This document shows positions 1-64,000 of a stretch of DNA of 64,000 nt, one piece after another (positions within the stretch are counted from its first letter, which is position 1; the number at the start of each line of letters is the position of its first letter). The notes under the pieces are model-generated. The model made no database searches. It saw only the letters and a program-made list of their open reading frames with translations, and was not told where the DNA came from. Origin of the DNA: Streptomyces umbrinus (GTDB lineage Bacteria > Actinomycetota > Actinomycetes > Streptomycetales > Streptomycetaceae); contig NZ_JAUSZI010000002.1 in NCBI RefSeq assembly GCF_030817415.1, positions 744,001 through 808,000 on the forward strand, in the 5' to 3' direction. The position numbers and the translations under genes are program-made.

Positions 1-576
1 GGGGATGGTGATGGCTGCGAGGATCACGGCAAGGACGGTGTAGGTGGTGCGCCAGCCGAAGTCTTCGGCGAGTACTGCGGTGAGTGGTGCGAAGGCGGTG
101 GAGGCCAGACCACCGGCCAGGGTGACGATCGTGAGGGCGCGGACGCTGTCCCTTCCCCACCAGCGGGTCACAGCGGCGAATGCGGGCTGGTAGAAGGTGG
201 AGGCCATGGCCAGCCCGGCGAGCAGCCAGGCAGCTGTGAAGACAGCCAGATTGGGTGCGTGTGCGAGGGCGAGCACGGCGATCACGCCGAGCAGTGATCC
301 GGTGGTCATCACGGCGCGTGGTCCCCGACGGTCGAGGACGCGACCGATGGGTATCCCCGCGAGCGCGGACACGATCAGGGCGCTCGAGAAGGCGCCGGTC
401 GTGGCGGTGGTGGACCAGCCGGTGTCCGCGGTGATGCGCGTGTTGAGGACCGGGAAGGCGTAGTAGACGATCCCCCAGCTGGTGATCTGAGTGGCGCACA
501 GGGCGGGCAGGACCGCGCGGGGCCGCGGCCGGTCCCCCGTTCCGGTCGCGGCCCCGCTGGTGTCGAGGTCTGCCAT
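1..576 (-). CDS. MFS transporter, N-terminal part (runs off the window)
   Basis: Reads from an ATG at 576 through about 190 residues of alternating hydrophobic helices and leaves the window at its left edge, so the C-terminal half is not visible. The loop between helices 2 and 3 carries the MFS signature (GRVLDRRGPR). The start lies 7 bp after the arsI stop with no clear ribosome site of its own, so translation is probably coupled to arsI and the gene is the third member of the arsO-arsI operon. That context suggests export of an arsenical, perhaps an organoarsenical or its oxidation product. This is inferred from position, as MFS substrates cannot be read from sequence. Confidence 0.8.
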   Translation of the reverse strand, partial: MADLDTSGAATGTGDRPRPRAVLPALCATQITSWGIVYYAFPVLNTRITADTGWSTTATTGAFSSALIVSALAGIPIGRVLDRRGPRAVMTTGSLLGVIAVLALAHAPNLAVFTAAWLLAGLAMASTFYQPAFAAVTRWWGRDSVRALTIVTLAGGLASTAFAPLTAVLAEDFGWRTTYTVLAVILAAITIP

Positions 577-583
577 CGGGCGG

Positions 584-1045
584 TCAGCAGCAGGTGCCGG
601 CCGCGGTGACCGACGGCTCCGTAACCGCTTCGGACGGGCTGGTGCAGCAGGTGCCGCCCGGTTGCTCGGCCAGGGTGTCGGCGTCGGCCTTGACGACGTA
701 CACCTCCCAGGGTTCCCCGCCCGGGCCATGGACCCAGACCTTGTCCTGGAGGGCGTAGCAGCAGGTGGTGTCGTTCTCCTCGGCGGTGGCCAGACCGGCT
801 TCAGCCAGCCGTGTGGTGGCGGCGTGCACGGCTTCGGTCGTCTCCACCTCGACGCCGAGGTGGTCCATACGGGTGTCCTCGCCTGCCGTGCCTTCGATCA
901 GGACGAGCTTCAGCGGCGGCTCGGCGACGGCGAAGTTGGCGTAGCCGTCGCGGAGTTTGGCCGGTTCGGTGCCGAACAGCTTGGTGTAGAAGGCGATGGA
1001 CGCGGTGAGGTCGGGGACGCGGAGGGCGAGCTGTACGCGGGACAT
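584..1045 (-). CDS. arsI: ArsI/CadI-family organoarsenical C-As lyase (VOC fold)
   Basis: A 153-residue vicinal-oxygen-chelate protein. Family members use Fe(II) and O2 to cleave the carbon-arsenic bond of trivalent organoarsenicals such as MAs(III). The expected metal ligands are visible as Gln5, His62 and Glu114, and the paired cysteines that bind trivalent arsenic are Cys95-Cys96 in a TTCCYA motif. The C-terminal tail is cysteine-rich, with CC pairs at 133-134 and 152-153. The ATG at 1045 is preceded by AGGAGG at good spacing. It lies 37 bp after arsO and 7 bp before an MFS gene in one operon. The related CadI proteins have less defined roles, but the ars context and the cysteine pair favour ArsI. 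Confidence 0.85.
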   Translation of the reverse strand: MSRVQLALRVPDLTASIAFYTKLFGTEPAKLRDGYANFAVAEPPLKLVLIEGTAGEDTRMDHLGVEVETTEAVHAATTRLAEAGLATAEENDTTCCYALQDKVWVHGPGGEPWEVYVVKADADTLAEQPGGTCCTSPSEAVTEPSVTAAGTCC

Positions 1046-1082
1046 GGCGAGCCTCCTGATGGGTGAGCGGTGGGGTGGCCGG

Positions 1083-2465
1083 TCAGCAGCCTCCGTCGGA
1101 CGGGGCCGGTGCGCCGATCCCGATCTGCAGGGTCGTGGGGGCTGCGCAGCATCCGCCGCCTTCGCCGCTCCGGGCGGCGTCGGAGTCGGGGTCGGAGTCG
1201 TCGAACAGACCCGCTCCACCGCACACTCCGGTCTCGGGCAGGGTCAACTCGACGCGCTCGGCGGCTTCCTGGTCACCTGCGAGTGATGCGGCGACGGAGC
1301 GGACCTGCTCGTAGCCGGTCATCGCGAGGAAGGTCGGGGCGCGGCCGTAGGACTTCATGCCCACCAGGTAGACGTCCTTCTCCGGGTGGGAGAGCTCGTT
1401 CACGCCGTGCGGGTAGACGGTGCCGCAGGAGTGGACGTTCGGGTCGATGAGCGGGGCCAGCGCGGTCGGGGCCTGGAGGCGTTCGTCGAGGCCGAGGCGG
1501 ATCTCGGAGAGGAAGGACAGGTCGGGGCGGAAGCCGGTGAGGACGATGATCTCGTCGACCGGATCCAGGCGGCGGCCGTCTTCGGCGACGAGCACCAGGC
1601 CCCCGTGGGCGCTGCGCTCGACAGCCTCGGTGCGGAAGCCGGTCGCGGCGGTTGCATGGCCGGCCTCGACGGCGGCCTTGGCGCGCAGGCCCAGGGCTCC
1701 GCGGGCGGGAAGCTCGTCGGCCTCGCCGCCCCCGTACGTGCCGGCGCCGATGCCGCGACGCAGGATCCACACCGCGTGCGTGCCGTCCTCGTCCTTCGCC
1801 AGGTCGGCGAGAGAGGCGAGGGCGGTGAAGGCGGAGGCTCCGGAGCCGACCACCGCGGTGCGCCTGCCCGCGTAGCGGGCGCGGACGGCCGGGTCCGTCA
1901 GGTCGGGCACCCGGTAGGAGATGCGCTCGGCAGCGGTCCTCTCGCCGAGGGCGGGCAGGCCGTCCGCGCCGATGGGGCCGGGTACGGACCAGGTGCCGGA
2001 GGCGTCGATGACGGCCCGGGCGGTGATCCGCTCCTCGCGGCCGTCGGCGTGTGTGAGGTGCACGGTGAAGGGCTGCTCGTTGCGGCCGGAGTCGACGATC
2101 CGGTCACGGCCCGCGCGGGCCGCTCCGGTCACGGTCGCGCCGAAGCGGACCCTGTTGCCGAGGACATCGGCCAGCGGCTGGAGGTACCGCTCGGCCCAGT
2201 CACCGCCCGTGGGGTACGTGGTTCCGTCGGGGCGGATCCAGCCGGTGGGGGCCAGCAGCTTCTCGGCGGCGGGGTCGACGAGCTCGGCCCAGGTGGAGAA
2301 CAGGCGCACATGCGACCAGTCGCGCACAGCGGTGGCCGCGGACGGGCCGGCTTCCAGGACCAGTGGTTCGATGCCGCGCTCGACGAGGTGGGCGGCGGCG
2401 GCCAAGCCGATGGGGCCTGCTCCGATCACCACGACGGGCAGCTGGTCGGCGATGGGCGCGTTCAC
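1083..2465 (-). CDS. arsO: ArsO-like flavin-dependent monooxygenase / FAD-NAD(P)-binding oxidoreductase
   Basis: About 460 residues. An N-terminal FAD Rossmann motif (GAGPIGLAAA) follows a GTG start at 2465, which has AAAGGGGA upstream; an alternative TTG at 2531 would sit inside the operator and is unlikely. A second dinucleotide motif (VGSGAS) appears near residue 205, and a TGFRPDLSFL segment closes the FAD domain, as in flavin-containing monooxygenases of actinomycete ars operons (ArsO). The C-terminal tail is rich in Cys and Gly with a CC pair, plausibly an arsenite-binding tail. It is the first gene of the operon with arsI and an MFS exporter, facing the ArsR operator at 2524-2555. The exact arsenic substrate of ArsO is not settled. 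Confidence 0.75.
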   Translation of the reverse strand: MNAPIADQLPVVVIGAGPIGLAAAAHLVERGIEPLVLEAGPSAATAVRDWSHVRLFSTWAELVDPAAEKLLAPTGWIRPDGTTYPTGGDWAERYLQPLADVLGNRVRFGATVTGAARAGRDRIVDSGRNEQPFTVHLTHADGREERITARAVIDASGTWSVPGPIGADGLPALGERTAAERISYRVPDLTDPAVRARYAGRRTAVVGSGASAFTALASLADLAKDEDGTHAVWILRRGIGAGTYGGGEADELPARGALGLRAKAAVEAGHATAATGFRTEAVERSAHGGLVLVAEDGRRLDPVDEIIVLTGFRPDLSFLSEIRLGLDERLQAPTALAPLIDPNVHSCGTVYPHGVNELSHPEKDVYLVGMKSYGRAPTFLAMTGYEQVRSVAASLAGDQEAAERVELTLPETGVCGGAGLFDDSDPDSDAARSGEGGGCCAAPTTLQIGIGAPAPSDGGC

Positions 2466-2523
2466 GAGATTCCCCTTTGATTCGACATCCGTCGATCCCT
2501 TGCGTGTCAAGCATGGCACCTGT

Positions 2524-2555
2524 TTCGACAAGCGTCAACATAGACGTTTGTCGAA
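2524..2555. promoter_or_regulatory. ArsR operator 1 (inverted repeat) in the arsO / btrH-like divergent promoter
   Basis: Inverted repeat with arms TTCGACAAGCGTC (2524-2536) and GACGTTTGTCGAA (2543-2555), 12 of 13 positions pairing, around the spacer AACATA. The same layout with the same spacer recurs over the arsR start at 3845-3876. It lies 59 bp upstream of the arsO GTG and 130 bp upstream of the btrH-like gene, so one ArsR could control both directions. Confidence 0.8.
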
Positions 2556-2685
2556 TCCAGAGGTCTCGATGCGGAACACATCGATGCAGCGGCGATCTGT
2601 ACGCGAAGTCCGGGCGGACGATGGGGGCTTCACTCTCACCCTGGAGGGTGGCGACCGGCGGCCGGCGCCTTGGAGGATGAGCGGC

Positions 2686-3669
2686 ATGACCATGGTGAAG
2701 GACATCGATGTCCGCGGCATGCAGCACTGCGAGACGACGACGCTCGGCGTGCTGCTGCGACATGAGGGACTCGACCTGTCCGAGCCCATGCTGTTCGGGC
2801 TCAGCTCCGGGCTGTCCTTCATCTACTGGGACAGCAAAGGCATGGGCTTTCCCTTCCTGGGAGGCCGGGTCAAGCCGTTCGAGCTCACCAGGAACCTGGC
2901 CGCCGCACTCGGGCTTGAGCTGATGGTCGGGGAGACCACCTCCCCGCGCAAGGCATGGCACAACGTGGCGGCCCCGATCGACGCCGGCCGGCCGGTCGGC
3001 CTTCAACTCGACAGCTACCACCTGGACTACTTCAGTACCAAGGTGCACTTCGGCGGGCATGTCGTGGCCATGTACGGCTACGACGAACAGGACGCCTACC
3101 TGGTGGACACCGACCCGCAGGGCGGAGCCGTCTCGACCAGCCTCGCGGCCCTGGCCAGAGCCAGGGCCGAGCGCGGCCCCATGACCGCCAAGCACCGCTC
3201 CTTCACCCTCGCAGTGCCCAGCAGTCCGACGTCACCGCAGGACCGGGTCATCCCCGCGATAAAGACGTGCGCCGACGCCTTCCTGAACCCGCCCATCGCG
3301 AACCTGGGCCACCGGGGCATCGAGAAGACCGCCAAGCACGTGCCGAAGTGGCTTCAGCGCAGCGACGATCCGCGGGAGGACCTGCCACGGGCCGCCCTCC
3401 TCATGGAGAGGGCCGGTACCGGCGGCGCCCTGTTCCGCAATCTCTACCGCGACTTCCTCGCCGAGTGCGCCGAGCTGATCGACAGCAGCCACCTGCGCAC
3501 CGGCCACGGGTTGTATGCCGAAGCCGCCACGCTCTGGACACAGGTGGCCGCACTCGTCACAGCAGCAGGCGAATCCGGCGACGCGAAGAACCTCGTGGAG
3601 GCCGGCTCCATCCTCGATGAGCTCTCGCGCATCGAACGCGATGCGATGCAGGCACTCAGCATGCTCTAG
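2686..3669 (+). CDS. BtrH N-terminal domain / DUF4872 protein, probable acyltransferase
   Basis: 327 residues. The N-terminal half matches BtrH-type domains, a papain/C39-like fold in which butirosin BtrH transfers an acyl group from a carrier protein to an amine. The likely triad is visible: Cys15 in MQHCETTT, His125 in GGHVVAMYG, and Asp141 in LVDTD. The C-terminal half is helical, as in the DUF4872 companion domain. The chosen ATG at 2686 has GGAGG nine bases upstream; ATG 2677 is too close to it and ATG 2692 is also possible. It faces arsO across ArsR operator 1 and is followed by arsR, so arsenic-responsive expression is likely. No carrier protein or peptide synthetase is nearby, so the substrate is unknown. 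Confidence 0.7.
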   Translation: MTMVKDIDVRGMQHCETTTLGVLLRHEGLDLSEPMLFGLSSGLSFIYWDSKGMGFPFLGGRVKPFELTRNLAAALGLELMVGETTSPRKAWHNVAAPIDAGRPVGLQLDSYHLDYFSTKVHFGGHVVAMYGYDEQDAYLVDTDPQGGAVSTSLAALARARAERGPMTAKHRSFTLAVPSSPTSPQDRVIPAIKTCADAFLNPPIANLGHRGIEKTAKHVPKWLQRSDDPREDLPRAALLMERAGTGGALFRNLYRDFLAECAELIDSSHLRTGHGLYAEAATLWTQVAALVTAAGESGDAKNLVEAGSILDELSRIERDAMQALSML

Positions 3670-3844
3670 GGAGCCGCCCGTCCGGCGGGCCGGGCGCGGG
3701 GGCCGCCCCGGGAACCCGCTGGGTGCTCTCGACGAACACGGCCGCCACTCCACCGGGAAGGCGCCTCCCCGCCCGTCGCCTCGCAGCCCAGCCGTTCGCA
3801 GCCCAGCCGCGCGGCGGTCGGGATTCCGACTCCTGGCCCACTAG

Positions 3845-3876
3845 TTCGACATGTGTCAACATAGACGTATGTCGAA
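3845..3876. promoter_or_regulatory. ArsR operator 2, overlapping the arsR start codon
   Basis: Inverted repeat with arms TTCGACATGTGTC (3845-3857) and GACGTATGTCGAA (3864-3876), 11 of 13 positions pairing, around the same AACATA spacer as operator 1. The arsR ATG at 3869 lies inside the right arm and no ribosome site precedes it. This points to a leaderless transcript whose promoter or start is covered directly by the repressor. Confidence 0.8.
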
Positions 3877-4237
3877 TGTCGAGGTGCTGCCGCTGCTGGA
3901 ACCCGAGGGTGCCGAGGCTGTGGCGCCCTGCTGCCCGCCGCTGTCCGAGCGCCCCTTCACCGTCGAAGAGGCGGAAAGGACTGCGCGGATGTTCAAGGCA
4001 CTCGGCGATCCGGTTCGTCTGCGTCTGTTCTCCCTGGTCGCCTCCCACGAGGGCGGAGAGGCGTGTGTGTGCGACATCTCCGACGTGGGCGTCTCGCAGC
4101 CGACCGTCTCCCATCACCTCAAGAAGCTCAGGGAGGCCGGACTGCTCACCTCCGAGCGGCGCGGCACATGGGTCTACTACCGCGTCGAGCCCTCGGTCGT
4201 GGCCGCACTCGGCGGGCTCCTCAGCCCCAAGAACTGA
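3869..4237 (+). CDS. arsR: ArsR-family arsenic-responsive repressor
   Basis: 122 residues with the ArsR winged helix: the wing ends in RRGTWVYYRVEP and the recognition helix is SQPTVSHHLKKL. The classical metal-sensing motif is present as Cys66-Val-Cys68-Asp in helix 3, and a further Cys21-Cys22 pair lies near the N-terminus and could supply extra thiolate ligands. An upstream in-frame ATG at 3851 would add six residues but would sit at the edge of the operator's left arm; ATG 3869 gives the usual N-terminus. It is probably the repressor for both 32-bp inverted repeats and so for arsO-arsI-MFS, the btrH-like gene and itself. Confidence 0.9.
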   Translation: MSNVEVLPLLEPEGAEAVAPCCPPLSERPFTVEEAERTARMFKALGDPVRLRLFSLVASHEGGEACVCDISDVGVSQPTVSHHLKKLREAGLLTSERRGTWVYYRVEPSVVAALGGLLSPKN

Positions 4238-4288
4238 CCCGCGCGCACGGCCGCCGGTGGGCACTGCCCGACGGCCGTACGCGGGTGA

Positions 4289-5608
4289 TCACATGTCGGC
4301 CGCGTCCACCACGGCGCCGAGGTCGACGAACTTGAAGCCGGTCGCCGTGCGCGTGCCACCGTCCCCGTCCGGCACCGCCGGGGTTTCCTGGCCGTCCTGG
4401 ACGACGAGCAGCCCGCGCGGATAGCGGGCTCCCAGCGGGGCGTTGAGCACGGCGGCTCCGTCGCACTCCTCCACACTGTCGAGCGTCGACGTGGCGGCCG
4501 CGATACGGAAGCCGCCCTCGTACTCGTTGCCCTCGCCCACCTCGCGGTCGTACAGGGCGAAGGTGTTGTCGCCCTGGCTGGAGGCGAGCAGGTAGCCGTC
4601 GCCGTCCTTCTCCTGGAACAGGGTCAGGCCCTCGACGTCGGCCGACAGACGCTTGCCGCCGTAGCCGGGGTCGGCGCCCGGTGCGCACTCCTCGGTGTCC
4701 TCGTCGTAGACACCGGGAACGCCGTACTCCTTCACCTTGTCCACCAGGACCGGCTTGCCCGTGAGGTCGGCGCGCAGCCGCCAGATACCGATGTCCTCCT
4801 GGCCGGCGTAGAGCGTGCCGGTCGCCGGGTCGACGACCATGCCCTCGACCTGCGGGAGTTCGCCGGGCTCCGCGCAGGAACTCCACGTCATGCCGTCGGG
4901 CAGACGGAACGAGGACGGCAGATCAAGGGTGCGCACCTTGCGGTAGCCGACGGTGCCACCCGCGCCCGGGCGGAGTTCGAGCAGGGCGAGGCGGGTCCGC
5001 TCTCGCCGGCTGACCAGAGCGTACGTACGTCCGGTGGCCTTGTCCGTCCAGGTGGCCAAGCCGTATGTGGTCCGCTGGTCGTTGATCTCGGCCTGGTCGG
5101 CGGAGAACACCGGAGTGGCGGCCGGGTCGGTGACGTCGGTCAGCGGGCCGTCCGGCTTCGACGGATCGATGCGGTAGATCCGCAGCCGGTCGCCGCCCCG
5201 GTCACTCACCACAGCCACGTCGGCCCGGCCGGTCGAGGTGCGCAGGCCGGTGACGAGGTCGACATTGTTGTAGCGTCCCGGTGCGTCGTCCAGCCCCGGC
5301 GGGCGCGGAGCGGGCAGCGACTGCACCAGGTGCGCGTCCAGATCGTAGACACGCAGCCCGCCCTCCTTGGCGGTCGCGACGACGAGGCTGCGCCCGGGGT
5401 CGGCGGCATTGCGCCAGATCGCAGGGTCGTCGGCATCCGAGTTGCCCCCCGCCTGGTCGTCGTAGAGCGCCGCGGTCTCACTGGTGGCGGTCACGACAGG
5501 CAGAACGGGCGCGCCCGCTCCTGCAGGAGATGCTCCGAGCAGAGTGACGAGCACGATGCCCGAGGCGAGGGCTGTGCCTCTTCGCTTGGTGCAGTGCCTC
5601 GTTGTCAC
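4289..5608 (-). CDS. Secreted beta-propeller phytase
   Basis: 439 residues starting at a GTG (5608) with AAGGAAG upstream. A basic n-region (TTRHCTKRRG) and a hydrophobic stretch ending in ASPAGAGA form a signal peptide. The mature part matches 3-phytases of the beta-propeller type, which hydrolyse phytate with calcium: DADDPAIW near the start of the propeller, YNNVDL, SDRGGDRLRIYRI, the acidic YDEDTEECAPG segment, SADVEGLTLF and SSQGDNTFALYDR are typical. It is probably a phosphate-scavenging exoenzyme unrelated to the ars genes on either side. It converges on arsR with a 51-bp gap that holds an imperfect GC-rich inverted repeat, perhaps a shared terminator. Confidence 0.88.
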   Translation of the reverse strand: MTTRHCTKRRGTALASGIVLVTLLGASPAGAGAPVLPVVTATSETAALYDDQAGGNSDADDPAIWRNAADPGRSLVVATAKEGGLRVYDLDAHLVQSLPAPRPPGLDDAPGRYNNVDLVTGLRTSTGRADVAVVSDRGGDRLRIYRIDPSKPDGPLTDVTDPAATPVFSADQAEINDQRTTYGLATWTDKATGRTYALVSRRERTRLALLELRPGAGGTVGYRKVRTLDLPSSFRLPDGMTWSSCAEPGELPQVEGMVVDPATGTLYAGQEDIGIWRLRADLTGKPVLVDKVKEYGVPGVYDEDTEECAPGADPGYGGKRLSADVEGLTLFQEKDGDGYLLASSQGDNTFALYDREVGEGNEYEGGFRIAAATSTLDSVEECDGAAVLNAPLGARYPRGLLVVQDGQETPAVPDGDGGTRTATGFKFVDLGAVVDAADM

Positions 5609-5968
5609 AGGCGCTTCCTTAGCTGTCGGCGGTGGGCGGTCGGATCAAAGACATGCTCATGGTCCGAGGGACAGCTTGCGTACAGAGAACCGTGAACTGT
5701 CCATGGCATCACGGGAATTACCCCAACAGGTCGGCCGGAGTTCGCCCTAGAGTCGCCCGGCCGACCGAAGCCGCGATGGCCGCCACCTCAGGTGTGCTGA
5801 AAGTCGCCCCTCACCCACGCCGCGGGCGAGGGCGAAGGCGAAGCGAGGGCGGTCGGAGGATCCTCCGGAGGATTCATCACGCGTCACTGCCGGAAGCCGT
5901 GGCCGCCCAAGGAGGTGAAGTCATCGGCACTCTGGAGCCACCGATCACCACAGCGTGGGTCGTCCGCG
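5609..5968. other. Intergenic region between phytase and aquaporin genes
   Basis: About 360 bp without a convincing gene. It should hold the phytase promoter on the minus strand. A 14-bp perfect palindrome (CGGAGGATCCTCCG, 5854-5867) lies near the end of the aquaporin gene and may be a weak terminator stem. One half-site resembling a PHO-box repeat (GTTCACGG on the minus strand, about 5691-5698) is present without the expected direct-repeat partner. Confidence 0.4.
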
Positions 5969-6754
5969 TCATCGGGCGGGCTGCTCCACGGCGGCTCGGC
6001 CCGGCATGAAGATCAGGGCGACCAGTGCCAACCCGACCACGGCGCCGACGAGTTGCATCCCGATGAAGGCCGCGAGCGATCCGGGCGCGATGCCCGCGAA
6101 GGAGTCGGTGAAGGTGCGGCCGATGGTCACCGCCGGGTTTGCGAAGGAGGTGGAGGAGGTGAACCAGTAGGCGGCGCCGATGTAGGAGGCAACCGCGACA
6201 GGCGCGAAGCGCAGCCGGTCGGTACGGGCGAGGCCGAAGATCAGCAGGATCAGACCCGCGGTGGCGACGACCTCGCCTAGCAGCAGATGGCCGGCCGAGC
6301 GGTCGTGCGTGGACCACGTCACCGGCGGCGCGTCGAACATCGCGTTGGCGAGTACGGCTCCCGCGATCGCGCCGACGATCTGGGCGGGGACGTACACGGC
6401 GGCCTCCCGGGTGGTGACGCCCGCACCTCCGCGCCGGGCGGTCCACCAGTCGGCCAGCGTCACCGCCGGGTTGAAGTGCGCACCCGACACCGGGCCGAGC
6501 AGCACGATCAGCACCCCGAGTCCGAAGACCGTGGCCAGCGAGTTGGCCAGCAGCTGCACTCCCACGTCACGGGTCAGTTCGGTGGCCTGGATGCCGGAGC
6601 CCACCACGATCGCCACCAGGGCGGCGGTGCCGACCAGTTCGGCTGCGGCCCTGGAGGTCAGCGGTGTACGGGGCGGGGTGGCACCCGGTGCGGGCTGCGG
6701 CTCGCCGGCGGCGGCCATGACGGACTCCGCGGCGGACTCGTGGGTGGCGGTCAA
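5969..6754 (-). CDS. MIP/aquaporin-family channel, probable arsenite channel
   Basis: 261 residues with six membrane segments and the two half-helix motifs of the family, Asn95-Pro-Ala (GAHFNPAVT) and Asn206-Pro-Ala (SFANPAVT). The residue after the second NPA is Val209, where water and glycerol channels normally have the filter arginine; this suggests a wider or altered pore. It follows arsR2 by 39 bp and faces arsC, the arrangement in which an aquaglyceroporin replaces ArsB and lets arsenite made by ArsC leave the cell. The start is a TTG at 6754 with AAGGAGTG upstream. The N-terminal 30 residues are Pro/Ala-rich and probably cytoplasmic. Confidence 0.85.
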   Translation of the reverse strand: MTATHESAAESVMAAAGEPQPAPGATPPRTPLTSRAAAELVGTAALVAIVVGSGIQATELTRDVGVQLLANSLATVFGLGVLIVLLGPVSGAHFNPAVTLADWWTARRGGAGVTTREAAVYVPAQIVGAIAGAVLANAMFDAPPVTWSTHDRSAGHLLLGEVVATAGLILLIFGLARTDRLRFAPVAVASYIGAAYWFTSSTSFANPAVTIGRTFTDSFAGIAPGSLAAFIGMQLVGAVVGLALVALIFMPGRAAVEQPAR

Positions 6755-6792
6755 CAGTCACTCCTTGGAACGGCCGCGGCGAGCGACGGGAA

Positions 6793-7101
6793 TCAGGGGC
6801 AGGCCCGCTTGTTGTCGACGGCGGCACGGGCGGACTCGGCCAGGTCGGCGAACTGGCCCGCGAGCCGGGCGATGACGTCGGCGCAGAGTTTGTAGTAGGT
6901 GAACCGTCCGCACGGCTCCGTCTCCACCACCCCGGCCTCTCGCAGCACTCTCAGGTGGTTGGAGAGGTTGGTCTGCTTCGCGCCGGTCTCCTCGATCAGG
7001 TGGGTGGTGCAGAGCGTCTCCTGGGCGAGCAGAGTGACGATCTTCAGGCGGAGCGGGTCGGACAGAACCCGCATCAGATCAGTGTCGACTGACGTCAGCA
7101 T
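6793..7101 (-). CDS. arsR: ArsR-family repressor, second type
   Basis: 102 residues with a winged-helix domain (recognition helix QTNLSNHLRVL, wing GRFTYYKL). It lacks the CxC motif in helix 3 and instead has Cys31 (ETLCTTHL), Cys64, Cys73 and Cys101, so its metal site differs from the first ArsR in this window. It is the first gene of a two-gene operon with the aquaporin. No ribosome site precedes the ATG at 7101, and an inverted repeat begins two bases upstream, so it may be leaderless and self-repressed. Arsenic is the most likely effector given arsC and arsT remnants across the promoter. Confidence 0.85.
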   Translation of the reverse strand: MLTSVDTDLMRVLSDPLRLKIVTLLAQETLCTTHLIEETGAKQTNLSNHLRVLREAGVVETEPCGRFTYYKLCADVIARLAGQFADLAESARAAVDNKRACP

Positions 7102-7103
7102 GC

Positions 7104-7123
7104 ACTGATACTGTCACATCAGT
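7104..7123. promoter_or_regulatory. Probable operator of the second ArsR
   Basis: Inverted repeat ACTGAT (7104-7109) and ATCAGT (7118-7123) immediately upstream of the arsR2 ATG. Related copies of the half-site lie nearby: GCTGAT at 7129-7134 and ACTGAT at 7144-7149, suggesting several binding sites. The sequence differs completely from the operators at 2524 and 3845. Confidence 0.55.
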
Positions 7124-7250
7124 CGAGGCTGATACCAGCTTGGACTGATCCCTGGGACCCGCATCCCCACACCTGTGGGGCCCACACCCCGAAGGGGATT
7201 GCCGTGGCTGCCTCCCCCTCCCCCACCGCCCGTCCTGCGCTCCGACCGCC

Positions 7251-7349
7251 GTAGTCCGCGGCATCCGCGGCATCCGCGGCATCCGCGGCATCCGCGACGA
7301 GATCGACGCCCACATCACCGGACTGCTCGACTCCCTGCCGCACGCCTGA
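7251..7349 (+). pseudogene. Remnant of an arsC 3' end with expanded GIR repeat
   Basis: The frame ending at the TGA at 7347-7349 reads as a string of Arg-Gly-Ile triplets and then RDEIDAHITGLLDSLPHA. That matches the C-terminal helix of thioredoxin-coupled arsenate reductases; the intact arsC downstream has PIRDEIRTRIEALIAEID at the same place. No start or catalytic part is recognisable upstream. It is therefore best read as the tail of an older arsC copy, left by deletion or recombination, with a tandem-repeat expansion (7255-7299) at the break. Confidence 0.55.
7255..7299. repeat. 9-bp tandem repeat
   Basis: Four perfect copies of TCCGCGGCA (7255-7290) and a partial fifth copy ending at 7299. 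In the arsC remnant frame each unit encodes Arg-Gly-Ile. Confidence 0.9.
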
Positions 7350-7408
7350 CCGGCCGGGCCCGACACCACCAGTGCTCCACTTGATCCGCTTCGCGAAGGA
7401 ATGAACCG

Positions 7409-7831
7409 ATGTCCTCGACTCCGCCGCTCGCCTCCGTGCTGTTCGTCTGTGTCCACAACGCAGGGCGTTCGCAGATGGCCGCCGGATTCCTCAACCACCT
7501 CGCGGGCGACCGGATCGAGGTCCGTTCCGCCGGCTCGATCCCGGGCAACCAGGTCAACCCGGCCGCGGTCGAGGCCATGAAGGAACTCGGCGTCGACATC
7601 TCCGACCAGAAGCCGAAGATCCTCACCACCGAGGCCGTCCAGGCGTCCGACTACGTCATCACCATGGGCTGCGGCGACGCCTGCCCGATCTTCCCCGGCA
7701 AGCACTATCTCGACTGGGCCCTCGAAGACCCGGCTGGCAAGGGCGTCGAGTCGGTGCGCCCCATCCGCGACGAGATCCGGACCCGTATCGAGGCCCTGAT
7801 CGCCGAGATCGACGCGAAGCGCGAGGCGTGA
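7409..7831 (+). CDS. arsC: Arsenate reductase, low-molecular-weight phosphatase type
   Basis: 140 residues. Reduces arsenate to arsenite with thioredoxin (or a similar thiol system) as electron donor. The catalytic P-loop CX5R is Cys14-VHNAG-Arg20, followed by the typical SQMAAGF. Two further cysteines, Cys88 and Cys92 in MGCGDACPIFPG, are placed to relay the disulfide, and YLDW carries the acid aspartate. ATG 7409 has AAGGA nine bases upstream. The stop overlaps the GTG of the arsT pseudogene (GTGA), which fits an arsC-arsT operon. With arsT broken, regeneration must rely on a thioredoxin system encoded elsewhere. Confidence 0.92.
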   Translation: MSSTPPLASVLFVCVHNAGRSQMAAGFLNHLAGDRIEVRSAGSIPGNQVNPAAVEAMKELGVDISDQKPKILTTEAVQASDYVITMGCGDACPIFPGKHYLDWALEDPAGKGVESVRPIRDEIRTRIEALIAEIDAKREA

Positions 7832-8156
7832 GCACGGTGACCGCGACGAACGACGTACACGAGGTCCTCGTCATCGGCTCCGGCCCTGCCGGATACACCG
7901 CCGCTCTCTGCACCGCCCGCGACGAGCTCAAACCGCTGTCTTCGGCGGCGCCACATTCGTCGGCGGCGCACTGACCACGACCGCCGAGGTCGAGAACTTC
8001 CCCGGCTTTACCGAGGGCGTCGACGGGCCTGTCCTCATGGAGAACATGCGGGCCCAGGCCGAGAGGCTCGATGCAGAGATGGCCGACGACGACATCATCG
8101 AGGTCGATCTGACGGGGGACAGCAACTGCGACAGGGCTTCGAGCGGCGGGCCCTGA
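7828..8156 (+). pseudogene. arsT: Frameshifted and truncated thioredoxin-reductase-like arsT
   Basis: Starts with a GTG overlapping the arsC stop. It reads VLVIGSGPAGYTAALCTARDELKPL, here quoted only to show the TrxB FAD motif GSGPAG, and then falls out of frame at about 7938, where one G appears to be missing. The other frame continues correctly with VFGGATFVGGALTTTAEVEN, the start of the FAD domain in TrxB, up to DDIIEVDLTGD. It then ends at a TGA (8154-8156). The CxxC redox centre and the NADPH domain are absent, so it cannot be a working reductase. Confidence 0.8.
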
Positions 8157-8318
8157 CGGCAATGGGTGGCGATCGCCCAACTGCCCCACGATTTCCTCAC
8201 GGGCCTGTCGGCAGAGGGATGCAATGAACTCCTGCCCCTTCTCACCGACGCAGCCAAAGCGTCCGGCGCCGATAGGGCAGCGCAACGTCTCAGCGCCTTC
8301 ACAGGCAAGGCCCGGTGA
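8157..8318 (+). other. Short unrecognised reading frame after arsT
   Basis: In the same frame as the arsT remnant, about 50 residues can be read from a GTG at 8166 (VAIAQLPHDFLTGLS and so on) to a TGA at 8316-8318. It overlaps the next reading frame by a GTGA. The sequence looks amphipathic and protein-like but is not recognised. It may be the C-terminus of a decayed gene. Confidence 0.25.
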
Positions 8319-8686
8319 AGATCACCGCACTGCGCTGGCTGCTCGACCCCGCCACCAGTCTCCTCGCCCTACGCCCGCGCGCACGAGAACGCGGACGCAG
8401 GTTCTACGAAGCCGCTGGGCGCCTGGCACGCGGCCCACGCCACCACGACGAAACGGGCTACCGCACACACGGTCACCACTCTGACAAACCCTGGACAGGG
8501 CCCAGATACCCCACCGTCGGCAAGGACGGGCGACCACTTCAGCAGTCGTTCGTGGCACCTGGCAGTCGGGGGCAGAGAGTTCGTCTCATGTTGTTGTCCT
8601 ACGCAGAGCTCGGCCGATCTCAGAGACAGGGCCGCCTGAAGTGCGCTTGGATTGCCGAATGCTCAAGAAGGCACTCTCGGCCTTGA
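8315..8686 (+). CDS. Hypothetical protein, uncertain
   Basis: A 123-residue frame beginning with a GTG that overlaps the preceding TGA. The first 40 residues (KITALRWLLDPATSLL, then many Arg) could be an amphipathic helix. The C-terminal part overlaps the start of the pentapeptide-repeat gene and loses codon bias. No family is recognised, and the frame may not be expressed as drawn. Confidence 0.25.
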   Translation: MKITALRWLLDPATSLLALRPRARERGRRFYEAAGRLARGPRHHDETGYRTHGHHSDKPWTGPRYPTVGKDGRPLQQSFVAPGSRGQRVRLMLLSYAELGRSQRQGRLKCAWIAECSRRHSRP

Positions 8687-9862
8687 TGCGCTTGTCGGAC
8701 CTTATTTGGCTCTACGTTCAGGTCAGGATCAAGGGTCGCACCAAGCGGTGGCTGTTCCCAATCCCTCACAGATCACGAGGGAACTGGATAAGCAGAATCA
8801 CATTGATAGCGGTCGCTATTGGCATTTACACCGCCCTACGGACCGGACTAGGGAGGGATTTTTCACATTGGATCGACGGCACGATCGGAGTAGACCTTAG
8901 AGGCCTCACTCCGGACGCAAAAGCGGCAGCCCAGGGTCAGCTCAGGCTGGCTGTCATCCAATCACTCGTTGCCGTGGGCGCCACTGTCGCTCTCATCTAC
9001 ACTGCTCGCACATACCGACTGACGGGGCGCGGCCAAGTAACAGATCGGTTCACTAAGGCGCTCGAACGCCTCAGTTCAGACAAACAATACGTGCGCATCG
9101 GTGGGATCCTCGCCCTGGAGCAGATTCTGCATGACGCTCCCGAGCAGAGTGAAGATGCTCAAACTGTGCTCCAGAACTATCTGCTGGAGCACACCCCGAA
9201 AGCAGGGGACGAGTGGGCAGAGACCCCCGAGCCTGGAGAGCCCATGGCACCTGAGGTGCAGACCGCCCTCAATACAGTTACCAAAGCATCCCGCCATGCC
9301 GTGTATCGCATTCGCCTGCCGGACCGCTCTCTAGTTTTGCTTGATTTCCGTGAACTTGACCTCATGAATGCCGACTTCAATAAATCGGACTTCCGAGGGG
9401 CTGACCTCGAGAAAGCCCATCTATGGGGACTACACATGGATTCCGCAGACCTCCGAACATGCGATAAGGAATGCCACACTCGTCGTGGCGTCAATGCGTA
9501 AAGCCCAACTCCAATACGCCCGTACAGATAATTCTTGTTTCGCCTACGCCTTCATGAAGGGAGCCACGTTCACGGACACAGGAGGAAGTTGGGCAACTCG
9601 GGGAGTCAATTTCCGTCACACCAATCTTCGAAGTGCACAGCTCGCAGGAATGGATTTCACTGACTGCGACTTCCGGCACGCCGACTTGGACGGATCGGAT
9701 CTCCGGAAGGCATCGTTCAAGAACTGCCGTCTCGACAAGGCAGATCTACAGAACGCCAATCTCTGCGGCGCGGACCTTAGTGGAGCCAAGGGACTACGGA
9801 GCCACCAAGTGGCGTCGGCAAAGACAGATGAGGAAACGCGTCTTCCTGCCTATCTGTCCTAA
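8641..9862 (+). pseudogene. Membrane-anchored pentapeptide-repeat protein, frameshifted
   Basis: The N-terminal part has two hydrophobic segments (WISRITLIAVAIGIYTAL and LAVIQSLVAVGATVALIY). They are followed by the TARTYRLTGRGQVTDRF and KALERLSSD segments typical of actinomycete pentapeptide-repeat membrane proteins. Pentapeptide repeats begin at ADFNKSDFRGADLEKA. At about 9457-9464 an extra base throws the frame out; the original frame stops at 9501. The shifted frame carries on with NATLVVASMRKAQL and repeats such as ADLDGSDLRKASF and ADLQNANLCGADL to 9862. Start candidates are GTG 8641, ATG 8659 and ATG 8686. Base composition is clearly lower in GC than in the flanking genes, a sign of transfer. 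Function of the family is unknown. Confidence 0.75.
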
Positions 9863-9920
9863 AGCGTGTCGCACGGGGCTGTGCGCGGGCGGGCCAGAGC
9901 GTGCGAACGGGGCTGCCCGC

Positions 9921-10202
9921 TCATGACGCGAGGGCGAGGTTGTGCATGTGAGCGACGGCCTGGACCGCGCGATGGAGACCGTCGCCGTGTTGCCGACAGT
10001 CGCGGCGGATCTTGTAGTTCCGAACTTGGTCGTCACTCCGCCTCGGCACCTCAATGCCCCCGAGCGAGCGTTCGTTGGACGCGTCGTCGACCAACTCGAT
10101 CACAACCACCAGCGCACATGGTTCGCAGCCGCGCTTCACTTCGTTGACAAGCACGAGGATCGACCTGGTGCCGTCGGCGTCGCACCAGGATTCGATGGAC
10201 AA
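9921..10202 (-). pseudogene. Possible transposase C-terminal remnant
   Basis: The end of this frame reads RNYKIRRDCRQHGDGLH followed by AVAHMHNLALAS. That resembles the C-terminal end of IS5-type DDE transposases (arginine-rich segment, then a helix ending in HNLAL). Nothing upstream looks like a catalytic domain and no terminal repeats were found, so at most it is a fragment. It lies between the AT-richer pentapeptide and TPR genes. Confidence 0.3.
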
Positions 10203-10229
10203 TCCGGTCCCTGTGAGGCAGCCGTCGGT

Positions 10230-12431
10230 CTACGCCCAGCCGCCGCCTTGCGGCCACACCGGCCCACCGCGTTTGAGGCGTTCCAGAGCCTTCTCTGCTG
10301 ATCGTCGATGTGTGTGGGACACATCGAGAACCTGATGCATGTCCGACACGACTCGTTCGAGTTGGCCGACAGCGTCACTCCACAGCCCGGCCTGCGCGGT
10401 GAAGAGTGCGAGCTGTTGCCGGGTCACCAGCGTGTGCGGATGCAGCGGTCCCAGCAGGCGCTCGCGATCACGCCGTAGCGAGTCGAGCACCTGCGCGGCC
10501 TCTTCTGGCCGCCCGGCGCGACCGGTGAAGTGGGCGAGTGCTCCACGGATGGCCAGTACGTGGGGTTCGTCTTTTCCCAAAGCCAGGGACGCGTCATGCA
10601 GTAGCTCACCCAGTTGCGTCGTTGCGGCCTGTACGTCACCTCCGAGGCCGGTGAACCAGGCGATGCTGCGCCGAGTGGCCAGTGTGTGGGGGTGGTCACG
10701 CCCCAGGAGCCGGATGTGGTCGACCAGGAGCGGTTTCAGTAAGCGCACCGCGTCGGCATGTTTACCGGCTTCGCCCGTGAAGTGTGCGTGCTGTCGTCGC
10801 GCCGACAATGTGTCGACGTGGTGGTGCCCGAGGATGGCTTCCGTTTCCCTGGCCAGAATCTCGAACTGGCTTGCTGCTTCGGCCTGATCGCCGCTCTCCC
10901 CAATGAAGTAGGCAATCTGGTGACGTACGGCGAAGACTTCCGAGAGCGTCGTACTGCCGATTTCCCTTCTGTGGGCGAGGATGACCCGTAGGGCGCTTAC
11001 CGCTGCTCTCTGTTGTCCAGCGTCTCCCAGAGTTACAGCGAGAGCGAAGTCCGCTCCGGGGATTTCCTCCGACACAGCCCTACGCAGGGCTTGTTCGGCA
11101 TGATTGAAGCGGGAATCACGATGTGCGGTAAGACCAAGATTGTAGGCCTCAATTGCGGTGACCCTAGGCATCACGAAATTCCACAGGTGATCTGGAATGG
11201 CCGCTTTCCGAGGGGAATCGAGAAGATAGTCAAAGACTGTGTAGCCCAGAGTTACGTCTCCAATGAGTAAGCTGGTTGTGGCATGCGTTGCTTGGCACGC
11301 CCATTCCAGAGCGTTTTCAAACGATTCCGGTTTCAGGCGGGCTCCACCACGTGCGTCCAGATACGGTTGGTGTAATTCCTCCAGCCAGGAGAGTGGGAGG
11401 TGTCTGCGTAGGCCCATTCCCCGGCAATCGACAGCTGCGGTCACCAGAGCCGCGCCTCGGGGATTGGCGCCAGGGCTCCAGGCATCCCGCCAGGCGTCAA
11501 GCAGTTCCGGGCCTGCGGCAAGGATCTCCGCCAGTCCGAATCGGTCACACGCGGTGAGCGCACTTGCTATGCGGGGATCCCCGGCATGCGCTTGGCCGCG
11601 AGCGCACTCGTCCAGCGTCCAATGGCGCTCGATGCGTATCGGTACGGCTAGTTGCACCACTGACCGCTCGGCACGCCATAGGTCGCGGTCGGCTCCCGTC
11701 AGCCGGCTTCCTTCCCTGGCGTTGTAGCGCCTGTGTTCCTCTGCACGCATGGTGGCGACCAGGACTGTGGAGCGCTCGGGTTCGCCGGTCATGCGGCGCA
11801 CGGCCGCCTCCGTGAGACCGTCCGGGCCGAGGTAGTTCTCAAGGTCGTCGAGCCATACAACACATCGCTTGTGCGCCTGCACTGCTTGGAGGGCGGCAGG
11901 GATCGATGCCCGAGTAAGTGGCCTGACGAGAAAATACTCCGGCAGCGCGATGCGCGTGGCCTCGTAGGCCGATCGAGTTTTTCCCGCTGTGGATTCGCCA
12001 ATGAGCAGAATAAAGCCGCCTCTAATCACGTGATCCCGAAGGGATTGATCAGAGTCTCGTTCGATGTATGGAGGTTGGCCGTCTGGATCGTCGCTTCGAG
12101 GAGAAGGCCCGACCGGATGAACCCCCAGCACTGTTGGGTCCGAAAAGTCCCTGACCCGCGGCAAGCCCTGATGTCGTGCATTCAGCAAGTGCTCCGGCCA
12201 TGATGCACGGAGGGTCGTGGCGCGCGCAATCTCGGGCAGCAACTGATCTGCCATCCGACCGGAAACCGCCACCACCGCCACCCCGATACTCGCTGCGAAG
12301 GCGCTCGGGAGCCATATATTGGAAAGCCCGGCAGCGACCGCTCCGCAGACAACGGCTGCCGAGTAAACCAGCCAACCACGCGGCAGTTGCTGTCCCTCGC
12401 CTAATCGCGTGACCATCCTTGCTGAAACCAT
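10230..12431 (-). CDS. Membrane-anchored P-loop NTPase with C-terminal TPR repeats (STAND-like)
   Basis: 733 residues from ATG 12431, which has AGGGGGG upstream. Two adjacent hydrophobic segments at about 19-57 would anchor or insert in the membrane. A Walker A motif GESTAGKT lies at 145-152 and a Walker B-like VVWLDD at about 191-196, followed by a VLVATMRAEEHRR sensor-like segment. From about residue 460 to the end, 40-42-residue units repeat with the pattern AG..A.A...L..LL.D..R.LG..HPHTL..R, a TPR/kinesin-light-chain-like array. The order effector, NTPase, repeat sensor is that of STAND proteins. It is AT-richer than the flanks and is the only intact gene of the insert. The function is unknown; defence or signalling is an inference. 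Confidence 0.75.
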   Translation of the reverse strand: MVSARMVTRLGEGQQLPRGWLVYSAAVVCGAVAAGLSNIWLPSAFAASIGVAVVAVSGRMADQLLPEIARATTLRASWPEHLLNARHQGLPRVRDFSDPTVLGVHPVGPSPRSDDPDGQPPYIERDSDQSLRDHVIRGGFILLIGESTAGKTRSAYEATRIALPEYFLVRPLTRASIPAALQAVQAHKRCVVWLDDLENYLGPDGLTEAAVRRMTGEPERSTVLVATMRAEEHRRYNAREGSRLTGADRDLWRAERSVVQLAVPIRIERHWTLDECARGQAHAGDPRIASALTACDRFGLAEILAAGPELLDAWRDAWSPGANPRGAALVTAAVDCRGMGLRRHLPLSWLEELHQPYLDARGGARLKPESFENALEWACQATHATTSLLIGDVTLGYTVFDYLLDSPRKAAIPDHLWNFVMPRVTAIEAYNLGLTAHRDSRFNHAEQALRRAVSEEIPGADFALAVTLGDAGQQRAAVSALRVILAHRREIGSTTLSEVFAVRHQIAYFIGESGDQAEAASQFEILARETEAILGHHHVDTLSARRQHAHFTGEAGKHADAVRLLKPLLVDHIRLLGRDHPHTLATRRSIAWFTGLGGDVQAATTQLGELLHDASLALGKDEPHVLAIRGALAHFTGRAGRPEEAAQVLDSLRRDRERLLGPLHPHTLVTRQQLALFTAQAGLWSDAVGQLERVVSDMHQVLDVSHTHRRSAEKALERLKRGGPVWPQGGGWA

Positions 12432-13391
12432 TGACCCCCCTGAAACGCCCGCATTCTTCCATCCACTGAGCCCATGTCCAGGTTGAGCTCGAACCGAATT
12501 CGGCTCGGCCAGTTCGTTCCTGTGACTCTCGAAGGCTCGATTGGGTACTGTGAATTGCTGCCGCACTTCAGTATCGGCGAGTCGGAGCACCCTTCACGGG
12601 CCCACATCGCTTCAAATATCAATGTGACTCCCGGAACTCGTGCCACTGTGGCGAGCAGATTACCCACGAGACCTCAACCGTGACGCATATCCAGATTGAT
12701 CCATCTGCAGCGTCGTTGACTATGTCCTTCCGTCACTGCTCAGGACACCACAACGAGCTCTCATTCGGAGCATGAACGGCAGATTTGACGGTTGACTTAC
12801 AGACATCGAGTCGATCAGGTCATAACGGGACTGGTCCGGGATGGTCATCCCACCTCACTTTGAGGCGCGGTGAAAAACGAGGACCTCGCGTGCATTCCGG
12901 ATGCCATCACTGGTCCGGGGTCGCTCGCGGGCCAGGGAGTGTTCGAACCGCACCACCTTTCCGGTAGTCAGAAGTCCGTGCGGTCGCCGCGAAGTACGGA
13001 GACCCGGACGAACTCCTGCGCGAGGACTGGATCCCGGCGGTTCCGGCCTGAACCTGCCCGGTGACTACGACAGGGACTACCCATCCGATTCCGCTGGACT
13101 TCACCCTGACGGAACTGGACATCTGCAGGAAGTGGCATCCGTTGTTCATGCGCATGATCGGCGCCGACCAGGACACCGAGTCATGTACTGCGGAAGGGGC
13201 AGCGGTGAGTCCGTTCGCGCCCACGTCCGTGTGGGTCCGGAGGCCGTGGAGGTGCGCGCACCTTGATCAGGGCCGCTCCGCGCAGGGAGGGCCGAGTCCA
13301 GCCAAGGAGCGGGGAGCGTGAGCCGGGCCCGGGAATCAGTCGGCCGGTCGGTCGCAGGCTGGTCGGCGACCGGCCTTCCGAGAGGCGGCGA
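12432..13391. other. Gene-poor region, possible decayed genes
   Basis: About 960 bp with no intact gene. It includes the upstream region of the TPR/NTPase gene. One plus-strand frame ending at 13051 reads VRAVAAKYGDPDELLREDW, which looks protein-like but has no start and is not recognised. The right half (13060-13390) holds only GC-rich frames without coding character. It probably contains the promoter for the minus-strand NTPase gene and remnants of lost genes. Confidence 0.35.
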
Positions 13392-14480
13392 TCAGGCGGT
13401 CGTCGTCGAAAGAGCCGTCGCCTCGTCGCAGCCGCAGCTCGCCCGGCGGACCACACCGACCGGCAGCATCAGCGAGACGGGCTCCTCCGGACGCTGTCCG
13501 GTCAGCCGCCGTACGAGCAGGTCGACGGCCTCCTCCCCCATGCGCACCATCGGCTGGCGCACGGTGGTCAGGGCGGGGCGCACCAGGCGGCTCAACGGAA
13601 TGCCGTCGAAGCCGGTCACCACTACGTCGTCGGGCACGCGTACACCACGGCGTTCGAGCGCCTGGAGCGCGCCCACCGCCATCTGGTCGTTGGCGAACAC
13701 GAACGCCTCGGGCCGGTCGCCGTCTCCCTCGCACAGCAGGTCAGCGGCGCGGGCGCCTTCGGCCTGGGTCATCATCGGCATGCGCAGTGCCGGCGCGGCG
13801 GCGGTCTCGATCCCGGCCTCGCGGCAGGCCCGGCGGAATCCGCGGAAACGCGCCTCGACGTCCGGGGACTCGTCGACGAGTCCCACGTAGGCGAGGCGGC
13901 GCAGCCCGTGGTCGTGGACGAGGTGGCGGGTCAGCTCGTACTGGCCGTCCTCGTTGGCGACCTCCACGTGGTCGAGGTGGTCGAGCGAGGGGTCCTGCGC
14001 GCGAGGACCGGCCAGCATCACCACCGGTCGCCGCCGGGAGATCGCTTCGAGCTCCTCGGTCGGCACCGTGCGGGCCATCACCGCGAAGCCGTCCACTCGG
14101 CCGGCCACCTGGGCCACGAGGTTCTCCGGGCCACCTTCGAGGGAGGCGGCGATCAGCAGCGCGTATCCGTGCCGACGGGCCGCGCGTTCCATACCCCGGA
14201 TGATCTGGTCCGAGTAGAGCATCGCGGCATCGTCGTCCTCGGCACCGAGCGTGTCCGGGTCGGAATAGTCCGGGAAGCACAGACCGAGGACGCCGGTCGA
14301 ACGGCTGGCGAGACCGCGGGCGTTGCCGCTCGGCACGTATCCCAGTTCTCCCGCCGCGGCCAGCACCCGTTCCCGGGTGGCGGCGCGCACGGAGTCGGGG
14401 CTGCGGTACACCCTCGAAACCGTGGCGATGGATACGCCGGAGCGTTCGGCCACGTCGTACACCGTGGGGATCGCGTTCAC
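13392..14480 (-). CDS. LacI-family transcriptional repressor
   Basis: About 362 residues. The N-terminal helix-turn-helix TVYDVAERSGVSIATVSRV and hinge are typical, followed by a periplasmic-binding-protein-like sugar domain (TGVLGLCFPDYS, VDGFAVMAR, FVFANDQMAVGA, VVTGFDGIPLS, LTTVRQP). It ends in an SCGC motif. The GTG at 14480 is chosen because the upstream ATG at 14546 lies inside a LacI-type operator. No sugar transporter or glycosidase is adjacent, so the regulated genes may be outside the window or lost. The effector is unknown. Confidence 0.85.
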   Translation of the reverse strand: MNAIPTVYDVAERSGVSIATVSRVYRSPDSVRAATRERVLAAAGELGYVPSGNARGLASRSTGVLGLCFPDYSDPDTLGAEDDDAAMLYSDQIIRGMERAARRHGYALLIAASLEGGPENLVAQVAGRVDGFAVMARTVPTEELEAISRRRPVVMLAGPRAQDPSLDHLDHVEVANEDGQYELTRHLVHDHGLRRLAYVGLVDESPDVEARFRGFRRACREAGIETAAAPALRMPMMTQAEGARAADLLCEGDGDRPEAFVFANDQMAVGALQALERRGVRVPDDVVVTGFDGIPLSRLVRPALTTVRQPMVRMGEEAVDLLVRRLTGQRPEEPVSLMLPVGVVRRASCGCDEATALSTTTA

Positions 14481-14535
14481 GATGCGGTGCCGTTCATGGG
14501 TCGGGCCCCCGTCTCTCCTGATGCATGCATGTAGA

Positions 14536-14549
14536 TGAAAGCGCATTCA
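14536..14549. promoter_or_regulatory. LacI-type operator upstream of the lacI-family gene
   Basis: TGAAAGCGCATTCA is a near-perfect palindrome with the central CG and TG/CA ends typical of LacI/GalR operators; 12 of 14 positions are symmetric. It lies 56 bp upstream of the chosen GTG start, as expected for autoregulation. Confidence 0.7.
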
Positions 14550-14851
14550 CCCTAGGGTGGGGCAGGTCTGTGAGGCAACCGGGGGCTCCGAGCCGAGGGG
14601 GTCGCTGCTGCGGAGGTGGGGGCTTCTCCCCCACGCAGCAAGCCACCCTCGATCGTGTCCAAGAACTCCTCACGGAATGGGGCGCCCTTCGGTTCTCGCG
14701 CGGCAGGGCGAGGCGAGCACGAAGGAAGTCGGGCCGCCGTGAACATGACGCTCCTTCAAGGTGCGAACACCGCGCGGTCTGGCGCGGTCCCGTGCTTGAG
14801 GTCCGGCGCGCGGCCCGCTGGAGGATCCGGCGGGCCGTCCGTCAGGTCAGC
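14547..14851. other. Intergenic region, nothing recognised
   Basis: About 300 bp between the lacI-family gene and the end of the LLM oxidoreductase gene. Only short GC-rich frames are present, none with a recognisable product. Confidence 0.4.
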
Positions 14852-15907
14852 TCAGGCCAGTAGCCGCGCGAGTTCGGCCACTTCCGTCTCCGGGTCCACA
14901 ACGGGCTGGATCACGAGTTCGTCGACCCCCGACTTCTCCAGCACGTTGATCCGCTCTGTGATCTCGTCCCTGGTGCCGACCAGGCCGAACCTGTCCACCA
15001 GGGAAGGCACGATGAGCTCGCGGTCCTCGGGGGACAGTCGGCCGAGGTAGTTGTGGTAGAGCGTGTGGTGACGGTTGGGGTGGGTGGGTGTGGTCCCGCG
15101 CAACTGGAGCAGGCGGTCGACGGCTGCGGCCTCCTTCTGGGGGAGGACCGCGCGGAAGGCGGGGTTCTCCACACCGAGGATCAGTGCGCTCAGCGCGATG
15201 TGCCCCATCGAGTCCTTGACCAGGTCGCCGTAGCGGTCTTCGCCGTCGGCGAGGACATGCAGGGAGGACATGAGATACGAACGTGTCTTCTCGGTCTTCT
15301 CGGTGCTGCCCGCGGCCTGTGCCGCAGCCCGCCGGGCCGGGCTGAGGGCGGACCAGGCCGCAGGGTCGTGCATCCCGAAAGAGATCACTCCCGCACCGAG
15401 ACGGCCGGCGACGGCGGCTGCCTTCGGACCGAACGCCGCCACGACGAACTCCACGGGATCCTCGGTGTTGACGTACGGGCCGGCGTGCAGGAATCGCACC
15501 CTGCTCGACCGGGTTCCCTCTCGGTACTCCGACTCGCGTCCTGCGGTCAGATCCCGCAGGGCGGCCGTGAAGGACTCCAGCTCCGCCATCCTCGTGGGCC
15601 GCATGCCGAGAGTACGGCGGGAGGTGTTGCCGGTGCCGACCCCGCAGATCATACGGCCGGGGGCGAGGGCGTTGAGGCTGCCGAGGGCCGCCGCGGCGGC
15701 GGGGGCGGAGCGCAGTGCCGGCGAGGTGACACCGATGCCGAGCCTGATCCGGTGGGTGGCCTTGGCACAGAGCGCGAGCGAGACGAACGGATCGCCGTGA
15801 ACCATCGGCGTGTCATACACCCAGAAACTGCTGAAACCGAGCTCCTCCGCGCGGGCGGCCAGGTGTTCCACACCCGGCCCTGCTGGCATGACGATGCCGG
15901 TCCGCAT
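14852..15907 (-). CDS. LLM-class flavin-dependent oxidoreductase (luciferase-like)
   Basis: 351 residues with the TIM-barrel features of F420- or FMN-dependent luciferase-like enzymes: AARAEELGFSSFWVYDT, RIRLGIGVTSPALRSA, PGRMICGVGTGN, EFVVAAFGPKA and the C-terminal FGLVGTRDEITERINVLEKSGVDELV. The GVGTGN loop and the VGTRDEI segment are characteristic of actinobacterial members, many of which use F420. ATG 15907 has GGAGGA seven bases upstream. There is no clear operon partner. The substrate cannot be deduced. Confidence 0.8.
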   Translation of the reverse strand: MRTGIVMPAGPGVEHLAARAEELGFSSFWVYDTPMVHGDPFVSLALCAKATHRIRLGIGVTSPALRSAPAAAAALGSLNALAPGRMICGVGTGNTSRRTLGMRPTRMAELESFTAALRDLTAGRESEYREGTRSSRVRFLHAGPYVNTEDPVEFVVAAFGPKAAAVAGRLGAGVISFGMHDPAAWSALSPARRAAAQAAGSTEKTEKTRSYLMSSLHVLADGEDRYGDLVKDSMGHIALSALILGVENPAFRAVLPQKEAAAVDRLLQLRGTTPTHPNRHHTLYHNYLGRLSPEDRELIVPSLVDRFGLVGTRDEITERINVLEKSGVDELVIQPVVDPETEVAELARLLA

Positions 15908-16172
15908 GGCATTCCTCCTCTCCGTCGTCCGGGCAGAACCTCACCACCGCGGGCACATACATCGAGATGACTACCCGCCACGGTGCGTTCGGGAAGCCGC
16001 TGGCTCTGACTTTTCCGAAGGCCGAGAACGGCTTGCACAATGAGGTGTATCGCCCCTGACAGCCGTGCCTGATTGGCGAGTTGGATTCAGCTGGTGTCGG
16101 ATCCGCCGGCGCGCTGCCTGGGGACCGCGCCATGCGCGCGCTACTCCGCGACCGCCCCCGCCGCTCCGGCCG

Positions 16173-16940
16173 TCATTCCTGCTGCGGTTTGCTCATGCCC
16201 GCGCGGTAGGTACCGGGGGTGGCGCCTACCGTCTGGGCGAAGGTTTGGACGAAGGCGCTGGTTGTCGCCCATCCGCAGGCGTGGGCGGTGTCGGTGACGG
16301 TGGCGCCCTCGGCGAGCATGACCATCGCGGTGAAGATCCGGACACGGGTGCGCCACTGAGGGAATGTCATGCCGAACTCGTCGCGGTAGAGCCGGGAGAG
16401 GGTGCGCTCGCTGGTGTGCACGCGTCCGGCGAGCTGGGCGAGGGTGCAGGGCTGGTGCAGGTCTTCTTCGACGAGGCGGCAGGCGTCGGCCAGTCGTCGG
16501 TCGCGGGCTGCGGGCAGGACAACGGGTTGGGCTGTCACGCGGCGTAGTCGGTCGCGCAGCACTGCCTCGATGTGCCGGGTCTCGGTCTGCGTGAGGGTGG
16601 TACTGGTGAGCGCGATGAGCAGTTCGCGCACCAGAGGGTCGACGGCGATGACCGTGGGGCGTTCGGCGTCGAGCAGGGGTGTCCTGCCGTGGGCGGGGAA
16701 GCCGATGGTGTGGAAGCGAGTCCGGCCGTGGAAGCGGTGTTCGTGCCAGGTGTTCGCCGGAATCCACACGGCGCGGTCGTTGGAGGCGATCCAGGAGCCG
16801 TGTTCCGTGGTGATCGCGAGCACGCCCGAGCTGACGTAGATCAGCTGGTGGTCGTCGTGGCGGTGCCGGTCGATGGTCTCGCCGCCGCCGAGGAACCGGG
16901 TGACGGTCGGCGCGACAGGCTCGTGGCGGATCTGCGACAT
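16173..16940 (-). CDS. AraC-family regulator, cupin N-terminal
   Basis: About 255 residues. The N-terminal half is a cupin (HRHDDHQLIYVSSGV, WIPANTWHEHRFHG) and the C-terminal half has two helix-turn-helix motifs (LAQLAGRVHTSERTLSRLYRDEFG and VTDTAHACGWATTSAFVQTF, quoted in part), ending in the usual GATPGTYR. The ATG at 16940 lacks a ribosome site but has TATTCT eight bases upstream, suggesting a leaderless transcript; ATG 16984 is an alternative. It is divergent from the MFS gene, which it very likely controls in response to the transported compound. Confidence 0.85.
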   Translation of the reverse strand: MSQIRHEPVAPTVTRFLGGGETIDRHRHDDHQLIYVSSGVLAITTEHGSWIASNDRAVWIPANTWHEHRFHGRTRFHTIGFPAHGRTPLLDAERPTVIAVDPLVRELLIALTSTTLTQTETRHIEAVLRDRLRRVTAQPVVLPAARDRRLADACRLVEEDLHQPCTLAQLAGRVHTSERTLSRLYRDEFGMTFPQWRTRVRIFTAMVMLAEGATVTDTAHACGWATTSAFVQTFAQTVGATPGTYRAGMSKPQQE

Positions 16941-16994
16941 GGATAGGCAGAATACGGGAAGCGCGCCCGGGGTGTTCCTGTCCATCGTGAGTGT

Positions 16995-18215
16995 GTGACA
17001 ACGATCCAGGAAACGAGTACTCCCCGTGAGGCGGGTGGTCCGACCGGACACTGGCGCCGGATGCGGATTTGGGCCGGCGCCCATGCCGTCGACGACTTCT
17101 ACCAGGGCCTCGTACCCGCCGCAGTGCCCTACTTCGTGCTGCAGCGCGACTTCAGCTACGTGCAGGCTTCGGGGCTGGCCCTTGCCGCGACGCTCGGCAG
17201 CGCGTTGCCGCAGGTGCCGATCGGGCTTCTCGCCGACCGGTTCCGGCTGCGCTGGATGTCGCCGCTGGGGGTCAGCCTGGCGGGTATCGGGGCAGGCCTG
17301 TCCGGACTGACGCCCTCCTACCCGCTGGTCTTCGCCCTCCTGCTGATGGCGGGTGTCGGTGTCGCGATGTTCCATCCGCCCGCGGGGCGCGACGCGCGCC
17401 GTGCGGCCGGGGGCAGTGCCACCGCGATGAGCTACTTCGCCGCGGGCGGCAGCGTGGGTTTCTTCGTCGCCCCGGCGCTGGTCACACCGGCCCTGGACAG
17501 CCTCGGGATGGGCGCGACCGCGCTTTTCATCCCGCCTGCCGTCCTGATGGGCTTCGTCCTGCTGCGCCACCACAACCGCACGTCCGATACGGCGGTCAAG
17601 AAGGGGCAGCGCCAGGGCAAGGACCGGCCCGGCCGGTTCGCAGCCCTGACCGCCGTCGAGGTCGTGCGGTCCACCATCTCGACCGGCCTGAACACCTTCA
17701 TCTCGCTGTACTGGATCCGCCACCTGGAAGCGAGCAGCGGCCTTGGTGGTCTCGCCCTGACACTTGCACTCGGCGGCGGTGTGGCCGGCACGCTGCTCGG
17801 CGGGCGGCTGGCAGACCACTTCGGCATGGTGCGCACCGTACAGATCGGCAACGCGGCCATGCTGCCTGCCCTGTGGCTCATGCTGATCTGCGACGACAAA
17901 TACGTCGCGCTGCCGCTTGCGCTGCTGGTCGGCCTGATCTCGAACATCCCGTTCGCCGTCCTCATCAAGCTCGGCCAGGACTATTTGCCCAGTCGGCCCG
18001 GGACCGCTGCCGGCGTCACTCTCGGCCTCGCGATGAGCGCCGGCGGACTGTTCATGCCGCTACTGGGCATCATCGCGACCCACTATGGTCCCCGAGGCGC
18101 ACTCGCGGTACTCGCCACCGTGCCGGTGCTCGCGATGCTGCTCTCCGCCTTCTTGCGCGAACCGGTCCAGGACGAACCGGTGCCCGCCGAGGACACACCC
18201 CTCACCGCCCCCTGA
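16995..18215 (+). CDS. MFS transporter of the fosmidomycin-resistance (Fsr) type
   Basis: 406 residues with 12 predicted helices. HAVDDFYQGLVPAAVPYF at the first helix, IGLLADRFRLRWM at the loop 2-3 signature and the MFHPPAGRDARRAAGG segment match the Fsr family, whose loop motif is FHP-x-A. A basic loop of about 25 residues (TAVKKGQRQGKDRPGR) separates the two six-helix halves. The start is a GTG at 16995, close to the divergent araC-type gene; the region between them is short, so promoters overlap. It is probably a drug or metabolite exporter under control of that regulator. Confidence 0.85.
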   Translation: MTTIQETSTPREAGGPTGHWRRMRIWAGAHAVDDFYQGLVPAAVPYFVLQRDFSYVQASGLALAATLGSALPQVPIGLLADRFRLRWMSPLGVSLAGIGAGLSGLTPSYPLVFALLLMAGVGVAMFHPPAGRDARRAAGGSATAMSYFAAGGSVGFFVAPALVTPALDSLGMGATALFIPPAVLMGFVLLRHHNRTSDTAVKKGQRQGKDRPGRFAALTAVEVVRSTISTGLNTFISLYWIRHLEASSGLGGLALTLALGGGVAGTLLGGRLADHFGMVRTVQIGNAAMLPALWLMLICDDKYVALPLALLVGLISNIPFAVLIKLGQDYLPSRPGTAAGVTLGLAMSAGGLFMPLLGIIATHYGPRGALAVLATVPVLAMLLSAFLREPVQDEPVPAEDTPLTAP

Positions 18216-18942
18216 CGTTCCGATCAGACGCACGCTGTTGCACCCCGCCCCGGTGCGCGAGCAGCCGTGCACCCGACGAGCTGCGCAGCGACGACCACGC
18301 CACGACGAACGAGAGGTCGGCCGGTCTCCTCGACCGCCTCGCCGCAGACTTCGCACCTCGACAGCACAGGCGCCGACTGGTCCCGACGGCCTATGGCGAA
18401 CCGTCGGGACCGGCCGCCCTCGTTGCGGCTCCGTCCCGGGTTGGAGGAGATCCGGCCAATTCAACGCGTCGGGAGCGACGCGGTGGCGCTCGTGGGCCTG
18501 GCAGGCCAGTCGGTGCCGCCGGTATCCAGCGCCCTGGCCTTCCGCTTCGCGGGCAACGCCCCGACCATCGCCTACGCCCTGTCCGCCTCGGCCGTCAATG
18601 TGGCATCGCCCTCAGCGCTCGAACCCTCACAGACCACTGAAGAGGCCACAGCCCGACCCGCCCTCATCCAGTACCTGTATCTGCTGAGCCGGTCGCGCTT
18701 CCGGAGGGGTCGGGGCACGCTGGAACCAGCACTCGTGATTCACGGGGCCGCCCGGAGCGGGGGCGAGCCGGCGGACGGTGCGCGGGAACGGGAGCACGGG
18801 ACGAGGTGACCACGCATGCGCCACGGGGTCGTGCCACCGTTGCTGCAGGTTTCCCGCAGCCCTCGTAACCCTTACGATGCTCGCGGCCTTCGCGTTCCTC
18901 TCAGCACTCGTCACCCTCTCGCACTGGAGCGGAGCGCGGGAC
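18216..18942. other. Gene-poor region before the yihY-like gene
   Basis: About 700 bp. A plus-strand frame near 18390-18640 gives a stretch that reads like protein (VGLAGQSVPPVSSALAF) but has no recognisable start, motif or family. An upstream hydrophobic stretch (TLTMLAAFAFLSALVTL, about 18868-18918) could be the end of a lost membrane protein or an N-terminal extension of the next gene. Confidence 0.35.
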
Positions 18943-19956
18943 ATGCCCCGCCATTCGGACCCGTCTGAGCCGTCTGAGCCCTCTGAGCCGTCCGGCTCAA
19001 CGGGGCATTCGGACTCTGCGGGGGCGGAGCATTCCGGGCACCCCAGCCGACCGGGCAGATGCAGAAGCACTGGCAGGGCCAAGAGCCGGACGCACCTCCC
19101 AAGCCGCAAGCACCGTTCGGCGGAACTAGGGCACTTCCTCCACGACCGGGGCACGCACGTATGGCGGCGCGGCAAAGAAGTGGAGCTGATGCACCGGGCC
19201 ATGGGCTTCGCGGCGCTGGGACTGGTGACGCTCGCCCCGCTGCTGATCGTGGTCGCGGCGGCCCTCCCGATCCAGGAACGCGGCTTCGCCCTGTGGATCG
19301 TCGACGGCATGGGGCTGTCCGGACGCCCCGCCGACGCCGTACAGGACGTATTCGCCGCACCCGGCAAAGTCCTGAGCACGACCAGCGTCCTGAGTGTGGT
19401 GCTGCTCGCGCTCTTCGGCGTGACGTTCGCGGGCAGTGTCCAGACCGGGTACGAAAAGGTGTGGGACCTGCCGGCCGGGCGCTGGCACACCGTATGGCGA
19501 CGCGTGGTGTGGCTCGTCGCTCTGACGGCCTACCTCTTCGCCGAAGCGCAGAGCGTGGCCGTCCTGGGGTCGGGAACCCTGCGCTCATCGGGCCGGATCG
19601 GGCTGTCCGCGCTGCTCGGCTGGCTCTTTTTCTGGTGGGGGCAGCGTTTCCTGCTGGGCGGCCGCATCCCCTGGCGCGCTCTCCTGCCGGGCGCCATCGC
19701 CACGGTGGTGGGCCTGGGCGGCCTGCGCCTGTTCTCCTCCCTGGTCTTCTCCCCGCTCATCGTGAGCAACGCGGTCTCGTACGGTTCCGTCGGCACCGTA
19801 CTGATCGTGACGTCCTGGCTCATCGGCGTCGGCTTCGTCGTCTTCGGCGGCGCCCTGCTCGGCCGCTACTGGTACGTCCACGAACCGCACCATGTTCCGC
19901 ACCCCCATCCCCACCGTTCTCGCAACGGCTCCCGCTCCCGCTCACGGAAACGCTGA
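18943..19956 (+). CDS. YihY/BrkB-family integral membrane protein
   Basis: About 337 residues. The core from residue about 80 onward has the six-helix layout of YihY/BrkB proteins: GLVTLAPLLIVVAAAL, VFAAPGKVLSTTSVLSVVLL, the QTGYEKVWDLPAGRW loop, FFWWGQRFLLGGRIPWRALLPG, and the final helix VTSWLIGVGFVVFGGALLGRY, quoted in part. The N-terminal 50 residues are low-complexity Ser-Glu-Pro repeats encoded by a 9-bp tandem repeat. The start is uncertain: ATG 18943 has a weak GGAGCGG upstream, while ATG 18877 would add a hydrophobic segment. The role of the family is unclear; it was once called RNase BN. Confidence 0.7.
   Translation: MPRHSDPSEPSEPSEPSGSTGHSDSAGAEHSGHPSRPGRCRSTGRAKSRTHLPSRKHRSAELGHFLHDRGTHVWRRGKEVELMHRAMGFAALGLVTLAPLLIVVAAALPIQERGFALWIVDGMGLSGRPADAVQDVFAAPGKVLSTTSVLSVVLLALFGVTFAGSVQTGYEKVWDLPAGRWHTVWRRVVWLVALTAYLFAEAQSVAVLGSGTLRSSGRIGLSALLGWLFFWWGQRFLLGGRIPWRALLPGAIATVVGLGGLRLFSSLVFSPLIVSNAVSYGSVGTVLIVTSWLIGVGFVVFGGALLGRYWYVHEPHHVPHPHPHRSRNGSRSRSRKR
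18964..18990. repeat. 9-bp tandem repeat inside the yihY-like gene
   Basis: Three copies of TCTGAGCC followed by G or C (18964-18972, 18973-18981, 18982-18990). They encode Ser-Glu-Pro triplets in the variable N-terminal region. Confidence 0.85.
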
Positions 19957-20054
19957 GGCTCCGAAGCTCTCGTCGGCCTGGACGAGGCAGCCCACCTGCC
20001 CGACGGATTCGTAGCGAAGTCAGAGGGCAAGCCGTTGGCACACCGCTGGAACAC

Positions 20055-21341
20055 CTACCCAGCGGCCGTCGCCGCGTCGGCAACCTCGCGGTCGGCTGGT
20101 TCCGCGGCGCCAGTCGGCGTGCGGTAGGCGCGGAGGGGAGCATTGGCCGCGGCCACGGCGGCAATCGCCAGGACGGCGGACAGGCCGCCGGCGACGAGGG
20201 AGAAGGAGGCGGAGGTGGCCGACGCCAGCAGGCCGCCTCGGAAGTTGCCGAGTTCGGGGGCCGCGACACCGATGACGTGTTCCACGGAGGAAACTCGTCC
20301 CCGGTACGCATCCGGGGTCTCCAACTGGACCAGATCGCTGCGGGTAACCACGGACACCGTGTCGGCGGCGCCCGCCACGGCCAGGCAGCCGAGCGCCAGC
20401 CACAGCGGCCCGGCCAGGCCGAAGCAGGCCAGCGCCACGCCCCAGACGCCGGCCGCGGTCAACTGGACCAGGCCGCCACGGCGCCAGCGCGTCACCGTGC
20501 CGGACAGCAGACCGGCTGTGATCCCGCCGACCGCGACGGCCGAGAGGAACAGGCCGAGGGTCTGCGGGTTGCCGTCGAAGCGGATTTCGTTGACCAGCGG
20601 GAAGAGTGCGATGGGCATGGCGAGCAACGTCGCGGATAGGTCGGCGGCCATCGAGCCCCACAGCGTCGGACGGCGCAGAACGATCCCCCAGCCGCCGCGT
20701 TCCGGTCGGCGCCTGCCGCCCTTCGCGTCGACGCCCTCCGGTTTCATGGCCGGGAGGCGGATCACCGCGAGCATCGAGACCGCGACGGTCATGGCTTGTG
20801 CGGCGTACGCGGCCGGGAAGCCCCAGCGGGCGATGATCAGCCCGGCCAGCGCGGGCCCGGCCAGCATCGCCGCCTGGAAGGAGACGTTGGTCAGCGCGAG
20901 ACCGGCCGCGACCTGGTCGGAGGAGAGCAGCCTAACCGGGAACGTACGCCGGGCAGGGGCGCCGAGCGCGCCACAGGCGGTCCCCATCGCGACCAGGGCG
21001 AGCAGCAGCGGCACGCTTCGGTTGTCCGCCAGAGCCTGGGCCAACAACCCCGCGGCGGCCAGCAGTTGGCCCGCGGCGGTGGCCCGCACCACGGCACGGC
21101 GGTCGACGGAATCGGCCAACGTGCCGCCGAGCAGCCCGAACAGCACCATCGGCAGGCCGGTGGCGAGCCCGATGGCGCCGGTGCCCACCGGGCTGCCGGT
21201 CAGGTCCCACACCTGGGCCAGCACCGCCACGGTGGCTATCTGCCCGCCGAGTTGGGAGGCCGAGGAGCCGATCCACAGGTCGCGGAACGGTCGACTGCTT
21301 CGCAGCGGACGGGTGTCGAGGAACCGGACGCGCCGGCTCAT
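20055..21341 (-). CDS. MFS transporter (EntS/MFS_3-like)
   Basis: 428 residues. FRDLWIGSSASQLGGQIATVAV is the usual first helix of MFS_3-type exporters (quoted in part); GGTLADSVDRRAVV is the loop 2-3 signature; SDLVQLETPDAYRGRVSSV is the conserved C-half segment shared with enterobactin exporter-like proteins. The ATG overlaps the marR stop by four bases (ATGA), so the two form a translationally coupled operon. Export of a small molecule, possibly an antibiotic or siderophore, is likely. Expression should follow the MarR repressor. Confidence 0.85.
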   Translation of the reverse strand: MSRRVRFLDTRPLRSSRPFRDLWIGSSASQLGGQIATVAVLAQVWDLTGSPVGTGAIGLATGLPMVLFGLLGGTLADSVDRRAVVRATAAGQLLAAAGLLAQALADNRSVPLLLALVAMGTACGALGAPARRTFPVRLLSSDQVAAGLALTNVSFQAAMLAGPALAGLIIARWGFPAAYAAQAMTVAVSMLAVIRLPAMKPEGVDAKGGRRRPERGGWGIVLRRPTLWGSMAADLSATLLAMPIALFPLVNEIRFDGNPQTLGLFLSAVAVGGITAGLLSGTVTRWRRGGLVQLTAAGVWGVALACFGLAGPLWLALGCLAVAGAADTVSVVTRSDLVQLETPDAYRGRVSSVEHVIGVAAPELGNFRGGLLASATSASFSLVAGGLSAVLAIAAVAAANAPLRAYRTPTGAAEPADREVADAATAAG

Positions 21342-21826
21342 CCCGCTGGCTCGACGAGGTGCTGGAGGATCCGCTGCCGCATGGACCGGTGCTCCAGCGC
21401 CCGGCGCACCTCCTCGACAACGGTGGTCAGCGCGTACGGGATCTCTGCGTCCAGCTCAGCGACCGTCGCGTGCGTGGCGCGCCACTCGGCCTCCAGGAAC
21501 GGCACCAGCGACCGGCCGCGCTCGGTCAGGTCGATCCGCCGGGTCCGGGCGTCGGGACCCGGCTCGGAGGTGACCAGATCCTCCTTGCGCATGGCGGCGA
21601 TGGTCTGGCTGATCGCGGAGTGCGAGCGGTCCAAGGACTGTGCGAGCTCGCGGATGGTCAGTGGGCCGGTGTGGGCAAGCCGGATCAGCGGATAGGCGAA
21701 CCGCGGCCGCACCCCCTCGATGCCACGCTCGACGTAGACCTGCTCGATCTCGGCGTCCATGGCGGCCAGCAGCTTGTGCAGCGACTGCCAGGGATCGGGC
21801 AGCGCCGTGGGATCAGAATATGTCAC
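21338..21826 (-). CDS. MarR-family repressor
   Basis: 162 residues from a GTG at 21826. The winged helix is clear: LTIRELAQSLDRSHSAISQTIAAM, then a KEDLVTSEPGPDARTRRIDLTERGR wing (both quoted in part). The GTG has no ribosome site, but TATATT lies six bases upstream on the minus strand, pointing to a leaderless transcript. The inverted repeat at 21826-21847 covers this promoter element. It is the first gene of the operon with the MFS exporter, so a ligand-relieved repressor of efflux is likely. Confidence 0.85.
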   Translation of the reverse strand: MTYSDPTALPDPWQSLHKLLAAMDAEIEQVYVERGIEGVRPRFAYPLIRLAHTGPLTIRELAQSLDRSHSAISQTIAAMRKEDLVTSEPGPDARTRRIDLTERGRSLVPFLEAEWRATHATVAELDAEIPYALTTVVEEVRRALEHRSMRQRILQHLVEPAG

Positions 21827-21847
21827 AGCGCTAATATAACAGCGCTG
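21826..21847. promoter_or_regulatory. MarR operator over a leaderless promoter
   Basis: Perfect inverted repeat CAGCGCT (21826-21832) and AGCGCTG (21841-21847) around an AT-rich centre that contains the putative -10 hexamer TATATT of the minus strand. The operator abuts the GTG start codon. Confidence 0.7.
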
Positions 21848-22151
21848 CGATAATCGAGGCAGGCCTTCACCTGAGCCTTGAGTTGCAGCGGCCACGGGGC
21901 TTGGCAAAGCAGGACGACGGCGCCCCGCCCCCGAACTCCTCGACCGCGCGCACCACTTCGACCGCCTCGGCGAGTTGCCCGCCGACCACGGCCGCCTGAT
22001 TCAGGTCCCGGTTCAGCGCGTCGACTCAGGAGAGGCCATCCCGTGGTCGAGAGCCGGCACGTGCACGTCGCCACCACCGGAGTCGGTGGTAAGGCCCGTG
22101 CACCGCCGGTGACCAGTCTGTGACGGTTGACGATGAGGGCTCGCCCGAAGA

Positions 22152-22171
22152 TCCACTCGGCCCTAGCTTGG
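22152..22171 (+). promoter_or_regulatory. Shared promoter-like motif, copy 1
   Basis: TCCACTCGGCCCTAGCTTGG matches a segment at 40237-40256 at 18 of 20 positions. Each copy lies 54-62 bp upstream of a plus-strand start codon. TAGCTT would serve as a -10 element. Confidence 0.45.
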
Positions 22172-22232
22172 AGGTTCCGGGCCGGGTACGGCAACGACCC
22201 GGCCGTTCGACAATCATGGGGGTATGTGCCTG

Positions 22233-22724
22233 ATGGCACGTCACTTCAAGAGCGTTTCCATAGTGTTCGCGACCACGTCCCTGGCCTTCGGAGGCGCACT
22301 CGTCGTCGGACCTGCCGCCCAGGCGAACACTCAGCACTGCAGCAACAGCGGGCCGTTGCTCCTGGAGCTCGACACGTCGGGCGAGAACATCGACATCGAG
22401 TACTCGTTCTGCGTCGACAAGTCGGAGGGCGGCAAGTTCCGCGGGCACGGCTACGGCAAGGTCGACGACGGAGGCGGCCAGCGCAAGGTCGAGGCCTTCA
22501 AGATCGAGGCCCGGCTCGAGAAGGGCGACCGCACCGTCACGAAGCGCACCTGCGACTTCACGAACCAGGTCAACAGCACGGATGGCGTGAACACCGACTG
22601 CACGTCCCCGTGGAAGGCGGCCTCGGGCGGCCACACCGGTGACGGACGGATCTACGTCGACATCGACAACGACGGCGCAGGCAGCACGTGGTACGGCGTC
22701 CCGGGCTCGACCGGCCTGTCCTGA
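22233..22724 (+). CDS. Secreted hypothetical protein
   Basis: 163 residues. ATG 22233 has GGGGG ten bases upstream. The signal peptide is clear: ARHFKS, a hydrophobic core, and a cleavage site after GPAAQA. The mature part of about 130 residues has five cysteines (HCSNS, SFCVD, RTCDF, TDCTS and none in the tail, so at least four visible pairs are uncertain), many charged residues and an Asp-rich end (YVDIDNDGAG). No enzyme motif was found. A promoter-like motif shared with the GPP34 gene lies upstream. Function unknown; a small structural or binding protein outside the cell is plausible. Confidence 0.65.
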   Translation: MARHFKSVSIVFATTSLAFGGALVVGPAAQANTQHCSNSGPLLLELDTSGENIDIEYSFCVDKSEGGKFRGHGYGKVDDGGGQRKVEAFKIEARLEKGDRTVTKRTCDFTNQVNSTDGVNTDCTSPWKAASGGHTGDGRIYVDIDNDGAGSTWYGVPGSTGLS

Positions 22725-22792
22725 CCCGGTGTCCCTGACCTGTCGTCAGGCCCGGTTTCCACGCGCACCGCGTACGCCCGCGCGACCGGACC

Positions 22793-22828
22793 GACGGAGC
22801 CGACGGAGCCCACGGAGCCCACGGAGCA
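22793..22828. repeat. 9-bp tandem repeat, intergenic
   Basis: Four units of the form [GC]ACGGAGC[CA] (22793-22801, 22802-22810, 22811-22819, 22820-22828) in the gap between two convergent genes. A short stem (CCTGAC and GTCAGG, 22734-22750) upstream may be a weak terminator for the secreted-protein gene. Confidence 0.8.
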
Positions 22829-22948
22829 CTGAACCGCGCTTCGCCCGGGCCCGGTGTCCACAAGGTCTTGGGCGGCCCGGCCGGGTGCTTCGATCCCAAC
22901 ACGCGGGTCTCCAAAGGGAGTTGTCAGCAGTGCCTGGAGCACCGCGGG

Positions 22949-23947
22949 CTAGCCTTCGGCGCCCCGGACCACCGTGAGAATGTCTGACGCGGTCTGCCTG
23001 TGCCGGTACGGGGCCAGGAACGCGGTGAGCGCGGCCAACATCGCCTCTGGGACTTCCTCGGCTGGGTAGTGGCCACACTCCGGGAGGACAAGGCTCTCCA
23101 CGTCGTCGGCGGCGAGCTTCATCGTCTCGCTGACCGATGTGCCCATGTTCTCCGCTCCCCCGATCGCCAGGACGGGGAGCGACAGCCGTCGGGTCCGGCG
23201 CTGCTGGTTCTGCGCGATGGTCGCATCGAGTGCGCGGTAGAACTCGAAGCTGGCTCGCAGCGCTTCCGGGTCGGCAGCAAGGGTGTCGACGTAGTGCTGG
23301 ACGGCGTAGTCGGGCAGCGGCTTCGCGGATTTCGTGGCGAACTGGCGACCGAAGTAGAGATGCTCCCGTCCGCTGACCAATTGCTCGTTGACGTCTGTGA
23401 GGCGGTTGAAGGCGAAGCGCCAGAGGCGGTCGTTGGCCTCCTGGCTGCCGAAGAGAGGCGGTGAAGGAGACAGTCCCGGAATCGCGGCCTCGGCGACGAC
23501 CAGGCGGTCGAGCCGGTCAGGGTGGTCCGCGGCCAGGGCGTAGCCGGTCCGCATTCCGACGTCGTGACCGACCATGGCGAAGTGCTGATGCCCGAGCGAG
23601 TCCATCAGCGCCACCATGTCGCGTGCGAGCGTGCCGGTGTCGTACCCGTCCAGAGGCTTGTCGGACAGCCCGACACCACGTGGATCGACCGCGACGACCT
23701 GGAAGTCCTGAGCCAGGGACGGCATCAGGAGACGCCAGGCGTACCAGGTCTGGGGCCGGCCGGCCAACAGCAGTAGCGGAGGGCCCTCACCGCCGGTGAC
23801 GGCGTGCAGGCGCAGTTCACCGGTGTCGACGTACCGGCTGGTGAAGGTTTCGGCGAATCGGGCCGGGAGGTTCGGCACCTGAGAGACGGAACCGGGGCCT
23901 TCGGGCTTGGGAAGGTGGGTGCACAGGTGAGTGGGCAGCGGGCTCAT
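22949..23947 (-). CDS. Alpha/beta hydrolase, epoxide-hydrolase-like
   Basis: 332 residues from ATG 23947, with AAAGGA six bases upstream. VVAVDPRGVGLSDKP and the nucleophile elbow GHDVGM, with Asp as nucleophile, fit epoxide hydrolases and related dehalogenases rather than serine esterases. The catalytic His lies in ECGHYPAEE near the C-terminus. The oxyanion motif, usually HGFPQTWYAWR, reads AGRPQTWYAWR here, so the histidine is replaced by alanine. It follows the MFS gene by 96 bp and is probably co-transcribed with it under the TetR regulator upstream. Confidence 0.8.
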   Translation of the reverse strand: MSPLPTHLCTHLPKPEGPGSVSQVPNLPARFAETFTSRYVDTGELRLHAVTGGEGPPLLLLAGRPQTWYAWRLLMPSLAQDFQVVAVDPRGVGLSDKPLDGYDTGTLARDMVALMDSLGHQHFAMVGHDVGMRTGYALAADHPDRLDRLVVAEAAIPGLSPSPPLFGSQEANDRLWRFAFNRLTDVNEQLVSGREHLYFGRQFATKSAKPLPDYAVQHYVDTLAADPEALRASFEFYRALDATIAQNQQRRTRRLSLPVLAIGGAENMGTSVSETMKLAADDVESLVLPECGHYPAEEVPEAMLAALTAFLAPYRHRQTASDILTVVRGAEG

Positions 23948-24043
23948 GACCATCCTTTGTCGTGGGGCTTGCAGGACTTGACGAGGTTTCGTGGAGCGGG
24001 CAGGGCAGGAGGAGGGGCGGAGTCGCTCCAGTGCGGTGGTCGC

Positions 24044-25265
24044 TCAGGCAGGGGCGGCAGTGCGGCGGCTCAGCGCGTTCGCGAGGGGCGTCGCAGCGAC
24101 GGCGACGGCGACGGCGAGGATCAGGGTGGCGACGTCCTGGTTGATGGTCTGGTCGAGGAGCTCCAGTGCCAGCGTGGGCACGAGCGTGCCGGTGTAGGCG
24201 AACAAGAAGTACGTGGAGAGGAGATCCGCCCTGCGCCGCGGGTCGGCGAGCCGCTGGGTCACCCCGACGCCTCGACGGAAGGCCAGGCCGATGCCGGTAC
24301 CCGCGAGCAGAGTTCCGGCGGCGAACGTAGGCAATGACCGTGTCCGCAGCCCGGCCTCGAACACCGCGACCCCCGCCACGAGGAATGCCGGCGCCGGCCA
24401 GCGCCCGGACACCCACCGCTCCGGGGCAGCCACTTGCGCGATCAGGGCGACGATGAAGAGCAGCCCGACCTCCGCGCCAACAGCCGCGACGTTGTGGACG
24501 TGCAACTGTTCCCGGAGGAAGGACGGCACCAACGACGAGAACAGGCCGCTGACCGCGAACGCGGCAAGGACGGCTGTGCCGGCCCGCAGGAACTCGGTCC
24601 GCCGCTCACGTCGGCCGGGAACGGTCGGGCGGCGCACGGACACAGCAAGGCGCCGCCGGGCCGTGACGGTCTCCGGGGTGACGATGACGGCCAGGAACGC
24701 CGGTACCAGGCCGGCGAGGTAGACCCAGAAGACCAGGTGTGCGGGGTCCACCCCGTACTGCGCGAACAGACCGGCGGCAACGGTACCCAGCCCCAGCCCG
24801 CCCATGTTCGCCGCCGTGGAGACCGTCGACACCCGCCGGGTGTTCTTGGCTCCGGCGAGTTCACCCAGCGCGGCGGTCCCCGTGGCGGTGAAGACACCGG
24901 TACCCAGGCCGCAGAGGAACCGTGCCGCCAGCAGGGTTCCGACATCGTCGGCGAGGAGGAACAGCGCCGTGCTCGTGGCCGCGGCAAGCACCGCGGCAGC
25001 CAGGAGGGGACGCCGGCCCACGCGGTCGGACAGCGACGCGAACACCATCAGCGCGAGCATGGTGCCCAAGGCATAGACGGCGAATATCAGCGTCGTGGTG
25101 AAGCATCTGCGGCGCCCACAGCGCGTACAGCGGAATCGGCAGCGTCCCACCCAGCATGACCAGGGTGTACACCGCGGCCACGAGCCAGAATCCGGCACAC
25201 AGTCGGCGCCCGTTGACGTGTGGACCCGCCTGTACGCGGACGTCTGGGGTGATGTCGTCGATCAT
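24044..25265 (-). pseudogene. MFS transporter with a single-base frameshift
   Basis: ATG 25265, with GAAAGG upstream, begins IDDITPDVRVQAGPHVNG and the first helix FWLVAAVYTLVMLGGTLPI. After LWAPQM the frame is lost because of one extra base near 25103. The other frame resumes exactly with FTTTLIFAVYALGTMLALMV and runs as a normal MFS protein to 24044 (ASLSDRVGRRPLL is the loop 2-3 signature). Removing one base restores a full-length protein of about 406 residues. It may be a recent mutation or a base-calling error. It faces a TetR gene across a double operator. Confidence 0.8.
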
Positions 25266-25313
25266 CGTGCGGCCTTTCGAGTGCGAGAACCACTGACCGC
25301 AACGCCAACCATG

Positions 25314-25354
25314 TTGGACCGATCGGTCAAAGATAATTTGACCGATCGGTCCAA
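25314..25354. promoter_or_regulatory. Double TetR operator in a 41-bp perfect inverted repeat
   Basis: TTGGACCGATCGGTCAAA (25314-25331) is repeated in exact inverse at 25337-25354 around the spacer GATAA. Each arm itself contains the palindrome GACCGATCGGTC, so two operators sit 23 bp apart centre to centre, about two helical turns. It lies between the MFS gene and the TetR gene. Confidence 0.85.
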
Positions 25355-25421
25355 GATGCGGGTAGGCTCACAGCAGGAACACGAAACGGACAACAGGAAC
25401 ACGAATCGGGAGGTGCACGCT

Positions 25422-26033
25422 GTGTCCGGCAGGAAGCAGTTCGACATCAGTGCGGCCCTGGACCAGGCCATGCGGGTGTTCTGGCAGCGCGGGTACGCGG
25501 ACGCCTCACTCGATGCCCTCGGTTCGGCTACCGGCCTCGGCCGCGGCTCCCTCTACGGCGCCTTCGGCAACAAGGAGGCCCTGTTCGGCAAGTGCCTCGA
25601 CCGCTATGCGTCGATCTACGGCGCACAGTACGAGCAGGCACTCGCGGCACACCCCGGCAACCCGGTGCGCGCCGTCGAGGCATTCTTCGATGTGGTCCTG
25701 GGCCGTATCGCCGACCCGTCGGTCCCCGTGGGGTGCCTCATCGCCCAGTCCGCCGCGCAGTCACTGACTTTGAAGGAGGAGAACAGCAGTCAGGTGCGTG
25801 GCCTGCTCGACGTGCAGCGCCAACGAGTGCGCGCGGCGCTGGCGGACTCCTCGGCCGACGCCCGTACCCTCGACGAGCTCGCCACGTTCGTCGTCGCCGT
25901 CAACCAGTCGCTGGCCGTCCTGAGCCGTGCCGGCACCTCGGACGCCGAGCTGCGCTCCGTGGCCCGGCTCGCCTGCACAACGGTGGCGGACACCCTCGCC
26001 CGAGCAGCATCCGAGGACGTCACCCAGAACTGA
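25422..26033 (+). CDS. TetR-family regulator
   Basis: 203 residues from a GTG at 25422 with GGGAGG upstream. The N-terminal helix-turn-helix reads DQAMRVFWQRGYADASLDAL, then GLGRGSLYGAFGNKEALFG, the hallmark of the subgroup with a YxAFxxKExLF motif (AcrR/NemR-like). The C-terminal part (CLIAQSAAQSL, LDELATFVVAVNQSLAVLSRAG) is a TetR_C domain. It should bind the paired palindromes at 25314-25354 and control itself and the divergent MFS-hydrolase operon. The effector is probably a toxic electrophile or drug, judging from the hydrolase. Confidence 0.88.
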   Translation: MSGRKQFDISAALDQAMRVFWQRGYADASLDALGSATGLGRGSLYGAFGNKEALFGKCLDRYASIYGAQYEQALAAHPGNPVRAVEAFFDVVLGRIADPSVPVGCLIAQSAAQSLTLKEENSSQVRGLLDVQRQRVRAALADSSADARTLDELATFVVAVNQSLAVLSRAGTSDAELRSVARLACTTVADTLARAASEDVTQN

Positions 26034-26199
26034 CGGGCACCGGGTCCGCCAGACCCCGCAAGTCAGTGGCTTTGGGCCCGAGTTGGCGATCGTTCGGCCA
26101 TGATCTGTCATGGTGAATGACGCCGTCCTGGCGCTGCGAGGTGATTTGGGCACGGAATCCCCAGGACGCAGGTCGCTGACGATGAGGTGGGAGAAGCGT

Positions 26200-26820
26200 G
26201 TGATCGTCTGGGTGAACGGTGCGTTCGGCAGCGGGAAGAGCACGCTGGTGGATGAACTGCGTCCGCGTTGGCCTGAGGCGCTGGTCTGTGACCCGGAGAT
26301 GATCGGGTATGTGCTGCGCGAGATCGTCGAGGTGCCGACCGGCGATTTCCAGGATCTGCGACTGTGGCGGCGGCAGGTCGCTGACCTGGCCGTGGGTCTG
26401 GTCCAGGAGTATCAGCGCCCGGTCCTGGTGCCCATGACGCTGGTCGATCCCGGGTATGTCGGCGAGATCTTCGGCGCACTCAAGGACGCGGGCATCGTCA
26501 CCCACCACTTCTTTCTCAAAATCCCGCCGGAAGTCCTGGTGAAGCGGATCGACGGACGGAGCTTCACCCCCGACGATCCCGCCAAGGACGAACGGGTCCG
26601 GCAGTGGTGCAAAGACAGGATCGAGCCGTGCACGACCGCGGCCGACACCTTGCCCGGCGACACCGTGTTCCTGGACGGCGAGCTGACCCCGCAGGAACTG
26701 GCCGAGAGCGTGCTTGCCCGCGTCAACGCCGGCCCGACATCCCACGTTCAGGGCGAGCTCTCCGCGTCCTCGGCGTGTCGATCGGTCTCGCCCGGAGTCG
26801 CAGGGCGGAAGCGCTCGTAG
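26200..26820 (+). CDS. TmrB-like P-loop protein (tunicamycin-resistance family)
   Basis: 206 residues. The GTG at 26200 gives VIVWVNGAFGSGKST, matching the very start of TmrB, with Walker A GAFGSGKS at 7-14; GGGAG lies seven bases upstream. In-frame ATGs at 26110 and 26182 would add 30 and 6 residues. Family landmarks follow: VCDPEMIGYVLREIV, GDFQDLRLWRR, PVLVPMTLVDPGYV and THHFFLKIP. TmrB of Bacillus confers tunicamycin resistance by an ATP-binding, membrane-associated mechanism; most actinomycete relatives are untested. The last 30 residues overlap the antisense NTF2-like gene. Confidence 0.75.
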   Translation: MIVWVNGAFGSGKSTLVDELRPRWPEALVCDPEMIGYVLREIVEVPTGDFQDLRLWRRQVADLAVGLVQEYQRPVLVPMTLVDPGYVGEIFGALKDAGIVTHHFFLKIPPEVLVKRIDGRSFTPDDPAKDERVRQWCKDRIEPCTTAADTLPGDTVFLDGELTPQELAESVLARVNAGPTSHVQGELSASSACRSVSPGVAGRKRS

Positions 26821-27215
26821 CAGTCGTAATTGCGTTGAGCGATGATCTTTCCGTCGCGGAATTCGAGGAACGCCGCGATGTGGGCGCGCAGGACCTGCCC
26901 TGCGGTCAGGTCGCCGAGGGACACGGCCAGCGTCCCGGACCACGTGACCTCCAGGGCGACTTGCCCGTCGGCGGCGACCGCGTTGATCACCTCGAAGTGC
27001 TGGTCGGCGAGCAGTTGCCGTCCCTGCTGTGCGGCGGCGATCAGGTCCGGCAGAGGGCGGACGCTGCCGTCCGGGAAGAGGGCGTTGGGCAGCTGCGTGT
27101 GGACCGCGTCCGGGTCGAAGAAGGTGGCGAGTTCCTCGCCTACAGCGAAGCGGGAAACCGCCTGGTGATAGCGGACCGCTGTGCGGACGTTGGGGTGCTC
27201 GCTGAGCTCCGACAT
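26748..27215 (-). CDS. NTF2-fold/SnoaL-like protein
   Basis: 155 residues from ATG 27215. VRTAVRYHQAVSRFAVGEELATFFDPDAV (quoted in part) opens the domain, and AHIAAFLEFRDGKIIAQRNYDCYERF is the closing strand pair of SnoaL-like or NTF2-like proteins. It is divergent from a MarR regulator with an operator between them, so it is probably induced by the MarR ligand. The 3' end overlaps the end of the TmrB-like gene by about 70 bp on the opposite strand. The substrate, if any, is unknown. Confidence 0.78.
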   Translation of the reverse strand: MSELSEHPNVRTAVRYHQAVSRFAVGEELATFFDPDAVHTQLPNALFPDGSVRPLPDLIAAAQQGRQLLADQHFEVINAVAADGQVALEVTWSGTLAVSLGDLTAGQVLRAHIAAFLEFRDGKIIAQRNYDCYERFRPATPGETDRHAEDAESSP

Positions 27216-27229
27216 ACCAACAACCATAG

Positions 27230-27251
27230 TTTCACAACCAAGGTTGTCAAA
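27230..27251. promoter_or_regulatory. MarR operator between divergent NTF2-like and marR genes
   Basis: Inverted repeat TTTCACAACC (27230-27239) and GGTTGTCAAA (27242-27251) around AA; nine of ten positions pair. It lies 15 bp from each of the two start codons, covering both promoters. Confidence 0.7.
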
Positions 27252-27266
27252 TGGCAGAGTGGACCC

Positions 27267-27749
27267 ATGCAACAGCCACTCGACCCGCACGACCTCGACA
27301 CCGGCACCCTCACCCTGTTCGTGGGCTTCGCCGCCACCTCCGCCGTCCAGGCGGAACTCGCCACCAACGGCTTCCCCGACCTGCGGATGTCCCACGGCTA
27401 CGTCTTCCAGCACCTCCTCCATGCCCGGCCCACCATCGGTGACCTCGCCGAGAAGCTCGACATGACCCAGCAGGGCGCCTCGAAAGCAGTCGCCGAACTC
27501 GAGCGCCTCGGCTACACCGAACGCGTCCCGGACCCCCACGACGCCCGCATCCGCCGCGTCACGCTCACCTCCCGCGGCCACGAAGCCGTCGCCACGGCCC
27601 GCGATGCCCGGGCGGCGCTGGAGGAACGACTCCGGCAGCGCTTCGGCACCGCGGCCCTCGACGCCGCCCGCACACTGCTGGCCGACCTTCTCGACGACCT
27701 CGGAGGCACTGCCGCCATCCAGCGCCGCGAGGTCAGGCCACCTCGATAG
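27267..27749 (+). CDS. MarR-family regulator
   Basis: 160 residues from ATG 27267. The winged-helix region reads TIGDLAEKLDMTQQGASKAV, then ERLGYTERVPDPHDARIRRV, typical of MarR proteins that respond to phenolic compounds. It has no cysteine, so it is not a thiol-based sensor. It faces the NTF2-like gene across the inverted repeat at 27230-27251 and probably represses both. Confidence 0.85.
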   Translation: MQQPLDPHDLDTGTLTLFVGFAATSAVQAELATNGFPDLRMSHGYVFQHLLHARPTIGDLAEKLDMTQQGASKAVAELERLGYTERVPDPHDARIRRVTLTSRGHEAVATARDARAALEERLRQRFGTAALDAARTLLADLLDDLGGTAAIQRREVRPPR

Positions 27750-27919
27750 AGCCGAGCCCGAGGAACGGTACCGCTCAACAGACAGGCACCCAGAGCGTGT
27801 TGGGCCGGAGCGCGTTTCCTCGGCGCGGGATCCCAGCGCGAACCATGCACAACCATTCGGATGCCCCGCGTGTCACACCAGGCAGGAGCAAACGCCTGCA
27901 AGAAGCACAAGGGGGAAAT

Positions 27920-28369
27920 ATGAGATTCAACCGTTCCGTCCTGACCGGCGCCGCTTTGGCAGCCCTGTCGGTGGGGGCCACCACCGCGTTGGCGGCGCCC
28001 GCCTCCGCCGCACCCAACACCACACCGCAGAAGGTCTGCGGAAGCAGCTACAAGACCGTGAACTCGGCGCCCGTCGGCTCGTTGGGCACCGTCTACCTGA
28101 CGTACAACTCGTCGAACGGCGAGAACTGCGTCGCGACGATCCGCAAGAACCCCGGCACCGCGGTGGACATGTCCACCTGGATCTACGTCCCCGACACCGA
28201 CGAAGGTGCGGAGGACTACGGGCGGTACACGTCGTACGCGGGTCCGGCCTACGTGTACGGCAAGGCCCACTGCGTCGACTGGGGCGGCCACATCAACAAC
28301 GTGTACGTGCAGATAACCGGCTCCAACTGTCAGGCGCTCAAGGAGCACCGGGCCACCTTCACCCGCTGA
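27920..28369 (+). CDS. sapA: Spore-associated protein A-like secreted protein
   Basis: 149 residues with a signal peptide (RFNRSVLTGAALAAL, cleavage after APASA). The mature part matches the Streptomyces spore-associated protein SapA family: KVCGSSYKTVNSAPVG, GTVYLTYNSSNGENCVATI, YTSYAGPAYVYGKAHCVDWGG and GSNC near the end give four cysteines. GGGGG lies upstream of the ATG. The protein is expected outside the cell or on the spore surface. SapA relatives are abundant in spore coats, but their role is not defined. The neighbouring larger secreted protein is not an obvious operon partner because 350 bp separate them. Confidence 0.7.
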   Translation: MRFNRSVLTGAALAALSVGATTALAAPASAAPNTTPQKVCGSSYKTVNSAPVGSLGTVYLTYNSSNGENCVATIRKNPGTAVDMSTWIYVPDTDEGAEDYGRYTSYAGPAYVYGKAHCVDWGGHINNVYVQITGSNCQALKEHRATFTR

Positions 28370-28716
28370 CCCGCTCCTCCCCCGGCCACCGCCTTCCCGT
28401 ACCGCCGACTCCCGCCACCCGACCATGCGGAGCCGACGGTCATCGCGACCGCGCCCACGACCAGCCGCTCGCACGGGAACCCGTAGTGGTTCGGCCCGCC
28501 CTGGCAGACTCATGGAGTTCTGCCAGGGCGGGGGCGCGTTCGCCCCACACAGGGAGTACGTGGGCCTGACCATTCGCACGACCCACGCCGATCGCCGACC
28601 TGACAGCTGCCACCACTACGAGACAGCGCCTTCTTGAGCCCCTGGATATTCATGAGTGCTGTGTCACACCTGTGTGCGAATATCGCCTCAACTACCAATG
28701 ATCCAGAGGGGATTCC
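28370..28716. other. Intergenic region upstream of the large secreted protein
   Basis: About 350 bp with no gene recognised. It must contain the promoter of the downstream gene. CACACCTGTGTG (about 28666-28677) is an imperfect palindrome there and could be an operator. Confidence 0.35.
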
Positions 28717-31500
28717 ATGTCGGACGACGACTCCAGTCTGCCTGCGAGACGGGGGCGGGCGGCCTTGTTTCCGGCCGTGTTCGCCGCTCTCACCGCGCTG
28801 TTGGCCTCACTGCTGACCCTGACCGGGGCAAGCCCCGCCGTCGCTGCCGACGAGGAGTGCACGCCGCTCGCACTCGCACCCTTCGGCAACCCGGGCGACG
28901 CCGTCGGCAAGGCCCGTGTCGCGCCCGACTCAAGCGTCTGCTACACCGTCACCGTCGTGACACCGGGCCTCTATCTGGCACCGGCACTGGACAGCAGTGG
29001 CAACAAGATGACCAGGCAACTGGTCGCCGCCGACGGCAGCATGGTGGACTGCTCCGGCGACGCATACACCACGCAAGGCATGTGCACGGTGCCTGCGGCC
29101 GGCACCTACACGCTGAGGGTCGTCAACACCGGCTGGGAGGACGAGGACACATCGGTCACCTTCGTGCCACTCGGCTCGACCCGGGGCTGCGCGGACACCG
29201 CCGGCACGAACTGGGACCAGCCGGAAGCCACCCGTACGACCGTGAGTCCGGTCGAAGTCGACTGCCAGCCTTTCGAGGGCGAGCACGGCGACCGAGTCCG
29301 ACTGACCTACGGCTCCAAGGTGTACGGCGACTCCCTCGCCTGGATCACCGATGCGACAGGCGCCCGTATCTGCGAGCGGTTCCCGGACAACAACGAGGAC
29401 AGCTGTCTCCTCCCCGGCGACGGCCCCTACCGGGCGATCTCCACCGTATGGCGCGCGGAGAACGGCTTCCCCACCGAGTACGCGGTGAAGGTGCGTCGGC
29501 TCAGCGACCCGCAGGGCTGCACCACCGCGCCGGTCCGCCCGTACGGCCCGCTGGAGCAGCAGGACTTCACCACCAACCCGTGCTTCACCTTCACCACCGG
29601 CATGGCAGGCCCGTACACCGTGCACTCCGTGAGCGAGGACCGGGCCGTCGAGGTGGCCCGGGTCTACGACGCGGCCGGGCTGAGCGTGTGCCGGTACGGA
29701 GCCGACCCGTGCCCGATCAAGGCGCCGGGCACCTACACGGCCGTCCTCGACGGCACATATCCCTTCCCTGACTCCCGGGCAGGCCTGGCCGTCCTCGGCC
29801 GCGCCTCCAACGCCGGGTGTCTGGCGACCGGGATGGGCCTGTACCAGGGCGATTTGACAACAGTCGGGCAGTACGACTGCCTGGCACTGGACGCTCCACA
29901 GGGCGCCAGGATCGCCGCGCTGACCCCGCTCTCCTCCTCCGGCGTGGACGTCGACGTGGAGGTTCTCGACCGGGACGGCACGGCCCAGTGCAGCGCATCC
30001 GAACTGGGCAGCGGTGACTGTGAGTTGGCCGGTCCGGCTCCTTTCCGCGCGCTGGTACACACCGACGACAGCGGGGAGGACGCGACGGGTCCGTACTCCA
30101 TCGCCTTCCACCGCACCGATGCCGCGAACGACTGCCCCGTCCTGTCCGCAGGAAGCTTTGCGGCCAACGGCGCCAAGGCCACGCTGACCACCGGTAACGG
30201 TGCCTTCGCGCAATGCTTGAGTGTCCCGGCGGGCGCGCACAGTGACGTCGAGGTCTTCCAGCTGATCGCCACCTCCGGCGGTGTAGCGGCGAAGTTCTCG
30301 GTGCTGGACTCCACCGGCAAGAAGGTCTGCGACCGTATTGCCACGACCAACGGCTGGACGCTCTGCCCGCTGACCCCCGGTGTGGCCCACACCGTGCTCT
30401 TCACCGGCCGCGACCAGTCCGCCACTTACACGCTGACTCGGCGCGACGTCACCTCGACCGCCCCCTCGGCAGGTTGTGCGCAGACCACCGCGGCCGAGGT
30501 CGGCGGCCCGTCCGTCCTCGGTACGTACGGCGACCCCGGCTCTCTGAACTGCCATCAGGTCACCACCGACGCCACCACGGATGTCATCCACCTCGACGTA
30601 CGGGACACGCTGGGCACCGCCAATATCGTCGTCCTCGGCGGTGACGGCACCGCCGAGTGCTCATTCCGCAACCGCTCCTGCGCGGCCACTGGGTCCACCA
30701 CCCACCAGGTCCTGGTGCAGACTCCGGCCACGCTGAAGGCCGCACCCGAGTACCACTTGGACGCCCTGCGCATCGCGACCGCGGACGGCCCGTCGCCGGA
30801 GTGCACCAGAGTCCCGTCCGTGTCCTACGGCTATGGGCCGGTCACCGGAACACTCAACGAGTCGCATACCGCGGTGTGCGCGGTCCTGCCCACTGCCGGT
30901 CTCGACCGCTTCAACGCGGAGATCACGGACACCACCGGCGCCACCGCCACCGCGGTGCCCGCCCTGTACAACAGCGCCTGGAACAACGGCTGCACACTGT
31001 CATCCTCCGGCAGTCTGTGCGCGGTCGGCGGTTCGTCCTCGACGGCCAGCCCGAGCCTGTTCGTGCTCGGCCTGCCGGAGAAGGCGTCCAGCACCGCCTA
31101 CAGCGCCAAACTGGCCTGCACCTCCGAGCCCTGCGGCCCGGACAGGGTGACGGTCACCACAGTCGGCCCGGGCACCGGAGCCGCCGGCAGCAAGGTCACA
31201 CTCACGGTGACCGGCACCGCGCTGCCTGCGAACGCCACCGTACGGCTGACCCGGAGCGGCAAGACCCTCACCGCCACGACGCAGTCGGTGTCTGCGGACA
31301 ACCGGACACTCACCGCGACCGTCGATCTGTCCGACGCGGCCGCCGGTGCCTGGAACGTCAGCGTGATCACCACCTGCTGCGAGTTCTTGCGCGGCACATT
31401 CACCGTGACCCCCGGCCCCGAAATGCAGACCGCTGGCGCCCCCAAGGCCACCCGCACGGCCAAGACGGGCACCAAGGTCACGGTGGCGCCCGGGAGCTAG
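28717..31500 (+). CDS. Large secreted protein with seven four-cysteine modules and a TIG-like end
   Basis: 927 residues. ATG 28717 has AGAGGGG upstream. A signal peptide runs to about residue 43 (GASPAVAADEE). The mature protein is seven modules of roughly 95-115 residues that begin near the following residues: 46 (EECTPL), 155 (RGCADT), 267 (QGCTTA), 367 (AGCLAT), 472 (NDCPVL), 586 (AGCAQT) and 696 (PECTRV). Most carry four cysteines in the order start, middle, and two late ones bracketing a short loop, often with a LDATG- or DSTGKKVC-like strand. The last 100 residues (TVTTVGPGTGAAGSKVTLTV and on) look like an IPT/TIG domain. No catalytic motif is seen. A large GC-rich hairpin follows. Confidence 0.75.
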   Translation: MSDDDSSLPARRGRAALFPAVFAALTALLASLLTLTGASPAVAADEECTPLALAPFGNPGDAVGKARVAPDSSVCYTVTVVTPGLYLAPALDSSGNKMTRQLVAADGSMVDCSGDAYTTQGMCTVPAAGTYTLRVVNTGWEDEDTSVTFVPLGSTRGCADTAGTNWDQPEATRTTVSPVEVDCQPFEGEHGDRVRLTYGSKVYGDSLAWITDATGARICERFPDNNEDSCLLPGDGPYRAISTVWRAENGFPTEYAVKVRRLSDPQGCTTAPVRPYGPLEQQDFTTNPCFTFTTGMAGPYTVHSVSEDRAVEVARVYDAAGLSVCRYGADPCPIKAPGTYTAVLDGTYPFPDSRAGLAVLGRASNAGCLATGMGLYQGDLTTVGQYDCLALDAPQGARIAALTPLSSSGVDVDVEVLDRDGTAQCSASELGSGDCELAGPAPFRALVHTDDSGEDATGPYSIAFHRTDAANDCPVLSAGSFAANGAKATLTTGNGAFAQCLSVPAGAHSDVEVFQLIATSGGVAAKFSVLDSTGKKVCDRIATTNGWTLCPLTPGVAHTVLFTGRDQSATYTLTRRDVTSTAPSAGCAQTTAAEVGGPSVLGTYGDPGSLNCHQVTTDATTDVIHLDVRDTLGTANIVVLGGDGTAECSFRNRSCAATGSTTHQVLVQTPATLKAAPEYHLDALRIATADGPSPECTRVPSVSYGYGPVTGTLNESHTAVCAVLPTAGLDRFNAEITDTTGATATAVPALYNSAWNNGCTLSSSGSLCAVGGSSSTASPSLFVLGLPEKASSTAYSAKLACTSEPCGPDRVTVTTVGPGTGAAGSKVTLTVTGTALPANATVRLTRSGKTLTATTQSVSADNRTLTATVDLSDAAAGAWNVSVITTCCEFLRGTFTVTPGPEMQTAGAPKATRTAKTGTKVTVAPGS

Positions 31501-31596
31501 TCGGCTACTGCGTCGACGCACACCATCCCGGCGGCAAAGTTCGACAGGACGCTCAAAGCGTCGCAATGGACTTGGCGCCCGGTCGGGAACGGCAAG

Positions 31597-31629
31597 GCGC
31601 CAGCGGTGCGACCAAGTCACCGCTGGCGC
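31597..31629 (+). terminator. Hairpin terminator after the large secreted protein
   Basis: Perfect 12-bp arms GCGCCAGCGGTG (31597-31608) and CACCGCTGGCGC (31618-31629) with a nine-base loop, 97 bp after the stop codon. No T-run follows, as is common in Streptomyces. Confidence 0.6.
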
Positions 31630-31862
31630 TGAGGCCAGCTCGACGCGGCGCTTCGACAGGTCCTCCTCGCCGAACGTCTCGGGTGAGAGCGCCGGGCGGG
31701 TGCGGGCGGCCGGTCAGAAAGGCATATGGCCCCGCGTACGACGGCCCGCGGCGCCGCTGTGGCCGACGGCTCGGGAGCTGCTGCTGAAGGGTTTGCGCAG
31801 CAGCCTGCCCAGCGAACCCGGCGCCTTGCCCGCGGCCCGCTCCACGCCGCTGATCGACCAGC

Positions 31863-32433
31863 TCAGCGGCAGACCCGGTAGCGGATGTGGGTCGCCTCCG
31901 GTGTTTCGATCACCTGGACGACCTCCAACTCGATCTGCGACGGCAGGACGTCGAACAGCCGATGGCCGCCACCGAGCAGCACCGGGATCTGATGGATCTG
32001 CACCTCGTCCAGTACCCCGGCCGCGAGCGCCCGTTGGGCCGTGTACGCGCCGTGTACCAGGACGTTCCGGTCCCCGGCCGCGGCTTTCGCCTGTGCCATC
32101 GCGCTTTCGATGCCGTCGGCCACGTATGTCACCAGCGGATAGCCCCACCGGCTGCTGGGCCGGGCGGGCGGTGGCTGGGCACGAAGTGGGGACACCGTGG
32201 TGGTCGCCGCCCCAGTGGTCCATGAGCTCTGCGGTCCGCCGGCCTGCGAGGACAGCGCCGGTCGCGATGATCTCGTCCGCGAACTGCCTTGCGGGCGCCG
32301 ACAGTTGTCCGGACTGTCCGTCCGGAGCGGACCAATGGTGCAGCCGCTCGCCGTCTTCGCCGCCGAGGTAGTCGTTGGGGTCGGCGATGTACCCGTCGAG
32401 TGACATCGACATGTCGAGTACTGATGTGGACAC
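31863..32433 (-). pseudogene. RibD/DHFR-like reductase with two close frameshifts
   Basis: The GTG at 32433, with AGGAGG five bases upstream, starts STSVLDMSMSLDGYIADPND, the usual opening of the dihydrofolate-reductase-like family. After HHGVPT the frame is lost near 32195; FVPSHRPPGP continues in a second frame, and from about 32150 a third frame resumes with PLVTYVADGIESAMAQAKAA and runs to VRYRV-type ending HIRYRVCR at 31863. All three pieces belong to one protein of about 190 residues. Either two small indels inactivate it or the sequence has errors in this 50-bp stretch. Confidence 0.75.
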
Positions 32434-32554
32434 TTCGGCCTCCTGGGGTCTCGCATCGGAATGGGTTCAATGTGCTGCAGAACCGGCGTGGAAGGGCGCA
32501 GACTCTTCGGTCGGCGGCCGGCAGGATCCGCCACGGTACGGCCGGGTCTTCGTC

Positions 32555-33466
32555 TCAGCGGCTGCCCGTACGTACCGCGCCCGCGCTCGCCGTGACCACC
32601 AGTGCGATCGCGGCACATTGCGGCAGCGACAGCCCTTGGTCCAGGACCAGGTAGCCGGCCATCGCGGCAAGGGCGGGCGCCAGACTCGTCAGTACCGCGA
32701 ACGTCGCCGCGGGCAGCCGACGCAGGGCAAGCAGTTCCAGCGTGTACGGCACCCCCGAGCTCATCACCGCTACCGCCAGGCCCAGACCGAGCACCCCCGG
32801 TTCCAGCAGCGTCCCGCCCGACGCCCCGATGCCCAGCGGCAGACTGACCAGCGCGGCGACGGCCATCGCGATCGCGAGAGCGTCCAGCCGCGGGAAGCGG
32901 GCGCCCGCACGGGCGTTGAGGACGATGTACGCGGCCCACATTCCCCCGGCACTCAGCGCGAAGGCCACACCCGCGACGTTCAGGTGCCCGAAGCCGCCCC
33001 TGCCCAGCAGGCAGACCCCCGCCAGCGCGAGGCCGGCCCACAGGAGGCCGGCGGCGCGGCGCGAGGCGATGACCGACAGCAGCAGCGGCCCGAGCACCTC
33101 AAGGGTGACCGCTGCCCCCAATGGAATACGGTCGATCGCCTGGTAGAAGAGGATGTTCATGCCGCCGAGGGCCAGGCCGAATCCGCCGGCCACCGCCCAG
33201 TCCGCGCGCGAGTGGCCACGCAGCCGGGGCCGGGTGACCACCAGCAGCAGCACCGCGGCCAACGTCACCCGCAGCGCGACCACTCCGAGCGCCCCGGCCC
33301 GGGGGAACAACAGCGCGGCGAACGCCGACCCGAACTGCACCGAAACCGTCCCGGCCAGCACCAGCCCTACGCCGGCAAGGGTGCCGCGTCCTGCGGCGTG
33401 ACGCACGAGAACAGGCGCGGCTGTCCTCGTGGTTGAGTGGCTCGACGTGGATGTCATGCCCTTCAC
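32555..33466 (-). CDS. EamA/DMT-family transporter
   Basis: About 303 residues with ten hydrophobic segments arranged as two EamA repeats. Characteristic pieces are LVLAGTVSVQFGSAFAALLF, ALGGMNILFYQAIDRIPLGAAV and SSGVPYTLELLALRRLPAAT (each quoted in part), as in the RhtA-like threonine/homoserine exporters. The start is uncertain: GTG 33466 or ATG 33457, neither with a well-spaced ribosome site. It is divergent from a LysR gene 60 bp away, a common pairing in which LysR controls the exporter. Amino-acid export is plausible but not proven. Confidence 0.82.
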   Translation of the reverse strand: MKGMTSTSSHSTTRTAAPVLVRHAAGRGTLAGVGLVLAGTVSVQFGSAFAALLFPRAGALGVVALRVTLAAVLLLVVTRPRLRGHSRADWAVAGGFGLALGGMNILFYQAIDRIPLGAAVTLEVLGPLLLSVIASRRAAGLLWAGLALAGVCLLGRGGFGHLNVAGVAFALSAGGMWAAYIVLNARAGARFPRLDALAIAMAVAALVSLPLGIGASGGTLLEPGVLGLGLAVAVMSSGVPYTLELLALRRLPAATFAVLTSLAPALAAMAGYLVLDQGLSLPQCAAIALVVTASAGAVRTGSR

Positions 33467-33526
33467 GCTATGGATCCGGCAGCACCGCGTGAAATGCCGA
33501 TTCCGCTGCGGTTATGCTCCCGAGGC

Positions 33527-34390
33527 ATGACCATCGAGTTGCGGCACCTGCGGGCCTTCCTCGCCATCGCCGAGGAGGGCAACGTCACCCGCGCCGCCAC
33601 CCGTCTCCATCTGGGTCAGCCCGCGCTCTCCCGCACTCTGCGCCAGCTCGAGGACCACCTGGGCGCCCGGCTCGTCGACCGCTCCACACACCACCTGGAG
33701 TTGACCGCCGAGGGCCATGTCTTCCGCGACAAAGCACTCGCCGCCCTCGCCGCCGTCGAGACCGCCCTCGATCCCCGGGGGTTGAGAAGCTGGCCGCTGC
33801 GCCTGGGCCACACCTGGGCGGCGCTCGGCGACCACACGATCCCGTTGCTGCGCCGCTGGGACCAGACGCGCCCCGGGATTCCGCTGGAGCTGCTCCGCGT
33901 CGACGACCGTACGGCGGGCCTCACGCAGGGCAAGGTCGATGCGGCCCTGCTGCGCGGCGCGGTCACCACAGCCGGGCTCCGCACGGAGCCGCTGTTGTCG
34001 GAGGAACGGGAGGTGGTCATGCCGGCGGACAGCCCGCTGGCGGCTCTCCCCCGGATCACCCTGGCAGACCTCGCCGCCCATCCGATCGCCCTCAACACCG
34101 TCACAGGCACCACGACGACGGACCTGTGGCCACCGACGGCCCGACCCGTCGCGACCATCGAGGTGACCAACACCGACGAATGGTTCATCGCCATCGCCGC
34201 GGGCCGCTCCATAGGGGTCTCCACGTCGGCCACCCCGAGCAACTACACGCATCCCTCGCCCGTCTACCGCCCCCTCGCGGACGCGCCGACCGTTCCCGTC
34301 GTCCTCGCCTGGCGGGAGGGTCCTGGGCACCCTGCCATCCCTGACCTGCTGGCACTCGCACGCCAGGTCATCGCGGACGGGAGCACTTGA
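33527..34390 (+). CDS. LysR-family regulator
   Basis: 287 residues. The N-terminal winged helix is canonical: ELRHLRAFLAIAEEGNVTRAA, HLGQPALSRTLRQLEDHLGA, LVDRSTHHLELTAEG (the first quoted in part plus flanks). The C-terminal effector domain is short but complete (PVVLAWREGPGHPAI). ATG 33527 lacks a ribosome site and has TATGCT eight bases upstream, suggesting a leaderless message. It is divergent from the EamA transporter and is likely its regulator. Confidence 0.88.
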   Translation: MTIELRHLRAFLAIAEEGNVTRAATRLHLGQPALSRTLRQLEDHLGARLVDRSTHHLELTAEGHVFRDKALAALAAVETALDPRGLRSWPLRLGHTWAALGDHTIPLLRRWDQTRPGIPLELLRVDDRTAGLTQGKVDAALLRGAVTTAGLRTEPLLSEEREVVMPADSPLAALPRITLADLAAHPIALNTVTGTTTTDLWPPTARPVATIEVTNTDEWFIAIAAGRSIGVSTSATPSNYTHPSPVYRPLADAPTVPVVLAWREGPGHPAIPDLLALARQVIADGST

Positions 34391-34399
34391 CGCAAGGCG

Positions 34400-35545
34400 T
34401 CAGCGAGGACGGCGGGTGTTGAGGCGGGCGGCCTGGCGGGTGAGGTGGTTGCGTTCCGCGAGGTTGGGTGCCTTCTGGGCCGCCTCGGCGTACAGCCGGG
34501 CCGCTGTCGTGAGGTCGCCGTCACGTTCGTGGAGGTAGGCGGCCACCGCGGTGTGGCGGGGCAGCGAGTCGTCGAGCGCCGCGAGTGCTGCCAGGCCGGC
34601 CCGTGGTCCGTCGGCCTCGCCGACGGCGACCGCGCGGTTGAGCCGGACGACCGGGTTGTCGGTCAGGCCCGCGAGTTCGTCGTACCACTCGACGATCTGC
34701 ACCCAGTCGGTCTCCTCGGCGGTGGGCGCGTCGGCGTGGAGTGCCGCGACCGCGGCCTGGGCCTGGAACTCACCGAGCCGGTCGCGGGCCAGGGCCGCCT
34801 GCAGGATCTCGACGCCCTCGGCGATCAAGGTGGTGTCCCAGCGTCCGCGGTCCTGCTCGGCGAGCGGCACGAGGCTGCCGTCGGGTGCGGTCCGGGCGGC
34901 GCGCCGGGCGTGGTGGAGCAGCATGAGGGCGAGCAGTCCCGCCACCTCGGGGTGGTCGATCACGGCGGCGAGTTGCCGGGTGAGCCGGATGGCCTCGGCG
35001 GCGAGGTCGACGTCGCCGGAGTAGCCCTCGTTGAAGACCAGGTAGAGGACGCGCAGCACGGTGGCGACGTCGCCGGGCTGGTCGAAGCGCACGTCGGAGA
35101 CGGTGCGCTTGGCCCGGCTGATGCGCTGGGCCATCGTCGCCTCCGGCACGAGGTAGGCCTGGGCGATCTGCCGGGTGGTGAGCCCGCCGACGGCGCGCAG
35201 CGTGAGCGCCACCGCCGACGACGGCGTCAGCGACGGGTGGGCGCACAGGAAGTAGAGCTGGAGCGTGTCGTCCGCCGATGGTGCGGGCCCGGGGGCCTGT
35301 TCCTCGTCGACGAGGTCCTCACGCCGGCGGCGGGCGGTGTCCGCCCGGGTCGCGTCGAGGAACTTGCGCCAGGCCACGGTGACCAGCCAGCCCTTCGCAT
35401 CGCGCGGCGGGTCGGCGGGCCACACGCGGACCGCCTCGATGAGCGCGTCCTGCACGGCGTCCTCGGCCGCCGCGAAGTCTGCTCCGCGGCGGACGAGGAT
35501 CCCGAGCACGTTCGGCGTGAGGCTCCTGAGGAGGGCCTCGTTCAC
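34400..35545 (-). CDS. ECF42-type RNA polymerase sigma factor with C-terminal extension
   Basis: 381 residues. Sigma region 2 is FAAAEDAVQDALIEAVRVWP with the following GWLVTVAWRKFLD; region 4 is LTTRQIAQAYLVPEATMAQRI followed by SRAKRTV (quoted in parts). A helical, TPR-like extension of about 200 residues follows (VLRVLYLVFNEGYSGDVDLA, LARDRLGEFQAQAAVAALHA). That extension and the adjacent DGPF protein define the ECF42 group, in which the extension is needed for activity and no classical anti-sigma is present. The GTG at 35545 overlaps the DGPF stop by four bases (GTGA), giving coupled translation; the usual NEALLRSLTP start supports it. Confidence 0.9.
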   Translation of the reverse strand: MNEALLRSLTPNVLGILVRRGADFAAAEDAVQDALIEAVRVWPADPPRDAKGWLVTVAWRKFLDATRADTARRRREDLVDEEQAPGPAPSADDTLQLYFLCAHPSLTPSSAVALTLRAVGGLTTRQIAQAYLVPEATMAQRISRAKRTVSDVRFDQPGDVATVLRVLYLVFNEGYSGDVDLAAEAIRLTRQLAAVIDHPEVAGLLALMLLHHARRAARTAPDGSLVPLAEQDRGRWDTTLIAEGVEILQAALARDRLGEFQAQAAVAALHADAPTAEETDWVQIVEWYDELAGLTDNPVVRLNRAVAVGEADGPRAGLAALAALDDSLPRHTAVAAYLHERDGDLTTAARLYAEAAQKAPNLAERNHLTRQAARLNTRRPR

Positions 35546-35958
35546 TTCCAAGTGCATTCCGTGGCCGTGGGCGCGCTGTAGAACGGACGCAGCTCCAGCC
35601 ACTCGTGGATCGGCTTGCCACCCGCCCCGGGGGCGGCCGACAGTTCCCCCGCCAGCTCGACGGCACGCTCGTAGCTGTCGACGTCGATGATCATCCAGCC
35701 GGCGATGAGGTCCTTGGTCTCCGCGAACGGCCCGTCGGTGACCGGCGGACGCCCCTCACCGCCGTACTGGACGAACGTCCCCTCCGGAGCCAGCGCCTTG
35801 CTGTCGACGAACTCGCCGCTCTTCTCCAGCCGCGCCGCGAAATCGTTCATGTACTGCACGTGCGCCGAGATCTCCTCGGGCGTCCACTGGTCCATGGGTA
35901 CGTCGTTGACCGCGGCCGGGGCGCCCCGGTAGTGCTTCAGCAGCAGGTACTTGGCCAT
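35542..35958 (-). CDS. DGPF-domain (YCII-related) protein, ECF42 partner
   Basis: 138 residues. KYLLLKHYRG at the start, the eponymous TDGPFAETKDLIAGWMIIDV and the ELRPF end place it in the YCII/DGPF family. ATG 35958 has GAGGAGA upstream. It is first in an operon with the ECF42 sigma factor. In studied Streptomyces, DGPF genes are the main targets of the cognate ECF42 sigma and may act with it; their biochemical role is not known. A promoter matching the reported ECF42 pattern lies 50 bp upstream. Confidence 0.88.
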   Translation of the reverse strand: MAKYLLLKHYRGAPAAVNDVPMDQWTPEEISAHVQYMNDFAARLEKSGEFVDSKALAPEGTFVQYGGEGRPPVTDGPFAETKDLIAGWMIIDVDSYERAVELAGELSAAPGAGGKPIHEWLELRPFYSAPTATECTWK

Positions 35959-36007
35959 GATGTCTCTCCTCGGTGCCGTGCGACCCATTGTGGTCCCGTT
36001 CACTGCA

Positions 36008-36036
36008 GGGACGGAGCAGGCCACGGGTTCTCGACA
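36008..36036 (-). promoter_or_regulatory. Predicted ECF42-dependent promoter
   Basis: On the minus strand TGTCGA (36036-36031) is followed after 17 bases by CGTC (36013-36010), upstream of the DGPF-sigma operon. As I recall, the motif described for ECF42 promoters is TGTCGA at -35 and CG[AT]C at -10. This would make the operon autoregulated. Confidence 0.6.
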
Positions 36037-36053
36037 TCGCCGTCCAAGTTTTT

Positions 36054-36779
36054 CTAGTGCGGCTTGCTCACGTGTGCGGGGATCCGGCGGTGGATGTCAT
36101 CGATCAGGGTCCGCATCGCCATGCGGAAGATCTCGGCCTGGTGGTCACCGAGGAATGAGGTGTGCCCGAACACCTCCAGGACGACGAGGCCGTGCAGGTG
36201 TCCCCACGCGCTCAGCAGGAGAGCGGTCGAGGCCGGCGGCAGATTTCCGAAACCGTAATGGGGCAGTTGTCCCAGGTATTCCAGAAGTGAGGGAGAGAGC
36301 GCGGGGGTGTCGGCCGCGGCGAGTTGCTCCGCGGTGAACCCGTCGAACATCTCGCGCTCGAAGATCGAGCTCATCCGGCGCGTCGCCTGGGTGGTCGGGC
36401 CGTCGACCGGTGCCGCGTAGTCCCGCAGCGGTGTTCCGTAGAGGAGTTGGAAGCGCTCGGGGTGGGCGATGGCCCATGCGCGATATCCCTCGGCCGCGAC
36501 CACCAGGCGCGGCAGGGCCGGGTCGTCCGGCGCGGTGTCGACGGTGGCCTGTACGGCATCGGCCAGGTCGTCGTACGCCTTGGTGACGAGCGCCGTGACG
36601 AGGGCGTCCCGGCTCGGAAAGTAGTGGTAGAGCGCCTGCACGGTCATTCCGAGGCTGCGGGCGACACCTCGCAGGGACAGGGCCGCGGGTCCTCGTTCGG
36701 CGATGTGGAGCTCGGCGGCGTCCAGGATCTCCTGTGTGGCGGCGGCCCGGCGTCGCTGGCGCAGGGTGGGCGGGGCCAT
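36054..36779 (-). CDS. TetR-family regulator
   Basis: 241 residues from ATG 36779, with GAAGGAA eight bases upstream. The helix-turn-helix is TQEILDAAELHIAERGPAAL followed by SLRGVARSLGMTVQALYHYF. The C-terminal domain (RAWAIAHPERFQLLYGTPLRDY, WGHLHGLVVLEVFGHTSFLG, quoted in part) is of the TetR_C_13/WHG type. It is divergent from the mmpL-like gene, with about 260 bp between them, and probably represses it. The 3' end lies 18 bp from the -10 side of the DGPF promoter, so the two units run in the same direction. Confidence 0.85.
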   Translation of the reverse strand: MAPPTLRQRRRAAATQEILDAAELHIAERGPAALSLRGVARSLGMTVQALYHYFPSRDALVTALVTKAYDDLADAVQATVDTAPDDPALPRLVVAAEGYRAWAIAHPERFQLLYGTPLRDYAAPVDGPTTQATRRMSSIFEREMFDGFTAEQLAAADTPALSPSLLEYLGQLPHYGFGNLPPASTALLLSAWGHLHGLVVLEVFGHTSFLGDHQAEIFRMAMRTLIDDIHRRIPAHVSKPH

Positions 36780-37042
36780 TGCGTGTTCCTTCGCGGGCAT
36801 ACGGCGACCGTACGACGGCCGCCTCTGTGGGCCACCCGGAATCTGCTGGGTGTGAAGAAAATCTAACACTGCCAAATCTTCTGCCGCGTCACTAACGTCT
36901 CTCCCGGCGACGAAGAGTGCGACACCGCACCTGCTTCTGACGGGGTGAAGAGACTCCGCAGAGCGCCGCGCCGGCCCCCGCGTTGGTCAACTCCGGCCGT
37001 TTCGCGTCGTTTTCACCGTATGGACATCAAAGGAGATCGGGC

Positions 37043-39286
37043 GTGTTTGAACGCATAGCCGAACTGGCGATTCGCCGGTCGCGGCTGGTACTCGTCGTCG
37101 CCGTCGTGGCGGTGGCCCTCATGGGAGTCCTGGGCGCCGGCGCGTTCGGCAAGTTGCTGGGAGGTGGCTACGACGACCCGGCCTCCCCGTCCTCCCGGGC
37201 CGCGAAGGTCATCGACGAGAAGTTCGGCGGGGAGACGAACCTGGTCCTGCTGGTCCGCGCCTCCGAAGGCCGTGTCGACGCCTCGGCCGCCCAGCAGAGT
37301 GGCCGGGCCCTGGCGGCCGACCTCAAGAAGGAAAAGAACCTTGAGAACGTGGTCTCGTTCTGGGACACGGGCAGCCCCGATCTCCGTTCCAAGGACGGCC
37401 GCGAGGCCATGGTCCTCGCGCATGTGAAGGGTGAGGGCACCGAGCGGGACGAGAACGCCAAGAGCGTCATCGACGCCTACACCGGACCGTACAAGGACGC
37501 GTTCACGGTCCAGGCAGGCGGCGGTGCCGCCGTGAACAGCGAAATGGGCACTCAGTCTGGCGAGGACCTCGTACTGGCCGAGGGCATCGCGGTACCGCTC
37601 ACCCTCGTCCTGCTGCTGCTCGTCTTCGGCAGCATGGTCGCGGCCCTGTTGCCGCTGGCCATCGGAATCATCGCCATCATGGGCACGTTCGCGGAGCTGT
37701 TCATCCTCGGCAGCGTCACCGACGTCTCCATCTTCGCGATCAACCTGACCACGGCTCTGGGCCTCGGCCTCGGCATCGACTACGCGCTGCTGATGGTCAG
37801 CCGGTTCAGGGAGCAGCTCGAAGCAGGGGCGAGCGTGGACGACGCCGTCCGGCGGACGGTGAGCACCGCGGGCCGTACGGTCGCGTTCTCCGCCGCGACG
37901 GTCGCGGCCGCGCTCGCGGCACTCATGGTGTTCCCGCAGTACTTCCTGCGCTCGTTCGGCTATGCCGGCGTCGGTGTCGTCGCCATCGCGGCCGTCAGCA
38001 CTCTGTTCGTCATGCCGGCCCTGTTCGTCGTCCTTGGGCACCGGGTCAACAGCGGGCGGCTGCCGTGGGCGAAGGCGAACCGTGGCCGCTCCGACACCCG
38101 GGCCCCCTTCTGGGGACGGCTGGCCGGCACCGTCATGCGGCGGCCCGCGCTCACCGCGCTGCCCGTGCTCGCGGTCCTGCTGCTCGCGGCGAGCCCGCTC
38201 CTCGGCATCGCCTTCGGCACACCGGACGAACGCGTGCTGCCCGAGGACTCCGAGAGCCGTCAGGTCTCGTCGGTACTGCAGGAGAAGTTCAACGGCAATG
38301 ACAGCGCGGCCCTCCACGTCGTCATCGACAAAGCCGTGAGCAAGGCCCCCCTGGAGTCGTACGCGGTCGAACTGTCCGGACTCAAGGGTGTCGTCCGCGT
38401 CGAGACCAGCACGGGAACCTACGCCGACGGAGGGTCCACGGCGACCGACCCCGGCAACGCCGCCCTCGGCCGCCCCGACGCGCAGCAGATCAACGTGGTG
38501 AGCACCCTGTCGCCGAAGTCCGACGCGGCCCAGAACCTGGTCGACGATGTACGGGCGGTCGCCCCGCCCGCCGGGTCACAGTCCCTGGTGGGCGGAGTCG
38601 ACGCCGTACTGGTCGACTCCAAGGACTCCGTCGGCAGCCGGCTCCCGCTTGCCGTGGCCCTGGTCGCCCTGACCACCTTCCTCCTACTCTTCCTGTTCAC
38701 CGGCAGCGTCGTACAGCCGCTGCGTGCGCTGGTCCTGAACATGATCAGCCTGGGAGCGACCCTCGGCGTCATGACCTGGATCTTCCAGGACGGCAACCTC
38801 TCCTCCCTGCTCGGCTTCACGGCACAGCCGATGGATGTGTCCATGACCGTGCTGATGTTCTGCATCGCCTTCGGCCTCTCGATGGACTACGAGGTGTTCG
38901 TCACGAGCCGGATCAAGGAACTCCACGACCTGGGTGAGGACAACGAGTCCGCCGTGACCAACGGCCTCGGACACACGGGACGCATCGTCACCGCGGCGGC
39001 CTGTCTGCTCGCGGTGAGCTTCTTCGCCTTCGGAACGGCCAAGCTCAGCTTCATGCAGCTGTTCGGCCTGGGCAGCGGACTGGCCATCCTCATCGACGCG
39101 GTCGCCGTACGCGGCATCCTCGTCCCCGCCGCGATGCGCCTGCTCGGCCGCTCGGCCTGGTACGCACCCGGCTTCCTGCGAAAGTTCCACGGGCGGTTCG
39201 GCCTCAGCGAGGGCGGCCCCACGCCCACGGCCGCACCGGAGTCCGCGGCGGAGCCGCCGTACGTGAAGAACTCGACGGGAGTCTGA
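37043..39286 (+). CDS. MMPL-family RND transporter
   Basis: 747 residues from a GTG at 37043 with AAGGAGAT upstream. It shows the two-fold RND layout: one helix, a large extracytoplasmic loop (residues about 40-180), five helices, then the repeat. The conserved Asp-Tyr pairs that carry protons appear as GLGIDYALLMVSRFREQLEAG-like and GLSMDYEVFVTSRIKEL segments (quoted in part). A polar tail of about 40 residues ends the protein. MmpL proteins of actinomycetes export lipids or hydrophobic metabolites using the proton gradient. TetR divergence suggests induction by a substrate or drug. A terminator follows. Confidence 0.9.
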   Translation: MFERIAELAIRRSRLVLVVAVVAVALMGVLGAGAFGKLLGGGYDDPASPSSRAAKVIDEKFGGETNLVLLVRASEGRVDASAAQQSGRALAADLKKEKNLENVVSFWDTGSPDLRSKDGREAMVLAHVKGEGTERDENAKSVIDAYTGPYKDAFTVQAGGGAAVNSEMGTQSGEDLVLAEGIAVPLTLVLLLLVFGSMVAALLPLAIGIIAIMGTFAELFILGSVTDVSIFAINLTTALGLGLGIDYALLMVSRFREQLEAGASVDDAVRRTVSTAGRTVAFSAATVAAALAALMVFPQYFLRSFGYAGVGVVAIAAVSTLFVMPALFVVLGHRVNSGRLPWAKANRGRSDTRAPFWGRLAGTVMRRPALTALPVLAVLLLAASPLLGIAFGTPDERVLPEDSESRQVSSVLQEKFNGNDSAALHVVIDKAVSKAPLESYAVELSGLKGVVRVETSTGTYADGGSTATDPGNAALGRPDAQQINVVSTLSPKSDAAQNLVDDVRAVAPPAGSQSLVGGVDAVLVDSKDSVGSRLPLAVALVALTTFLLLFLFTGSVVQPLRALVLNMISLGATLGVMTWIFQDGNLSSLLGFTAQPMDVSMTVLMFCIAFGLSMDYEVFVTSRIKELHDLGEDNESAVTNGLGHTGRIVTAAACLLAVSFFAFGTAKLSFMQLFGLGSGLAILIDAVAVRGILVPAAMRLLGRSAWYAPGFLRKFHGRFGLSEGGPTPTAAPESAAEPPYVKNSTGV

Positions 39287-39309
39287 CCGACCGAGCTATC
39301 CACCGCCGT

Positions 39310-39341
39310 GTGCCCGCCTCTGCCACACGAGAGGCGGGCAC
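39310..39341 (+). terminator. Hairpin terminator after the mmpL-like gene
   Basis: Perfect arms GTGCCCGCCTCT (39310-39321) and AGAGGCGGGCAC (39330-39341) with an eight-base loop, 23 bp after the stop codon. It may also act on the converging GNAT gene, whose stop is 197 bp away. Confidence 0.75.
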
Positions 39342-39537
39342 TGCCGCGCATGGGCACGCGGCGATCGACGCGGCCGGCTCGCCAGAGCGTGTGCTCCAAG
39401 GCAGCCGCGACGAACTACGGTCACCCGAAGGCCAGTTGGCGCCTGGTCGCCCCGGGCTTCGGCCTCGTTCACCGCACGCCGGACGGCAACTCCGTCGGCA
39501 GACAGGCAGACGACCCGTGAGCCGCCCAACACCTCAC

Positions 39538-40095
39538 TCAGCAGTTGCGAGCGGACGGCGTCCCCTGGGCAGCCGAGGGCCATTCGTCTTCCAACACGCC
39601 GAAGATCAAGGAATCCCGCCAGCCATCGCGGATCAGCCGAGTGTGCCGAAGGCTTCCTTCGTGCGTCATGCCAAGCTTGGCCAGTACCTGGGAGGAGCCG
39701 ACGTTCCTCGGATCACACGTGGCATGAATTCGGTGGAGCCCCAGCTCGCCGAATCCGTATGCGAGGAGCTGCCGCCCGATCTGCGTCGCGATGCCCTGCC
39801 CCCAGACCTGCGGATGCACGATGTATGTGATCTCGCCTTGGCGCTGGACATGACTGCGAACGAACAGCTCGCCCATACCCACAACGTTGCCCGCCAGGCG
39901 GGCGACAAAAGGGAACCGGCACTGGGGCGTGTCCGACCAGGCTCGGACCGCACCCTCCACGAACTCCTGCGTCTGAGCCTCCGTGTTCGGTCCCCACACC
40001 TGGTAGCGGCACGCCTCCGAGCGACATGCCCACGAGTGAATCGCCGACCAGTCCTCTGAAGCGATCTTGTCCAAGGTCACCCGGCGCCGACTCAT
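39538..40095 (-). CDS. GNAT-family N-acetyltransferase (RimJ/RimL type)
   Basis: 185 residues from ATG 40095. The acetyl-CoA binding region is visible as ITYIVHPQVWGQGIATQIGRQLL, quoted in part, where QGIATQIG fills the Q/RxxGxG/A position, followed by LGLHRIHATCDPRNVGSSQVLAKLGM, the classical C-terminal signature of RimJ/RimL-like enzymes (quoted in part). No ribosome site is obvious at the ATG. Its acceptor, whether a protein N-terminus, an antibiotic or a metabolite, cannot be told. Codon use is slightly AT-richer than in neighbours. Confidence 0.85.
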   Translation of the reverse strand: MSRRRVTLDKIASEDWSAIHSWACRSEACRYQVWGPNTEAQTQEFVEGAVRAWSDTPQCRFPFVARLAGNVVGMGELFVRSHVQRQGEITYIVHPQVWGQGIATQIGRQLLAYGFGELGLHRIHATCDPRNVGSSQVLAKLGMTHEGSLRHTRLIRDGWRDSLIFGVLEDEWPSAAQGTPSARNC

Positions 40096-40196
40096 AGGAC
40101 GATCATGTTCAATGGCCGAGATTTGAAACAGGAGCCTCCAAAGCGCATGAGGACGCTCCTCCCCCACCTAGCCAGCAGCTGCGACACGCATGACGT

Positions 40197-40218
40197 CTGT
40201 CATGAACAGTGATGACAG
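40197..40218. promoter_or_regulatory. Inverted repeat upstream of the GPP34 gene
   Basis: CTGTCAT (40197-40203) and ATGACAG (40212-40218) pair perfectly around an eight-base spacer, between the divergent GNAT and GPP34 genes. Possible operator; its regulator is unknown. Confidence 0.4.
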
Positions 40219-40236
40219 GCCCCGCCATTCTCACTG

Positions 40237-40256
40237 TCCATTCGGGCCTAGCTTGG
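40237..40256 (+). promoter_or_regulatory. Shared promoter-like motif, copy 2
   Basis: TCCATTCGGGCCTAGCTTGG matches the motif at 22152-22171 at 18 of 20 positions and lies 54 bp upstream of the GPP34 start codon. Confidence 0.45.
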
Positions 40257-40309
40257 GCTGAGGCCCGCTCCCGAGGGCCTCTCCGGACGCCAACGGTTGG
40301 AAATGGACC

Positions 40310-40984
40310 ATGCAGAACAAGACCCTCATTGTCGAAGATCTGATGCTGCTGCTGATGGACGACAAGTCGGGAGCGATCGCGGGAGCCGGCACGCTGTACT
40401 ACACCCTCGGCGGCGCCGTTCTCGTCGAGCTCGGCCTCGACGGACACATCACGGTCGACGAGAACGACAAGGGAATGAACGGTCTGAAGGTCCACGCCGT
40501 CTCCGGCGAGCCGCTGTCGGACCCCGTGCTCCAGACCGCCCATGAGAAGGTCGCCGAACGACTGCGAGGTGTGCAGACCCTCCTCATCGAGATCGGCACC
40601 GGGTTGGGCGAGACCCTTCTCGACCGACTCGTCGAGCGGGGCATGCTGCGCCGAGAGAGCAAGAAGACGCTGGGCGTGTTCCGTTCGACTTCCACGACGG
40701 CCGCGGACACCCAGCACAAGAAGGCCCTCCTGGAGAAGGTCCGCGCCGTCCTGGCCTATGGCGAGGAGCCAGATGCCCGTACGGCGGCGGTGATCGGGCT
40801 CCTCTCCGCAAGCGGCACCCTGCCGAGCCTGCACCGCTCCATCCCGTGGTCGGGCAAGGTCTACAAGCGTGCGAAGCAACTGGAGCAGGCCAGTTGGGGC
40901 GCCGAAGCGGTGAACACCGCTGTGATGCGGACCGTGGCAGCGGTCTCTGTGGGGACCGCTGTCGCTGTCACCGTCACCAACTAG
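40310..40984 (+). CDS. GOLPH3/VPS74 (GPP34)-family protein
   Basis: 224 residues. TLIVEDLMLLLMDDKSGAI and YYTLGGAVLVELGLDGHITV are the opening of the GPP34 domain (quoted in part), LLDRLVERGMLRRESKKTLGVF the middle segment, and DARTAAVIGLLSASGTL the C-terminal helix pair. In yeast and animals the family binds PI4P at the Golgi and sorts glycosyltransferases. In Streptomyces it is expanded in number, with suggested roles at the membrane, but its ligand there is not known. The last 25 residues are hydrophobic (AAVSVGTAVAVTVTN) and may touch the membrane. Confidence 0.85.
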   Translation: MQNKTLIVEDLMLLLMDDKSGAIAGAGTLYYTLGGAVLVELGLDGHITVDENDKGMNGLKVHAVSGEPLSDPVLQTAHEKVAERLRGVQTLLIEIGTGLGETLLDRLVERGMLRRESKKTLGVFRSTSTTAADTQHKKALLEKVRAVLAYGEEPDARTAAVIGLLSASGTLPSLHRSIPWSGKVYKRAKQLEQASWGAEAVNTAVMRTVAAVSVGTAVAVTVTN

Positions 40985-41065
40985 GGCGCAGCCGGGACTT
41001 GTCCTGCCGATCACGCAACTCCCCATGCTCCGGGGCTCCGTGCTCCGCGCGAGCGGGCCCCCGGA

Positions 41066-41434
41066 TCAGGCGCGCCAGTCGAGTTGCTGTTCAGGGACAC
41101 CGACGGAGCGGCCGTACTCCAGAGCTTCGCGACGGCCTTCGGCTTGCCCGCGGGGGTAGCGGAAGACCTTGTCGGCAAAGATCACGAACGTGTCGCGCGA
41201 GGTGTGAAAGTCCGTGTACCAACCTCCCGTTGACGAGAGACTGGACGCCAGCTGATCCGCGAGTCGCTCGGCTTCGAGCTCATCGGCGGCGAAGTCCAGC
41301 AACGTCCAGAACCGTGGCTGGCCCTGCCCGGGGTCGGTCATCTCGACCCGTGTCAGCTTGGTGACCTGCAGTGGGATCCCGGTCAGCTGGGCCCCGACCC
41401 GCAGGCTTTCGGCGATCAGTACACCTTCGAGCAT
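41066..41434 (-). CDS. Hypothetical protein
   Basis: 122 residues from ATG 41434 with a strong AAGGAGG upstream, so the gene is very likely real. No signal peptide or membrane segment. The sequence is acidic and mixed alpha/beta (LLDFAADELEAERLADQLAS, GGWYTDFHTSRDTFVIFADK). Small cytoplasmic Streptomyces proteins with the pattern GWYxDF.....FVVF are common, but no function is assigned that I can name. It is divergent from the HEAT-repeat gene. Confidence 0.65.
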   Translation of the reverse strand: MLEGVLIAESLRVGAQLTGIPLQVTKLTRVEMTDPGQGQPRFWTLLDFAADELEAERLADQLASSLSSTGGWYTDFHTSRDTFVIFADKVFRYPRGQAEGRREALEYGRSVGVPEQQLDWRA

Positions 41435-41570
41435 CTGAACCTCCTTGGTATCGGTGGGGTTCTCTCCTACTCGGGACCCCTCCCGGCGCCCCTCAGTAGA
41501 GTGCCCGGCGTTCGAGCACAGTCGCTCGGACGCGCGTGCCGGAGGGCCACACAGAAGGATCACGACGCGG

Positions 41571-42893
41571 ATGGGCAAGAAGCTCGAAGAGCTGGTTGAG
41601 AGCCTGAGCATCTGGCAGACGGGCGACTACGGCGACGTAGACGCTCCAAGTCCTCGCGACCTGGCCATCGCCGAGCTGCGAACGATGGGGCCGCAAGCAG
41701 TGCAGGCGCTCATCGAGCGGCTCGATGGTCTCCTGGCCGCCACTGCGGGGCATCGCGAGCGTGTCGACGCCGTCCAGGCCGCATGGACCGCCTGGTACGA
41801 GGAGAGCGACAGACTCAGTGACGAGCACGGACTGGGCATCGACCTCGAACGCTATCGCACGATCCCCAGCGACAGCCTCCCTCAGCGGTCGGTGGAGGAC
41901 ACGAACCATCGGGACCCCTACGACCTCAAACAGGGGATCATCGAGGCTCTGCATCAGCTCGGTGACCGGCGGGCGGCGCCCGTGCTCACGGCAGCGCTGA
42001 CCGACCGTACGTGCATTCCCGCGGCCGCCCAGGCGCTGTGTGACATCCACGCCGACCGAGCCGTGCCTGCGTTGCTGAACGCTGTCACCCTCATCGACCA
42101 CAACACCAACAAGAGCATCGCGTTCGATCCGCTGTTGGCCTCGCTGCGGCACTACGGGGTCTCCATGGCTCAGGCGCGGGAACGGTTCGAGGCCGAGACC
42201 TCCCCGCAGGGCCGGGTGCGACTGATGCACTTGATGACGCAACTGCCCGACGACGGCACCGTCAGGCCCTCCGGGTCGCAGATCAGAGACTCGCTGATCT
42301 TTCTGGCGCTCGACGACAAGGACAACACGAGCCGGTGGCAGGCCGTCGAATCGCTGAACGAGATCAACAACAGCACGGTCGAGAGGGACATATTCTCCGA
42401 CTGGGAAGCGCCGCCCCCGGCCGATGTCATCCGCTCGGCGATCGCCTTGGCCGCCCACGGCGAACCGCCGGGCCACGAACGGGAGTTGACGAGCAGGCTG
42501 CGCCGCATTCGGCATACTCCGCCCGCCGCGCGAGCCGTCGAGGCCACGCTCACCCAGGACTCACCCGAGCCGGACGCCCAGGAACTGCTCCTCGCCCTGC
42601 GGCTCGCCCTAGGGGTACACGCCTCCGAACTGGACGATCCTCTGCGGTTCGCCCGCGCGTTGCACCGGCTGTCCTCGCACTCCCAGGTCGGCGACTCTGC
42701 GCTGCTTGCCCTGCGCCGCACCTGCTGGGATCTGCTGTTCCCGCAGATGGTCCAGGACGACGAAGCGCGCCGCCGCGAGGCGCGGACCATCTTCGACGCC
42801 ATCGCCACACCGCACGAGCACACCCGGTTCGCGAGCTACACCGCGTCCCAGTCGTTCTGGGGCAAGCTCCGACAGCGGTTCAGGCGGGGGTGA
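41571..42893 (+). CDS. HEAT-repeat protein
   Basis: 440 residues, no signal peptide. The middle part shows HEAT-like helical pairs: GIIEALHQLGDRRAAPVLTAAL, AAAQALCDIHADRAVPALLNAV, and weaker copies to about residue 290 (SRWQAVESLNEINN), each quoted in part. The rest is helical and charged, ending in a basic SFWGKLRQRFRRG tail that could bind membrane or nucleic acid. AAGGA lies 12 bases before ATG 41571. It overlaps or abuts the next gene, a membrane PH-domain protein, suggesting that the two act together as a scaffold at the membrane. This is an inference. Confidence 0.75.
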   Translation: MGKKLEELVESLSIWQTGDYGDVDAPSPRDLAIAELRTMGPQAVQALIERLDGLLAATAGHRERVDAVQAAWTAWYEESDRLSDEHGLGIDLERYRTIPSDSLPQRSVEDTNHRDPYDLKQGIIEALHQLGDRRAAPVLTAALTDRTCIPAAAQALCDIHADRAVPALLNAVTLIDHNTNKSIAFDPLLASLRHYGVSMAQARERFEAETSPQGRVRLMHLMTQLPDDGTVRPSGSQIRDSLIFLALDDKDNTSRWQAVESLNEINNSTVERDIFSDWEAPPPADVIRSAIALAAHGEPPGHERELTSRLRRIRHTPPAARAVEATLTQDSPEPDAQELLLALRLALGVHASELDDPLRFARALHRLSSHSQVGDSALLALRRTCWDLLFPQMVQDDEARRREARTIFDAIATPHEHTRFASYTASQSFWGKLRQRFRRG

Positions 42894-42898
42894 CGCAC

Positions 42899-43645
42899 AT
42901 GCACGGGCGCGTCCACCGTCGCGAGTACCGCTATGCGGGGAGCAAGGGCTGGGTCTGGACCGCCATGGCCGCCCCCCTCGCGGGCGCTGCCGGGCTCACC
43001 TACGAGATGGCCTCGGACGACGGGGTGCCGATCGCCGTACCCATAGCCGTGGGCGCCGCGTTCACGGTGATGTTCGTCCTCCTGTTTCTCGCGATCCACG
43101 CGACGGCGACGATCAGCGACGAGCGGCACCTGACGATCCGGGGAGTGTTCCGCAGCCGCCAGACGCCGTGGCCGGAAGTGCAGGCGATCGAGACCGAGTT
43201 GAACCCCCAGAGGGGCTCGGACGTGGCACCGCGGCACCTCACCGTCCTCTACGACGCGGCGGGCGGCCGGTTCACCCTGCCCCACCTCAACGACCGCAGC
43301 CGACCGGACTTCACGCGCGACGTGGAGGCCTTGCGCGAGGTGTGGATGCTCAGGCGCGGCGAGGGCTGGACACCCGTACCCGCGGCTGCGGTCAGGATCG
43401 CCCAGGCGCGCAGGCCTTCGCCATCGCGCGCTCAACCCATAACCATCGCGGCGCTCGTCGCGCTGTTCGCCTTCTGGGCGGGCTTTGTCGTCGAGGCCAT
43501 CGCGTTGATGACGGGGGTATACGCCTACGACGCCGACCACGGCTGGATCGAAACGGCCCTTCACCCCGTGGCTTGGCTGGTGGGCCTCCCCGTCGCGGCC
43601 TTCGTGATCACGCTGGCGACCGTGGTGGCGCGCCGCCGAGCATGA
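42899..43645 (+). CDS. Membrane protein with PH-like domain
   Basis: 248 residues. Two helices near the N-terminus (VWTAMAAPLAGAAGLTY and VAVGAAFTVMFVLLFLAIHA, approximately) are followed by a bacterial PH-like domain (ISDERHLTIRGVFRSRQTPW, PEVQAIETEL). Two more C-terminal helices end the protein (ITIAALVALFAFWAGFVVEA, AWLVGLPVAAFVITLATVV). ATG 42899 has GGGGG eight bases upstream; a GTG at 42890 overlaps the HEAT-protein stop (GTGA) and is an alternative. Either way it is coupled to the upstream gene. The function is unknown. Confidence 0.72.
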   Translation: MHGRVHRREYRYAGSKGWVWTAMAAPLAGAAGLTYEMASDDGVPIAVPIAVGAAFTVMFVLLFLAIHATATISDERHLTIRGVFRSRQTPWPEVQAIETELNPQRGSDVAPRHLTVLYDAAGGRFTLPHLNDRSRPDFTRDVEALREVWMLRRGEGWTPVPAAAVRIAQARRPSPSRAQPITIAALVALFAFWAGFVVEAIALMTGVYAYDADHGWIETALHPVAWLVGLPVAAFVITLATVVARRRA

Positions 43646-43744
43646 CACCACCTTGGTCGAGCAGATCGGCCCGGGCCAGTCACCGAGCACACGCCCGGAC
43701 GCCGTACGGACAAGTCTCCGCGGGGAACTTCGCCCGCGCGGCCC

Positions 43745-44041
43745 TCAGGGGCAGCAGCTCATCGCTGCCTGCGCCAGTTGGTCTACGCCTTCGATCTCCC
43801 AGACGTAGCGGGCGTTCCCCGTTTCGTCCTCGAAGTCATCGGGAGGAAGCAGACCGGACTCCGTTGGGAACGGCGCGAGAGTTCCGATCTCGCCGATCGA
43901 GTTCTCCGAGACGATCAAGCCGACTCCGTACTACGACATGAAGGCCATGTAGTCCTGCGGGAACCTGGTGCCCCACCGCGCTTTGGCCGCCTGCGAGTCG
44001 ATGCGTTCGCCGACGCCTGGATCCGGAGGCAGGACTGACAC
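43745..44041 (-). pseudogene. SMI1/KNR4 (SUKH)-family remnant with an in-frame stop
   Basis: On the minus strand from a GTG at 44041 the frame reads SVLPPDPGVGERID, then RWGTRFPQDYMAFMS, the FPxDYxxFM motif of SUKH proteins. It is interrupted by a TAG at 43933-43931. The same frame goes on with YGVGLIVSENSIGEIGTLAP and RYVWEIEGVDQLAQAAM to a TGA at 43745. The total is about 97 codons, against 150 or more for whole members, so both the nonsense codon and truncation mark it as dead. SUKH proteins are often immunity proteins to contact-dependent toxins, but no toxin gene is seen here. Confidence 0.55.
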
Positions 44042-44075
44042 CGGCAGACGGAACAAGGTGAGACGTGGCGGGCGT

Positions 44076-45065
44076 TCAGGTGCGGATCAGTTCCAGTGCC
44101 TGCTTCAGGTTGTACTCGGCGATGCCCGCCATGAACGCCCGGTCGGGGAAGTCCCCGTCGAGCAGTCGCAGTGGCCCCGCCGTCAGCGACAGACGCTGCG
44201 CCAGCATGTAGAGCGCGAGCCGGTCCTCGTCCAGTCCGTCCACCTCCAATGGCCGGTAGGCGTCGTGCAGGCGGATCCGCAGAAAGACGTGCTCCCACTC
44301 GACGTCGAAGTACATCAAGTCCTCGATGTCGATCGCCACGGGGTTCCCGACCGCGTCCACCAGCACGTGGTCGGGCCCCAGTTCGCCGTGCACGACCGCG
44401 TACTCCGTTCGCGGCCGCACCTCCGCCGCCAGACCCCGCAGCCGTTCCTCCAGCCGGTCGCGCGCCCCCGCGATCCGCGGATCACGCGACGCCGCCTCGG
44501 CCAGGTCCCGCAGCGCGCGGTCCAGCACGACCGACTCGCACGACGTCCCGAGCGACGTGCCTCCCTCGTCGACCACGGCCACCTTGCCGTACGTGGACGC
44601 CCGATGTTGCCGCATCGCTTCAAGGGCCTCGCCGAGCCGGGCCATGACCGGGGCGGCCGCGCCCGGGTCGCGCGCGAGCAGGTCCTCCAAGTTCTCGCCC
44701 GGGATGTCCTCGACGACCGCTAGGTCGGCCGGGCAGTGGGCGCCGTCTCGGTCGACCAGACGGATCGCGGGGACGCGAACTCCGAGCGAGTCGAGCCGCC
44801 TGTGCGCGGCCTGGAACAGGTCGAGCCCGAGGCCGGGCGCGAACGGGTCGGTGAGGTCGTCGTCGCCCTCGGCCGTCGGCCAGTAGTTCTCGGCGTCGTC
44901 CCACAGGTAGGCGATCGCAGTCGTCGAGTCGTCCATCACCAGGCGGTAGACGCCCTTCTTGCTACCGCCCGCGATCCGCTCAGCGGCCGCCAGCCGCCGC
45001 CCACCGCCCAGCGCGGCCCGCGCCGCACCGGCCAACTGCGCACGCGTCTCTGCCTTGGATGCCAC
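44076..45065 (-). CDS. Aminoglycoside-phosphotransferase-like kinase family protein
   Basis: 329 residues from a GTG at 45065 with AGAGGCGG upstream. It has the APH/choline-kinase fold: a glycine-rich start (IAGGSKKGVYRLVMDD), VVEDIPGENLEDLL, the catalytic loop VVHGELGPDHVLVD, and the metal-binding AIDIEDLMYFDVEWEH. In the catalytic loop the usual HGDxxxxN reads HGELGPDH, so the catalytic Asp and the Asn are replaced by Glu and His. This may be an altered or inactive kinase. Family members phosphorylate antibiotics or small hydroxylated molecules; the substrate is unknown. A strong terminator separates it from the upstream csp gene. Confidence 0.75.
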   Translation of the reverse strand: MASKAETRAQLAGAARAALGGGRRLAAAERIAGGSKKGVYRLVMDDSTTAIAYLWDDAENYWPTAEGDDDLTDPFAPGLGLDLFQAAHRRLDSLGVRVPAIRLVDRDGAHCPADLAVVEDIPGENLEDLLARDPGAAAPVMARLGEALEAMRQHRASTYGKVAVVDEGGTSLGTSCESVVLDRALRDLAEAASRDPRIAGARDRLEERLRGLAAEVRPRTEYAVVHGELGPDHVLVDAVGNPVAIDIEDLMYFDVEWEHVFLRIRLHDAYRPLEVDGLDEDRLALYMLAQRLSLTAGPLRLLDGDFPDRAFMAGIAEYNLKQALELIRT

Positions 45066-45155
45066 GTCCGAACCGCCTCTCCCGCACGACAACCCACGCA
45101 CCGTACGGGACCCTCTTCCGAGGGGCGATTGCTTTGTTCCGCTCCTCAAGAGACG

Positions 45156-45191
45156 CGTCGGCCCCCGGAACACGTGTTCCGGGGGCCGACG
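45156..45191 (-). terminator. Perfect 36-bp palindromic terminator after the cold-shock gene
   Basis: An exact palindrome with 18-bp arms and no free loop; the left arm is CGTCGGCCCCCGGAACAC (45156-45173) and the right arm is its complement (45174-45191). It begins 17 bp after the csp stop and is symmetric, so it could stop transcription from either side. Confidence 0.8.
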
Positions 45192-45207
45192 TTGTCCGAC
45201 CGCTGGG

Positions 45208-45411
45208 TCAGGCGGGGGTGATGTTCTCCGCCTGCGGGCCCTTCTGGCCCTGCGTGACGTCGAAGGTCACGACCTGGCCTTCCTGGAGCTCACGGAAGCC
45301 GGTGGAGTTGATGTTGGAGTAGTGCGCGAAGACGTCCGGTCCCCCGCCGTCCTGAGCAATGAAGCCGAAGCCCTTTTCGGCGTTGAACCACTTGACGGTT
45401 CCCTTGGCCAT
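45208..45411 (-). CDS. Cold-shock-domain protein
   Basis: 67 residues, the standard length for the CspA/SC7.0 family. RNP1 (KGFGFI, residues 13-18) and RNP2 (VFAHY, 27-31) are intact, and the protein binds single-stranded RNA or DNA. A ribosome site GGAAGG lies eight bases upstream of the ATG. It is flanked by terminators at both ends (45156-45191 downstream and 45494-45513 upstream), so it is a stand-alone transcript. Streptomyces genomes carry many copies and which of them respond to cold is variable. Confidence 0.95.
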
Positions 45412-45493
45412 GCTGATGCCTTCCAGTCAATATCGGACCCGCACCGCGCGGCCCCGGAGGTGATCGCCCTGGTCCGGCACTGCACAGCAAAAC

Positions 45494-45513
45494 GCCCGCG
45501 CCGGAGCGCGGGC
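45494..45513 (-). terminator. Intrinsic terminator upstream of the cold-shock gene
   Basis: On the minus strand GCCCGCGC and GCGCGGGC pair around a four-base loop and are followed by GTTTTG, a rare T-run for this organism. It probably ends the transcript of the 45766-46650 gene and insulates the csp promoter. Confidence 0.65.
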
Positions 45514-45765
45514 AGGTACTGCGAACCACGACATCTGAGAGTGACGCTACACGGCAAAACCGGCTCCCACCAGAGAACAACAGCCATGATCCGAACCGCG
45601 TCGCGCGTACTGGCCGTCAGCGGTCCGCGCGCGCGGCGTCGGCAGTCGTTCTCCCGGCGCCCAGGGCCGTGCCGATCGGCGTCGGAGGCGCAGATCGTGC
45701 GCCCGGACGTGACCTTCCGCAGGCGTGCCGGCATCGCTGAACCGGACGGACACGGCCGGGGCCGC
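45514..45765. other. Intergenic region downstream of the toroid-repeat gene
   Basis: About 250 bp with no gene recognised; with the terminator and the csp promoter it makes up the whole gap between the two minus-strand genes. Confidence 0.4.
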
Positions 45766-46650
45766 TCAGAGCCGACCGTGTTCCCGGAGGATGTGCAGGG
45801 CGCCGAGGGTGACGATGCCCCGCCACTCGGTGCTCTGCGCCGGCATCCAGTGGAGGAAGTGGAAGTCCCAGCCGCCGTCGTCCAGTTGCTCGCTCTCCAG
45901 CCGCTCGAGGTCGGCATCGATCTGAGCGGGTGTGAAGAGTGCCCGACTCGGGGTTTCCGGCCGCGGTGAGAGTTCGAGCGGCTTGATGTGTTCGCCCTCG
46001 ATGCCGCCCGGGACGGGGACGGTGCCGTCGGGGCGAATCGCTGTCCGCAGCCGGTCGATCGCGGTGGCGGCGCGGTCCGGGTCGGGCACCGCGTCGAGGA
46101 ATTGGAGGGCGAACTCCACGGTGTAGCCGTCGGCTTCCTTCTGCGATTCGAGCTCCCGCCAGCTCCAGGCCGTCGCGGCGTCGAGCCACGGGTGCTCGAC
46201 CCCCAACTGGTGCAGCCGGCCGGCGATGGCGAAGGTCAGGAAGCTGGACTCGTCGTTCGGCTCCATCCAGGGGGTACGTGGGTGGCCGAGTGCGGAGGGC
46301 AGTACTTGTGCGACACCGCCGTCGGCTCGGGCGACCGAGGCGACCCAGTCGGCGGTCGCAGTGACCATCGGGTCGTTCGTGGCGCCGGTCTCCGCCAGGA
46401 CCCCGAGTGCGGTGAGGGCCGCGGAAGGCTGGCTGCCCGGACAGCGCACATCGGGTTCGAGCGCGTGGCCGAAGCCGCCGTCGGGATTCCGGTAGGGCCG
46501 CAGCGCGTCGAGCACCGGCTCGACCGGCGCGTCGTCGAGAAACACTTCGAGCTGGCGCCGCTCGAGCACGCGGGCCGTGCCTTCCATGAACTGTCGCGCC
46601 GAGTCGATACGGGATTCGCTGCTGGTCCCAGTGGTCGTTCGAGTAGTCAT
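45766..46650 (-). CDS. Prenyltransferase/terpene-cyclase-like toroid-repeat protein
   Basis: 294 residues. Repeats of the alpha/alpha toroid type carry QW-like motifs: NPDGGFGHALEPDVRCPGSQ, ADGGVAQVLP, and QLDDGGWDFHFLHW. This arrangement is found in squalene-cyclase and prenyltransferase beta-subunit-like proteins. No DxDD or zinc ligands typical of true cyclases or farnesyltransferases are seen, so a catalytic role is doubtful. The ATG at 46650 lacks a ribosome site and lies 11 bp after the AraC gene stop; the two are probably co-transcribed, and the AraC regulator may control this gene. Confidence 0.7.
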   Translation of the reverse strand: MTTRTTTGTSSESRIDSARQFMEGTARVLERRQLEVFLDDAPVEPVLDALRPYRNPDGGFGHALEPDVRCPGSQPSAALTALGVLAETGATNDPMVTATADWVASVARADGGVAQVLPSALGHPRTPWMEPNDESSFLTFAIAGRLHQLGVEHPWLDAATAWSWRELESQKEADGYTVEFALQFLDAVPDPDRAATAIDRLRTAIRPDGTVPVPGGIEGEHIKPLELSPRPETPSRALFTPAQIDADLERLESEQLDDGGWDFHFLHWMPAQSTEWRGIVTLGALHILREHGRL

Positions 46651-46660
46651 GCCATCGACG

Positions 46661-47380
46661 CTAGGCGGCGGTCAGCCGGACGTCTTCCAGGAATCGGACA
46701 GGCGTGACTCCCGTCAGCCGGTGGACCTCATCGGTCATGTGGGCCTGACTGGCGTAGCCGGCCGCAAGCGCCTGATCGGCCAGCGACATCGTTGATGCCT
46801 CGTCGGCCCCGATGAGCCGGCGGAGCCGGGCGACGCGCGCGAGCGTCTTCGGGGCGTACCCGACCGCGGCGGTCACCCGCCGGTGGAGCTGCCGCTCGCC
46901 GACTCCGAGTTCGGCGGCGAGATCGGCCACCCGGATCTCGCGATCCGCCAGGCGGCGGGCCGCCGCGGTGGCGAGCGGATCAGGCGTGGCCCGGCGGTGG
47001 AGAACGGCTCCGGCAAGCAGGCGGAGGCTTTCGGCCGTGTCACCGGCCGTGGCCACCTGCTCGCTCAGGGCCCCGGCCTCCGGCCACACCTCGGTGAGAG
47101 GGACCTGGAGGTCGCGGACGGCGGAGGCCGGCAGCCCCAGCACGTCGCCCGCGGCACCCTGTCGCAGGCGTACGCCGCAGGTCGGCGCGCCGGTCGGCTC
47201 CCACAGCACCGGGCCGGTGTCGGGGCCGACAACGAGTGGCGGGCCGTCGCCCATCCAGACCAGATCGACACAGCCGTCCGGAACCACCCGCTCCGTCCCG
47301 TCCACGAGCGTGTCATTACGCCACAGACAAGCCACCACGGGCAGCAGCCCGGTCGGCGCACGGAACTCGCGGTAGGTCAC
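46661..47380 (-). CDS. AraC-family regulator
   Basis: About 239 residues. The C-terminal AraC domain is clear (IRVADLAAELGVGERQLHRR and VTAAVGYAPKTLARVARLRR, then LADQALAAGYASQAHMTDEV). The N-terminal part (VVPDGCVDLVWMGDGPPLVV) is the DUF6597-type domain common in actinomycete AraC proteins. The GTG at 47380 is preceded by a possible -10 (TTCTAT) at leaderless distance; an upstream extension would read through a hexanucleotide repeat and is unlikely. It is probably in one operon with the toroid-repeat gene. Confidence 0.82.
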   Translation of the reverse strand: MTYREFRAPTGLLPVVACLWRNDTLVDGTERVVPDGCVDLVWMGDGPPLVVGPDTGPVLWEPTGAPTCGVRLRQGAAGDVLGLPASAVRDLQVPLTEVWPEAGALSEQVATAGDTAESLRLLAGAVLHRRATPDPLATAAARRLADREIRVADLAAELGVGERQLHRRVTAAVGYAPKTLARVARLRRLIGADEASTMSLADQALAAGYASQAHMTDEVHRLTGVTPVRFLEDVRLTAA

Positions 47381-47409
47381 ACCATCCACGATAGAACTCC
47401 GACTGGCTT

Positions 47410-47451
47410 CGTCCACGTCCACGTCCACGCCCACGCCCACGTCCACGTCCA
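47410..47451. repeat. 6-bp tandem repeat
   Basis: Seven units: CGTCCA three times, CGCCCA twice, CGTCCA twice. It lies just upstream of the AraC start and would encode Val-Asp/Val-Gly dipeptides if translated. Confidence 0.9.
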
Positions 47452-47640
47452 GCGGCAGCCTTCCCGTCGGTGAGGAACTGTCGGGTCCACCACCGCACCC
47501 GCCCGCGACGGCGGACGGTACGGTCCCGTCCGCCGTGGCACCAGCATCCGTCTGCCCAGCCGCCTACATGTCACCGTCGTCGTCGGGGCGCAGAGATGGC
47601 CGCGCAAGGAATAGTCCGCGCGCGTGCGCCCGAGCCCAGA

Positions 47641-47696
47641 CTGCCGACTGCCGACTGCCGACTGCCGACTGCCGACTGCCGACTGCCGACTGCCGG
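47641..47696. repeat. 7-bp tandem repeat
   Basis: Seven perfect copies of CTGCCGA and an eighth with one change, 48 bp downstream of the MFS stop in its direction of transcription. The unit length is not a multiple of three, so the repeat is not coding. The region 47452-47640 shows no gene. Confidence 0.92.
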
Positions 47697-47743
47697 AGCA
47701 CGGCACACCGGTCAGCGCAGTGACAGCCTGAGCGAGCGGTCTC

Positions 47744-49036
47744 TCAGGCTTTACTCTCCTGCGCCTCGTTCCGGATGTCGGTCTTGCGCTGGGGCGTTCG
47801 GTCTTCTCGTGGCAGTCGGTGCTCCAAACGCAGCATCAGCACTACGCCCAGTGAGGCGAGGAGACCGACGGCGAGCCACGGCAACTGGTGGCCGTGGCTG
47901 AAGAGCAGACCGAACAGGGCCGGCGCGAGGATGTCCGCGCCCGCGAAGGAGTACTGGAACGCTGCCAGGTAGGTGCCCCGCGACCCGGATGGCGCCGCGT
48001 CCGCGGCGAGCGCGTTCGACGCGGGCCCGTAGGTCATCTCCGCGACGGTGTAGCACACCACCACCGCCACCAGGAACGGCACCAGCGCTCGGGACGGCAG
48101 CAGTGCGGCCGCCGCGGACGCGGCGCACCACAGCGCCCACAGTCCGCCGGCCCACACCATGGCGCGGACGCGCGTGCAGCGGCGCCGTACGAAGCGGGTC
48201 ACGGCGGCTGTGCAGGTGGCCAGCAGCAATGTGTTCAGGGCCAGGAGAGGGCCGGGCGCCCAGTCGGGTCCGGACAGGCCCTGGACGACGTAGACGGGCA
48301 GTGACAGGGCGAGGAACGTGCTGCACAGGGCGAAGATCGTGCATGTCCCGATCAGCGCAAGGTAGGGCCGGTCCCGCAGTAGCACCCGGTAGCCGGAACT
48401 TCCCTCGACCGGTGGCGGGGCGTGCGGGGTGGAGGGCACCGCCAGGACAACCACCAGCGCGGCGGCCAGGAACGCCAGTGCGCTGGCGATGATCAGCCTG
48501 TCGTACACGCGCGCGGAGCCGACGGCGAGCACCGCGCCCGCCAGCAGCGCCCCACCACCGGCCCCCGTCTCCCGCATCATTCCGGTCCGGGCGAACCAGT
48601 GGTCCTTGGCTCCCGCATCCTCGGCGTCCGCCTGATCGGCGATGAGCGTGAAGACCGATGACCAGTAGACGCGTAGGCCGACCGATGCCACCAGGACCGC
48701 GGTCACCAGCGAACCCGCCCCGGAGACCGCCAGGTAGAGCAGGAAACCAAACCCCTGGACGGCCTGGCCGCCGGCGACCACCAGTCGCGGCCCGACCCGG
48801 TCGACCAGCCGCCCGACGACCAACGGCACCGGCAAGGTCAGGGCCGTACCCACACTGACGAGCACGCCGATGGCGGCCAAGTCCAGATCAGTGACCCTCA
48901 GGAAGTACAGCAGCGAGAGCGGGAGATACAGGCCCGTGCCCAATGAGTCGACCGCCACCGCCACCAAGAGTGGCCAGCGCCTTGAGCCGTTATGGCCCGT
49001 ACCGTCGCCCACCGCCGCCCGTGCCACGCCATGCAC
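47744..49036 (-). CDS. MFS transporter
   Basis: About 430 residues with 12 predicted helices. First helix LLVAVAVDSLGTGLYLPLSL, the loop 2-3 signature VVGRLVDRVGPRLVV, and the middle DHWFARTGMMRETGAGGGAL are typical of actinomycete drug-exporter-like MFS proteins (quoted in part). The GTG at 49036 has AGGCGGGG upstream; GTG 49027 or an upstream TTG are alternatives. The C-terminus is basic (LPREDRTPQRKTDIRNEA). No regulator is directly adjacent on its 5' side other than the GntR gene 90 bp upstream, which runs in the same direction. Confidence 0.82.
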   Translation of the reverse strand: MHGVARAAVGDGTGHNGSRRWPLLVAVAVDSLGTGLYLPLSLLYFLRVTDLDLAAIGVLVSVGTALTLPVPLVVGRLVDRVGPRLVVAGGQAVQGFGFLLYLAVSGAGSLVTAVLVASVGLRVYWSSVFTLIADQADAEDAGAKDHWFARTGMMRETGAGGGALLAGAVLAVGSARVYDRLIIASALAFLAAALVVVLAVPSTPHAPPPVEGSSGYRVLLRDRPYLALIGTCTIFALCSTFLALSLPVYVVQGLSGPDWAPGPLLALNTLLLATCTAAVTRFVRRRCTRVRAMVWAGGLWALWCAASAAAALLPSRALVPFLVAVVVCYTVAEMTYGPASNALAADAAPSGSRGTYLAAFQYSFAGADILAPALFGLLFSHGHQLPWLAVGLLASLGVVLMLRLEHRLPREDRTPQRKTDIRNEAQESKA

Positions 49037-49126
49037 CGCCCCGCCTCGCCCCGCCGACTGACGGCCGGCCCCCGTTTGTAACAAGGTTGCCGGTAGCCCT
49101 CAACTCCTTATCGCTGTGCGGCAGGG

Positions 49127-49822
49127 CTACTTCGCGGGTTCGTGGGGAGAGCCGGTCAGTCCGGCCGCGGTCTGGGTGAGGTGCTGAGCCAGTACCTCAG
49201 CCGCCGTGTCGGCGTCGCGGGCCAGCGCCGCCTCCTCCAGTCGGCGGTGTTCGTCGACGCCGTCCCGGTCGGGGTTGCGGTGTGCCGACCAGCGGCGAGC
49301 CAGCTCGCTCGCGGTCCACATCCGGTCGACGGTCTCCAGCAGGACGGGATTGCCGCAGCCTTCCAACAGGGTGCGGTGGAAGAGCCGGTGGGCTTCGGAC
49401 CATGCGCTGCTGTAGTACTCGCCCTCCTCCGGAACGTACGCCGGAGTGCGCGCCAGACGGTGGTGGGCGGCACGTACGCGGGCCTCCCAGTCGACGTCGC
49501 CGCGCTCGACGGACATGCGCAGCACGACCGGTTCGATGGTTCGGCGTGCCTCCGTGATCTCCTGCCAGCGGCTGTCGGAGAAGGACGGGACGGCGAAGCC
49601 GCGGTTGGGCAGCCGGTCGGCGAGACCCTCGCCGACCACCCGCACGAGCGCCTCGCGCACGACGGCCAGGCTCACGCCCTGTTCCTTGGCGAGATCCTGC
49701 GGTTTGAGGGCGTGGCCGGGGGCGTACTCCCCGCGCATGATCGCGTCCCGCAGGTATGCGTAGACCTGCTCGGAGAGCATCTGCTTGCCCGGCGAAGTCG
49801 GGGTGTGGGCCGTCTGGGTCAT
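49127..49822 (-). CDS. GntR-family regulator (FadR-like FCD domain)
   Basis: 231 residues. The N-terminal winged helix is LSEQVYAYLRDAIMRGEYAP followed by QDLAKEQGVSLAVVREALVR. The C-terminal FCD domain (ITEARRTIEPVVLRMSVERG, AHRLFHRTLLEGCGNPVLLE) carries the His and Asp/Glu positions that bind a metal and carboxylate ligand. No ribosome site precedes ATG 49822. A perfect 14-bp palindrome upstream is a likely operator shared with the divergent PEBP-like gene. The MFS gene downstream may be in the same regulon. Confidence 0.87.
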   Translation of the reverse strand: MTQTAHTPTSPGKQMLSEQVYAYLRDAIMRGEYAPGHALKPQDLAKEQGVSLAVVREALVRVVGEGLADRLPNRGFAVPSFSDSRWQEITEARRTIEPVVLRMSVERGDVDWEARVRAAHHRLARTPAYVPEEGEYYSSAWSEAHRLFHRTLLEGCGNPVLLETVDRMWTASELARRWSAHRNPDRDGVDEHRRLEEAALARDADTAAEVLAQHLTQTAAGLTGSPHEPAK

Positions 49823-49846
49823 GCCGTCATCGTAGACGATCCAGTC

Positions 49847-49860
49847 GATAATCGATTATC
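49847..49860. promoter_or_regulatory. Probable GntR operator
   Basis: GATAATCGATTATC is a perfect 14-bp palindrome, AT-rich against its surroundings, 25 bp upstream of the GntR start and 122 bp upstream of the PEBP-like gene. Confidence 0.65.
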
Positions 49861-49981
49861 CGTGTTATCGTCGATTCCATCGTCGGCGGAAGTCGGCAGG
49901 GATCCCTCTGCGCGACGCCGCGGCCCCTCCGTCGGCCGCGTCACCGCCACCCCACCGCACGGTCTGAAAGGAACGACGCGC

Positions 49982-50521
49982 ATGAGCGCCAACGACCCCT
50001 TCGCCCGCCTCCCCGAGGCGGTCTCCTTCACCGTTACGAGCGCCAACGTCACCGACGGCTCCGCCTGGTCGCCCGAGCAACTCTCCGGCATGTCCGGCGT
50101 CCCCGGCGGGAAGGACGTCTCGCCGCAGTTGTCCTGGAACGGCGCCCCGGAAGGCACCAAGAGCTACGCCGTCACCGTGTACGACCCCGACGCCCCCACC
50201 GGGTCCGGGTTCTGGCACTGGGCGGTCGCCGACATCCCCGCCACCGTCACCGAGCTGCCCGAGGGCGCCGGCGACGACACCGGCTCGGGCCTGCCCGAGG
50301 GCGCCTTCCAGCTGCCCAACGACGCCCGCGCAGCCCGCTTCATCGGCGCCGCCCCGCCGGCCGGGCACGGCCCGCACCGCTACTTCGTCGTGGTGCATGC
50401 CCTCGCCGTCGAGTCCATCGGCGTGGCCGCCGACGCCACGCCGGCCGTCCTCGGGTTCACCATGGCGGGCCACATACTCGGCCGCGCGGTCCTGACCGCC
50501 AGTGCCGAGACTCCCGCCTGA
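49982..50521 (+). CDS. YbhB/YbcL-type phosphatidylethanolamine-binding protein (PEBP) family
   Basis: 179 residues. DVSPQLSWNGAPEGTKSYAV, VYDPDAPTGSGFWHWAVADI and GPHRYFVVVHAL are the three conserved ligand-site segments of bacterial PEBP proteins (Raf-kinase-inhibitor-like). ATG 49982 has AAAGGAA nine bases upstream. The protein is cytoplasmic. Bacterial members bind small anionic ligands but their roles are poorly defined. It faces GntR across the palindrome at 49847-49860 and is followed after eight bases by the DtxR gene, so the two plus-strand genes may be co-transcribed. Confidence 0.88.
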   Translation: MSANDPFARLPEAVSFTVTSANVTDGSAWSPEQLSGMSGVPGGKDVSPQLSWNGAPEGTKSYAVTVYDPDAPTGSGFWHWAVADIPATVTELPEGAGDDTGSGLPEGAFQLPNDARAARFIGAAPPAGHGPHRYFVVVHALAVESIGVAADATPAVLGFTMAGHILGRAVLTASAETPA

Positions 50522-50529
50522 CGAACAGC

Positions 50530-51222
50530 ATGTCCGTACTCATCGACACCACGGAGATGTATCTACGCACCATCCTGGAGCTCGAAGAGGATGGCGTGGT
50601 CCCCCTGCGCGCCCGCATCGCCGAGCGCCTGGACCAGAGTGGGCCCACCGTCAGCCAGACCGCCGCCCGCATGCAGCGCGACGGGCTGCTGCACGTCGCC
50701 GGCGACCGGCACCTGGAGTTGACGGTGACGGGCCGTCGACTGGCCATGCGCGTGATGCGCAAGCACCGGCTCGCCGTGTGTCTGCTCGTCGACGTGATCG
50801 GTCTGGAGTGGGAGCAGGTGCACGACGAAGCCTGCCGCTGGGAGCACGTGATGAGCGAGGCCGTCGAGCGCCGTGCCCTGGAGTTGCTCCGGAACCCGAC
50901 CAAGTCGCCCTACGGCAACCCGATCCCGGGCCTGGAGGAGCTCGGCGTGAAGAGCAGCCTGGATCCGTTCCTCGACGAGCCCATCGTCAGCCTCAGCGAA
51001 CTGGACCCCGGGCCGTTCGGCGCGAGCGCGGTCGTAGGGCGCATCGGGGAGCTGATCCAGACCGATCTCCCGCTGATGCGCACCCTGCGGCAGGCCGGGG
51101 TGCGGCCCGGCGCGGTCGTGCGCGTGACGTCATCGTCCGGCGGCGTGCTGGTCGGCAGCGGCGGGGAGGCCGCCGAACTCCCCACGCAGACCGCCGCGCA
51201 CGTCTTCGTGGCCAAGCGCTGA
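50530..51222 (+). CDS. dmdR: DtxR/IdeR-family iron-dependent repressor (DmdR type)
   Basis: 230 residues. LIDTTEMYLRTILELEEDGV, DQSGPTVSQTAARMQRDGLL and MRKHRLAVCLLVDVIGLEWE (parts) match the Streptomyces DmdR proteins, with a C-terminal SH3-like domain (LPTQTAAHVFVAKR). The primary metal site is intact: Met10, Cys102, Glu105 and His106. In the ancillary site His79, His98 and a Glu174/Gln177 pair are present, but the position of the usual Glu83 is Val83. It follows the PEBP gene by eight bases. With ferrous iron, such proteins repress siderophore genes; no iron box was found in front of it here. Confidence 0.9.
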   Translation: MSVLIDTTEMYLRTILELEEDGVVPLRARIAERLDQSGPTVSQTAARMQRDGLLHVAGDRHLELTVTGRRLAMRVMRKHRLAVCLLVDVIGLEWEQVHDEACRWEHVMSEAVERRALELLRNPTKSPYGNPIPGLEELGVKSSLDPFLDEPIVSLSELDPGPFGASAVVGRIGELIQTDLPLMRTLRQAGVRPGAVVRVTSSSGGVLVGSGGEAAELPTQTAAHVFVAKR

Positions 51223-51268
51223 GCCCGGCCAGGCACCGACCCGCCGCCGTGGACCCGTACAAGGCATC

Positions 51269-51318
51269 AGGACGGCCCTCGACCACTGGAACGGAGGATC
51301 GTGGTCGAGGGCCGTCCT
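51269..51318. terminator. Bidirectional hairpin between dmdR-like and NTF2-like genes
   Basis: Perfect 18-bp arms, AGGACGGCCCTCGACCAC (51269-51286) and its inverse (51301-51318), around a 14-base loop, in the gap between two convergent genes. The right arm ends six bases from the NTF2-like stop. Confidence 0.8.
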
Positions 51319-51323
51319 CGCCC

Positions 51324-51800
51324 TCACGAGGCGCAGGCCTCGGCGATCGACAGGCTGTTCTCGTAGAGGTGGTGCCGGGTGATCCGGCCGTCCTCGACGG
51401 TGAGGCGCAGTGCGAACGGGCCCTCGAAGGACTTTCCCGTCGCGCGTACGGTCCCCGACAGGTGGCCCATCAGGACGGCGTCGGTGCCGTCGACGAGGAA
51501 GGTGTCGACGGAGGCGCGCGCGTCCTCGGGCACGGTGTGCTCCATCAACTCCGTGAACTGGGCGGCGCATTCGGCGGCGGTGGAGCGCGGGCGGATCCAC
51601 GGGACGGCGGGGTTCTCGGCGAGCATCCAGTCGACCTCGTCGGCGAAGAGCACGACGAGCCGCCCGGTGTCCCCGGCCACCCGGGCGGCGATGAACTCCT
51701 GCACGGCAGCCCGAGTGGCTTCAGCCACGGAACTCGCGGTGCCGGCCGCACCCGCGATGGTTGCTGAACTCGCCTTGGTCACGGTGGACTTGACGGCCAT
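51324..51800 (-). CDS. NTF2-fold/SnoaL-like protein
   Basis: 158 residues from ATG 51800 with GAGGAGA upstream. The first 25 residues are Ala/Thr/Ser-rich and probably disordered. The domain opens with TRAAVQEFIAARVAGDTGRL, then LFADEVDWMLAENPAVPWIRP, and closes with GPFALRLTVEDGRITRHHLYE, as in SnoaL-like or EthD-like NTF2-fold proteins. It is alone between a bidirectional terminator and the divergent secreted enzyme. It could be an isomerase, hydratase or ligand-binding protein. Confidence 0.78.
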   Translation of the reverse strand: MAVKSTVTKASSATIAGAAGTASSVAEATRAAVQEFIAARVAGDTGRLVVLFADEVDWMLAENPAVPWIRPRSTAAECAAQFTELMEHTVPEDARASVDTFLVDGTDAVLMGHLSGTVRATGKSFEGPFALRLTVEDGRITRHHLYENSLSIAEACAS

Positions 51801-52048
51801 GGCACTCTCCTCGCTGCTACGGCTGAATCCCGGCGGGGGTTCCCGTCGATGTGCTTGATCCTGCTGGAGTGAGGGGAGAACGGTCGATTACCCCGGGAGT
51901 AATGGCTCCGGCCGCAACTTTGAACACTGAGATGACAAAGTATGGACATGCCAAGTGAAAGCCCCTTAGGTTGGCGGCGCAACGCAGCCACGTCACTGAA
52001 GACCGGAACGAAATCCGGCACGGTCCGGTCCCGCCTTATGGAGGACCG

Positions 52049-55000
52049 TTGTCCCACCATCCGTTCCTGCGTGCCCGAAGACTTCTCACCGCCCTACTGA
52101 CCGGAGCCGTCCTCGCCGGCGGCCTGTTGGCCGCCCCGGCGTCCTCAGCCGCCCCGTCGGACCTCCCGCCACAGGAGCCCGGTGTCACGCTGCGCGTGTT
52201 CGACGTGCAGACGCCGCTGAGCAAGCTGTGCACCCTCAAGCCCGGACAGACCCCCAACCACGACTCGTTGAAGGCCACGGTGGACTGGTCCACGGCCGAC
52301 GACTTCGGTGGCTTCTCCGACCGCTTCGTCACAGAGGTGACCGGCAACCTGGTCGTGCCGCGCGACGGTACCTACGGGTTCCGTCTCACCAGCGACGACG
52401 GCTCCCGGCTGACCATCGACGGCACCACGGTGGTCGACCACGACGGACTCCACGGCGCGGAGCCGAAGGACGGCGCGGTCTCGCTCACCGCGGGGTCGCA
52501 CCCGCTGCGCATCGATCACTTCGAGCGCGACGGCGGGCAGCAGCTCCAACTGGCCTGGAAGCCGCCGGGCGAGAGCGACTTCGCTGTCGTGCCCCGCGAG
52601 GCGCTGACTACGGATGCCGACGTCGTCCGGGTGACGGCACCCGGACGCAAGGAATGTGAGGCGAGCGGCGACTCCCCCGGCGACGGCCTCCCGCTCACCT
52701 CCGTACGGCCGGACCTGACGCTCACCGATCTGCGCCCCGACGGTTTCGAACCGCAGGTCACCGGTATGGACTGGCTGCCCGACGGACGGTTGGCGATCAG
52801 TACCTGGGGCGGCTCCGACAACGTTGCCGGAGAGGTCTATCTGCTGGACAACGTCACCGGTCCGACGAGCAAGGACGAGGTCACCTTCAAGAAGGTGGCA
52901 AGTGGTCTGCGTGAGCCCATGGGCATCAAGTACGTCGACGGTTCGCTGTACGTCTCGCAGAAGCACGAGCTGACCCGGCTCGTCGACCGGGACCGCGACG
53001 ACGTGGCCGACGAGTACCGCACCGTGGCGACCTGGCCGTACGGAGGGAACTTCCATGAGTTCGCCTTCGGACTCCTCTACCGCGACGGCTACTTCTATGT
53101 GAACCTCTCCGTCTCCATCAACCTCGGCGGGGCGACCACGGTTCCGCAGCCCGCGCCGGGCCGCGGGGTCACGTACAAGGTCAGCAAGAAGACGGGCAGG
53201 ATCAGCCCGGTCGCCGGCGGACTTCGTACGCCGAACGGGATCGGCTGGGGCCCGGACGGTGAGCTCTTCGCCACGGACAACCAGGGCGGTTGGCTTCCTT
53301 CCTCGAAGCTCGTCCACGTCAAGCCGGACCGCTTCTTCAACCACTACACCGAGCCGTCCGGCCCGTTCGACGCCTCCACACCGACCAATCCCGTGCTGTG
53401 GCTGCCCCAGAACGAGATCGCCAACTCGCCCTCCACACCCCTGTATGTGAAGAAGGGCAGGTTCGCGGGTCAGATGCTGATCGGCGACGTGACCTACGGC
53501 GGCCTGCAGCGCGCGTACCTGGAGAAGGTGAAGGGCCAGTATCAGGGCGCCGTCTTCCGCTACACGCAGGGTCTTGAGGCCGGAGTCAACCGCCTCACCC
53601 TCGGTCCCGACGGCTCGATCTACGCCGGAGGTCTCGGCGCCGAGGGCAACTGGGGCCAGGAGGGCAAGCTCAAGTTCGGCCTGCAGAAGCTCACGCCCAA
53701 CGGCGGCAACACCTTCGACATCCAGACGATGCGCGCCGTGCCGGGCGGCTTCGACCTGACGTACACCCAGCCGGTGTCCGCGACGACGGCCGAGGAGCTG
53801 GCCAAGCGCTACCGGGCCGAGCAGTGGCGCTACACGCCGACCGCCGACTACGGCGGCCCGAAGATCGCCGAAGAAGCCCTGCCCGTACGATCTGCCGAGC
53901 TGTCGAAGGACGGGCGTACCGTGCGGCTTCGGCTGGACGGGCTGAAGTCGGGCCGGGTCGTCCACCTGCGGTCCCCACGTCCCTTCACCTCTGCGTCCGG
54001 TGAGGCGCTGTGGAGCACCGAGGCCTGGTACACGCTCAATGCCATGCCCGGCAAGCAGCCGCCGCCCGCCACTCAGTACGAGGCCGAGGAAGCGCGTCTG
54101 ACGGGCTCAGCGGGCGTCAACACCGATCATGTCGGCCACTCCGGCAGCGGCTTCGTCGACCGGTACTCCACGGAGGGCAAGGTTGCCACCACCTTCGACG
54201 TGACAGTCCCCAAGGCGGGCACGTACGACGTCAACCTGCGCTATTCCAACGGCCCGAATCCGTTCCAGGGCACCAAGTCGCTCTCCCTGTACACCAACGG
54301 GAAGAAGCTGCGGCAAGTGAAGCTGGCCTCCACCGGTGACTGGGATTCATGGTCCACACAGACCGAACCGGTAGTGCTGCGCGCCGGAAAGAACACCGTC
54401 TCCTACAGCTACGACGCCGGCGACACCGGCCACGTCAACCTCGATCTGATCACTGTTCGCCCGCACGGGGCACAGCTCACTCTCTTCGACGGGAGCGCCG
54501 CCTCGCAGTCCGAGTGGCAGCACACGGACGGGCGACGGCTCAAGTGGCCGCTCACCGACGAGCAGTCGATGGAGGTGTGCTGCGGTGACATCCGGACCCT
54601 GGACGCGTACCAGGACTTCAAGTTGCATGTCGAGTTCCGCGTTCCGCTGCTGCCTCCCGATGTCACGGGACAGGACCGTGGCAACAGCGGAATCTTCATC
54701 CAGGACCGCTACGAACTCCAGATCCTCGACTCCTACGGTGACACCTCACTGGACACCAACGAAGCCGGAGCCATCTATCTGAAGAAGGCACCCGATGTGA
54801 ACGCGGCCAAAGCTCCGGAGACTTGGCAGACGTACGACATCGTCTTCCGCGCCGCCCACTACGACGACAGCGGCCGCAAGACGGCCGACGCGCGGGTGAC
54901 AGTGGTCTGGAACGGCCAGAAGGTGCACGACGACATCGCCCTCGACGGCCCCACCGCCTCGGGCAGAGCCGAGACACCGGCCGCGGGCGCGATCCGTCTG

Positions 55001-55057
55001 CAGGACCACGGGAACAAGGTCCGGTTCCGCAACATCACCCTGGAGCCTCTGACCTGA
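52049..55057 (+). CDS. Secreted PA14 / sugar-dehydrogenase-type beta-propeller / CBM / DUF1080 protein
   Basis: 1002 residues from a TTG at 52049, with GGAGGA five bases upstream. A signal peptide (RARRLLTALLTGAVLAGGLL, cleavage near SSAAPS) precedes four domains. PA14, about 40-190: GTYGFRLTSDDGSRLTIDGT. A glucose/sorbosone-dehydrogenase-type propeller, about 200-600: GMDWLPDGRLAISTWGGSDN, GLREPMGIKYVDGSLYVSQK, RTPNGIGWGPDGELFATDNQ. A CBM6/35-type module, about 675-800: YEAEEARLTGSAGVNTDHVG. A DUF1080 (3-keto-glycoside hydrolase-like) module, about 805-1000: GNSGIFIQDRYELQILDSYG. The mix of an oxidising and a keto-sugar-lyase domain in one exported chain suggests plant or microbial polysaccharide breakdown. 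A long terminator follows. Confidence 0.8.
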   Translation: MSHHPFLRARRLLTALLTGAVLAGGLLAAPASSAAPSDLPPQEPGVTLRVFDVQTPLSKLCTLKPGQTPNHDSLKATVDWSTADDFGGFSDRFVTEVTGNLVVPRDGTYGFRLTSDDGSRLTIDGTTVVDHDGLHGAEPKDGAVSLTAGSHPLRIDHFERDGGQQLQLAWKPPGESDFAVVPREALTTDADVVRVTAPGRKECEASGDSPGDGLPLTSVRPDLTLTDLRPDGFEPQVTGMDWLPDGRLAISTWGGSDNVAGEVYLLDNVTGPTSKDEVTFKKVASGLREPMGIKYVDGSLYVSQKHELTRLVDRDRDDVADEYRTVATWPYGGNFHEFAFGLLYRDGYFYVNLSVSINLGGATTVPQPAPGRGVTYKVSKKTGRISPVAGGLRTPNGIGWGPDGELFATDNQGGWLPSSKLVHVKPDRFFNHYTEPSGPFDASTPTNPVLWLPQNEIANSPSTPLYVKKGRFAGQMLIGDVTYGGLQRAYLEKVKGQYQGAVFRYTQGLEAGVNRLTLGPDGSIYAGGLGAEGNWGQEGKLKFGLQKLTPNGGNTFDIQTMRAVPGGFDLTYTQPVSATTAEELAKRYRAEQWRYTPTADYGGPKIAEEALPVRSAELSKDGRTVRLRLDGLKSGRVVHLRSPRPFTSASGEALWSTEAWYTLNAMPGKQPPPATQYEAEEARLTGSAGVNTDHVGHSGSGFVDRYSTEGKVATTFDVTVPKAGTYDVNLRYSNGPNPFQGTKSLSLYTNGKKLRQVKLASTGDWDSWSTQTEPVVLRAGKNTVSYSYDAGDTGHVNLDLITVRPHGAQLTLFDGSAASQSEWQHTDGRRLKWPLTDEQSMEVCCGDIRTLDAYQDFKLHVEFRVPLLPPDVTGQDRGNSGIFIQDRYELQILDSYGDTSLDTNEAGAIYLKKAPDVNAAKAPETWQTYDIVFRAAHYDDSGRKTADARVTVVWNGQKVHDDIALDGPTASGRAETPAAGAIRLQDHGNKVRFRNITLEPLT

Positions 55058-55065
55058 CCTGATCC

Positions 55066-55101
55066 GAAGCCGGGCCCGGTTCCTGACCCGGGCCCGGCTT
55101 C
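55066..55101 (+). terminator. Terminator after the multidomain secreted protein
   Basis: Perfect arms GAAGCCGGGCCCGG (55066-55079) and CCGGGCCCGGCTTC (55088-55101) with an eight-base loop, nine bases after the stop. It also lies five bases from the 3' end of the convergent histidine-kinase remnant, so it may stop both. Confidence 0.82.
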
Positions 55102-55105
55102 CATG

Positions 55106-55825
55106 TCACCTCGGGCGGAGGGGGGTCCGAGTCAGTCGGCTCCTCTGCCCGTCGGCACGTACGACAGGCAGCCTCACGCCGAAGACCATGCCTGCCCCCG
55201 GAGTGCTGTGGACCGTGACCGTCCCGTCGTGGGCGTGGGTGAGCTGGCGGACGATGGCCAGGCCGAGCCCACTGCCGCCGGTGGACCGGCTGCGGGATTT
55301 CTCCGCTCGCCAGAAACGGTCGAAGACATACGGCAGTTCCTCCGGCTCGATGCCATGGCCGGTGTCCCTGACCTCGATGGTCACCCCGGACTCCGCGCCG
55401 ACCGCGCGCAGTTCGACACTGCCCCGGGCCGCCGTGTGCCGCACCGCGTTCGACACCAGGTTGCCGATCATCTGGCGGATGCGTACGGGATCGGCGTACA
55501 GCTTCGGATCGTCGTCCGTGCGGACGGTGAGGATTACTCCGGCCGCGTCCGCCGCAGCACTGTGTGCTGTCGCCACCTGGTGGAGGAGGTCCCGTACGAA
55601 GACATCCTCGCGGTGCAGCCGCAGCACACCCGCGTCGGCTGCGGCGAAGCCCTGCAAGTCGTCGATGAGGTGCTGCAGTTGCAGCGCCTCCTCCAGGAGC
55701 GAGGTGGTGAACTCGTCGTCGGACTCAGCGACTCCGTCCTCCGCGGCCTCCAGCCAGACCCGGATGTTGTTGAGCGGGCTGTGAAGCTCATGGGCGATGT
55801 CGCTGACCATCGCCTTGCGCTGTTC
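55106..55825 (-). pseudogene. Sensor histidine kinase, C-terminal part only
   Basis: The frame holds a complete kinase core: H-box SDIAHELHSPLNNIRVWLE, N-box IGNLVSNAVRHT, G1 DTGHGIEPEEL, F-box YVFDRFWRAEK and G2 GGSGLGLAIVRQL. It ends normally near the terminator at 55066-55101. Upstream of the H-box only about ten residues of the linker (REAQEQRKAM) can be read before the sequence becomes FtsX permease on the opposite strand. The sensor and HAMP parts and any response regulator are missing. The remaining frame has ATG 55810 but is unlikely to make a useful sensor. Confidence 0.8.
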
Positions 55826-56202
55826 CTGGGCCTCGCGGGAGTCGCGCTGCTGGTGGGCGGGATCGGGGTGGCCAACACGATGGTGGTCTCGGTGCTGGAA
55901 ACGGCGCCAAGAGATCGGGCTGCGTCGCGCCCTGGGTGCGAGCCGGGGGCAGATCCGCGGTCAGTTCCTGACGGAGTCGGTCGTCCTGTCCACGCTGGGC
56001 GGACCGGCGGGCACGGTCATCGGCGTCCTCGCCACGGTCGGCTACGCGTCCTGGCACGACTGGCCTCCGGTCGTCCCCGTCTCGGCTGTGCTGAGCGGCG
56101 TGGGAGGTGCCGTGGTGATCGGGGTGGTGGCCGGCGTCTACCCCTCGGTCCGAGCGGCCCGGCTCACCCCTACGGAGGCCCTGGCCACCGTCCAGCGGCT
56201 CG
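55826..56202 (+). pseudogene. MacB/FtsX-type ABC permease, C-terminal part with frameshift
   Basis: The plus strand reads LFLGLAGVALLVGGIGVANT then MVVSVLE, loses frame near 55900 (one extra A), and resumes with RRQEIGLRRALGASRGQIRG, QFLTESVVLSTLGGPAGTVI and VYPSVRAARLTPTEALATV. This is the last third of an FtsX-fold permease: two of the four helices and the conserved RALGASRGQI loop. The N-terminal part and the ATPase are absent. The 3' end runs into the convergent XRE gene. Confidence 0.8.
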
Positions 56203-57036
56203 TCACGTCCGGACAGACATCTGTATGGCAGAGGCGAGCAGTGCCAGCTTGTCGGCGTTGTCAGTGCCGGGGTCCGGATGGTAGACGACGAGCATCTGGC
56301 CTGCCGTGCCGCCGATGGCCAGCCTCTCCCGGTTCAGCTGCAGGCCACCGACCTGAGGGTGGTCGATGTGCTTGGGTGCGCCTTCGCATGCCTCTACGTC
56401 GTGGCGAGCCCAGAGCCGGCTGAAGCGGGGGCTGGCAAGGCAGAGTTCGCCGACGAGCTCGATGAATCGCGGGTCGTCCGTGTCGGTGCCGACGGACTCG
56501 CGGAAGCCCGCGACCATGCCCACGGTGGCGTTCTCCCAGTCCGGATAGAGGGCCTGTTCGGCAGGGTCGAGAAACACGTCCCGCAGCCGGTTGGCTCCCG
56601 CCACGAGACGCGGGGACAGGGCGGTCGCCAGGGCGTTGGCGGCGAGTACGTCGAAGTAGCGGCCCTCGACCGTGGCGGGCAGCGGGAGCATGGCGACGAG
56701 GCCGGCGATGCCCGGAGGAACGATCTCCTTCCGGCGTCGGCGTTGGCGCCGTCGGGGTTTGTCGGCGCCGAGGCGCAGCAGGTATGCCGTCGCGTCGTCG
56801 TCGAGCCGCAACACGCGGGCGAGGGACTCGAGGACCTGTACGGAGGGGTTGCGGTCGCGGCCCTGTTCCAGGCGCAGGTAGTAGTCGACGCTGATACCGG
56901 CGAGCATCGCGACCTCTTCCCGGCGCAGACCCGGTACGCGCCGTACCCCCATGACGGGGATACCGACCTGTTCGGGAGTGACGAGCTCACGGCGGGCGCG
57001 CACGTAATCGCCAAGCAGGTTCGGTCCGTCGGTCAT
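56203..57036 (-). CDS. XRE-family regulator with MmyB-like ligand domain
   Basis: 277 residues. The helix-turn-helix is RRVPGLRREEVAMLAGISVD followed by YYLRLEQGRDRNPS. The C-terminal domain (GRYFDVLAANALATALSPRL, NRLRDVFLDPAEQALYPDWE, HPQVGGLQLNRERLAIGG, quoted in part) is the MmyB-like ligand-binding fold, which in MmyB-type proteins may bind fatty acids or antibiotic precursors. It is divergent from an alpha/beta hydrolase, the most frequent partner arrangement, so it probably regulates that gene. Confidence 0.88.
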   Translation of the reverse strand: MTDGPNLLGDYVRARRELVTPEQVGIPVMGVRRVPGLRREEVAMLAGISVDYYLRLEQGRDRNPSVQVLESLARVLRLDDDATAYLLRLGADKPRRRQRRRRKEIVPPGIAGLVAMLPLPATVEGRYFDVLAANALATALSPRLVAGANRLRDVFLDPAEQALYPDWENATVGMVAGFRESVGTDTDDPRFIELVGELCLASPRFSRLWARHDVEACEGAPKHIDHPQVGGLQLNRERLAIGGTAGQMLVVYHPDPGTDNADKLALLASAIQMSVRT

Positions 57037-57191
57037 CTCTCCACTGTAATCTGCCCGGCTGCGCGCGTGCCTGGTCCTGTCACCCCCAGGATCGCGGGGG
57101 CCCTGGCCCGGTCGGAGGCTGGACGGCAGCGTGGCCGGCGGCCCACGTCATCGCCCGCCTGCAGCGCGGACAAGCACAGCAAGGAGCAAAC

Positions 57192-57917
57192 ATGTCGACG
57201 TATCTGCTGATTCATGGTGCCTGGCACAGTGGAGAGTGCTGGCAGCGGGTGGTTCCGTTGCTGGCGTCGGCCGGGCATCAGGTGCTCACGCCGTCGCTGA
57301 CCGGCTACGGCGACAAGGCGCACCTGCTCGGCCCCGAGGTGGGCCTTGACACCCATGTCGACGACATCGTCAAGCTGATCGTCGAGGAGGACCTCACCGA
57401 GGTGACCCTCGTGGGGCACAGCTACGCCGGGCTGGTCATCTCGTCCGCGGCCAACCAGGTCCCGGACCGGATCGCGCGTCTGGTCTACCTCGATGCGATG
57501 GTGCCGGAGGACGGCGAGAGCGCGGCCGATGTCCTGCCCGTGACCCAGGCCCTGATCGACCTCGCCGTGAAGTCCGACAGTGGCTGGCGGGTTCCGCCAC
57601 TGCCCGAACTGCCCCCGCCCTCGGGTCTGTTCGGGGTCACCGACCCGGCGGACGTCGCTTGGCTGCGCACGATGCTGTCGGACCAGCCGGTGCGCTGCCT
57701 CCAACAACCGGTCCGACTCGACAACCCGGCCGTGAACGCGGTCCCGCGGACCCACATCCACTGCACTGTCGGCAAGCCGGACGGCTTCGACCGGCGTCCC
57801 GTTCCCGCGACACAGCCCAACGGCGCCCCAGCAGAGGTGTGGGAACTGGCGACCGGCCACGACTGCATGGTCACCATGCCGGTCGAACTCGCCGAACTGC
57901 TGCTCAAGCTCGGCTGA
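57192..57917 (+). CDS. Alpha/beta hydrolase (EstC/methylesterase-like)
   Basis: 241 residues. The oxyanion segment is LLIHGAWHSGECW; the nucleophile elbow is GHSYAG with Ser in the centre; the acid lies in LVYLDAMVP, and the catalytic His in LATGHDCMVT. The fold and length match small serine esterases such as EstC and plant methyl-ester esterases (MES type). An AAGGAG site is seven bases before the ATG. It is divergent from the MmyB-like regulator and convergent on pepN, 18 bp away. The substrate is unknown. Confidence 0.85.
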   Translation: MSTYLLIHGAWHSGECWQRVVPLLASAGHQVLTPSLTGYGDKAHLLGPEVGLDTHVDDIVKLIVEEDLTEVTLVGHSYAGLVISSAANQVPDRIARLVYLDAMVPEDGESAADVLPVTQALIDLAVKSDSGWRVPPLPELPPPSGLFGVTDPADVAWLRTMLSDQPVRCLQQPVRLDNPAVNAVPRTHIHCTVGKPDGFDRRPVPATQPNGAPAEVWELATGHDCMVTMPVELAELLLKLG

Positions 57918-57935
57918 CCCACTCACCTTTACGGG

Positions 57936-60416
57936 TCAGGTCGTCCCGGTTCGGGAGCGGAGCATTCGCCGTACCGTGTCCGAGCGTTCCAGGATGGTGT
58001 TGCGGACCACCGGGGCCGCGTCGTGGGACGCCTTCTGGGCCTCCTCGATGTACGTGGGGTCGATGGCATGCGGTGGGAAGAGCTGGCCTGCGAAGACCAT
58101 CGCCGGGATCATCCCGCCTCGATGCAGGTGCGGGATCGAGTCCAAGTAGCGCTGTGTGTAGGGCGTCAACAGGGCATCCTGGTCGGGGCGCCAGAACGCC
58201 GCCGCCACCTGGCCGACCGAGTTGACGGGCACCGCACGGTCCACCGCCAGCTTCTGCCAGACCTCTGCCTTCGCGGCGGGGTCCGGCAGGGCTGCCCGTA
58301 CGGTGAGGGCGCGGACCCAGGCGTCGGGGTCCGGGTCGCGTTCCAGCAGGAGTGCACTCTCCGACGAGACGTCCCCGCCCAGTTCAGCCTCGCGGACCAG
58401 CGCTCGCCAGAGCAGGTCCACGTCGTCGCCGGCCTGTTCGCGGAGCCACGCCAGGTCGTCCGGTTTCGTCGCGGTGCGGGCCAGTCCGCGCAGGGCGACC
58501 TGGCGACGGCCGGGATCCGCAGCGAGGCGCCTGCAGGCCTCCGCCACCGCCGCCGTCAGTCCCGCGCGTTCGCCTTCCGGTGCCCACAGTTCGGCGATGG
58601 TCGCGGCGAGGGTCAGATAAGGCTCGATCACGGCATCGGACGTCTCTGCCGTGAGGACGGCGGTGATGCACCGCCCGGCTTCCGCCGCCGTGGCCTCGCC
58701 GGTGGTCAGCATGTCCCACACGGTCGCCGTGGCCACGCCCCGAGAGATGGCAGTGGGCAGTTGTGCGGCCGCGCGGAAGAAGGCGTCCCTGGTCGCGGGG
58801 TCGGGACGGGTCGTGGCGAAGGTCAGGTCCTCGTCGTTGATCAGCAGAACGTCGAGGTCGGCCTCGGCCGGGAGGCCGGTGACCGGAGTGCGGGTCTGCG
58901 TGACCTCGACGCGCACGAGCGCCCTGCGTTCCAGGACTTCGCCGCTCGTGTCGTTGTTCCTGCCGTTGCTGCCGTTCCCGCCGTTCCGGCTGTACGCGCC
59001 CACCGCCAGGACCTGCGGACGCGGAAAGTCGGCCGCCACCAACGTGACGGTGTCGCCGTCGCGTTCCAGTGAGAAGCGGTCGGTGCCCGCCGTCGCGAGC
59101 CAGGCACTCCGCCAGCTGTCCAGGTCCCGCCCACTGGCCTCGGAGAGGGCGTCGATCAGGTCCTGGAGACTGGCGCTGCCCCACGCGTGACGCGCGAAGT
59201 AGGCGGTCATGCCGGCCCTGAAGCGCTCTTCGCCGACATACGTCATGAGCTGCTGGAGGACGGAAGCGCCCTTGGGATACGTGATGTTGTCGAAGATCGA
59301 CGCGGCCTGGGCGACGTCGTGGATGGGCTGGTGGATCGGGTGCGAGACGGGGCCTTGGTCGGAGAGGTACGCCTTGAGTTTGTCGCCCGCCAGGTGGCCC
59401 GCCCACGCGTCGGTGTAGCGGGTGGCGCGCTCGGCGGCCCAGTGGCAGGCGAACTCCGCGAACGCCTCGTTCAGCCAGAGGTCGTCCCACCAGCGCATCG
59501 TGACGATGTTGCCGAACCACATGTGCGCCATCTCGTGCAGCAGCACCTTCGCGAGCAGCTCGCTCTCGGCGGGCGTCGGCGTGGCCCGCCGCAGGAACGC
59601 GTCCGACCAGGTCACACAGGCGTAGTTCTCCATCGCCCCGCCGAACTCGGGCACGAACACCTGGTCGTACTTGCGCTGCGGGAACGGCATCGCGAAGACC
59701 TCGCCGAAGAAGGCGAGGCCCTGACGGGTGAGGGTGAAGAGCTCGTCCGCGTCACGCTCGAGAATCGGAGCGAGTGAGCGGCGGGCGTAGATGCCCAGGT
59801 CGTGGCCGTCGGCCTCGCGGCGGATCTCGTGGAAGGGGCCCGCGTTGACGACGGTGTTGTACGTCGACAGCGGCGGGGTGTCCGGGAAGGTCCAGCGGCG
59901 TGCCGATTCCAGTTGCTCGATGCGCGGGTCCCCGGAGTTGCTGGTGACGGTCCACACGGGCGGGGCCGTGACGGTGAAGGCGTGCGGTGCCTTGAGGTCG
60001 GGCTGGTCGAAACACGCCCAGACGAAGCGGGCCTCGTCCGGTTCGAAACTCATCCACACGTAGACCTCGCCGTCCGCGGGGTCGATCGCCCTGTGCACGC
60101 CCTGGCCCGTGGTCGTGTCGGCCTGGACGCTCTCCACGCGCAGAACGTTGTGCCCGGCAAGCGCGGGCAGAGCTATCCGGCCGTCCCCGGTGGAGGTGAG
60201 GGGGCTGCCGTTCAGCGTGGCGCTCCGCACCTCCGCCGCACAGTCCACGAAGCTCTCCGCGCCGGGCTCACGGCAGCTGAAGGCCACGGTGGAAACACAC
60301 CGGATCTCCGGCCCGTCGGCCAGACCGCTGAGGTCGATGTCCACGTCGTACCGCTCGACCTCCAACAACGCACCCCGGCGCTCGGCTTCGGTACGGGTCA
60401 GGCTCCGGATCTCCAT
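57936..60416 (-). CDS. pepN: Aminopeptidase N (M1 metalloprotease)
   Basis: 826 residues from ATG 60416, with GGGAGGA upstream. The N-terminal beta domain is followed by GAMEN (260-264), which binds the substrate N-terminus, and the zinc motif HEMAH (294-298) with the third ligand Glu in LNEAFAEF about 20 residues later. The C-terminal helical ERAP1-like domain is complete. It removes N-terminal residues from peptides and needs one Zn2+. No signal peptide, so cytoplasmic. Streptomyces usually have two or more PepN copies; nothing here shows which this one is. The stop lies 18 bp from the convergent hydrolase. Confidence 0.93.
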   Translation of the reverse strand: MEIRSLTRTEAERRGALLEVERYDVDIDLSGLADGPEIRCVSTVAFSCREPGAESFVDCAAEVRSATLNGSPLTSTGDGRIALPALAGHNVLRVESVQADTTTGQGVHRAIDPADGEVYVWMSFEPDEARFVWACFDQPDLKAPHAFTVTAPPVWTVTSNSGDPRIEQLESARRWTFPDTPPLSTYNTVVNAGPFHEIRREADGHDLGIYARRSLAPILERDADELFTLTRQGLAFFGEVFAMPFPQRKYDQVFVPEFGGAMENYACVTWSDAFLRRATPTPAESELLAKVLLHEMAHMWFGNIVTMRWWDDLWLNEAFAEFACHWAAERATRYTDAWAGHLAGDKLKAYLSDQGPVSHPIHQPIHDVAQAASIFDNITYPKGASVLQQLMTYVGEERFRAGMTAYFARHAWGSASLQDLIDALSEASGRDLDSWRSAWLATAGTDRFSLERDGDTVTLVAADFPRPQVLAVGAYSRNGGNGSNGRNNDTSGEVLERRALVRVEVTQTRTPVTGLPAEADLDVLLINDEDLTFATTRPDPATRDAFFRAAAQLPTAISRGVATATVWDMLTTGEATAAEAGRCITAVLTAETSDAVIEPYLTLAATIAELWAPEGERAGLTAAVAEACRRLAADPGRRQVALRGLARTATKPDDLAWLREQAGDDVDLLWRALVREAELGGDVSSESALLLERDPDPDAWVRALTVRAALPDPAAKAEVWQKLAVDRAVPVNSVGQVAAAFWRPDQDALLTPYTQRYLDSIPHLHRGGMIPAMVFAGQLFPPHAIDPTYIEEAQKASHDAAPVVRNTILERSDTVRRMLRSRTGTT

Positions 60417-60552
60417 GCGTCCTCCCTCGTCAGACAGCGGCGTCAGCGTACGACGGAGGGCGGCTGCGGGCGCAGGGATTTTGGCGTGCCGAACGGGCTT
60501 CGAGTTCCCTGCGGAAGCCGTTGGCCACACCTGCTCGGGACCGCTGACGTAC

Positions 60553-60960
60553 TCAACTCACCAACTCCGGCGCGAAGTAGTCACGCAGCCGGGCGATCTT
60601 CCCGTCACGGATGCGGAAGATCTGTACCAGGGAGACAGTCACGTCCTCTCCGTCTCCGTCGAAGACCGTGTCGATCTCGGCGATGAAGACATCGGGGCTG
60701 GAGGTGGTGTGCAGCACGTACCCGGACTTCTCGAAGTTCGGCGAGCTGCCGTCCTTCGTGGGCTGTTCGTAGTACGCCGCCATGGCGGTCCGGATTTCCT
60801 CCCGGCCGACCATCCGCCTGGGGAAGGCGGCACCGGCAGGCACGAGCGGTGCCTCAAAGACGCCGTCCTCGGTGAAGCTCTCGGCCAGGGCATCGGCATT
60901 CCGGCTCACGGTGCCGGCGTAGATGTAACTCTCGAAGATCTCCTGGGGCGTTCTGGACAC
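60553..60960 (-). CDS. SnoaL-like/NTF2-fold protein
   Basis: 135 residues from a GTG at 60960 with GGGAGG five bases upstream. TPQEIFESYIYAGTVSRNAD, ALAESFTEDGVFEAPLVPAG and LVQIFRIRDGKIARLRDYFA match SnoaL-like NTF2-fold proteins, which include polyketide cyclases and ketosteroid-isomerase relatives. It is one of three such proteins in this window (also 26748-27215 and 51324-51800), all unrelated in sequence beyond the fold. It runs in the same direction as the nitronate monooxygenase upstream (about 108 bp), so may share its transcript. Confidence 0.78.
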   Translation of the reverse strand: MSRTPQEIFESYIYAGTVSRNADALAESFTEDGVFEAPLVPAGAAFPRRMVGREEIRTAMAAYYEQPTKDGSSPNFEKSGYVLHTTSSPDVFIAEIDTVFDGDGEDVTVSLVQIFRIRDGKIARLRDYFAPELVS

Positions 60961-61068
60961 GGGGACCTCCCTGGGCGCGGACACGAAGGACCACATCACC
61001 ACAGCGACGCTCGCGGGAACGTGGTTTCCGCGAACGTTCACCTCCCGCTCAATGGCCGGCCGGTCCGA

Positions 61069-62043
61069 TCAGAGTCTTCCGGCACGGTTGAGTGCGTCTT
61101 CAGCCTGCGTGGCCAGGGTGGTGACGAGATCAGCTGCGGATGGCAGGTCGGTGATGAGGTCGACCGCCTCGCCGGCCCACATCGGCAGCGAGGGGATCTC
61201 CCCCTGCGCCACGTCGTGTTGGTAGTCCTGCATGGCCCTGGGATCCGCGGCGAGTTCGGCTTCCCTGCCCCGCCACCGGTCGAGGTAGCGGTGGCCCAGG
61301 GTCCGAGCGGTGTACTTCGACGGCCACCGGGAGCCTCGGGCGATGTCGAGCACCCGGTTGCGCTCGGTGTCCTCGCTATGTCCCTCGACGATCGCCTTGG
61401 CGGTCGAGGGATCCACCAGTGCCTCGGCCGTGGCTTGGAAGCGTGTGCCGACGAGCGCCCCCGCCGCGCCCAGCGCCAGGGCTGCCGCCACCCCGCGGCC
61501 GTCGGCGATCCCGCCTGCCGCCAGTACCGGCACGGGGTCCGCAAGATCCACCACGACCGGCACGAACGGCAAGGTGGAACGCCCTTGTCGAGCCCCATGC
61601 CCACCGCTCTCGGTACCCTGCGCCACGATGACATCGGCACCCAGGTCAACCGCCTGCCTGGTCTCTTCCAGATCGGTCACCTGAATGATCAGCACCGTGT
61701 CCGCCGCGCGGATGCGCTCAACGAACGGGCTCGGGTCCCCGAAGGACAACATCACTGCCCTGGGCCGGTGTTCAAGCGCCCGCTCGATCGCGTCGGCGTC
61801 GATCCGCCAGGTCAGGAATCCGATGCCCCACGACCTCCCGCCGGCCTCCGCGATGAGCGGCAGCTCGCGGGCCAGCCACTCCGGGTCCCCGTTCGCGGAG
61901 CCCAGCATCCCGAGCCCGCCGCCACGAGACACGGCCGCCGCCAGCGCACCACCGGCCGATCCGCCCATCGGCGCCAGCGCGATCGGGTGCTGCACACCGA
62001 GCAACTCCGTGAACCGCGTCGACAGTCCCATAGCCGTCTTCAT
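61069..62043 (-). CDS. Nitronate monooxygenase-like flavoprotein
   Basis: 324 residues. TIM-barrel FMN enzyme of the 2-nitropropane-dioxygenase family: HPIALAPMGGSAGGALAAAV, SRGGGLGMLGSANGD, then VIVAQGTESGGHGARQG, where the His of GGHGAR is the catalytic base, and VLAAGGIADGRGVAAALALG, the phosphate-binding loop. It oxidises alkyl nitronates such as propionate-3-nitronate, a plant and fungal toxin. Start: ATG 62043, with ATG 62031 as an alternative; both lie near GAGGGGG. The family also contains enoyl-reductase-like paralogues, but the GGHGA motif favours nitronate oxidation. It is divergent from the ankyrin gene. Confidence 0.85.
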   Translation of the reverse strand: MKTAMGLSTRFTELLGVQHPIALAPMGGSAGGALAAAVSRGGGLGMLGSANGDPEWLARELPLIAEAGGRSWGIGFLTWRIDADAIERALEHRPRAVMLSFGDPSPFVERIRAADTVLIIQVTDLEETRQAVDLGADVIVAQGTESGGHGARQGRSTLPFVPVVVDLADPVPVLAAGGIADGRGVAAALALGAAGALVGTRFQATAEALVDPSTAKAIVEGHSEDTERNRVLDIARGSRWPSKYTARTLGHRYLDRWRGREAELAADPRAMQDYQHDVAQGEIPSLPMWAGEAVDLITDLPSAADLVTTLATQAEDALNRAGRL

Positions 62044-62140
62044 CCCCCTCAACTCGCTTCCACGAACGTCACTTGCTGTGGAGTGGGCGGAGTGGATATG
62101 ACTGGCTCCGTCACGCACCCAGTCGTTAGCCTCGGCCCCC

Positions 62141-62563
62141 ATGAACCAGCGGCAGCGGAAGAAGCTCTCCCGCCAACTCTTCGCAGCGATTCTGGCGGGT
62201 GACACCGCCCGCGTGCAGGCGGCGCTGCGGGCCGGAGCCGACCCGGAGCAAGGAGACAGCGAGGGCACCACCCCTCTGTACGTGGCATCCGTGAACGGAG
62301 AAGCACAGATCGCCCGCCTGCTCCTGACGGCCGGAGCCGCCCCTGACGCCGAGAGCAGCGGACTCGGCTCGGACGGCACGCCGTTGTGCGCGGCCGCATG
62401 CTGGGGGCACACCGACACAGTGCGCGAACTATTGGCGCACGGCGCCGATCCGAACCTTCATGAAGACCACGGCTCAGGCCGCTCCCCGCTGCACTGGGCG
62501 AACATCGGCCCCCACCTCGAGACGGCCGAACTCCTCAGGAGAGCGGGAGCGGCAGACACGTAG
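62141..62563 (+). CDS. Small ankyrin-repeat protein
   Basis: 140 residues, about three and a half ankyrin repeats: AILAGDTARVQAALRAGADP, GTTPLYVASVNGEAQIARLL, GTPLCAAACWGHTDTVRELL and RSPLHWANIGPHLETAELLR, each quoted in part. No membrane or enzyme domain. Soluble bacterial ankyrin proteins usually act as binding partners; in Streptomyces they are often near catalase genes, not seen here. It is divergent from the nitronate monooxygenase. Confidence 0.85.
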   Translation: MNQRQRKKLSRQLFAAILAGDTARVQAALRAGADPEQGDSEGTTPLYVASVNGEAQIARLLLTAGAAPDAESSGLGSDGTPLCAAACWGHTDTVRELLAHGADPNLHEDHGSGRSPLHWANIGPHLETAELLRRAGAADT

Positions 62564-62627
62564 CCCCGCCGCCGACGGACCGACTCGGCTCGGTGCACTT
62601 GCCGCCCGGCCCCGTTACCGTCACGGG

Positions 62628-63005
62628 ATGGAAAGAATCTCCGAGCAGACCCTGGTCCCTGCCGACGCGGACAGCACCTGGCGGCTGATCACCGACCCGC
62701 AGTACTTCCAGCAGTGGTACGCGTTCGGGGGCGCCGAGATCGAGCTGGTGGCCGGTGGCGCGATGGTCCTACGGTGGGACGAGCACGGCAGCTTTCGCGC
62801 CACGGTGGTGGCTGTGGAACCCGGCCGCCGTTTCGCCTTCCGATGGCTGCCGGAGCCGGGCGACCTTGTCGAGATCACATTCTCGCCGGAAGGCACCGGC
62901 ACGCTGGTACGGATCAGCGAGAGCGGCGCGCTGGAAGACGCCGCCACCAGCGCCATGGCCTGGCGGAACTCACTCTCACTGCTGGCGAAGCTCGCCCAGG
63001 CGTAG
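62628..63005 (+). CDS. SRPBCC/AHSA1-type protein
   Basis: 125 residues. VPADADSTWRLITDPQYFQQ, then WDEHGSFRATVVAVEPGRRF and EITFSPEGTGTLVRISESGA, the beta-strand pattern of SRPBCC (Bet v 1-like, AHSA1) small-molecule-binding domains. It is 64 bp downstream of the ankyrin gene in the same direction and may share its transcript. The ligand is unknown. After it about 220 bp hold no convincing gene. Confidence 0.8.
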   Translation: MERISEQTLVPADADSTWRLITDPQYFQQWYAFGGAEIELVAGGAMVLRWDEHGSFRATVVAVEPGRRFAFRWLPEPGDLVEITFSPEGTGTLVRISESGALEDAATSAMAWRNSLSLLAKLAQA

Positions 63006-63225
63006 GACTCGATACGGAGTGGGCGACGGTCCCCACCGGCGTCCGCACCCGTCGGCGTCCTCGGGTCGCACGAGCAACGTGTGGAGCATGACCGCGTCAC
63101 GTGGAGATGACTTCCCTGGACATCGATCGGGCTCCTGTTGGGAAGGCTCCCGCTCAACTTGGCCATCACCTGGGCCACCAGCCGGTCAAGGATCCGCTTG
63201 TCCGGTGTGGCGCTTTCAGACCGCA

Positions 63226-64000
63226 CTACGCAGGTGGGGGCTCAGACACCGTCACGTGAGTGGCGGCGCGTGTCAGTTCCGGGCGGCTGAGGACGTCGGT
63301 GCTGTCGATGAACTGGTCCACAGCACCGACCGTCGGCAGGGAGCCAATCGTCGGGTCGGTGATGCGGGCGATCAGCGCCTCGGTGAAGCGTTCGGCGTGC
63401 AGCACCTGGAATGGTCTGCTGTGGTAGGGCCGCGTGGTGGGGTCGACGGGGTCGGTGACGCCGAGTTGGTTGTGCATGGCCGCGATGGCCTCGTAAGCGC
63501 GGGTCAGGTGGTGCTCGCGGATGTGCCAGTCGGTGGCGGCGTGGGCCGCGGTGAGGACCGGGGCGAGGGAGGACGCTTGAGGAAGGCGGGCGAAGGCGCT
63601 GCCGAGCCACTTGCTGTAGGGCGGATAGCGACGGTCCATGAGCAGGCAGAGCCGCATCACATCGCGCACCAGGCGGCCGGTGACGACGGCGGAGCCGAGT
63701 TCGTCGCCCACTTCACCGCAACGGCCGACGAAGGCTTCCTCCTGGGAGATGCGCTGCCACTGGCAGGCGAGTACGTAGAGCCAGAGATCGTGGGGGTACC
63801 AGTCGAGGGCTGCGCGCGCCGTCGCGAGCCGGCCGAGTCCGTCGTGGAAGACGGCACCGCCGGTGGCCTCGGCAAGCAGTTGAGTGGGCGTGGCCAGCCA
63901 GTCCGCGAGTGTGACGTCCTTGCGCGGGTCGAAGCCCAGTTGCGCGGTGAACCAGGCGCCCGGATCCGTGACTTCGACGCGGTGACGGACCGGCCCGTCG
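63226..64000 (-). CDS. DUF4037-domain protein, C-terminal part (runs off the window)
   Basis: The minus-strand frame is open from the right edge to a TAG at 63226, giving about 257 residues of the C-terminal portion. EVTDPGAWFTAQLGFDPRKD, YPHDLWLYVLACQWQRISQE, EAFVGRCGEVGDELGSAVVT, RRYPPYSKWLGSAFARLPQA and TRPYHSRPFQVLHAERFTEA (all quoted in part) match actinomycete DUF4037 proteins. The nucleotidyltransferase-like half that precedes this region in the family is outside the window. The family probably transfers or binds a nucleotide; no substrate is established. Confidence 0.75.
   Translation of the reverse strand, partial: DGPVRHRVEVTDPGAWFTAQLGFDPRKDVTLADWLATPTQLLAEATGGAVFHDGLGRLATARAALDWYPHDLWLYVLACQWQRISQEEAFVGRCGEVGDELGSAVVTGRLVRDVMRLCLLMDRRYPPYSKWLGSAFARLPQASSLAPVLTAAHAATDWHIREHHLTRAYEAIAAMHNQLGVTDPVDPTTRPYHSRPFQVLHAERFTEALIARITDPTIGSLPTVGAVDQFIDSTDVLSRPELTRAATHVTVSEPPPA

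Follow-up and report, generated by a model that had tools for sequence, protein, structure and literature searches.

The window, as we call the whole 64,000-nucleotide stretch of Streptomyces umbrinus DNA analysed here, carries an ars locus that contains a gene for a BtrH_N-DUF4872 acyltransferase-like protein (Table 1). The neighbours of this gene are an MFS gene, ArsI, a flavoprotein that we call FMO1, ArsR1, a phytase-like gene, a MIP channel, ArsR2, and an ArsC-like protein. The MFS gene, which adjoins ArsI, is incomplete and extends past the edge of the window, and the ArsC-like protein passes the Pfam LMWPc cut-off but falls short of those that NCBIfam sets for arsenate reductases. The original prediction had placed ArsI beside the acyltransferase, and its score against the NCBIfam model confirms the assignment. 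ArsR1 has a CVC motif, which we take to have an As(III) role. ArsI and FMO1 both have cysteine-bearing C-terminal tails. Directly after the arsC-like gene lies a truncated thioredoxin-reductase relic (arsT-like, named by eye; 7849-8140) with a frameshift near 7950. A Pfam scan of the seven neighbours and one fragment in window 1-8000 found no gene for a carrier, a synthetase or ligase, a loading enzyme, or As-C bond formation, in agreement with the earlier statement that neither carrier nor synthetase lies here.

Table 1. Features around the acyltransferase gene, in window coordinates
Feature	Position	Strand	Details
ArsI/CadI-family VOC protein	584..1045	-	NCBIfam ArsI 204.7 bits, cut-off 116
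Flavoprotein FMO1 (arsO of the original prediction)	1083..2465	-	NCBIfam ArsO 46 bits, cut-off 425
Operator-like site A	2480..2496	-	before FMO1
Operator B (putative)	2524..2555	+	near-palindrome TTCGACAAGCGTCAACATAGACGTTTGTCGAA; before the ArsO-like FMO2 gene in relatives
FMO2 5' relic	2565..2597	+	around the old FMO2 start codon
FMO2 internal relic	2599..2668	+	residues about 96-116 and on; joined to the 5' relic after deletion
GGAGGATGAGCGGC	2672..2685	+	ribosome-binding site and leader common to relatives; remainder of the acyltransferase gene's own 5' flank
BtrH_N-DUF4872 acyltransferase-like gene	2686..3669	+	327 aa; Cys15-His125-Asp141
FMO2 3' relic	3712..3762	+	after the acyltransferase; 83% to L075, E 1e-9 (database of five loci)
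Operator C (putative)	3845..3876	+	at the start of arsR1
ArsR1 repressor	3851..4237	+	CVC motif read by eye; start likelier ATG 3869

The acyltransferase ORF runs from an ATG at 2686 to a stop at 3667-3669, with a GGAGG 9 nt before the start codon. The Pfam domains BtrH_N (PF14399; E 4e-45, 153.7 bits vs a gathering threshold of 29.7) and DUF4872 (PF16169; E 2e-50, 171.8 bits vs 28) together span nearly the whole protein, a likeness to BtrH, the butirosin acyltransferase. Its sole NCBIfam match, over the full length, is DarH (NF053550), a BtrH-related acyltransferase; at 153.9 bits the score lies below the curated equivalog cut-off of 300, and a DarH identity was rejected on this ground. Cys15, His125, and Asp141 are invariant in all 28 sequences compared (the window copy and 27 relatives of 64-92% identity). 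The predicted BtrH-like protein with an intact Cys15-His125-Asp141 triad is thus borne out, and the residues would form a papain-like Cys-His-Asp triad with a putative catalytic role. The mean pairwise dN/dS of the window copy, 0.31, is like that of 19 other copies (0.26-0.45) and gives no sign of relaxed constraint; judged from these sequences, the ORF is under purifying selection. The genome holds no paralogue at E <= 1e-3, and phage carriage was not seen, with no matches in 50,697 phage records and none confirmed in viral contigs. Elsewhere, one relative's copy is interrupted by an in-frame TAG stop (G055:C3:1058854-1059834), and fragmentary or split copies, some at contig ends, occur in six genomes (G242, G252, G270, G343, G119, and G173). 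Given this stop and these fragments, the gene may be lost often across relatives.

The structure model of the protein has a mean pLDDT of 59, with residues 1-64 under 50. In Foldseek, all 12 matches of this weak model with E < 1e-3 are to AziU3, CtaG, or CcbD, papain-fold enzymes that form amides or are akin to such enzymes, at 12-16% identity with TM-scores of 0.27-0.40 and rmsd of 14-21; unrelated helical bundles occupy the five best VIA rows, and a search of solved structures by sequence gave no convincing match. CtaG variants named C11A, H128A, and D144N place its His and Asp 16 residues apart, the same spacing as His125-Asp141, so that Cys11/His128/Asp144 parallel Cys15/His125/Asp141. CtaG is proposed to transfer hydroxybenzoate between carriers (PMC6772006), and CcbD works by a ping-pong mechanism through a Cys thioester formed from a carrier protein (PMC12945683); both belong to antibiotic pathways with carriers. 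CcbD has a Cys-His-Glu triad, whereas the protein here has Cys-His-Asp, and AziU3 is known to us by its structure title. BtrH is described as an acyl carrier protein:aminoglycoside acyltransferase, closely related to families C39 and C70 (PMC10318531); unlike the butirosin system, the gene here is an orphan with no carrier or ligase gene among the scanned neighbours. A BtrH-like peptidase, there named darE, is listed in a dialkylresorcinol cluster (PMC3949708). Taken together, these weak fold matches suggest amide formation from a carrier thioester, and the protein is probably an enzyme that acylates an amine.

Two 41-nt copies, 85% alike, lie at 2524-2564, before the acyltransferase gene, and at 3845-3885, at the start of arsR1. 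The 12.4-Mb genome contains the operator core pattern TTCGACANNYGTCAACATAGACG two times, in each case at the ars locus, and the pattern read backwards not at all. The ArsR-type operator is also kept in the ars loci of relatives that have no acyltransferase there, and the original claim of such an operator upstream of the gene was therefore well founded. To compare the locus, we used FMO1 homologues at E <= 1e-60, which are present in 163 of 295 genomes of the genus, and fetched 30 FMO1 loci, the window itself among them; the FMO1-ArsR1 interval was readable in 27 of the other 29. Every one of these 27 intervals contains at least one operator core, and by the strict pattern 24 contain two (one in L073, L077, and L086). 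A conserved ArsR-type operator upstream makes arsenic-inducible expression of the acyltransferase plausible. A sigma-70-type scan found no promoter, a negative that says little for Streptomyces.

None of the 29 relatives' FMO1 loci contains the acyltransferase. What some of them carry between operators B and C, that is, between FMO1 and arsR, is a second, ArsO-like monooxygenase (flavoprotein) gene, which we call FMO2. With the L089 protein as reference, FMO2 is full or nearly full-length in 5 of the 27 intervals (L070, L075, L089, L090, and L092, the last aligning in two pieces), decayed or partial in three (L079, L077, and L087), and not detectable by tblastn in the remaining 19. Aligned along the full NCBIfam ArsO model, three FMO2 proteins that we tested reach 222-246 bits, below its cut-off of 425, vs 46 bits for FMO1. 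The flavoprotein that had been named arsO is therefore not the ArsO-like gene of this locus; that gene is FMO2, which is destroyed here.

Remnants of FMO2 can be recognised on both sides of the acyltransferase gene. In a database of the five loci, window 2466-2597, a stretch containing the former FMO2 start, aligns with L070 at 79% (E 5e-27), and window 2599-2652 matches L075 and L089 at 76-78% (E 2e-6); by tblastn the internal piece corresponds to FMO2 residues 96-116 (E 4e-4). When 845 kb of other loci were searched, the short 5' piece by itself (2560-2597) gave a weak match, to L070 at E 0.004, and the internal piece had its best matches in L089, L075, and L070. The best matches of the 3' piece in the same 845 kb are L075, L079, and L089, with L033, which is no FMO2 locus, close behind L089. 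We read FMO2 in the window as a relic, with the acyltransferase gene between its remnants. The junction of old and new sequence (query 2560-2760) is absent as a whole from 150 relatives' genomes, the window's own genome excepted; the query matched only its acyltransferase part or short stretches. For the acyltransferase gene itself, the relatives' similarity to this query begins at 2672 or later. Insertion best accounts for this placement of the gene within what is left of an ArsO-like one. A leader ORF from the ATG at 2569 was considered as an in-frame FMO2 fusion and rejected, since the old FMO2 start region is out of frame with the acyltransferase; the internal relic is in the same frame.

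Linkage of the acyltransferase to ars genes elsewhere was examined with eight protein queries from this locus (ArsI, FMO1, ArsR1, phytase, MIP, ArsR2, ArsC, and the partial MFS protein), a set to which Acr3, ArsB, and ArsM do not belong. In a scan of genome contigs that yielded 34 acyltransferase loci, including two fragments, and flanks of up to 10 kb per side, no query matched above 50 bits; the highest score, 45.8 bits at 31%, came from an ArsR-family protein in L016. When further genomes and plasmids were added, L016 was still alone above 45 bits, in a sample of loci where some flanks extend 1.5 kb per side. Counting distant relatives and fragments, 91 of the 392 genomes searched in the genus have a match to the acyltransferase at E <= 1e-20. 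Among the 295 genomes common to the acyltransferase and FMO1 searches, own genome included, FMO1 is present in 36 of 64 with the acyltransferase vs 127 of 231 without it (odds ratio 1.05, P 0.89; 1.02 and P 1.0 with the own genome left out), and the two genes are distributed independently across the genus. They lie on one contig in 15 of the 27 genomes for which both places are listed, separated by 82 kb to 6.8 Mb. The recurrence near ars genes that the original prediction had proposed to look for thus amounts to one weak ArsR-family match. An ArsR-type operator at the promoter, as expected of an ars accessory gene, is present in the form of predicted operator B; recurrent linkage to the ars genes queried was not found. 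Among the open-access papers listed by our text searches, none is about the BtrH_N-DUF4872 family in arsenic metabolism.

The family's own neighbourhoods are scattered. No neighbour ORF cluster other than the acyltransferase itself is shared by at least four of the 34 loci, and neither these nor a larger set of 83 loci (some genomes counted twice, the window included) revealed a recurrent carrier or loading-enzyme neighbour. In the 83 loci the most frequent neighbour, at 13, is a directly upstream MerR-GyrI gene, whose product combines a MerR HTH with a GyrI-like small-molecule-binding domain; on plasmids of two Streptomyces it overlaps the acyltransferase gene by a few bases. Next come XRE-type regulators (by eye) at varying places in eight loci, and then blocks found in 4-6 loci each, some common to near relatives and at least one within a single tree subclade; we rejected the XRE genes and these blocks as functional partners, taking them as common families or shared descent. 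The gene thus appears from its surroundings to be an orphan, self-standing one. In a FastTree phylogeny of 90 distinct relatives, the window copy, and two outgroups, the least inclusive clade uniting the window copy with those marked by MITE-like ends (see below) has 35 tips (support 0.76), none MerR-coupled, vs 16 of 56 ingroup tips outside it. The MerR-GyrI coupling, a feature of a sister clade, points to a response to a small molecule in these relatives.

Signs of movement were sought in the flanks. A GGCCTGTCCGGCGGATCATG-like motif (<=4 mismatches) stands at -85 to -90 before the start codon in 11 of 51 distinct relatives' flanks and 0 to +2 after the stop in six, with both places occupied in three and always in direct orientation. 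The same motif terminates short MITE-like elements found elsewhere in these genomes (L097-L126), a family of 90-295 nt with ends GGGCCTGTCCGGCGGATCA that is often TA- or CTAG-flanked. With the repeat itself left out, 12 of 52 distinct upstream regions match MITE interiors, vs 7 of 2000 random stretches; the window's upstream region, among the 52, does not. In L001 the sequence 3' of the gene is, on the other strand, the end of a transposase-like frame (GRSRGGLNCKIHFAGEG, by eye). The window copy has kept only the last 14 nt of the relatives' 5' flank and has no MITE-like end, and its genome contains no copy of the MITE-end motif at <=2 mismatches. Around the acyltransferase gene we found neither a complete element nor a right end. 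The two-sided terminal repeats with a target duplication that would mark a cargo gene borne by an IS or MITE were not seen. An empty-site query built on G136 found its two halves, among the matches listed, only in different genomes (G067; G024 and G072). Precise transposition is supported in part only. Mobility as such has the support of the scattered neighbourhoods and, in part, of the element ends; the fixed distance of the gene behind a MITE-like end in some relatives is possibly a trace of its movement.

What can be read from these comparisons is that relics lie on both sides, that relatives have FMO2 in this place, that linkage is lacking at the other copies examined, and that ORF and triad are intact. 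We consider it probable, at roughly three chances in four, that a self-standing, horizontally moving BtrH_N-DUF4872 gene landed in the decaying FMO2 of an ArsR-controlled ars locus and captured its promoter. The capture most likely came about through landing in dead arsO-like DNA. Transcription of the acyltransferase would then start at the former FMO2 promoter, governed by operator B, and be derepressed by arsenic, which gives the plausible arsenic-responsive expression a concrete origin. As family and fold suggest, Cys15 would be acylated by a carrier-protein (or CoA) thioester, and His125 and Asp141 would help to pass the acyl group to an amine, forming an amide. Since the gene landed inside a dead gene, its arsenic control was probably gained by accident and not through a role in arsenic chemistry.

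The best surviving alternative, which we regard as unlikely, is that the landed gene is a passenger without present function, transcribed by chance and decaying like its neighbours. The locus is indeed decaying, as the relics of FMO2 and of the frameshifted thioredoxin reductase (about 7849-8140) attest, and other copies are the fragments or split genes noted above; against this, the ORF is intact, the triad invariant, and dN/dS no higher than in relatives. Less likely still is the view first put forward, that of a dedicated organoarsenical N-acyltransferase detoxifying an amino-bearing arsenical as ArsN1 does arsinothricin. The conserved operator, the adjacent ArsI and MFS genes, purifying selection on the ORF, and the ArsN1 precedent speak for it, and the protein would likewise be an acyl-transferring enzyme in an ars locus. 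Against it, ArsN1 is a GNAT-fold enzyme found repeatedly in ars operons (PMC6465285), and neither holds for the protein here; the other copies examined are unlinked to this locus's ars genes, the gene sits in a gene relic, and nothing found here ties the family's substrate to arsenic or suggests an arsenic-containing substrate for this enzyme. A role in organoarsenical detoxification or synthesis is consequently not supported. The remaining proposal, a step in making an arsenic-containing metabolite, has the neighbourhood and the BtrH-type family and fold in its favour and is very improbable, given that the gene is an orphan elsewhere and that the neighbours scanned in window 1-8000 include no carrier, synthetase, or As-C bond-forming gene.

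If the capture by a landing gene is real, a stress promoter has been reused by a stray gene while the relics of the gene it replaced are still readable. The case also warns against reading function from a single neighbourhood, as the gene resembles a new arsenic enzyme only through its landing behind an ArsR-type operator. The family is widespread and uncharacterised; because its commonest adjacent partner is a regulator of a type that binds small molecules, the question of its substrate can be put to the test. Tentatively, and with the odds against it, we raise the idea that these are single-gene mobile acyltransferases of Streptomyces directed against small molecules, with one clade coupled to a drug-sensing MerR-GyrI-like regulator and another that lost the regulator, was picked up by MITE or IS ends, spread alone, and takes its promoters from where it lands. 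If true, resistance would here rest on a new chemistry, in which a papain-fold enzyme and not a GNAT carries out the acylation.

BtrH-like genes also occur several together in L174-L176 (G280:C89, G350:C1): four over about 29 kb in G280, one of them at 27%, and two in the G350 stretch; G335 has three within 29 kb. By eye, the G280 stretch includes a TrpB-like enzyme, a molybdopterin oxidoreductase, radical-SAM enzymes, nitrilases, and a UvrA-like protein, and has the look of a biosynthetic cluster. Distant relatives of BtrH (27-29%) lie on Rhodococcus and Acinetobacter plasmids (L129-L131, L133), where they adjoin ferredoxin-P450-reductase sets and PaaI thioesterases.
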